From Thermoplasmata archaeon M9B2D (GTDB lineage: Archaea > Thermoplasmatota > E2 > DHVEG-1), in the NCBI GenBank assembly GCA_002900555.1, contig MUGD01000013.1, positions 1 through 27,248 of the forward strand: DNA of 27,248 bases. Direction: 5' to 3'. How positions within the stretch are numbered: position 1 is the first letter of the stretch; every line of letters begins with the position of its first letter. The notes under the pieces were generated by a model that had not been told where the DNA came from, ran no database searches, and saw only the letters and a program-made list of their open reading frames with translations. A program made the position numbers and the translations under genes. Of the stretch, positions 1 through 27,248 are shown one piece after another.

Positions 1-2
1 CC

Positions 3-455
3 ACAAAAGCCTGGTACACCTTCACCACCCAACAACAGCAAAACCAACCACCAAACAAACCAAACAAACCTTCAGGGGAGACGTCAGGAAAACTCAACAC
101 CCCGTACACGTACTCAACCAGCACCATAGACCCAAACGGCGACCAAGTGTACTACCTCTGGGACTGGGGAGACGGAACACCAAGCACCTGGCTTGGACCT
201 TACGCCTCAGGCGCTACCATCAACACCACCCACACCTGGACCGTAAAATCATCCTCCGTCAAAGTCAAAGCAAAGGACATCTATGGTGCGGAAAGCCCCT
301 GGTCAGATCCCCTACCAATTACTATGTCTTTTTCTTACCATTCGATTCTTACTCAATGTAGTGCGTTAATCCAACTTTTCATCCAATTCCTACGAAGGGA
401 GTTTGCAGGAATGAGATTGATTCACGTATTAAGAATGGAAGGTTGGATCAAATAA
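3..455 (+). CDS. PKD-domain surface protein, C-terminal part (5' end outside window)
   Basis: The reading frame is open from base 3, so the gene begins before the window. The visible N-terminal part is a Q/N/P-rich linker (QQQQNQPPNKPNKP), followed by a PKD-like beta-sandwich with the hallmarks DPNGDQVYYLWDWGDG, WLGPYASG and VKAKDIYGAESPWS. The same pattern occurs in the 3790-5808 protein (FDWGN, WLGPYPSG, KDIYGLQSSWS), so both belong to one surface-protein family. The sequence to about base 324 is C-rich with C-ending codons. After residues PITM the base composition turns AT-rich and the last ~43 residues look neither like a PKD domain nor like a membrane anchor. That tail may be a normal variable end or may mark a recombination or frameshift scar. 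Probably extracellular; no enzyme function is suggested. Confidence 0.7.
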   Translation, partial: TKAWYTFTTQQQQNQPPNKPNKPSGETSGKLNTPYTYSTSTIDPNGDQVYYLWDWGDGTPSTWLGPYASGATINTTHTWTVKSSSVKVKAKDIYGAESPWSDPLPITMSFSYHSILTQCSALIQLFIQFLRREFAGMRLIHVLRMEGWIK

Positions 456-605
456 GATTACCCTCTTTCATGAGAGAATGGATGTATAAACATCAAAATG
501 AACATATGTTCGTGAAAAAAAAAGTTAATAGAAATGGCATGATAGATAGAGTATGAAAATAAATTCTTACGATGATTAATCAACATCATAAGAGGAGGAA
601 GAAAA

Positions 606-2648
606 ATGAGAGAAGAAAAAAAATCGATCAAAAGAAAAAGCTGGTGTGTATTTCTAGGAGTAATTCTTATAATGACGACAACAGCCTCAATATCGACAAT
701 TTCTGCGATATCTCTATACACCGAAACACTGAATTTTACTGAAACGAATAGAAAAACAGATGCTACAATTATAGATGATTTATCACCAACTTTCAAAGAA
801 AGAGAAATACCAATATTATCAAGAGGTGATCCTTGGACTGTAACCCTGTATTTCTCAGAGATGAATGGAAAAACAGATTATGTTATTATTGCTGAATCCT
901 CACTTGCATCAGAGGGGGTAGATAGTTTTGATGTCCCAAAACCTGGTTTACCTCCAATGCCCTATCTTTATGCCTGGTTGAATAATAGTCTCCCAGTTCC
1001 ATATAATTATTTGTGGGAAGATTATAGAAATTATTCTGGTATTGATAAGGTTTGGAATTTGAATATTACATGTAACTCAACTACTCCATACCTGCAATGG
1101 ACTACTAATATAACGATATCATGGAATTTAACTGAGGTTAGTAACATCAGATTTACTGATCTTGAATTATGGTACGGTGGATCAAAGATTGTTGATATGA
1201 CTTCTGAAAAAAACTATACATTTACTGCAAATATGAATACATATCCAATGGAATATCGCTATCATTTCCAGATAAAAGGTCATGTGAATCAAGCACCGAC
1301 AGCAGAGTTTTCCTATGAACCATTAACACCAAGTACTGCTGATACTGTCGTGTTTACCGATCTTTCAACAGATGACGAAGGATCTGTTGTGTCTTGGAGT
1401 TGGGATTTCGGAGATGGTGGTTCTGCAACGGTTCAGCACCCCACACATCAATATGCTGATGATGGAATATACACGGTGACGCTTAATGTAACTGATGATG
1501 ATGGAGCAACAGACAGTGTCTCTCATGATGTGACAGTGAGTAATGTCCCACCAACAGCAAACGATGACACCGCAACAACCAACGAAGACACACCCCTCTG
1601 GATCAACGTCTTAGCAAACGACACAGACCCCGACGGAACATTAACCCCATCAACCGTCACCGTCACAAGTGGACCAACACATGGAACCACCAACATCAAC
1701 ACCACAACCGGCTCCATCCAATACACACCAGAAACAAACTACTACGGATCAGACAGCTTCACCTACACCATCAACGATGACGACGGTGCACCATCAAATA
1801 CCGCTACCGTAAACATCACCATCAATGATGTAAACGATCCACCAACAGCAAACGATGACACCGCAACAACCAACGAAGACACACCCCTCTGGATCAACGT
1901 CTTAGCAAACGACACAGACCCCGACGGAACATTAAACCCATCAACCGTCACCGTCACAAGTGGACCAACACATGGAACCACCAACATCAACACCACAACC
2001 GGCTCCATCCAATACACACCAGAAACAAACTACTACGGATCAGACAGCTTCATCTACACCGTCAACGATGACGACGGTGCACCATCAAACACCGCAACAG
2101 TAACAATTACCGTATTAGAAAAACATCAAATTTCATTGAAAACTGGTTGGAACCTTATCTCAATCCCATGTTATGATTCTATTACAAAGGCAGAATTAAC
2201 AGTATATTATAATGGCGCATCCCATTCCTGGAGTCAAGCAGTAGCTGATGGATATCTGATGAATTATATTTATAATTATAATCGAGCAACTCAAACCTAT
2301 GGTTTTAGTGATTCTCTTGAGCCAGGTTACGGGTATTGGATATGGGCGTATAACATCTGTGACTTACTGATGTATAGTAACGAAGAAGGAACTGGTCATA
2401 TCACTAACCTTCAGGATGGCTGGAACATCATGGGTTTACCGTATAGAACACCGATAGTAAAAACAGCAACCTATATACAAAACGCCTCTGGAACCTACAC
2501 CTGGAATAATGCGGTAACAAATCATATTATTCTTGGATTTATTTACGGCTGGGACAGTTTAAACCAGATGTATGATCTGTGCGACACATTTGATCCTACG
2601 AGAGGATACTGGATGTACTCCTACCAAGATTGTACAATGCTCAAGTAA
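606..2648 (+). CDS. Secreted PKD / tandem cadherin-like surface protein
   Basis: This is a 680-residue exported protein. The ATG at 606 is preceded by a strong Shine-Dalgarno (aagaggagg). Residues 1-36 are a signal peptide (KRK, then a hydrophobic core). Residues ~73-225 form a domain shared with the proteins at 3047 and 3790 (VPKPGLPPMPYLYAW, LPVPYNYLWEDYR, VWNLNI). A PKD domain follows at ~229-313 (WDFGDGG). Two ~97-residue cadherin/Big_9-like 'tandem-95' repeats lie at ~315-505 (PPTANDDTATTNEDTP, NDTDPDG, YYGSDSF). The C-terminal ~175 residues carry two copies of a GWN-(L/I)-(I/M) ... GYW motif. Residues ~41-56 and ~80-95 are an additional partial duplication (TLNFTETNRKTD versus TLYFSEMNGKTD). 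There are many N-glycosylation sequons and no C-terminal membrane helix, so it is either released or held non-covalently. Likely cell-surface adhesion or envelope role; exact function unknown. Confidence 0.85.
   Translation: MREEKKSIKRKSWCVFLGVILIMTTTASISTISAISLYTETLNFTETNRKTDATIIDDLSPTFKEREIPILSRGDPWTVTLYFSEMNGKTDYVIIAESSLASEGVDSFDVPKPGLPPMPYLYAWLNNSLPVPYNYLWEDYRNYSGIDKVWNLNITCNSTTPYLQWTTNITISWNLTEVSNIRFTDLELWYGGSKIVDMTSEKNYTFTANMNTYPMEYRYHFQIKGHVNQAPTAEFSYEPLTPSTADTVVFTDLSTDDEGSVVSWSWDFGDGGSATVQHPTHQYADDGIYTVTLNVTDDDGATDSVSHDVTVSNVPPTANDDTATTNEDTPLWINVLANDTDPDGTLTPSTVTVTSGPTHGTTNINTTTGSIQYTPETNYYGSDSFTYTINDDDGAPSNTATVNITINDVNDPPTANDDTATTNEDTPLWINVLANDTDPDGTLNPSTVTVTSGPTHGTTNINTTTGSIQYTPETNYYGSDSFIYTVNDDDGAPSNTATVTITVLEKHQISLKTGWNLISIPCYDSITKAELTVYYNGASHSWSQAVADGYLMNYIYNYNRATQTYGFSDSLEPGYGYWIWAYNICDLLMYSNEEGTGHITNLQDGWNIMGLPYRTPIVKTATYIQNASGTYTWNNAVTNHIILGFIYGWDSLNQMYDLCDTFDPTRGYWMYSYQDCTMLK
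1548..1838 (+). repeat. Tandem repeat unit 1 (291 bp, cadherin-like domain)
   Basis: First of two in-frame units, encoding 97 residues from PPTANDD to INDVND. Unit 2 starts exactly 291 bp later. The two share long identical stretches, with only a few substitutions such as Thr/Asn after TL, and Thr/Ile plus Ile/Val near SF(T/I)YT(I/V). The unit is C-rich compared with the flanking AT-rich coding sequence. Confidence 0.95.
1839..2113 (+). repeat. Tandem repeat unit 2 (nearly identical to unit 1)
   Basis: Second copy of the 291-bp unit. It is nearly identical to unit 1 at the DNA level for ~240 bp and then diverges toward its end (codons for NTATVTITV), where it joins the GWNLISIP-type C-terminal region. 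The identity extends to synonymous positions, which points to recent duplication or ongoing gene conversion. Confidence 0.93.
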
Positions 2649-2695
2649 CTAAAAAACAGTAAGACCAAAAAAATACCATATGTATTGGAGGTTAA

Positions 2696-2764
2696 ATGTT
2701 TAAGAAACACTTACCACTGTTGATGTCATACTTTCCTCAACCTATTTTTTCTTACATTTTTTGA
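2696..2764 (+). CDS. Possible 22-residue small ORF
   Basis: The ATG follows a ttggaggtt motif at suitable spacing. The product, MFKKHLPLLMSYFPQPIFSYIF, is short and hydrophobic with two lysines near the start. It might be a leader peptide or small membrane peptide, or a chance ORF; only the ribosome-binding site supports it. Confidence 0.2.
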   Translation: MFKKHLPLLMSYFPQPIFSYIF

Positions 2765-3002
2765 AAGACACATATGTAGGTATGACTCTTATTCAGATTT
2801 TAGGAACGGAGGGACGCTTCCTGTTATATCAAAGATGACCACTATACAAATGTCTACATCTCATACATCATTTATCTATCATTTAATACTGCAGCAAAAA
2901 AATAATACAATGCTATCATGGTATAAGAGAAAAATATCGAGTAATGTCTTAAACATATCATAGGTAGACGAAAACAAAAGCTATAAAACCAAATCGGTAT
3001 TA

Positions 3003-3044
3003 ATATCTGAAATTAACTTTATGTTAATCAGTTTCAGTTGATAT
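3003..3044. repeat. Imperfect inverted repeat in 5' region of 3047 gene
   Basis: CTGAAA (3007-3012) plus TTAAC (3013-3017) pairs with GTTAA (3023-3027) plus TTTCAG (3032-3037), leaving a 5-nt loop and a 4-nt bulge. The outer ATATC (3003-3007) can also meet GATAT (3040-3044). It ends a few bases before the start codon, so it could be an operator or a leader hairpin; this is inference only. Confidence 0.35.
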
Positions 3045-3046
3045 CT

Positions 3047-3784
3047 ATGAGATCTAAATATTATCAAAGAAAAATGAGTGTCACAAGGTTAGTACTCATT
3101 ACTGTAATCATAGGTTTTATTGGGGTGAACGATTCTGTATTTTCTAATAATATAACCACCTCTTGTTCAACCGTAGCAAATCCATTTACAGAATGGAATG
3201 TCACCATTACAATCAATGAATCAAGCGGAGCAAGCAACATGGTTATCCTTGGGGAAGCAACCAATGCTTCAGAAGGACAGGATACTTACGACAGACCAGC
3301 ACCACCTGTATCACCATTGCGCCCCGCGATTGAAGCCTGGTTTGAAACACCCCTTCCGTTACCATTTAACAAGTTACTTATTGAATACAAACCGTATCCA
3401 TCCGTGTATACGAAATGGAATCTCTCAATCATCTGGTTACCTGAACTAGGGAATACGACTCTAACACGTATTACTATTTCTTGGGATTCCTCGCAAATGG
3501 TAAAACAGGACAAAGAAACACTCTTTCTCTATGAAAACAACACTGTTCTTACGAATATGGTTACAACACATTCATATTCATATATAACAAATGGTACTTT
3601 ACATCGCTTTCAGGTTATTTCCCAGAGTCAACAATCAAACAACCCATTAGATAAAATACCATTACCATTTCTTTCACTCTTTATGTTTATTCTTGTAATA
3701 TTCATTGTCAGTATTCTTGTTGTGTTACTCTTTAATAAAATTAGGAAAAAATCGGGGGTATCAAAGAAAAAACATAAAAGGTAG
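3047..3784 (+). CDS. Membrane-anchored surface protein with the shared N-terminal domain
   Basis: About 245 residues. I prefer the ATG at 3047 over an in-frame TTG at 3038; neither has a clear Shine-Dalgarno. The N-terminus is a signal peptide (VTRLVLITVIIGFIGV). The body is a single copy of the ~140-residue domain also found in the 606 and 3790 proteins: a glycine/serine-rich strand, MVILGEATNASEGQDTYDRP, APPVSPLRPAIEAWF, LPLPFNKLLIEYK, KWNLSI and LTRITISWD. A single C-terminal helix (~residues 207-230, FLSLFMFILVIFIVSILVVLLF) precedes a lysine-rich cytoplasmic tail. It is a minimal version of the larger neighbours. The next gene starts 5 nt after its stop, so the two are very likely co-transcribed. 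Molecular function unknown. Confidence 0.75.
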   Translation: MRSKYYQRKMSVTRLVLITVIIGFIGVNDSVFSNNITTSCSTVANPFTEWNVTITINESSGASNMVILGEATNASEGQDTYDRPAPPVSPLRPAIEAWFETPLPLPFNKLLIEYKPYPSVYTKWNLSIIWLPELGNTTLTRITISWDSSQMVKQDKETLFLYENNTVLTNMVTTHSYSYITNGTLHRFQVISQSQQSNNPLDKIPLPFLSLFMFILVIFIVSILVVLLFNKIRKKSGVSKKKHKR

Positions 3785-3789
3785 TACCA

Positions 3790-5808
3790 ATGAAAAACAA
3801 AACAGTATCTCTCATAGTAAGTATATTTTTTTTAATGAACCTGTGTTCATGTTTCCATGGTAATGTACAAGGGTTAGAGTCAGGGATAACATGGGGGTGT
3901 ACTATACATATCGATGAAGTCGGGGAAAAACAAGATGAAATTGTTTTTGGTGAAGCTCCTGATGCACGAGATGGTCCTCCAGCAGATATCTATGATGTGG
4001 TAAAACCACCAACACCGCTGGTTCCGTATCTTCGTGCATGGTTTACTGATAATCTCCCGGCTCCATATAATTTTCTTTGGGAAGACTATCGAAGCTTCCC
4101 TGATACCTCTAAAACATGGAATGTAAGTATACAGTGGATTCCCTCTGATTACTATACAGCGACCACTGTAACCATCACATGGGATACAACCGAGACATCT
4201 GCAAGTGAGTATTCCTCTATGACTTTATGCACTGATTCTGGGGTTGTTTTAAAAAACATGCTTCTTGATGAGAGTTACTCGTTTAGCTGCCCTGCTAATG
4301 TCCCTCAGATGTTTCAGATTGTTTGCATGAAAACAAACACCCACCCAGATTCACCAAATGTCCCAAATGGTGCACCAACCGGATACCATGGGTCTCCGTA
4401 TTTCTATTCTACATTAGGTATTGACCCTGATGGTGATTTTCTGTTTTATCAATTTGACTGGGGTAATACCATCCAAAGTAGTTGGCTTGGCCCATATCCC
4501 AGTGGCGAAGTGGTTCAAACCTCGTATACTTGGGATGCGCCAGGAAGTTATCCGGTCAAAGCACGTGTGAAGGATATATACGGCCTGCAAAGCAGTTGGT
4601 CAGGGATCCTTACTGTTGATATGATTAATAGAGCTCCATCTCAACCGACGAATCCTGTTCCCTATAATGGTGAATCTGATGTTCAAGAAGATCCAATCCT
4701 TTCCTGGATTGGTGATGACCCTGACGGCGATATCGTTACCTTCGACGTGTATTTTGGTATCAGTTCTCCTCCTCCAAAGGTCGTGAACAATCAATCAGAT
4801 TTATCCTTTCACCCAGGAACCTTACGATATAAAACAACCTACTATTGGCAAGTTATCGCATGGGATTGCTTTGGGGATAGTACCAGCAGCTCTTTTTGGT
4901 CTTTTACCACAAAAGCTTCTGATAATACTTCGCAAGAACCAGGAGATATCAATCAAACAAATACTCCCCCTGTGGCAGATGCTTCTTTAAGTCAACAAAC
5001 TGGATTCGTTGGTTTATTTGTTATCCTTAATGGCTCGGGTAGTTATGATGCAGATGGGTTTCTTACCAGTTGGTTGTGGGATTTTGGTGATGGGACACAG
5101 GGTACAGGAGAAAGAACGATTCATGCTTATGAGTCGCTTGGGATTTATACTGTCACCTTATCAGTTACTGATAACAAAGGCGCTACTGGAACTGATTTTA
5201 TAATCATAGAGATTGGAACTGCGAATCAACCTCCAACAAAGCCGATTATTACTGGAACGCGAATCGGGACAAAACATACCCGTTATACGTACACAGTTTC
5301 TGCAACCGACCCTGAGAATGATTTTCTGCAGTATCGTATCCGTTGGGGAGATGAGACGGTTAATGAAACACAGTTTGTATCTAATGGCACAGTTTCTTCT
5401 TTTTCTCATTCATGGAATGTTTCAGGGAAATATGTACTCACGGCAACAGCAACAGATAATATATCTGTATCGTCGCAATCTACAATGGAGGTTTTCATTG
5501 ATGTGCGCTTTATTCAGGACCTCGGGTTTCTTTTTGATGCGATGTCGGATGGGTTGTTTGATTCGTTTTTTAGCAATACGACCAGTACGATAACTACTAT
5601 GCATCGTCTTGAGAATGGAAGCTATCTTCTTGATACTGATGGTGATGGGAAATGGAACTATTTATACAATCCAAATACAGGATCACTTACGCTTGTGGGC
5701 TTTGGGGTAACAACCATTGAGAACCCATGGCTTTTTATCATCATCATTATGGCTGCTGTTATTATAATCATCATCATTGTATATCTGTATAAGAAGAATT
5801 ATTTTTAA
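3790..5808 (+). CDS. Membrane-anchored multi-PKD surface protein
   Basis: 672 residues starting 5 nt after the previous stop. The signal peptide is residues ~1-28. The shared N-terminal domain spans ~32-180 (IVFGEAPDARDGPPADIYDV, TPLVPYLRAWF, LPAPYNFLWEDYR, TWNVSI). Next come a PKD-like module (FDWGN, WLGPYPSG, KDIYGLQSSWS), an Ig/fibronectin-like module (PYNGESDVQEDPILSWIGDD to TYYWQVIAWD), a classic PKD (LNGSGSYDADG, WLWDFGDGT, YTVTLSVTD) and another PKD-like module (RIRWGDETVNET to TATATDN). A DTDGDGKWNY motif near residue 617 resembles a calcium-binding acidic loop. The C-terminus is a strongly hydrophobic isoleucine-rich helix ending in YKKNYF, which anchors the protein in the membrane with the modules outside. 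Probably adhesive or structural at the cell surface; ligand unknown. Confidence 0.82.
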   Translation: MKNKTVSLIVSIFFLMNLCSCFHGNVQGLESGITWGCTIHIDEVGEKQDEIVFGEAPDARDGPPADIYDVVKPPTPLVPYLRAWFTDNLPAPYNFLWEDYRSFPDTSKTWNVSIQWIPSDYYTATTVTITWDTTETSASEYSSMTLCTDSGVVLKNMLLDESYSFSCPANVPQMFQIVCMKTNTHPDSPNVPNGAPTGYHGSPYFYSTLGIDPDGDFLFYQFDWGNTIQSSWLGPYPSGEVVQTSYTWDAPGSYPVKARVKDIYGLQSSWSGILTVDMINRAPSQPTNPVPYNGESDVQEDPILSWIGDDPDGDIVTFDVYFGISSPPPKVVNNQSDLSFHPGTLRYKTTYYWQVIAWDCFGDSTSSSFWSFTTKASDNTSQEPGDINQTNTPPVADASLSQQTGFVGLFVILNGSGSYDADGFLTSWLWDFGDGTQGTGERTIHAYESLGIYTVTLSVTDNKGATGTDFIIIEIGTANQPPTKPIITGTRIGTKHTRYTYTVSATDPENDFLQYRIRWGDETVNETQFVSNGTVSSFSHSWNVSGKYVLTATATDNISVSSQSTMEVFIDVRFIQDLGFLFDAMSDGLFDSFFSNTTSTITTMHRLENGSYLLDTDGDGKWNYLYNPNTGSLTLVGFGVTTIENPWLFIIIIMAAVIIIIIIVYLYKKNYF

Positions 5809-5824
5809 TTTTTTTTTTAAAAAA
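5804..5824 (+). terminator. T-rich terminator after surface-protein operon
   Basis: A run of ten T residues followed by A residues begins directly at the stop codon of the 3790 gene. Archaeal transcription commonly ends at such T-tracts. No G/C stem is present. Confidence 0.45.
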
Positions 5825-6249
5825 TAATAACGATGTTATGTAGTGACAGTAACGAAACAAAAAAGATATACAGAAGGACAAAGGTGCAATTCGTCCTTAT
5901 TTTTTCTAAAAGTTCTATACTTCAATCTATTTATTTCTTTTTATTTGCTAGAAATCTCATATTTTTTAAAAAAAATTAGTTTTGTTGTAATTTTCTAAAA
6001 AAAAATTTTTTATTATAGTAATGCTTTTTGGATAAACATAAACCGAATACAATTCTGGGCAAACGACACAACAATGAGGCGCCTTTTCCGTATTCATATC
6101 ATTCTCCTCCAAAAGGTGCCTCATCAAAACCTAATAAATAGTCGATTGTTATTACTATCTGGATTCATTACAATAGAAGCAGTTGGCATAGAATCGAATG
6201 AGATATGAAAGGAATATATTCGATAATCATTAAATAAAAAGGAAAACAT
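5809..6249. other. 441-bp AT-rich intergenic region
   Basis: No ORF with coding character on either strand. It holds several T/A homopolymer runs (5930-6015), a near-perfect 14-bp inverted repeat at 6074-6124, and a TATA-like element (ggaatatattcg, ~6210-6221) that could serve the solute operon starting at 6250. Confidence 0.6.
6074..6124. repeat. 14-bp inverted repeat with 23-nt loop
   Basis: The arms are ATGAGGCGCCTTTT (6074-6087) and AAAAGGTGCCTCAT (6111-6124). They match at 13 of 14 positions as DNA and pair at all 14 as RNA, with one G:U. The loop contains TTCTCCTCC, complementary to a Shine-Dalgarno. It stands out in otherwise A/T-only surroundings. It could be a transcribed hairpin or small RNA, or a regulator site upstream of the solute operon. 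Confidence 0.6.
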
Positions 6250-6900
6250 ATGAAACGAACGTTCAAACTAGTCCTCTTTGATATGGATGGGACGCTTCTA
6301 AACGGCAGGACAATATTTGCCTTTGCTAAGAAAAAAGGATTCACCAACCAATTGTCAACAGTTCTTGATTCTTCGAAGGAACCCTATGAAAAAACCCTGG
6401 AAATCGCATCCTTATTAAAAGGGATGCAGTACAAAGAATTGCTTGATATTTTTAGAAACATCCCATTTCAGGAGCATGTCGATACGGTGATACCGCAACT
6501 CCGGGAGAACCACATAAAAATAGCATTGGTCACCGATGGATATCAATGTTTTGCAAATGATCTTAAAAAACGCCTTGGTCTTACTTATGCATTTGCCAAT
6601 AGGCTTATGATACATAACCAGCTCCTGACCGGTGAACTCCTGTTCCAAAATAAAGAACTACAGAAAAGTAGCAATGGGAAAATCTATTCGATTAACAAGC
6701 GTGCTGTCTTAGAGTTCCTTAGCATGATCCTTGATATCAGTCCCAATGAAGTGATTGCTGTTGGTGATGGTTTTGTCGATATTGATATGATACGCGCAGC
6801 GGGGTTAGGAATTGCGTATCGTGCACCACCCGAAGTCCAAACCCAGGCTGACGTAGTCACAGACGATTTACGTGTTTTATTACGGTATATTGAGAGGTGA
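6250..6900 (+). CDS. HAD-superfamily phosphatase, likely for a glycosyl-3-phosphoglycerate
   Basis: 216 residues with all four HAD motifs: D11-x-D13-GT (motif I, FDMDGTLL), T95 in LVTDG (motif II), K150 (motif III, SINKRAV) and GDG..D at 172-177 (motif IV, VGDGFVDIDMIRAAG). The layout resembles the phosphoserine phosphatase (SerB) type, with a helical cap between motifs I and II. It is the first gene of a tight three-gene operon whose next member is a GT81 glucosyl-3-phosphoglycerate synthase homologue. By context the likely substrate is glucosyl-3-phosphoglycerate, or a mannosylated form, yielding glucosylglycerate and phosphate. Sequence alone cannot exclude phosphoserine or another phosphomonoester. 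The ATG at 6250 has only a weak upstream aaagga. Cytoplasmic. Confidence 0.8.
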   Translation: MKRTFKLVLFDMDGTLLNGRTIFAFAKKKGFTNQLSTVLDSSKEPYEKTLEIASLLKGMQYKELLDIFRNIPFQEHVDTVIPQLRENHIKIALVTDGYQCFANDLKKRLGLTYAFANRLMIHNQLLTGELLFQNKELQKSSNGKIYSINKRAVLEFLSMILDISPNEVIAVGDGFVDIDMIRAAGLGIAYRAPPEVQTQADVVTDDLRVLLRYIER

Positions 6901-6904
6901 TAAT

Positions 6905-8107
6905 ATGGACATAAAACAAGAAGAAATAACAACATTGCATGATATGCATGTGGATAAGGTTCAACTGATGAAACAGGTAAGTGACGTTGCGACTGAAATC
7001 CCTGTCTCTGTTATTATGCCCATGCTGTATAAAGAGATAAAAAGCGATGCGTTAGCGAATATTTTAAATCAGCTTAATAAATGTACATACTTAAAAGAAG
7101 TCATTGTTCCTCTTGCCGCTAACAGCGAGGAGGAATTTAGCCATGTAAAGCGGTTTTTTTCAAAGTTGACGATTCCAAAACTCATCATCTGGTGCAACGG
7201 TCCAAAAATAACAAAAATTTTAACAGAATTAAAAACCCAGGGATTAGATGTCATCAGTTACGGTGGAAAAGGACGTGATTTATGGATTGCCCTTGGCATC
7301 GCAAGTATTGAATCGTATGGGATTGCAATTCACGATGCGGATATACAAAACTATGATGAGACAATCCCTACGAAACTTCTCTTTCCCCTTCTCGAGCCAG
7401 AGTTGGATTTTAAATTCAACAAGGGATATTATGCTCGAACCAGTATTGATAAAACGATTCTATATGGACGTGTGTTTCGCTTGTTTCTCCATCCTCTTCT
7501 CCGTGCACTTGTTGATGTATTGGACGATGAACCTGATTTTATTCGATTTCTCCGTGCGTTCCGATATCCGATTTCCGGGGAATTCGCATTAACAAGTGAT
7601 CTTGCACGAGATTTAGATGTTCCCTATGGATGGGGTGTCGAAATCGGCATTATGGCTGAAATCTATCGAAATGTAACCATGAAACGGGTATGTCAGACTG
7701 ATCTTGGGTTCTATGACCATAAACATCAGGAAATCGGCAATTCTGGTTCAGGGCTTGTAAAGATGACAGGCGATATCTTTAAAAGTTTATTGCGAATTTT
7801 AATAGAAGAGGACCATATTCAGATCGACCAATCGTTTTTATTATCCCTCCGAGTTCTCTACCATAAAAATGCTAAAAATTGTATAAAAAAATACCATGCT
7901 GATGCTCGTTATAATGGAATAAAGTACGACCGGCATTTGGAAGAATCAATGATGGAGCAATTCAGTGATCAGATTATGACTGCGGGACAAAATTACATGC
8001 TCGAACCGGTGTACACACGGTTGCCTGATTGGCTTCGGACAATATCTGCGAAAAGGAAAATCAGAGAAGAACTCCTTGAAAACGTCATTGAGAGGAATAA
8101 AGGGTGA
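6905..8107 (+). CDS. gpgS: GT81 glucosyl-3-phosphoglycerate synthase-like glycosyltransferase
   Basis: 400 residues. I place the start at the ATG at 6905, behind gaggtgat that overlaps the previous stop, rather than the GTG at 6872. It has a GT-A fold nucleotide-sugar site: VSVIMPMLYKE at ~35, GGKGRDLW at 120-127 and the metal-binding D144-A-D146 (AIHDADIQ). Downstream are the GpgS-type acceptor and donor motifs: FNKGYYAR at ~171, YPISGEFAL at 221-229, YGWGVEIG at 241-248 and LGFYDHKHQ at ~267. These line up with mycobacterial GpgS motifs as I remember them (SDADL, PLSGEYA, GYGVEIG, LG.RAH). Expected reaction: NDP-glucose plus 3-phosphoglycerate gives glucosyl-3-phosphoglycerate. Donor sugar specificity cannot be read from sequence. 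The neighbouring phosphatase and GT78 enzyme support a compatible-solute pathway. Confidence 0.83.
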   Translation: MDIKQEEITTLHDMHVDKVQLMKQVSDVATEIPVSVIMPMLYKEIKSDALANILNQLNKCTYLKEVIVPLAANSEEEFSHVKRFFSKLTIPKLIIWCNGPKITKILTELKTQGLDVISYGGKGRDLWIALGIASIESYGIAIHDADIQNYDETIPTKLLFPLLEPELDFKFNKGYYARTSIDKTILYGRVFRLFLHPLLRALVDVLDDEPDFIRFLRAFRYPISGEFALTSDLARDLDVPYGWGVEIGIMAEIYRNVTMKRVCQTDLGFYDHKHQEIGNSGSGLVKMTGDIFKSLLRILIEEDHIQIDQSFLLSLRVLYHKNAKNCIKKYHADARYNGIKYDRHLEESMMEQFSDQIMTAGQNYMLEPVYTRLPDWLRTISAKRKIREELLENVIERNKG

Positions 8108-8111
8108 ACGT

Positions 8112-9353
8112 ATGAACCAGGATTGGAATAAAGGGCTGTCATTATCTAAAGAGCTAACCAAGATTTGTGCAACTATTAAACCGCTTGATATTATGGTTGG
8201 CGTCTTATGTAAAGACGTCGAAACAACTATCTTAAACCTCCTTAATGTGATTAATGAGGGGTTGTATCAGCATTTTCCGGATTATAAAAAGGCTATCGTA
8301 GTCTCAAAAGGTCCTTCCGAGGATAGGACCTCCGAAGTCATTGACCTTTTCCAACCCTATAGCAGGATTAATAAAATCGTTACAGATGATATCTATGATG
8401 GTGGAAAGGGAGCAGGGGTTCGAACGATTATCGAAATCGCTCATGAGACCGATGCAAAATGTGTCGTATTACTCGATGGGGATTTACTGAGTATTAAACC
8501 AGTTTGGATTCAGACGATTACCAACGCGATTATCTATGGAAGAGCAGATTTGACGGTCCCGTACTATATCAGGGACAAGTATGATGGAGTTATCACCAAT
8601 AATCTCGTGTATCCCTTTACACGAGCGTTATATGGATTAGATGTCAGACAACCAATCGCCGGGGAATTCGGCTTATCGAAGAATTTGTACGAAGTATTGC
8701 GTAACCATCCTTTGTTCCCGCCAGACTTTGGTGTTGATATCTTTATTGTTACTGTTGCGGCAGCGAAGGAGATGAAGGTAAAAGAAGGGCTGTATTCATT
8801 GAAGATCCATGAATCGACAACCCGGTATCTTGAACCCGAGACACTGCTAATTCCAATGTTTAAAAAAGTAACAGGAAGTATGTTTGAACTTGCACGATAT
8901 TACGAGGATTATTGGAAATATCGCCCCCTAACCAAAACCAAGACGTATTATAGAAATTGCTACAGCAAACGACCAATCCCTGTGAAAGTTGATATCGAAA
9001 AACTACAACATATGTTTATGACTGAATATACTACAAAAAAAGAGGCATTAGCACGGTTTCTCCCGCAGAATATTCTTACCGCTCTTTCTGATACTGTTGA
9101 TCAGCAGAAGATCCTTGCTGCTGAGCTTTGGGCTGACATCGTCTATAACTTTACTGCCGCCTATAAACAAGCAACAAACACATCTGAAAAACAAAATATT
9201 CTTGACCTGTTTAAGACACTCTGGATTAGGCGCTTTGTGAGTTATACGATTGAAACAAAGGATATGGATATCAATGAAACAGAGGTTTTCCTGCAGAAAC
9301 AAGCAGAAGTCTTTGAGGAGAAACTCCCCTATCTTCGTTCGATTTATCCCTGA
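8112..9353 (+). CDS. GT78-like mannosylglycerate / mannosylglucosylglycerate synthase
   Basis: 413 residues from the ATG at 8112, preceded by agggtga and 4 nt after the gpgS stop; a TTG at 8076 is rejected. GT-A fold: GGKGAGVRT at ~97-105, D122-G-D124 (VLLDGDLLS), RQPIAGEFGLS at 179-189, FGVDIFIVT at 206-214 and a catalytic-region histidine at 233 (LKIHESTTRY). The C-terminal helical part (LFKTLWIRRFVSYT) resembles the end of Rhodothermus mannosylglycerate synthase (LWTTRVLNYT from memory), which marks the GT78 family. Members transfer mannose from GDP-mannose to glycerate; the Petrotoga enzyme MggS uses glucosylglycerate. Because gpgS and a phosphatase lie in the same operon, glucosylglycerate is the likelier acceptor. 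The last 10 bp overlap the convergent MscS gene. Confidence 0.75.
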   Translation: MNQDWNKGLSLSKELTKICATIKPLDIMVGVLCKDVETTILNLLNVINEGLYQHFPDYKKAIVVSKGPSEDRTSEVIDLFQPYSRINKIVTDDIYDGGKGAGVRTIIEIAHETDAKCVVLLDGDLLSIKPVWIQTITNAIIYGRADLTVPYYIRDKYDGVITNNLVYPFTRALYGLDVRQPIAGEFGLSKNLYEVLRNHPLFPPDFGVDIFIVTVAAAKEMKVKEGLYSLKIHESTTRYLEPETLLIPMFKKVTGSMFELARYYEDYWKYRPLTKTKTYYRNCYSKRPIPVKVDIEKLQHMFMTEYTTKKEALARFLPQNILTALSDTVDQQKILAAELWADIVYNFTAAYKQATNTSEKQNILDLFKTLWIRRFVSYTIETKDMDINETEVFLQKQAEVFEEKLPYLRSIYP

Positions 9354-10252
9354 TTGCTGTCGTAGCCTACGTTGTATTTGTTTTTCTGTTTAAGAAGGAC
9401 TTCTGTATGCGGATAGGCAAATTCCACATCCTTTGTTTGTCTGATACGATGGAAGATTTCTCGTCGAATATTCGTTGCAATTCGATTCCTTTGAATTGTG
9501 AGTGTGTAATACCGTACGGTGACTTCAATACCTGACTCTCTAAATTGTAATCGAATATGAGAAGTTTTTGGTACTCGTTGTGGAAAGTCTTTGTAAAATG
9601 GTTCCATTACTGTGTGAACAGAAGAGGTGATAATTTCTTCGGCTTTTTCTAAGTTGCTCTCATAAGTGATGGCTGTTACTATCTCTACCAAAATATAGTC
9701 TGATTCACGGGTATAATTAATTATTTCTTTTTCAAAGATCATTGAGGTTGGAATCATGATTATTCTGCCTGACCGCTCTTCTCCTTCAATAGTTCCCCCA
9801 ACTTCATTTAGGAATATGTGCGAAAGCGTTATATCTGTGACATCTCCTTTTAAAGTCGATATAAGTATACGATCACCGATATCAAAAGGTCTTCTGATAA
9901 TAAGGATAAGCCATGCAACAACACCACTGATAGGTTTTTGAAGAGCCCATCCAAGAGCAACAGATAATAATCCTGCAACAAATCCAAGTTGGGTAAGATT
10001 ACCATAAAATAAGGATATTAGGATAATTGTAAGAAAGAAAATAAAGATAAATTTGATTAACCCAAGGAAGACCTTTATATTGGAAATCTGTTTTTTTGTT
10101 TTTACTCGTTTCAAAAGATACCATTGTATGATTTTTAAAATAATAAGAAAAATGATTGACGAAAGAAGCATGATAACAACTATCTGGAGAATATCGTATC
10201 GTGATTGTAAATATGCAATAAAGTCATCTATTATTGATGCGATAGGTATCAT
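9344..10252 (-). CDS. mscS: MscS-family mechanosensitive channel (1)
   Basis: 302 residues. The ATG at 10252 is preferred to the TTG one codon upstream. Membrane segments lie at ~22-41 (IVVIMLLSSIIFLIILKII), ~63-85 and ~88-115. The last is the Gly/Ala-rich pore helix (LGFVAGLLSVALGWALQKPISG). The MscS beta domain follows (RRPFDIGDRILISTLKGDVTDI, IPTSMIFEKEIINYTRE) and then an alpha/beta cytoplasmic domain. Such channels open on membrane tension and release small solutes during hypo-osmotic shock. It converges with, and overlaps by 10 bp, the end of the compatible-solute operon, so the solute makers and a solute release valve are adjacent. No transporter partner is expected; family members work as homoheptamers. 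Confidence 0.9.
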   Translation of the reverse strand: MIPIASIIDDFIAYLQSRYDILQIVVIMLLSSIIFLIILKIIQWYLLKRVKTKKQISNIKVFLGLIKFIFIFFLTIILISLFYGNLTQLGFVAGLLSVALGWALQKPISGVVAWLILIIRRPFDIGDRILISTLKGDVTDITLSHIFLNEVGGTIEGEERSGRIIMIPTSMIFEKEIINYTRESDYILVEIVTAITYESNLEKAEEIITSSVHTVMEPFYKDFPQRVPKTSHIRLQFRESGIEVTVRYYTLTIQRNRIATNIRREIFHRIRQTKDVEFAYPHTEVLLKQKNKYNVGYDSNQG

Positions 10253-10496
10253 CAACCGTTATAACTGTTTTTTTAGGAGCCTCTTCTTGGCATCTCTCAA
10301 GATATGAATACAAATTCATATTTACTTTTTTCTTATAAATGTAACTGATGATTATGATTATAAAAATGTGCTCGTAACAAAAAAAGATAATTGATTGTTA
10401 TTCATTTATGTCTCACTTTTTTTCGAAAAGAGGGAATAATTATTTAAACCGAGAAGCGTTTTTCCAACACAAGTTATATCTGAGAATTTGAATGAA

Positions 10497-11504
10497 ATGT
10501 TATGGATAATTCTTAGTGTTATCGTAATCCTTTGCCTTATTTGCATCTCTGCATTTTTTTCAAGTTCAGAGATGGCGTTTGTCTCTATTAATCGTGCGAT
10601 TGTTAGAGAGAAGATACGGGAGGGGGATAAACGCGCAATCATCTTAGACAAACTCTTGCAAAAGCCCGATAATGTCATTAGTGCCATCGTTATTGGAAAT
10701 AATTTTGTGAATATTTTTGCATCGATTCTTGCTGGCGCAGTAGCAACAATGATTTTTGGTAATATAGGTATTGGTATTGCCACTATTGTGATGATGTTTG
10801 TTGTAATCATTTTTAGTGAAATTACTCCGAAGAGTTTTGGCCTGCATAACATGCGGTTTGCGTTACGAGTTGCACGAGCGCTTGCATTTGTCACATGGTT
10901 TTTCCATCCGTTGGTTGTTCTGATAGCAAGCATTTCTGACGGGTTAATTAGGATGGCCGGCGAGAAAAAACACGGGAAATCGCTGGTGACTGAAAAAGAG
11001 ATAATGGCGATGATGAGACTTGGCGAATCGGAAGGTACCATTGAACGCGATGAACGGGAAATGGTAAAGGAAGTATTCGAATTTGATGAGACTCGAGCTT
11101 ATGAGATATATACACCAAAAGAGAAGGTTGTATTTATCCACGAAAATGCAACACTTGCAAATCTCATTCAGACATCGGTATCCACAGGATTCTCTCGGTT
11201 TCCAGTATACCGGAATGATTTTGATGATATAATCGGAATGGTCCATGTAAAAGATACGTTAAAATTAGATGATAAATCGTTGCTTGTGAAATCGATTATG
11301 CGTCCGATACTTAAGGTTGACTCGAATATGAAGGCAGATGACCTTTTACGACTTATGAAATCAAAAAAAACTCATTTAGCGTTGTTGCAGACTCCGGAGG
11401 GAAAAACAAAAGGCTTGATATCCATGGAAGATCTCATTGAGGAAATCTTTGGTGAAATCGTTGATGAGCATGATTTCGAGCATTACTCCTATAATAACGT
11501 GTGA
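10497..11504 (+). CDS. CNNM/CorC-type membrane protein with CBS pair
   Basis: About 335 residues from the ATG at 10497 (an in-frame TTG lies at 10488). A DUF21 transmembrane domain at ~1-150 has SAFFSSSEMAFVSINRA, DNVISAIVIGNNFVNI and IFSEITPKSFGL, the signature motifs of the family. A linker with GTIERDEREMVKEVFEFDET leads to two CBS domains (~205-325; FSRFPVYRNDFDDIIGMVHVKD and GLISMEDLIEEIFGEIVDE). The extra C-terminal CorC_HlyC domain found in many bacterial members is absent. The family exports Mg2+ or related cations, with the CBS pair sensing nucleotide-Mg. A TATA-like gttatat at ~10472-10478 lies ~25 nt upstream of the ATG, so the transcript may be nearly leaderless. Confidence 0.88.
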   Translation: MLWIILSVIVILCLICISAFFSSSEMAFVSINRAIVREKIREGDKRAIILDKLLQKPDNVISAIVIGNNFVNIFASILAGAVATMIFGNIGIGIATIVMMFVVIIFSEITPKSFGLHNMRFALRVARALAFVTWFFHPLVVLIASISDGLIRMAGEKKHGKSLVTEKEIMAMMRLGESEGTIERDEREMVKEVFEFDETRAYEIYTPKEKVVFIHENATLANLIQTSVSTGFSRFPVYRNDFDDIIGMVHVKDTLKLDDKSLLVKSIMRPILKVDSNMKADDLLRLMKSKKTHLALLQTPEGKTKGLISMEDLIEEIFGEIVDEHDFEHYSYNNV

Positions 11505-11592
11505 TAGAGAAGAAAGAATAGAAAGCATAATCATGGTTTTTTTATGAAATAATTGTTTTTTCAAAAGTATGTTCTCTTTTCCATAGGGAAAG

Positions 11593-12558
11593 TTATGTAT
11601 GAAATGGTGACCAGTTTATTACGAATTCTTTGTATACATGGGACACATCGTAATAGGCATATTTTTCTAAAAAATGTTCTTTAAACTTCTCAAGTATATC
11701 ACGGAGCATCTCATCGTTCTCGACGTAAATCTCCACTGAAAGATCGTATTTACCGAGCATTTCATGGATGAAAAGACAGGTATTTGTCTTGTCAAAAAAA
11801 TTAATGATGTTTGGGATGACGATAGGATCATTGAGTGCAATATCAATTTGGATCCGTTCTCGTTTGAGCTTTGTAAGGTTGAGATCGATTGTATATGCAA
11901 CAATAATACCTAAACGTTCCATTTTTCTTAAATGATATTCAACTAACCGGGAATCTCTCTGCAAAGACTGTGCGATATCACTTAATTTCGTCCGTGCGTC
12001 TGTCGATATTGCCTTCATAATGCCAAGATCGGTGTTATCAAGCATGTACTCTTTTGTATCCATGTGATTGCATGTTTTTTTTATAGTTTTTCCATTGTAT
12101 AAAAATTTTTGATTTAATTTATGTGTTTTGATCATCATTTGAACGTTTTTTTCTTCGACGTCCATTCCATATAAATTAAAAAAACATTGAAGAAAACCTT
12201 TCAATTCAGCAGGGTTTTTTTGAATTGTTAAAAAAACCATGTCAAACTGGCCTTCCATTGTTCTAAGATTCGCGCATGTCGGATCGTTTGTGATATAGTC
12301 AATTATTTCTGTTTCTGTTGACGCGGTTAGTTTGTAGAATTTTAAGAAAACCCGGTAGTACGAATATCCAAAAAGGGAGGCGTTAAAGATAGTATAAAGA
12401 CGATTGACCCACCCGTGTTTCTCTAGTCGTTTGATTCGATAATTCACTGTTTCTTTTGGTATTTTTAATTTTTTAGCTATTTGAGATGCTGATGTTCTTG
12501 AATCGATATCTAGTTCAAATAAAATTTTTTTGTCATAGGCGTCTAATTTTTCTTTCAT
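11593..12558 (-). CDS. Double-unit Lrp/AsnC-family transcription regulator
   Basis: 321 residues, about twice the normal Lrp length of ~150. Residues ~5-55 form a winged-helix AsnC domain (DAYDKKILFELDIDSRTSASQIAKKL, VNYRIKRLEKHG) and ~60-150 a RAM-like ligand/oligomer domain. A second AsnC domain follows at ~175-225 (DLGIMKAISTDARTKLSDIAQSL, VEYHLRKMERLG) and a second RAM-like domain at ~230-315. The double arrangement would let one chain do what normally takes a dimer. On the minus strand a TATA-like cttaattaatc at 12577-12586 lies ~25 nt upstream of the ATG, so the mRNA is probably leaderless. It is divergent from the PAC2 gene and convergent with the CBS transporter; targets and ligand unknown. 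Confidence 0.85.
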   Translation of the reverse strand: MKEKLDAYDKKILFELDIDSRTSASQIAKKLKIPKETVNYRIKRLEKHGWVNRLYTIFNASLFGYSYYRVFLKFYKLTASTETEIIDYITNDPTCANLRTMEGQFDMVFLTIQKNPAELKGFLQCFFNLYGMDVEEKNVQMMIKTHKLNQKFLYNGKTIKKTCNHMDTKEYMLDNTDLGIMKAISTDARTKLSDIAQSLQRDSRLVEYHLRKMERLGIIVAYTIDLNLTKLKRERIQIDIALNDPIVIPNIINFFDKTNTCLFIHEMLGKYDLSVEIYVENDEMLRDILEKFKEHFLEKYAYYDVSHVYKEFVINWSPFHT

Positions 12559-12576
12559 ATATACTTAAAAACCAAC

Positions 12577-12586
12577 GATTAATTAA
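12577..12586 (-). promoter_or_regulatory. TATA box of the Lrp-like gene
   Basis: gattaattaa on the + strand (TTAATTAATC on the minus strand), centred ~25 nt from the ATG at 12558, which implies a leaderless transcript. Confidence 0.45.
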
Positions 12587-12740
12587 GTTTTTTTGTTTTT
12601 TCATAAAATATATTCTTTCATTGCAGGGATTCACACGTAAAACAACCATGAATTTTCTATTAGTGATAGTGACTACAATGTCTATGCGAGAAACCACTCT
12701 ATGCCACATACAGTTGCAGCCTCTCGTAATTAATAAATAG

Positions 12741-12750
12741 ATATATTATA
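12741..12750 (+). promoter_or_regulatory. TATA box of the PAC2 gene
   Basis: atatattata centred ~24 nt before the ATG at 12769. This fits an archaeal TATA box with transcription starting at or next to the start codon. Confidence 0.5.
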
Positions 12751-12768
12751 TTGTAAACCTGTGAGAGC

Positions 12769-13518
12769 ATGACAATCATTGAGATGAGAAAGTTTAAGGA
12801 TATTGACTTGAAAGGCGCAACAATCATCGAGGGATTCCCTAGCATTGGTCTTGTAAGTACTATTGTAGCGACCTATTTAATTGATTATTTAAAACTTGAT
12901 CAAATCTGTGCGGTTGACTCAGATGCGTTTCCCCCAACGTCGATGATCTATGCCCAAAAACCAAAATTCCCCGCAAGGATTTACGCAAGCAGTGAGAAGA
13001 AAATCGGCGTTTTTCTCGCGGAGTTCACTCCCGTACCTTCGCTTCACCGTCCCCTAGCAAAAAAATTTTTAGAATGGTGCAGGGAACAACAATGCCAAAG
13101 AATTATTTCTTCCGAGGGAGCCCCCTTGAAGAAATTATGTCTTCATAACAAAGAAAGTTCGAAACAAACACATGTCTACGGTATTGGCAGCACAGAACAG
13201 GCACGAAAAAACCTATTGGATGCTGGCATCGAACAGCTTACCTTAGGCATGATTTATGGTGTCAGCGGTGTCCTCTTAAACGAAGGACGATGGAATAATT
13301 TCGATGTGATAACACTTATTACTGAGGCGTGTCCTGATATACCTGACTCTCTTGCAGCGGCGAAAGTCCTTGAAGCAATAGCTGCTCTTATGCCGCATAT
13401 CCAGATAGACACACAACCGTTATATCAACAGTCAAAGAAGGCAGAAGATCAAGTAAAAACTCTCCGTAAACAAGCAGACTTATCGCAAGCAGATGCATTG
13501 AAAGCGATGTATCGCTAA
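12769..13518 (+). CDS. PAC2-family protein (proteasome assembly chaperone-like)
   Basis: 249 residues. The family signature near the N-terminus is clear: ATIIEGFPSIGLVSTIVATYLIDYLKLDQICAV, followed by FPP and AEFTPVPSLHRPLAKKFLEWCREQQCQRIIS. A later GMIYGVSGVLLNEG and the C-terminal LAAAKVLEAIAALMPHIQID also fit the archaeal PAC2/DUF75 family. The last ~35 residues are a charged helix (QQSKKAEDQVKTLRKQADLSQADALKAMYR). Eukaryotic PAC2 helps assemble the 20S proteasome; the archaeal role is less settled. Cytoplasmic and apparently monocistronic. A gtgagag motif also sits just before the ATG. Confidence 0.88.
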   Translation: MTIIEMRKFKDIDLKGATIIEGFPSIGLVSTIVATYLIDYLKLDQICAVDSDAFPPTSMIYAQKPKFPARIYASSEKKIGVFLAEFTPVPSLHRPLAKKFLEWCREQQCQRIISSEGAPLKKLCLHNKESSKQTHVYGIGSTEQARKNLLDAGIEQLTLGMIYGVSGVLLNEGRWNNFDVITLITEACPDIPDSLAAAKVLEAIAALMPHIQIDTQPLYQQSKKAEDQVKTLRKQADLSQADALKAMYR

Positions 13519-13720
13519 GACAAATCAGTTAACCTGTTGATGAGGCATACCGTTATTTGCCAGTAGATGGGCAATCTGATTTAGTACGCAATGCAAAAAT
13601 TTTATTAACATCAGATGGCATTCTATCTGCAGATAGGAGTTAGCCTAGTAGCGTGGTGAGAGATTAAAATTGGCATGGATTAAAATTAGAATTATTTCAT
13701 CAATTAAATAGGAGTAAATT

Positions 13721-14287
13721 ATGACATATTTATCTGAATTACGAAAAAAAGAAGTGATTAGTGCAGATGGCCATATTATTGGAACCGTGCAAAGTGCCAT
13801 AATTACAGAAGAACGAAGAATTATCGGTCTAACGGTAAAAATCAAAACGAAGATAGCAAAGACATTAGAGAAGAAAAAACCACTACTTTCATCGCTTTTT
13901 CTTGATGTTAAAATCGAGGAGATTAAATCCGTCCAAGACAAAGTCATACTGCTGTATCCACTCAAGCAGCTAAGCCTATATTTACTCCCTCATAATAAAA
14001 AAGTCTCTGCTGAACGGCTTCTTGGCTTAGAAGTATTGGGTCGAGAGGGCAAGGTCGTTGGTACAGTGGAGGATATGGAAATTGACACCGTGGTCTGGAC
14101 TGTACCTTCACTTTTAATAAAAATTAAAAAAGATACATTGGAGACAGTAAAAAAAGATAAATGTGTGCTGTGTGGTTCCCAGCTTCATATATCGATGCAT
14201 CATGTCGTCGATATTGGGGATTATGTAATGCTTGAAATGTCAGTTGAAAACATTGGTCAAATATTAAAAAATATATCGATGAGATGA
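13721..14287 (+). CDS. Double PRC-barrel domain protein
   Basis: 188 residues; the ATG is preceded by aggag. Two PRC-barrel-like units are visible. The first (~1-80) has LRKKEVISADGHIIGTVQSAII. The second (~95-180) has AERLLGLEVLGREGKVVGTVEDMEID, the typical 'G..V.G.VED' pattern, and ends with VDIGDYVMLE. A lone CVLCG (~147-151) sits in the second unit. PRC barrels mediate protein or RNA contacts, for example in RimM-like and archaeal cell-division (CdpB) proteins. Single-unit archaeal proteins are common; the duplicated form is less so. Partner unknown. Cytoplasmic, no membrane segment. Confidence 0.7.
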   Translation: MTYLSELRKKEVISADGHIIGTVQSAIITEERRIIGLTVKIKTKIAKTLEKKKPLLSSLFLDVKIEEIKSVQDKVILLYPLKQLSLYLLPHNKKVSAERLLGLEVLGREGKVVGTVEDMEIDTVVWTVPSLLIKIKKDTLETVKKDKCVLCGSQLHISMHHVVDIGDYVMLEMSVENIGQILKNISMR

Positions 14288-14420
14288 ACCAAGAATTTTA
14301 TTCATTCCGCTCTCTTTAATACACCACTTTTTACATGGATATCTATGAGCCGATAGGTTTCTTTGCTCCAAGTGATTTCTCCATAAAAGAGTGTTTTTTT
14401 TATGTAAAAATCAACAAAGA

Positions 14421-14430
14421 TTATTAAATG
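14421..14430 (+). promoter_or_regulatory. TATA box of the PsiE-like gene
   Basis: ttattaaatg centred ~25 nt upstream of the ATG at 14450. There is no Shine-Dalgarno, so a leaderless transcript is likely. Confidence 0.45.
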
Positions 14431-14449
14431 ATTATTCCTTTCAGTTTCT

Positions 14450-14887
14450 ATGATTGAGAAAAAAAATATCTTCACCTTTGAACGTTTTAAACAAATGATT
14501 ATTTTAGTACTCATGTGGATGCTTGGAATTGTAGTGTTCATTTCTACTATATTTGTCGCATGGACTTTAGTAAATACCCTTGTATTTGATTTCAATGGAC
14601 TGGACTTTCAACGACTGATTATCGATCTCTTCGGGTTGTTTTTCCTCGTACTGGTTGGTGTCGAGCTCCTCGAAACACTGAAAATGTATACAAAGGAACA
14701 TGTTGTTCATGTTGAGGTTGTGCTGCTTGTTGCGTTAATTGTTGCCGCAAGAAAAATCATTCTTATTGATTATGCAACGACACCCGCCGAAATATTTTTC
14801 GGTATCGCAGCTATCATTGTTTCAATAGGGATATCATATTTCCTTATCAAGAAAAGCCTTTCCAATCATTCGGATATACTAGATTAA
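14450..14887 (+). CDS. PsiE-like four-helix membrane protein
   Basis: 145 residues with four predicted membrane helices (~18-40, ~57-78, ~86-105 and ~113-133). The third carries the sequence VHVEVVLLVALIVAARKIILID, which is characteristic of the phosphate-starvation-inducible PsiE family; the LVGVELLETLKMY segment before it also fits. PsiE has no established biochemical role. It lies between the PRC-barrel gene and a second MscS channel, on the same strand. Separate intergenic spaces with their own TATA-like elements suggest individual transcription. Confidence 0.75.
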   Translation: MIEKKNIFTFERFKQMIILVLMWMLGIVVFISTIFVAWTLVNTLVFDFNGLDFQRLIIDLFGLFFLVLVGVELLETLKMYTKEHVVHVEVVLLVALIVAARKIILIDYATTPAEIFFGIAAIIVSIGISYFLIKKSLSNHSDILD

Positions 14888-15006
14888 TGAACCAATCGCA
14901 GCAAATGAAACAAAAAATCCTAAAATATCATTAAATCATTTCTTCGCATTATTCGAATGAACCAAAAATTAAAAAAATCAATAGCATCTACTGGTTTTTG
15001 ATTTCA

Positions 15007-16116
15007 ATGAATATCACAATAAATTTAGGGGAGTTCTTCACTGAATTCCTACAGGAAAAAAACATCACATCCGACCCGATAATTGGGCAAGTTATCGCCG
15101 CAGTAATCCTATTTATTCTCGCGTTGATTATTGGATGGATTGTCTTTCATTTATTCGAGCATTATTTCTCTAAATGGGCAAAGAAAACGAAAACAACCAT
15201 AGATGATGAAATCATTAAGAACATAAAGCGACCAATCTATTTCTTAGTCATTCTTGTTGGCTCATGGATAGCTGTAGATCAACTGATATTTCTCGATGTT
15301 TATTTGGTCTATACGAACTTTATTTTTCTCAGTTTGGAGATTTTGCTTGTTGCCTATATTATTACTCGTGTTATCAATGTGCTTCTTGCCTGGTATGTAG
15401 AGAGAAAAATAAAGAAAAAGGAAAAACCAGTCAGCATGAATATCCTTCTTGTCTTTCGAAAATTGATTCATGCGGTTGTGTATATTTTCGCGTTCCTTGT
15501 CATTCTTTATCTCAGCAGAATCGATTTATCAGGTGCATTGGTTGGTCTGGGGGTCGGTGGTATTGCTATAGCATTTGCCCTTCAAAACGTGCTGAGCGAT
15601 GCGTTTAGCGCGTTTTCCATTTTCTTTGATAGACCCTTTGAAATCGGTGATTTCATCGTCATCGGTGATGATGCAGGGACCGTTACGCATATCAGTATGA
15701 AATCGACAAGAATAAAACTCCTTCGAGGAGAGGAACTTGTTATCTCTAATCGAGCTATCCTTGACAAAAACATCCATAATTATAAAAAACTGAGAAAAAG
15801 ACGAATTGCTTTTACTATCGGAGTCACCTATGGGACCCCGATAGAGAAACTAAGGAAAATAGAAGGAATGATCCGAGACATCATAGGAAAATGTCAGTTA
15901 TGCCAGATAGATCGAATTCATTTCAGAGAATTTGGAGCATATAGTTTGAATTTTGAGATTGTCTATTACCTCGATTCGTCTGATTACAATACCTATATGG
16001 ATGTTCAACAACAGATTAATTTCGGAATCGCAGAAGCTTTTGAGAAAGAAGGTATTGAAATCGCGTTCCCAACACAAACTGTCCTCCTTGAGAATAGTAC
16101 CGTAAAAGTTACATAA
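15007..16116 (+). CDS. mscS: MscS-family mechanosensitive channel (2)
   Basis: 369 residues from the ATG at 15007; an in-frame TTG at 14998 also exists and lies ~25 nt from an AT-rich TATA-like stretch. Four hydrophobic segments occur: ~27-49, ~81-100, ~104-127 and ~155-175. The pore helix follows (LSGALVGLGVGGIAIAFALQNVLSDAFSAF). The MscS beta domain has FDRPFEIGDFIVIGDDAGTVTHI and RGEELVISNRAILDKNIHNY, followed by the C-terminal alpha/beta domain. It is longer at the N-terminus than channel 1 and differs in sequence, so this is not a recent duplicate. Likely tension-gated release of osmolytes under hypo-osmotic stress; two different channels may cover different tension thresholds. Confidence 0.9.
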   Translation: MNITINLGEFFTEFLQEKNITSDPIIGQVIAAVILFILALIIGWIVFHLFEHYFSKWAKKTKTTIDDEIIKNIKRPIYFLVILVGSWIAVDQLIFLDVYLVYTNFIFLSLEILLVAYIITRVINVLLAWYVERKIKKKEKPVSMNILLVFRKLIHAVVYIFAFLVILYLSRIDLSGALVGLGVGGIAIAFALQNVLSDAFSAFSIFFDRPFEIGDFIVIGDDAGTVTHISMKSTRIKLLRGEELVISNRAILDKNIHNYKKLRKRRIAFTIGVTYGTPIEKLRKIEGMIRDIIGKCQLCQIDRIHFREFGAYSLNFEIVYYLDSSDYNTYMDVQQQINFGIAEAFEKEGIEIAFPTQTVLLENSTVKVT

Positions 16117-16162
16117 AATGAGGAGCTCAATCGTGGTTTCGGACTAATGGGGAAATGAGCTT

Positions 16163-16461
16163 GGTTTTATCCTAGCAACAATAGGCTTGGCTGTCAATAT
16201 CAGAAACATATGGAGTTTCTCCTCCATTCCCGAACAGAATAGGGGTAGCACCTATCTCATACCGTATCTCTTTGCGGTTTGTGTTTTGTATTTTCTCCAA
16301 TGATTCTTAAGCTTTCTATTGTACCACATTTCCTAATCTGTAATATCATTTCTGTGTTCAACCCAATAGGCATCCCACAACTCCAGGTCTCTACTAATCG
16401 GATGGTTGTGTTAGAAGCAATCGTTACTTCAGCCTTTTTGATTGATTCGATTCTTAAAAAA
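16163..16461 (-). pseudogene. Possible frameshifted coding remnant
   Basis: On the minus strand a frame with coding character begins near 16450 (RIESIKKAEVTIASNTT, RLVETWSCGMPIGLNTE, IRKCGTIESLRIIGENT) and stops after ..PQRDTV. In another frame, just there, coding-like sequence continues (KEIRYEIGATPILFGNGG, ETPYVSDIDSQAYCC) to a stop near 16163. One frameshift near 16265 would join both parts into a ~95-residue product. No good start codon lies upstream. I do not recognise the family. The alternative is chance open frames in non-coding DNA; a 62-codon ORF on the + strand (16279-16467) looks like its antisense shadow. The rest of 16117-16463 shows nothing else. Confidence 0.35.
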
Positions 16462-16463
16462 CT

Positions 16464-16679
16464 CTAATGGTCTTCTTTGTTGTTTAAATGTCTATTTAAG
16501 ACATATAACGGCGGTATCGCAAGGACGACCCCTATGAGTAGCAGATGTATCAAATAGGAAGAATCCAGATGGATATCAAGAAGAAGCCAGACACTTCTAA
16601 ATATTAATATTGAGGCAAAGACTAACATCATCTCCCAAAAAATATGGTATTGTTCTTTCATAGTGAAGAGACATATCAT
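16464..16679 (-). CDS. Small two-helix membrane protein
   Basis: 71 residues from 16679, or 65 if it starts at the ATG at 16661 (MKEQYHIFWEMM). Two hydrophobic helices (MMLVFASILIFRSVWLLL and SYLIHLLLIGVVLAIPPLYVL) are joined by a short DIHLDSS loop, and the tail is charged (NRHLNNKEDH). Family not recognised. It is on the same strand as, and just downstream of, the secreted protein at 16698-17285 and may be co-transcribed with it. Confidence 0.6.
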   Translation of the reverse strand: MICLFTMKEQYHIFWEMMLVFASILIFRSVWLLLDIHLDSSYLIHLLLIGVVLAIPPLYVLNRHLNNKEDH

Positions 16680-16697
16680 ATCTGTTAAAAAATTTTA

Positions 16698-17285
16698 TTA
16701 TGAAGGGAGTGGATGGATTGTAATTGGATCTAAGGTTACAATATCTCCCCATATTTTGAAGAAAAAGAAATACGCTCCAACTTCAACGGTTAAGGTTATA
16801 TTTTCACCATTGGTGATGAGAGGTATAAACTGATCATTCGATGCAATGGAATAGTTTATATACTCCCATTCTAAACTTTTACATCTATTATTAACTGATT
16901 GATTTAGCAGAATATACGTACCATTGAAAGAAACCGCTATATATACGCAGGTAAAACGAGGAATTATGACTTTATAATTCAATCGATGCTTGCAGACAAC
17001 CGAGAAGTTAATTTGCGGTATCATTCCATTAATCTCAGGGAAATAGAAATCTCTTGTATCACTTTGGTTTATAGTGACTATCGGTTCGAGATCGTCCTTT
17101 GAGAATCTATGTAGAAATGAGTCCCAAGTAACTGAGATATTTGCAACAATGTTTTCCGTAGATATAAGATTGTTCTGAAAAGACAGTTCTTTGTTGGACT
17201 GATTAGCATGTATTGGTTCGATACTTACTATCATTAGTATAACTATCATTCCTAAGATAGCTGTTGTCTGTGGGTTTTTCTTCAT
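16698..17285 (-). CDS. Secreted protein of unknown function
   Basis: 195 residues. I choose the ATG at 17285 because it follows aagggga at good spacing; a second ATG at 17306 is in frame. The N-terminus is a signal peptide (KKNPQTT, then AILGMIVILMIVSIEPIHA). The mature part contains several N-glycosylation sequons (NIS, NQS, NFS, NGT, NYS, NIT) and is beta-rich, with no membrane anchor (YFFFFKIWGDIVTL near the end is short). The pattern 'ANISVTWDSF...' recalls Ig-like strands, but no family is recognised. Probably extracellular. It lies downstream of the large membrane protein gene with a ~115-bp gap that holds its own TATA-like elements. Confidence 0.65.
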   Translation of the reverse strand: MKKNPQTTAILGMIVILMIVSIEPIHANQSNKELSFQNNLISTENIVANISVTWDSFLHRFSKDDLEPIVTINQSDTRDFYFPEINGMIPQINFSVVCKHRLNYKVIIPRFTCVYIAVSFNGTYILLNQSVNNRCKSLEWEYINYSIASNDQFIPLITNGENITLTVEVGAYFFFFKIWGDIVTLDPITIHPLPS

Positions 17286-17401
17286 TGGAATCCCCTTAAA
17301 TAGCATATTTATAATTCCATTCTCATTATATAAATTTTTTCAATAGATGTTTAAATACAAAATACTCGGAGAAAAACTATCAAATATTCCAATTTTTATG
17401 T

Positions 17402-19753
17402 TTATATCTTTCTAATAATACCGGGCAAACCAAGAATATATTTCACACGAGTAAACTCACTTAACCCATATCCATTTAATTCCACGGTATGACCTGGCCA
17501 GGAAAACGTACCTGTCGCATAACAGGGTCCCTCAAACATACCTGTTCGTGCAAATCTCCACACTTTTTCATGGGTATTATAGACGACGATATCTAATTTT
17601 AAGACCATATCATCTCGTTTTGCTTCTATATGAAGCTTCTTTGGATATTTCAGAAGAGGCAACCCAAGGGGATTTGCAATTTCTGTATAGGTGATGTCAA
17701 AATGGTTAAACTCAGTGATATTTCGATTGTTCGGGGAAATTATAATAGAATCGAAAGATAACTTGAATGGAGTACGAAGAACAAATTTTGATACGTACAT
17801 CTCCCATCCGTTATCAAAATGAAGGTTCGCCCAATCCCACCCTTTTGAAACCGAGCGAGGGACGATACTTTGCCAGACATGATCATGATATCCTATGCCA
17901 GCAACACGATATTGTCTCCCATCCCAGGTTATATTGCCTGATACTTTACAACGGGGGACATAATAATCTCCCCCGGTTGCGAGGCTTGCTATTGGTAGAT
18001 TCGCACTTCTACCTTCAACCCATACCGGCAGAAAATCTGCAGTAAATTCTAAATCTACGACAAAGTTTTTTTCATTGTTGACTGCATGGACCTGCCATGA
18101 GGGATACAATCCTTTTATCCAACTATTTTGAAATGAAACATCAACACCAGGGCCACCTGCCTGTAATGTTCCTCTTCGTTTGTTAAATATACTAAAATCG
18201 TAGCCGTTATTCGAATCATCAAATAAGAGAATGAAGAGATTGTCTGGTTTTAAGAACCGGATATCAAAGAATTTCATCTGATTGAAACTCACCACAAGCG
18301 AGTATCCCTGCAGGTCGCTCTCCAGACCATTAAAAAATACGTTAAAATACCACCATTCTCGTCGACTTCCTTTATGAAACCCTTCGTCTTCAGGTAGAAG
18401 GATATGTCTCCCTGAGTCAATCAACCGGTTGGTCCCTGGTGGTGTTGGTTCCGGATCCTCTCCAGAAATGGGCATTTCTCCTTGAATCGTCGGTATTTGA
18501 ATGGTATCTTTGGGGGTCAGACTATTTTGGTATGTGAAGTACCCAATGGAAGATATAAGAAGAACGGAACACATTCCTATTGCAAGAGTTTTTCTCTGTG
18601 TAGATCTTCGTTTTTTTCTGCGTTGCGATGACACATCTATCTGTTCGTATCTCTTGTATCTCTTCCAGTAGTAACTTCGACCGAAAAAACGCCATGTGAG
18701 GGCAAAACCGACAAAAAAGATAGGGATACATACCCAAAGAGGAACATACGTTTTTAGATTGTTTATATCTTTTACCGCTTCAAGATGCCTTTTCATTGAA
18801 TCTGCGGTGGTGTTGTATGTTAATATCGCTGCCTCACCGATGGGATTATTTACCTTTAAATAATTTGTAATCACTCGCGAACGCATCGATGAAGGATAGT
18901 ACAGCTGTAAGAACTGTGAGAGATAGGCTGAAAGAACAAGACGGCGATATACATGGATGACATATCCTGATGCCTGATTGACAGTAAGTTGGAGTGTCTC
19001 ATCACAGAAATATGTTATTCCATGCCAGGTGATCTGTTTGCTGTAGATATCAGAGCGCCACACCGAGACTTCAACACCATCGATGAATCCATTTTTTATA
19101 CGCTGCATGTCGCGCACGAGAACAACGCTTTCTTCTCCGTTCTGTTCTCCGTTGGATTCTACCCATCCTACCGAGATATTATTTACTTTATTGTCAATTG
19201 GAGGAATGTTCATATATCCAGCGTCAACATTCGAAAATTTTAGGTTAGATGTGTGAGCATCAACCCAGAACCATTCACTAACCTTTTCCGTCTCGTTTAT
19301 AACATGGAGAATTGCACCGGTATCGTCATAAATCACATCATGAATTAATGCTGTGTGTTCCTTCTGATTAAACGTAGAGACATGGATTACTTCTCGGCCT
19401 ATGAAATTCTTTTCGATTGGTGCGCGTTGAGGCAACATCCATCGTATAAAAAATGGTATATTTGTTTGATCTGTTCCCCTGATAAAAAGTCCATTTCTTT
19501 CCCAGTAATGCACAGAGCCTTGATCTTCCCAGAAATAGTCCTCGGGAAGTCTTGTTTCATCAATAACTTGATAAGGAATGAGATATCCATAGGCGATAAC
19601 ACCTAAAATCAGCAAAAAGACTCCTATAGATAAGCCTAAATCCTCATATCGTTTCAATCGAATAAAGACAAACGCAAGAATACTTGGAATAAATAATGAT
19701 ATTCCAATGATAGCAAGAACTGTATTCCAAGGTACTGTATTCCAGGGGGACAT
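17402..19753 (-). CDS. Large membrane protein: PorA/DUF3068-like N-terminal part fused to CrtC/AttH-like domain
   Basis: 783 residues. Helices at ~11-31 and ~40-58 are followed by an outside domain to ~335, a helix at ~337-354, a very basic cytoplasmic stretch (YYWKRYKRYE; QRRKKRRSTQRK) and a helix at ~389-407. The C-terminal domain (~440-783) has the signatures of the CrtC/AttH lipocalin-like family: RREWWYF at 464-470, GYSLVVSF, GIGYHDHVWQS at ~619-629 and GWDWANLHFDNGWEMYV at 638-654. CrtC members hydrate carotenoids; AttH members have other or unknown roles. The N-terminal half resembles DUF3068/PorA only in layout, which is a weak call. It is divergent from the DrsE-like and polyprenyl synthase genes, which fits a lipid or isoprenoid substrate, but that is inference. 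Confidence 0.65.
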   Translation of the reverse strand: MSPWNTVPWNTVLAIIGISLFIPSILAFVFIRLKRYEDLGLSIGVFLLILGVIAYGYLIPYQVIDETRLPEDYFWEDQGSVHYWERNGLFIRGTDQTNIPFFIRWMLPQRAPIEKNFIGREVIHVSTFNQKEHTALIHDVIYDDTGAILHVINETEKVSEWFWVDAHTSNLKFSNVDAGYMNIPPIDNKVNNISVGWVESNGEQNGEESVVLVRDMQRIKNGFIDGVEVSVWRSDIYSKQITWHGITYFCDETLQLTVNQASGYVIHVYRRLVLSAYLSQFLQLYYPSSMRSRVITNYLKVNNPIGEAAILTYNTTADSMKRHLEAVKDINNLKTYVPLWVCIPIFFVGFALTWRFFGRSYYWKRYKRYEQIDVSSQRRKKRRSTQRKTLAIGMCSVLLISSIGYFTYQNSLTPKDTIQIPTIQGEMPISGEDPEPTPPGTNRLIDSGRHILLPEDEGFHKGSRREWWYFNVFFNGLESDLQGYSLVVSFNQMKFFDIRFLKPDNLFILLFDDSNNGYDFSIFNKRRGTLQAGGPGVDVSFQNSWIKGLYPSWQVHAVNNEKNFVVDLEFTADFLPVWVEGRSANLPIASLATGGDYYVPRCKVSGNITWDGRQYRVAGIGYHDHVWQSIVPRSVSKGWDWANLHFDNGWEMYVSKFVLRTPFKLSFDSIIISPNNRNITEFNHFDITYTEIANPLGLPLLKYPKKLHIEAKRDDMVLKLDIVVYNTHEKVWRFARTGMFEGPCYATGTFSWPGHTVELNGYGLSEFTRVKYILGLPGIIRKI

Positions 19754-19770
19754 ATTTGTATCTTATAATC

Positions 19771-19777
19771 TTTATAA
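19771..19777 (-). promoter_or_regulatory. TATA box of the CrtC/AttH-like fusion gene
   Basis: tttataaa element centred ~21 nt upstream of the ATG at 19753. There is no Shine-Dalgarno, so the transcript is probably leaderless. Confidence 0.55.
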
Positions 19778-19939
19778 ACCTACGATTATTAAAACCTTAT
19801 TGTACAATTCTTATCACCTGTCTTAATAAATCGCTCTCCTAATATTTAATAAGAAAAAGTTTGTTCCGGCTTCCGAATTTGAGGTTTTTGTATTAAAATA
19901 CTTATAGAAGATAGAATATGTAGTCTCAGAGGATACTTG

Positions 19940-20416
19940 ATGCCAGAAGAGGTAATTCCAGAGGATATACGGAAAGAATACGAAAAAACAATGCAGCGAG
20001 CCATCACAAAAAAGATAGGATCCATGTTCATTATAGTCACCGAGGATACATATGATAAAGCGTTAACTGCCTTTAACTTTGCAGTAGCTGGCGTCGAGAT
20101 GGGAATGAAAGTCTCTATATTTTTCACATCACGAGGAATAAATATTCTAAAGAAATCATATAAACCACGACGCACCCATTGGGGAGAAGCACCAATCGTA
20201 TGGAAAGAAACATCCATTAAACGAAAAGGCGGGATTGTTCTTGCCGAACTTATGTATCAGGCACGAGATATGGGCGCCCATTTTTATGTATGCTATACAT
20301 CAATGATCTCTGCTGGTTTAAAAGAAGCAATGCTGCTGGATAATGTAAAAGTGATACGAATGGCTGAGTTTCTCGGATTAGCATTGGAATCAGATATACA
20401 ACTTGTCATCAGCTGA
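19940..20416 (+). CDS. DrsE-like (DsrE/DsrF/DrsH-like) sulfur-relay family protein
   Basis: 158 residues from the ATG at 19940, preceded by agagga; the TTG at 19937 is one codon upstream. Family motifs: DKALTAFNFAVAGVEMGMKVSIFFT at ~39-63 matches the 'DKALAAF..A.GA.AMGMEV.IFFT' pattern, followed by RGINILKK. Near the end come ELMYQARDMGAHFYVCYTSM, with the conserved Cys at ~118, and SDIQLVIS. DrsE proteins are small Rossmann-like oligomers; some carry persulfide sulfur on that cysteine. The N-terminal ~25 residues are charged. It is 10 nt from the polyprenyl synthase start, so the two genes form an operon; the functional link between them is unclear. Confidence 0.8.
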   Translation: MPEEVIPEDIRKEYEKTMQRAITKKIGSMFIIVTEDTYDKALTAFNFAVAGVEMGMKVSIFFTSRGINILKKSYKPRRTHWGEAPIVWKETSIKRKGGIVLAELMYQARDMGAHFYVCYTSMISAGLKEAMLLDNVKVIRMAEFLGLALESDIQLVIS

Positions 20417-20426
20417 GGGATTAACA

Positions 20427-21422
20427 ATGGACTTGGAGGAAATACTCAAAGAACGAGCAAAGATTTTTGATCGGGCATTGACAGGGAATCTTACACCACG
20501 AGAGCCAGAAATATTCTATGACGCATTACGGTGGATTCCATTATCAGGGGGAAAACGCCTTCGTCCAATCATTGCGATGCTTTCCTGTGAGGCAGTTGGC
20601 GGTGTACCAGAAACCACCATCCCATTTGGAATCGCCTTGGAATACATGCATAACTCAACACTTGTTCATGATGATATCATTGATAAGGATAAATGGCGAA
20701 GAGGACTACAAACAACCCATGAGAAATTTGGGATACCTTTTGCGATTCTTGCAGGAGATGCACTTATTGGGGAGACATACCGGATGCTCTCCTACATGGC
20801 ACCTCCAGAGCTAAATTCGGTAACATATAAAGAGATTATTCGGTCAATTGCTGAAGCTGCTAAAGACTTCTATGAAGGGGAAGCCCTGGACATCGAATTT
20901 GCTGTCCGGTCAGATGTGACAATTCCTCAGTACATGAGAATGATTGAGAAGAAAACAGCTCAACTCTATCTGCTTGCAGGAAAAGGAGGAGCATTGATTG
21001 GCAAAGGTACTAGTAAACAAGTTGAAAACCTTGCTCAATACGGGACACTCTTTGGTCTAATGTTTCAAATTAAAGACGATTTACTCAATATCCTTACTGA
21101 ACAAATCATCTTAGGAAAACAAATGATTGGAAGCGACATCCTTAATGGAAAACGGACCTTGATGCTAGTCCATGCATTATCAGAAGTCGATGAAGACGAC
21201 AAAACTAAGATGATGGCTGTTGTTGGAAACGAAAACGCAAATCAAGAGGATGTACGGGGAGTAATCGAGTTATTCCGAACATATGGATCTATCGACTATG
21301 CTCAAAATACGTTAGAAGAATTCAGGGAAGCAGCAAAGAGATGTCTTGACAGTGTAGATTCTTCTGAAAGCAAAGATATTCTCGTTGCACTTGCTGATTA
21401 TAGTGTGACAAGATTGTATTGA
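20427..21422 (+). CDS. Polyprenyl diphosphate synthase
   Basis: 331 residues. The ATG at 20427 follows gaggga; a TTG at 20403 lies inside the previous gene. Motifs: GGKRLRP at 41-47 and the first aspartate-rich motif DDIID at 82-86 followed by KDKWRRG. Then come LAGDALI, a K-T-A pair (KKTAQLYLLAG), QIKDDLLN, in which the second aspartate-rich motif reads DDLLN instead of DDxxD (217-221), and GKRTL. It condenses isopentenyl diphosphate with an allylic prenyl diphosphate to make longer chains for archaeal lipids or quinones. The residue five before the first DD is Ser77, where archaeal geranylgeranyl synthases usually have an aromatic residue, so a product longer than C20 is possible. Cytoplasmic, Mg-dependent. 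Confidence 0.88.
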   Translation: MDLEEILKERAKIFDRALTGNLTPREPEIFYDALRWIPLSGGKRLRPIIAMLSCEAVGGVPETTIPFGIALEYMHNSTLVHDDIIDKDKWRRGLQTTHEKFGIPFAILAGDALIGETYRMLSYMAPPELNSVTYKEIIRSIAEAAKDFYEGEALDIEFAVRSDVTIPQYMRMIEKKTAQLYLLAGKGGALIGKGTSKQVENLAQYGTLFGLMFQIKDDLLNILTEQIILGKQMIGSDILNGKRTLMLVHALSEVDEDDKTKMMAVVGNENANQEDVRGVIELFRTYGSIDYAQNTLEEFREAAKRCLDSVDSSESKDILVALADYSVTRLY

Positions 21423-21436
21423 TTTTTTTTAAAAAA
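21423..21436. terminator. Bidirectional T/A tract between convergent genes
   Basis: A run of eight T residues followed by six A residues directly after the synthase stop, which also forms the end of the small minus-strand ORF at 21429-21527. It gives a T-tract on both strands and so could end both transcripts. Confidence 0.4.
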
Positions 21437-21527
21437 TATACAGACTCATTAAGATGATGAGAAGGGCGACAAGAAGAAAAAAAGCTATAAGTGCGTATGG
21501 ATTAAATAGAAGTCTTCTCCAGTTCAT
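21429..21527 (-). CDS. 32-residue single-helix membrane protein
   Basis: The ATG on the minus strand at 21527 opens a 32-residue product: MNWRRLLFNPYALIA, then a hydrophobic run (FFLLVALLIILMSLYIF). A basic N-terminus followed by one ~20-residue helix predicts an N-in single-pass membrane peptide. A TATA box (atttataag on the minus strand, 21551-21557) lies ~27 nt upstream, fitting a leaderless transcript. It lies between the polyprenyl synthase and the zinc-type permease gene. Function unknown; such small proteins often bind and adjust larger membrane complexes. The alternative is a chance ORF, but promoter, basic start and clean helix together make that less likely. Confidence 0.5.
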   Translation of the reverse strand: MNWRRLLFNPYALIAFFLLVALLIILMSLYIF

Positions 21528-21550
21528 AGGTAATTATTTCTTCTTGAGCT

Positions 21551-21557
21551 TATAAAT
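21551..21557 (-). promoter_or_regulatory. TATA box of the 32-residue membrane protein
   Basis: tataaat on the + strand (ATTTATA on the minus strand) ~27 nt upstream of the ATG at 21527. Confidence 0.4.
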
Positions 21558-21634
21558 ATTTTGTTTTAGCAAGGTATGATACAATACTGAGATATAACCT
21601 TGAATAAGTAATTCAAGAGATAAAAATCTCTTCG

Positions 21635-22468
21635 CTAGACTGTATATCGGACTTTATGATAGACTGCAGTGCACAAAAAAATTCCTGCAGCAGTAAATAC
21701 GATCACACCGCTTGTTGCGACATTATACACAGCAGAAAATAAAATGCCGATAAGCACGCTTAATATTGATAAACACACAGTCAAAATCATGGTTCCCCGA
21801 AACGATTGTCTCAGCTGCAGAGCGGCAAGTCCAGGCAACACCATAAGAGCAACAACAAGAATCACCCCAATAACCTTTATCGACAGCGCAATCGTAAATG
21901 CGACGAGAAGGTTAAAGGTAAAAGTAAAGGACGTTACCGGTATGCCCGTGACCTTTGCTGATTCCTCATCAAATGTAATAGACAGTAGTTCTTTATAGAA
22001 CGCTCCAAAGAAACAAACAGATGCAAAACCAAGAACAGCGACAATAAGAAGATCTGTTTGGTCTATGGTAAGGATTGAGCCAAACAGGTAGCTAAAGATT
22101 TCAACATTAAAACCACCTGCGATACTGATAATAATCAAACCACTTGAAAATCCTAAAGCAAGCATCACGGCAATGGCAGCATCAGATTTTGCTAGTTCTT
22201 TTTTCCGCATATACGAAATACTAAGAACCGCAACAATTGAAACGATAAGTGCAGTGATAAGGGGGTTGATCCCGAGCAACAAACCAAGGGCGATTCCCCC
22301 AAAAGCGGTATGGGCGATACCATCGCTAATCATCGATTCGCGACGAAGGATAAGAAATAGCCCAATCCAGGATGTCGCAAGAGCGGAAATAACCCCGCCA
22401 ATTATTGCATATTGGAAAAATTGGTAACCAAGCAGCGAAGAGATATCATGAATTAGTGAATCAATCAT
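21635..22468 (-). CDS. znuB: Zn/Mn-type ABC transporter permease
   Basis: 277 residues. I place the start at 22468 (MIDSLIHDISSLLGYQF) because it follows aaggggga at good spacing and overlaps the ATPase gene end by 8 bp; longer starts to 22525 would lie inside the ATPase gene. It has seven to eight hydrophobic segments of the ABC-3 family. Typical motifs are YAIIGGVISALATSWIGLFLILRRESMISDGIAHTAFGGIALG near the N-terminus and LLVAFTIALSIKVIGVILVVALMVLPGLAALQL near the end. It forms the membrane channel of a metal importer together with the ATPase (22461-23240) and the binding protein (23296-24231). Last gene of the operon. Confidence 0.9.
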   Translation of the reverse strand: MIDSLIHDISSLLGYQFFQYAIIGGVISALATSWIGLFLILRRESMISDGIAHTAFGGIALGLLLGINPLITALIVSIVAVLSISYMRKKELAKSDAAIAVMLALGFSSGLIIISIAGGFNVEIFSYLFGSILTIDQTDLLIVAVLGFASVCFFGAFYKELLSITFDEESAKVTGIPVTSFTFTFNLLVAFTIALSIKVIGVILVVALMVLPGLAALQLRQSFRGTMILTVCLSILSVLIGILFSAVYNVATSGVIVFTAAGIFLCTAVYHKVRYTV

Positions 22469-23240
22469 GATGAAAATCCCCCTTACATTCATGGTCATGG
22501 AATACGAAATGGAAATGTTCACCATAGACTTTTTTTAAGGCAACGTTTGGATCGATTTCTCGAGTAATATCGCTCATATAAACGTTTTTGTTCACGCAGA
22601 GAATTTTTGTCATACGGCAAAAAACACTCGATAAGTCATGAGACACGATAAGAATGGTGATGTTTTTCTTGAGGTTTAGGTCACTGAGGAGCTTATAAAA
22701 ACTTTCCAACCCCGTTGCATCAATCCCTGCCACTGGTTCGTCAAGAATGAGAATTTCTGGGTTTCTGACAAGAGCCCTTGCGATAAACATCCGTTGTTTC
22801 TGGCCACCAGATAAACTTCCAATCCTTTTTTCAGCAATGTCATCGATTCCCATAAGAGTTAGGCATTCGCGTACTGCACTCCAATCAGTCTTCCGTAACG
22901 GTCTGCCAATAGTCGTACGAGTAATCCTCCCAAGACTGACCAATTCAGTTACTGTAAGGGGAAAATGGGTGTCAAAATGTATTGCTCCTTGTGGGATATA
23001 TGCAATACGGTCCCATTCAGAGAATGTCTGTATATTCTTTGAAAACAAACGAATAGAGCCGTTTTTTATTGGCAGAAAGCCAAAAATCGCACGTAGCAAT
23101 GTTGTTTTTCCACCTCCGTTTGGTCCAACGATACCGACATAGTCCCCTTTATTGATGGTGAACGTTGCATCTTGTATCACAAGGTCTTTTAATCGCATTA
23201 CATCGACATGTTTAAATTCAAGAACCGGATTTTCTTTCAT
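22461..23240 (-). CDS. znuC: Zn/Mn-type ABC transporter ATP-binding protein
   Basis: 259 residues. Walker A GPNGGGKTT at 39-47, Q-loop region AYIPQGAIHFD, signature LSGGQKQRMFIARAL, Walker B EILILDEPVAGID, D-loop and the switch histidine in ILIVSHDLSSVF. The order and the Q-loop context match metal (ZnuC/MntB) importers. The C-terminus is rich in His and acidic residues (YGEHFHFVFHDHECKGDFHHD), which may bind metal and is a feature of some members. It lies ~55 bp downstream of the binding-protein gene and overlaps the permease gene by 8 bp, so the three are one operon. It powers uptake by ATP hydrolysis on the cytoplasmic face. Confidence 0.92.
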   Translation of the reverse strand: MKENPVLEFKHVDVMRLKDLVIQDATFTINKGDYVGIVGPNGGGKTTLLRAIFGFLPIKNGSIRLFSKNIQTFSEWDRIAYIPQGAIHFDTHFPLTVTELVSLGRITRTTIGRPLRKTDWSAVRECLTLMGIDDIAEKRIGSLSGGQKQRMFIARALVRNPEILILDEPVAGIDATGLESFYKLLSDLNLKKNITILIVSHDLSSVFCRMTKILCVNKNVYMSDITREIDPNVALKKVYGEHFHFVFHDHECKGDFHHD

Positions 23241-23295
23241 AGAAATTACGTTCTTTTTTTTATCATGAGTTTCTTTAGAGTCTCAGGCTGTTTTG

Positions 23296-24231
23296 TCATG
23301 TTTGTAGACCTATTTTTAGGTTTTGAAGGTTCCGTTCAAGTTGTTGAAAATAATCCATTCCATCAATTACCCCAGACATCAGATAGAGACGATAGATTTG
23401 TACCGATTGGTTTGTTTTTGATTCGATAGTATTTTTCAATGTCTGAGCATAGATGTCTGAATAGACGGGATCAATGTAGACCACGTACACTTCAAGGTCC
23501 ATCATTTTATTTACAATTGCTGCTATGGTCGATGCGCTAGGCTGTTCATCAGCAGAAAGCCCAATCACACCACATTGTTTGAATCCATATCGATCTGCGA
23601 GATATCCAAACGCTGCATGCGTCACAATGATTGTATCTTTTTGTTTTGTCGATAACTCCTTTTTAAACGAATCGTCAATAGAGAGGAATCGCTGTTCTAA
23701 CTGGTCCCATCGTTGCGTATAGTACTCCTGATGTTGTGGGTCTTTTGTAATAAGTGCATTGAAGATAGATTCTGCCTGTTGTCTGGCAATAAAAGGACTA
23801 ATCCAGGTGTGTGGATCGTAAAGAGTATCGTCAGATTCGTTTGGGTTGTGGTCTTCGTATGTTTTTTCAATGAGTTCTACGTTCTTAGTTGTTTCAACAA
23901 TGATTTTTCCTTCTTTATTAAGCGTTGGAAGAATATCATCTTCGAACCAATGGTCGAGATGTGCGCCGTTGTACAGGAGGATATCTGCTTTATTTGCTGC
24001 AACAATGTCTGCTACTGTCGGTTGCCATGCATGAACGTCGGTATTGTCAGGGATAAGTTGTGTCACTGTTACATAATCACCTCCGATTTCGTTTGCGAAA
24101 AACGCTAGTGGATAAAACGTAGCAAGGATTTGAATCCCCTCTTTTTGTTGTTGTTCTACGCATCCACTGAAAACAAGACTTAATAGGAGGAAACTCTGAA
24201 GGGAAGTGAGCAGTATTCTTTTTTTTTGTAT
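23296..24231 (-). CDS. znuA: Zn/Mn-type metal-binding lipoprotein of ABC importer (no standard start codon)
   Basis: A cluster A-I metal-binding protein. The frame closes upstream at a TAA. Between it and the mature protein there is no ATG, GTG or TTG, although a perfect lipoprotein signal peptide is encoded: KKR at positions 3-5, LLTSLQSFLLLSLVFSG, then the lipobox Cys24 followed by a polar linker. The best start by position is ATA at 24231-24229, behind agggg-cgat. The next standard start is GTG at 24066, which would remove the signal and the first strand (LATFYPLAFFANEIGGDYV). Metal-site histidines appear in DNTDVHAWQP, YDPHTWISP and VTHAAFGYLADRYG, with an acidic ligand near VYIDPVYSD. 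There is no His-rich loop; an acidic one (EDHNPNESDD) replaces it. Zn or Mn cannot be told apart from this. Confidence 0.8.
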   Translation of the reverse strand: MQKKRILLTSLQSFLLLSLVFSGCVEQQQKEGIQILATFYPLAFFANEIGGDYVTVTQLIPDNTDVHAWQPTVADIVAANKADILLYNGAHLDHWFEDDILPTLNKEGKIIVETTKNVELIEKTYEDHNPNESDDTLYDPHTWISPFIARQQAESIFNALITKDPQHQEYYTQRWDQLEQRFLSIDDSFKKELSTKQKDTIIVTHAAFGYLADRYGFKQCGVIGLSADEQPSASTIAAIVNKMMDLEVYVVYIDPVYSDIYAQTLKNTIESKTNQSVQIYRLYLMSGVIDGMDYFQQLERNLQNLKIGLQT

Positions 24232-24270
24232 CGTTATCGCCCCTATGAACAGGGTTATTGAGCCGATATC

Positions 24271-24280
24271 TATTTAAAAA
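24271..24280. promoter_or_regulatory. Shared TATA element between metal operon and fur-family gene
   Basis: tatttaaaaa is roughly symmetric. It lies ~45 nt upstream of each of the two divergent start sites (24321 on the + strand and 24231 on the minus strand), so it could serve both promoters, or two overlapping boxes could share it. Confidence 0.4.
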
Positions 24281-24282
24281 TA

Positions 24283-24305
24283 TTATTGATTCTCATTATC
24301 AATAA
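24283..24305. promoter_or_regulatory. Fur/Zur-type operator palindrome
   Basis: TTATTGAT (24283-24290), a 7-nt spacer TCTCATT and ATCAATAA (24298-24305) form a perfect 8-7-8 palindrome. The core TTGATTCTCATTATCAA resembles Fur-family boxes (GATAATGATAATCATTATC type). It lies between the fur-family gene and the metal importer operon, next to the shared TATA element, exactly where an autoregulating repressor would bind. Confidence 0.65.
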
Positions 24306-24320
24306 GAGTTGTTTGATACC

Positions 24321-24701
24321 ATGAAAAAATCAAGAAAAACAAAACAGAAAGAACTGATACAAACTGAGATAGTCTCCTTGAAATCTTTTTTCACAGCAGA
24401 TGAGCTGTATGAAAACATCAAAAAAAAAGACGCAACCATCGGAATTGCGACCGTGTATCGTTTTCTAAAGGATTTACGAAAACGAAAAGAGCTGCACTCC
24501 TATGTCTGTGATCGGAAAATGATCTATTCACATAACGAAGATAATCATTGTCATTTTATCTGCCAAAAATGCGATGTAGTAACACATTTTACTATCGATA
24601 AAATCGATTTTTTAAAAAAACAAATAAACGGGGACATCTGTCATTTCCAAATCGATGTACATGGTATTTGCAATGATTGTCTTGAAAAGGAAAAAACATA
24701 G
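24321..24701 (+). CDS. fur: Fur-family metalloregulator (Zur/Fur-like)
   Basis: 126 residues from the ATG at 24321; the TTG at 24309 is rejected. The N-terminal winged helix is at ~8-65 (HxH-type Fur fold: FFTADELYENIKKK, IGIATVYRFLKDLRKRKEL). The dimer/metal domain has NHCHFICQKCDVV, giving H76, H78 and the first CxxC (81/84), and a second CxxC (117/120) in GICNDC; the two pairs likely hold structural zinc. Metal-loaded Fur proteins repress uptake genes. Its divergent neighbour is a Zn/Mn importer and a palindrome lies between them, so it probably senses the same metal. It is shorter than bacterial Fur (~150), mostly for lack of an N-terminal extension. It could be Zur, Fur, Mur or PerR; I prefer Zur from context. 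Confidence 0.82.
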   Translation: MKKSRKTKQKELIQTEIVSLKSFFTADELYENIKKKDATIGIATVYRFLKDLRKRKELHSYVCDRKMIYSHNEDNHCHFICQKCDVVTHFTIDKIDFLKKQINGDICHFQIDVHGICNDCLEKEKT

Positions 24702-24816
24702 AACTATACACTATGAGCTTTTACTAAAATGTTCTGTAGTAAAAAAACGGAATTATTAGTATAATGAGATGGAAAATAATAAGAGTCATAAAATCATAGG
24801 TGATTAGGATACATAA

Positions 24817-26625
24817 ATGATACAAAACATTGTAGAATCTTCAAAAAAAGACCTCATTGAGCATTTATGGGAAGTCGACCCCGCTATTAAAATAATCCTT
24901 AAAAAATCAGATTCATCCCGTGAAGCTAGAGAAAAAATCTTTGAGTATTTAAACAGGTTAGACCGTCATTATACAAGTATCTACGCAGATAATTACTTTA
25001 AAGAATTACATACTATTGAAAAAACTAACGCTAGAGAATGCATAAAAATTCTAAAAAATGTGATTAGGACGGAAAACGAAAGAACAACACATTTTTCAGC
25101 ACTTCGTGCACTAATAGATCTTGCAAAAAACAAAAAAGATGCAGTTAACCATGTTCAGGCTGGTTTTGTATGTGAATTTATCAATTTATTTAAAGGGATA
25201 AACGGAAAATCAGACAAGACAGATGATGTCTTTATTCTTCCATCAGACAGCACTGAAGCTTCCATTGTGCGGTCTGAAAAACTCGATAGCTATGCAAAAA
25301 AAATGAATGAATATTTAAGTAGGCATAAAAGCGGATTAGAACCAGAATTGATAGTTAAACAAAAGGCATTGAAGAAAAAGATTTTAGACTATTTTCAAGC
25401 GTCTGAAACGGATTGGAAAACATATCAATGGCATCTCACTCACGTTATACGAGAGAAACACAGTCTATCTTCGTTAATATCATTAGAAAACGACGAGTTA
25501 GAAGGATTACAGGTCGCTGAACAAAACCAGATTCCCTTCGAGATAACGCCATATTATCTCTCCCTGTTTAATGAAACAGGGCGAACCAGAGATGACCAAG
25601 GAATAAGAGCACAAGTATTACCAAGTAAAACCTATTGTACAAACGTTATCGATAATCGAAAAAAGCATATTGATATGGATTTTATGGGAGAGAAATCAAC
25701 AAACCCCGTCGAAGGAATCACCAGACGATACCCTCAAATCGTCATCCTTAAACCAGTAAACGTCTGCCCTCAAATCTGTGTGTATTGTCAAAGGAATTGG
25801 GAATTAGAACCCTCAACGCAGGTAAAAACAAAAGATGAAGACATAAATAATGCAATCGAATGGATCAACCAAAATAAGTACATCAACGAAGTGTTGGTCA
25901 CTGGGGGAGATCCGTTTATTCTCCCAGATGATTATCTCGATAAAATGTTAGCGAAATTAGCATCTATTGACCATGTCGAACGAATCCGCATTGGGACACG
26001 AACACTTGTGACACTTCCATGTCGTATCACCGAGGCACTTGTTGATATCCTACACCAATATCATGAGATAGGGAAACGGGAGATCTGTATCGTGACACAT
26101 TTTGAACATGTCGCAGAAATAACCCCGGAGGTTTTAGAGTGCATAAAGAAGATAAGAAACAGAGGCATAAGCATTTACAATCAGCAAGTGTTTACCTACT
26201 ATACTAGTCTAAAGTACCAGACGGCAGCGCTGCGAAAAATATTAAAAATAAGTGGAATTGACCCCTATTACACCTTTAACACAAAAGGAAAAGAAGAAAC
26301 CATTGATTTTAGGGTCCCCATCGCACGGATTCAACAAGAACGGAAAGAGGAAGCACGGTTTTTACCAGGTCTTGTTAGGACAGACGAACCGGTTTTTAAT
26401 GTTCCAAAACTAGGAAAATCACATTTACGAGCATGGCAGGATCATGAGATAATAATGATCTTAGCCTCCGGACAACGAGTCTACAGATTTTACCCATGGG
26501 AATCAAGCGTCACCCTGGTTGATGCGTATCTCTATACAGATGTCTCTATTTATGATTACTTGAAAAGATTAGCGAATGATGGACAGGATCTCGACGAGTA
26601 TAAAACCATTTGGTATTATTTTTAA
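24817..26625 (+). CDS. KamA-family radical SAM aminomutase, likely glutamate 2,3-aminomutase
   Basis: 602 residues behind taggtgat. The radical SAM cluster motif is C317-x3-C321-x2-C324 (VCPQICVYCQRNW), followed by TGGDP (SAM-binding, ~362-366), IGTRTLVTLP and VTHFEH typical of the lysine 2,3-aminomutase family. The PLP lysine is expected at K534 (VPKLGKSH). Lysine aminomutase uses two aspartates (293, 330) to hold the lysine side chain. Here the aligned positions are K490 (PYYTFNTK) and N528 (VFNVP), the same change reported for glutamate 2,3-aminomutase. The expected reaction is then L-glutamate to L-beta-glutamate, a compatible solute. About 190 residues of extra charged helical sequence precede the usual N-terminus; its role is unknown. 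Cytoplasmic, oxygen-sensitive. Confidence 0.78.
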   Translation: MIQNIVESSKKDLIEHLWEVDPAIKIILKKSDSSREAREKIFEYLNRLDRHYTSIYADNYFKELHTIEKTNARECIKILKNVIRTENERTTHFSALRALIDLAKNKKDAVNHVQAGFVCEFINLFKGINGKSDKTDDVFILPSDSTEASIVRSEKLDSYAKKMNEYLSRHKSGLEPELIVKQKALKKKILDYFQASETDWKTYQWHLTHVIREKHSLSSLISLENDELEGLQVAEQNQIPFEITPYYLSLFNETGRTRDDQGIRAQVLPSKTYCTNVIDNRKKHIDMDFMGEKSTNPVEGITRRYPQIVILKPVNVCPQICVYCQRNWELEPSTQVKTKDEDINNAIEWINQNKYINEVLVTGGDPFILPDDYLDKMLAKLASIDHVERIRIGTRTLVTLPCRITEALVDILHQYHEIGKREICIVTHFEHVAEITPEVLECIKKIRNRGISIYNQQVFTYYTSLKYQTAALRKILKISGIDPYYTFNTKGKEETIDFRVPIARIQQERKEEARFLPGLVRTDEPVFNVPKLGKSHLRAWQDHEIIMILASGQRVYRFYPWESSVTLVDAYLYTDVSIYDYLKRLANDGQDLDEYKTIWYYF

Positions 26626-26837
26626 TCAAAGGTTTATTTAAACACATATCATCTCAAGCAGTTTATCATAAATCATATCACATCACTCTTATACGAAAAA
26701 CCAGGATAACTGAGAAATACCAAGCCGCTGGAGGGAATGTGTAACCAGAGTGAAATTCCGTAAGGAGAAAAATGGCTAAAAACAGCACTAAAAACCATAA
26801 ACAGAAATCTTTATATATAATTAACGGTCAAGCGTTG
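26626..26837. other. Promoter-like region with possible structured RNA
   Basis: A TATA-like ggtttatttaaa (26630-26641) is followed by ~100 nt that fold oddly: CTGG (26728-26731) can pair with CCAG (26745-26748) while GGAAT (26734-26738) pairs with ATTCC (26755-26759). That interleaved order gives a pseudoknot. Next comes a strong Shine-Dalgarno (taaggag, 26761-26767) and an ATG at 26772, beginning MAKNSTKNHKQKS. That 60-codon frame runs antisense into the minus-strand gene at 26838 and its C-terminus looks non-coding. The region may therefore hold a riboswitch or small RNA, or the remains of a leader of a lost gene. Confidence 0.35.
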
Positions 26838-27020
26838 TCATGGTTTCCGCCTTGTCTTTTTCCATCTTTTCGCTTCGGCTGCAAGTTTGCAGACGAACTC
26901 AATGTCAACATCAGAATCATTGTTAGGCATGACTTGTTTCATTTTTGTGACTAAAAAATCTGATGCCTCATCAGCAGTCAAGCCAGATTGTTCGATGAAT
27001 AGTTCATATCCTGTTCTCAT
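26838..27020 (-). CDS. 60-residue protein of unknown function
   Basis: The ATG at 27020 is preceded by aagggagacc, a good Shine-Dalgarno. The product, MRTGYELFIEQSGLTADEAS then DFLVTKMKQVMPNND, is acidic and helical. It ends in a basic tail (KLAAEAKRWKKTRRKP), a balanced composition typical of real proteins. No membrane segment or cysteine pair. Family not recognised; the C-terminal KRWKKTRRKP could bind nucleic acid. A TATA-like gttatatgc (27056-27065, minus strand) lies ~40 nt upstream. It is antisense to the 26772 frame, which I regard as the less likely gene. Confidence 0.55.
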   Translation of the reverse strand: MRTGYELFIEQSGLTADEASDFLVTKMKQVMPNNDSDVDIEFVCKLAAEAKRWKKTRRKP

Positions 27021-27142
27021 AGGTCTCCCTTCGTGATCACTGATAAGACTGTCAAAGCATATAACGGTTTATGGATGGTCATTGAAAGTATCAGGTGGGG
27101 AAGCAGTGACGCGGATTAGAAAAGAAAAAGAAAAAAGGAGAA

Positions 27143-27160
27143 AGGGGAGTATATTCCCCT
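27143..27160 (-). terminator. Hairpin terminator of the right-edge gene
   Basis: AGGGGA (27143-27148) pairs with TCCCCT (27155-27160) around a 6-nt loop. On the minus strand the stem starts inside the stop codon and is followed by a pyrimidine-rich tail (tttctccttttttctttttc). It looks like an intrinsic terminator, which is notable in an archaeon, where T-tracts alone usually suffice. Confidence 0.55.
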
Positions 27161-27248
27161 ATGTCTTCACCATTGAAAATATGATGAGTTGTGATCCTGT
27201 TGCTGTCTTCTCAACATCAGCTACCCGTGCACTAATGGTAATACCCCC
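27159..27248 (-). CDS. C-terminal end of an unrecognised protein (5' part outside window)
   Basis: The minus-strand frame is open from the window edge to a TAG at 27159-27161. The visible 29 residues are GGITISARVADVEK and TATGSQLIIFSMVKT, with a beta-strand-rich character and no cysteine or anchor. The stop codon lies directly in a hairpin terminator, which supports a real gene end. Too little is visible for a family call. Confidence 0.5.
   Translation of the reverse strand, partial: GGITISARVADVEKTATGSQLIIFSMVKT

Follow-up and report, generated by a model that had tools for sequence, protein, structure and literature searches.

Glucosylglycerate is a small molecule that shields cells against salt stress. 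In Persephonella marina, it is reportedly served by a gpgS-gpgP-ggs operon (described by Fernandes in 2007), in which the third glycosyltransferase is a one-step glucosylglycerate synthase. Petrotoga mobilis is said, in work by Fernandes from 2010, to reach mannosylglucosylglycerate (MGG) by GpgS/MggA and Ggs/MggS routes. Among archaea, Methanococcoides burtonii reportedly carries gpgS-gpgP (Costa, 2006), with a phosphatase that is an MpgP homologue. M. burtonii already appears in a published list of organisms that produce glucosylglycerate (PMC11009771), and MGG has been reported from Rhodopirellula baltica as well (PMC3694870).

Gene organization and GpgS

We analysed a 27,248-nucleotide stretch of DNA from Thermoplasmata archaeon M9B2D, hereafter the window, which carries three tightly packed genes on the + strand. 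The first (6250..6900) encodes an HAD-IB phosphatase (hereafter HAD), SerB-like by its HAD families and non-orthologous to MpgP/GpgP, which we propose to be a glucosyl-3-phosphoglycerate phosphatase. It is followed by gpgS (6905..8107, ATG start), encoding a GT81-like glucosyl-3-phosphoglycerate synthase, and by the gene for GT_B (8112..9353, ATG start), a GT-A glycosyltransferase that is proposed to act on glucosylglycerate and whose family has relatives in both GT78 and GT81. The intergenic gaps are 4 nt each (6901-6904 and 8108-8111). Reading of the sequence gave a probable ribosome-binding site for gpgS, GAGGTGAT (6894..6901, + strand), which overlaps the HAD stop codon, and one for GT_B, AAGGGTGA (8100..8107, + strand), which overlaps the gpgS stop codon. 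Longer mechanical starts, GTG at 6872 and TTG at 8076, lie upstream of the ATGs of gpgS and GT_B. The coordinates of this arrangement, which an earlier note had described as three packed reading frames with 4-nt gaps and ribosome-binding sites, were confirmed.

The same note had assigned the second gene to a GT81 GpgS-like enzyme, and this was right. The window protein matched the archaeal model NF040724 (GpgS_Meth) over essentially its full length (residues 1-397 of 400), with a score of 538.9 bits against a curated cut-off of 700; nine of nine relatives also matched this model and none reached the cut-off. The top matches in a PDB sequence search carry the name GpgS. The motif residues, namely the Lys, DxD, Glu, His and an Arg two places ahead of the acceptor Thr position, were conserved in 16/16 GpgS, and the acceptor position itself was occupied by F in 11, V in 2, T in 2 and Y in 1. 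GpgS would thus convert NDP-glucose and D-3-phosphoglycerate to glucosyl-3-phosphoglycerate, a step strongly supported by homology, and the cluster very probably makes glucosylglycerate.

Distribution in the class

We surveyed 80 genomes of the same class as the window. GpgS was found in 47 and the third gene in 42, as GT_B in 40 and as a bacterial-type relative occupying the GT_B slot in 2. Three weak GT_B fragments from the phylum search (G131, G148 and G206) were not counted. All 42 genomes with the third gene also had GpgS; five had GpgS without it and none showed the reverse (Fisher p 1.6e-17, a value that ignores kinship among the 80 genomes). Co-occurrence is inflated by the incompleteness of the MAGs, in which linked genes go missing jointly. 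This nesting of the third gene within the GpgS genomes fits an enzyme acting downstream of GpgS.

GpgS adjoined the third gene in 30 of 42 genomes and HAD in 36 of 42, and of the 39 genomes having the complete set, 26 carry the three genes as one contiguous block. GT_B sits on a separate contig in G012, G013 and G014 (GpgS 51-53% identical). A split gpgS in G003 was dismissed as a scaffold artefact because runs of unknown residues occur at both breaks. Two genomes, G043 (on a 1.79-Mb contig) and G026, have GpgS and HAD and lack GT_B, suggesting that the pair can function without it. In some versions of the cluster, a GT4 gene is inserted.

The phosphatase

The best PDB match of the window HAD was M. 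jannaschii PSP (E 2.9e-27), and its best NCBIfam model was the SerB model TIGR00338, at 119.9 bits and under the cut-off of 144.15. The core HAD catalytic residues D11, D13, K144, D167 and D171 were kept in 28/28 HAD sequences, with T at the Ser99 position in 26 and Asn170 retained in 1. Glu20 and Arg56 of SerB serve serine recognition (PMC6321591). Both were changed in 28/28 sequences, position 20 to R (23), K (3), L (1) or H (1) and position 56 to I (26) or V (2).

None of the 25 families listed, out of 31 for the window HAD, was an MpgP model, and one relative gave an MpgP match of 22-24 bits over about 30 residues. Among the 47 GpgS genomes, HAD was present in 42, only one of which (G042) also had MpgP, and four of the five without HAD had MpgP (p 1.4e-4 for exclusion; MpgP counts omit three short matches of 20-33 bits in G041, G057 and G060). 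MpgS gave no match in any of these four (MpgS counts omit two matches of ~19 bits, in G031 and G047). In G067, an MpgP scoring above its cut-off adjoins gpgS. G007 has MpgP together with an HAD relic next to gpgS that contains seven stops in its matched part. The near mutual exclusion with MpgP and the decayed relic support the view, already put forward in the earlier note, that the SerB-like HAD is a non-orthologous glucosyl-3-phosphoglycerate phosphatase. HAD would convert glucosyl-3-phosphoglycerate to glucosylglycerate, a step supported by comparative genomics and performed elsewhere by MpgP/GpgP (HAD-IIB).

Alternatively, HAD might be the phosphoserine phosphatase of the serine pathway, or a dual-role enzyme, placed beside the transferases for another reason. 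Its closest PDB and NCBIfam matches agree with this, as does its retention without GpgS in four genomes (G019, G020, G041 and G044). Moreover, when seven HAD genomes (G001, G002, G003, G043, G046, G050 and G053) were searched for SerB, HAD itself ranked first in each, at 110.9-125.4 bits, and no protein exceeded the SerB cut-off. However, HAD itself scores under that cut-off, nearly excludes MpgP and usually adjoins gpgS, and it is absent from 34 of the 80 genomes (present in 46, counting matches of >=40% identity; G036, G039 and G077 hold contig-edge or split pieces). We therefore consider a serine-pathway role improbable and retain glucosyl-3-phosphoglycerate as the proposed substrate.

The third enzyme

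In the tree, the mannosylglycerate synthase (MGS) rows formed one clade (100/100), with GT_B and the bacterial type on the opposite side. Alignment of GT_B with MGS by hhalign gave E 1.5e-7 over 297 columns, a weak similarity that reaches the C-terminal region. The window GT_B and the near-identical P0001 had no match to PF21969 or PF21967 at E up to 10. Four other proteins (P0003, P0012, P0024 and P0113) scored 19.2-25.0 bits with PF21969 (cut-off 27), and PF21967 was absent from all six GT_B proteins scanned. Precomputed annotation gave PF21969 (the MGS GT domain), never PF21967, for 20 among the 120 GT_B relatives listed. A PF21969 search of six genomes found no match anywhere, even in its 14 controls, and is therefore uninformative. 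The GT78 assignment made earlier holds as a distant relation and not as membership.

Equivalents of MGS K76, D100, D102, R131, T139, D192 and H217 were present in 31/31 GT_B, and that of M229 was also present; in the alignment, the guanine-binding Gln66 of MgS stands opposite a gap. The Arg found two places before the Thr position in GpgS, which we take to bind phosphate, is replaced by V, L or I in 31/31 GT_B. The Thr, which in both MgS and GpgS holds the carboxylate group of glycerate (PMC2581804), is kept in 31/31. Retention of the Thr together with loss of the Arg fits an unphosphorylated acceptor. GT_B may then add a second hexose to glucosylglycerate, yielding mannosyl- or glucosyl-glucosylglycerate.

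The loss of this Arg also bears on the order of reactions. GT_B might instead glycosylate glucosyl-3-phosphoglycerate, with HAD dephosphorylating the product, as in the MggA route said to be known in Petrotoga. The gene set is compatible with this order, but both the missing Arg and the genomes with GpgS and HAD alone (G043 and G026) argue against it, making it an improbable course.

A second alternative is that GT_B is itself a mannosylglycerate synthase, which would use GDP-mannose and D-glycerate to form mannosylglycerate in a parallel route. This would agree with the distant similarity, including the C-terminal region, with the precomputed PF21969 matches among the relatives listed, and with the Ala found in 31/31 GT_B in place of the Ser argued to exclude mannose from GpgS. 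However, the position outside the MGS clade, the unmatched PF21967 in the six proteins scanned and the dependence on GpgS make it very unlikely. We also considered the PLSGE/PLGGE motif as a guide to the donor sugar, but it was not decisive, as Ala occurs there in 3/16 archaeal GpgS too. Mannose addition by the third enzyme, as proposed earlier, was not established; GT_B and the GT78 mannosylglycerate synthases fall into different groups.

A more serious alternative, though still a doubtful one, is that GT_B is a one-step, Ggs-like glucosylglycerate synthase using NDP-glucose and D-glycerate, so that the operon would hold two parallel routes, as is said of P. marina. The retained Thr and missing Arg suit this reading too, and JGI gives the name glucosylglycerate synthase to 3 among the 120 GT_B relatives and 6 among the 120 bacterial-type relatives listed, with mannosylglycerate synthase used in the separate MGS list. 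However, that name is the source's label, other members being named hypothetical or cell-wall glycosyltransferase, and if the route were independent, some genomes should carry it alone, whereas the third gene was found without GpgS in 0/80 genomes. Action of GT_B on glucosylglycerate accordingly remains our preferred reading.

As for the earlier suggestion of cross-domain transfer, no sign of it is seen for the window GT_B, which belongs to a family common across the class. Transfer is likely in the two relatives with a bacterial-type gene in the GT_B slot. The bacterial-type protein gave one partial haloarchaeal match in a plasmid collection, which was uninformative.

Discussion

Our analysis partly supports the original reading of this locus: the archaeal GpgS and the phosphatase replacement are supported, and mannose is one candidate for the second sugar. 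We consider it somewhat better than even (a probability of about 0.55) that the three genes form a compatible-solute operon in which GpgS, HAD and then GT_B act in turn, the last on glucosylglycerate. The solute would be expected to build up under osmotic stress, given the known role of such compounds. More tentatively, and with odds that we place below even, this class of Thermoplasmatota may have recruited a SerB-branch HAD as phosphatase, swapped for MpgP in some lineages, along with a glycosyltransferase family undescribed among the sequences compared (a set without MggS, MggA and Ggs) that elongates glucosylglycerate to a di-glycosylglycerate new to archaea, or possibly a tri-glycosylglycerate with GT4.

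If this is true, sugar-glycerate solute synthesis gains another phosphatase class and the pathway reaches uncultured Thermoplasmatota. Close relatives differ in whether the slot holds the archaeal transferase or the bacterial type, and in whether HAD or MpgP acts as the phosphatase, which would offer a natural test of function. The archaeal operon would also help to predict the function of the bacterial-type family, which comprises at least 7,981 protein clusters.

Among individual enzymes, GT_B shares GT-A core residues and weak C-terminal similarity with the Rhodothermus marinus mannosylglycerate synthase (GT78, PDB 2bo4), but falls in a separate clade, has PIAGE where that enzyme has PLGGE, and leaves PF21967 unmatched. 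HAD shares the HAD-IB family and core catalytic residues with M. jannaschii SerB (PDB 1f5s), whereas the window type is without the conserved Glu20 and Arg56. Among operons, the locus resembles that of M. burtonii in its archaeal GpgS family (NF040724), but its phosphatase is HAD-IB, where M. burtonii is said to have the MpgP homologue, and a third gene is added. To Petrotoga mobilis, it is similar in having GpgS and a second glycosyltransferase. As in P. marina, a third glycosyltransferase accompanies GpgS and a phosphatase, and JGI labels some GT_B relatives glucosylglycerate synthase, although the window cluster is archaeal and its phosphatase a SerB-like HAD-IB. In our comparison, the P. 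marina gpgS-gpgP-ggs operon is a precedent at least as close as Petrotoga.

Layout of the operon

The three genes lie on the plus strand. The SerB-like phosphatase gene HAD (6250-6900) comes first, followed by gpgS (6905-8107), for glucosyl-3-phosphoglycerate synthase, and GT_B (8112-9353), for a GT-A glycosyltransferase. The positions given in the earlier note, including the two 4-nt gaps, agreed with the open reading frames; purine-rich sites overlap the preceding stop codons. An inverted repeat (6074-6124; 14-nt arms, 93% complementary, 23-nt spacer) lies upstream. An Rfam scan of the window gave no match at the gathering score.

Among the loci compared, the closest named relative was the Thermoplasmatales archaeon SM1-50 (L001), with 83% (HAD), 92% (GpgS) and 88% (GT_B) identity. 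Twenty of the 22 GT_B loci in the named genome collection were titled Thermoplasmatales, Thermoplasmata or Thermoplasmatota, while L011 was titled just archaeon and L014 Spirochaetes. L014 carries gpgS and GT_B of the Thermoplasmatota type, the latter clustering with GT_B of L012 (Thermoplasmata by title), and is probably a mis-binned contig.

Conservation of the gene set

Across 80 genomes of the class, GpgS was detected in 47 and HAD, scored at 40% identity or higher, in 46; the third gene, whether GT_B or a bacterial-type relative, was present in 42. GpgS was present in all 42 genomes with the third gene; five had GpgS without it (G010, G022, G026, G043, G067) and 33 had neither. Fisher tests of co-occurrence with GpgS gave 1.6e-17 (third gene) and 1.4e-12 (HAD), values that kinship and genome incompleteness prevent from being strict probabilities. 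GpgS adjoined the third gene in 30/42 genomes and HAD in 36/42, and the trio was contiguous in 26 of the 39 genomes holding all three. A wider sample of 389 genomes from the phylum gave GT_B matches in 46, three of them through weak fragments only; the 43 solid matches were the 42 class genomes plus G101, where GpgS (43%) and a HAD (27%) adjoin a bacterial-type transferase.

A GT4-type glycosyltransferase gene separates gpgS from the third gene in seven (G002, G003, G029, G030, G037, G038, G047) of the 12 genomes where the two are not neighbours; in G013 such a gene lies between gpgS and HAD. Encoded on the opposite strand (L002:6567-7751, L066:7715-8899, L065:6198-7382, L084:3926-5095), it could add a further sugar.

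GpgS and the phosphatase

GpgS scored 538.9 bits against NF040724 (GpgS_Meth) over 397 of 400 residues, short of the curated cut-off of 700; all nine GpgS relatives matched this model, none above the cut-off. Of its seven PDB sequence matches, four (E 7e-9 to 7e-6) carry the name GpgS or uncharacterised and one is a mannosyl-3-phosphoglycerate synthase; across all seven, the name uncharacterised occurs twice. The motif residues were conserved in 16/16 sequences. At divergent gpgS loci (L087, L082, L089, L084; genomes G010, G012, G013, G014), the next gene resembles, by eye, a protein repair methyltransferase.

HAD belongs to HAD-IB, scoring 119.9 bits against TIGR00338 (cut-off 144.15), and its best structure match was the M. 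jannaschii phosphoserine phosphatase. In an alignment of the window protein with 27 relatives (n = 28), D11, D13, K144, D167 and D171 were conserved; the Ser99 position was Thr in 26, and Asn170 was retained in one. Both serine-recognition residues (PMC6321591) were changed: the Glu20 position held Arg (23), Lys (3), Leu (1) or His (1), and the Arg56 position Ile (26) or Val (2). A SerB search in 11 genomes gave a score above cut-off in G101 only, and HAD itself was the best SerB match in seven HAD genomes (G001, G002, G003, G043, G046, G050, G053), which counts against HAD as the phosphatase of the glucosylglycerate pathway. A second HAD protein of SM1-50 (L086, 240 aa) exceeded the cut-off of the archaeal PSP-like TIGR01491 (159 vs 151.9) and also lacks Glu20 and Arg56 on the alignment used.

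MpgP, the canonical phosphatase of the pathway, matched in 10/80 genomes; three short matches were excluded from the counts, and the seven long, strong ones (G006, G007, G042, G061, G062, G067, G080) all fell below the NF001218 cut-off (362 bits). HAD occurred in 42 of the 47 GpgS genomes, only one of which (G042) also had MpgP. Of the five lacking HAD, G006, G007, G061 and G067 had MpgP; the remaining one, G010, is a bin of just 0.6 Mb (Fisher 1.4e-4). As MpgS exceeded its cut-off solely in G062, adjoining MpgP, it does not explain the MpgP of those four genomes. In G067, MpgP directly follows gpgS (250.4 bits to TIGR02461; cut-off 244.35); in G007, the HAD slot before gpgS contains only decayed sequence with no open frame, and MpgP is encoded on a different contig. 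This distribution is a pattern of non-orthologous displacement, and the near exclusion, the gpgS-MpgP pair and the HAD remnant back the phosphatase replacement proposed in the earlier note. HAD without GpgS in G019, G020, G041 and G044, however, counts against this reading. In the first three, as in L002, HAD comes after a putative thymidylate kinase gene (by eye); HAD may therefore have another function as well, or be a remnant. In G042, the gene after MpgP (L093:278-1498) resembles a glycoside hydrolase by eye.

Relationships and probable exchange of the third gene

GT_B had 620 homologues at E 0.001, and the four with organism names among the 120 listed were all Thermoplasmatales or Thermoplasmata. 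Searched against PDB as a single sequence, with E values up to 10 allowed, GT_B matched R. marinus MGS (best E 0.044) and, apart from that, a ribosomal protein unrelated to it. A profile that combined GT_B and the bacterial type matched GpgS (1.6e-8) and MGS (9.6e-7). The GT_B profile aligned with the bacterial type (E 4.6e-69, 399 columns), MGS (E 1.5e-7, 297 columns, including the C-terminal region) and archaeal GpgS (E 6.3e-6, 227 columns). In a 75-row tree, MGS (100/100) and the bacterial type (99/99) formed separate clades with GT_B between them. The GT_B sequences held together as a single group in just 4% of the bootstrap trees, and long branches and uneven composition were flagged. Profiles and tree together point to GT_B as a relative of GT78 and GT81 rather than an evident member of either. 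The GT78 label originally given to this gene stands as a distant relation by profile, but GT_B falls outside the MGS clade.

The catalytic residues of GT_B are conserved, as is the carboxylate-binding Thr (31/31). Two places before it, GpgS has Arg (16/16), which we take to be a phosphate holder; GT_B has Val (27), Leu (2) or Ile (2), the bacterial type Thr and MGS Met. Where GpgS carries the motif PLSGE, GT_B reads PIAGE and the bacterial type PIGGD, but Ala also occurs in 3/16 GpgS. Passages of PMC2581804 place the carboxylate-binding Thr at Thr139 in MgS and Thr187 in GpgS, and argue that PLSGE keeps mannose out.

G050 and G053 resemble the window in GpgS (81-82%) and HAD (69-73%), and their third gene is only 33% identical to GT_B. 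Organism names were attached to ten of the 120 listed relatives of the G053 protein. Nine were bacterial (66-70%), titled KSB1, Calditrichota or simply bacterium, and the tenth, at 86%, came from a Thermoplasmata archaeon. By eye, from translations, the window's PRC-barrel neighbour gene lies near the bacterial-type gene in both genomes, and the window's Lrp-like neighbour does so in G053. Because GT_B is the common state (40/42 third genes), the bacterial-type gene has probably taken over its position, a direction drawn from few named sources. Their sharing of one slot suggests that both carry out the same step.

Predicted product and comparison with known systems

A KamA-family radical SAM protein is encoded at 24817-26625 (plus strand; TIGR00238, 306 bits, above cut-off); against the models for glutamate and lysine 2,3-aminomutase it scored under the cut-offs. 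Archaea use beta-amino acids as osmolytes, so the window may hold a second solute route. A MscS-type mechanosensitive channel gene (9344-10255, minus strand; family match) is convergent with GT_B and overlaps its end; an 85% relative occupies the same place in SM1-50. A second putative channel gene (14998-16116, plus strand) was recognised by eye. In bacteria, according to part of PMC11009771, such channels let out compatible solutes on down-shock.

Synthesis of glucosylglycerate by GpgS and HAD is a well-supported prediction. For GT_B, the strict dependence of the third gene on GpgS favours elongation of glucosylglycerate. One-step synthesis of glucosylglycerate by GT_B is favoured by the JGI labels of some relatives and by the precedent of a Persephonella marina operon, reportedly described by Fernandes in 2007. 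Mannosylglucosylglycerate is one of three live products, beside glucosyl-glucosylglycerate and more glucosylglycerate. The open-access literature (subscription papers lay outside the search) yielded no paper linking Thermoplasmata or Thermoplasmatota to glucosyl-3-phosphoglycerate or glucosylglycerate. Elsewhere, M. burtonii is among the glucosylglycerate producers listed in a section of PMC11009771, and mannosylglucosylglycerate is reported from Rhodopirellula baltica in a portion of PMC3694870.
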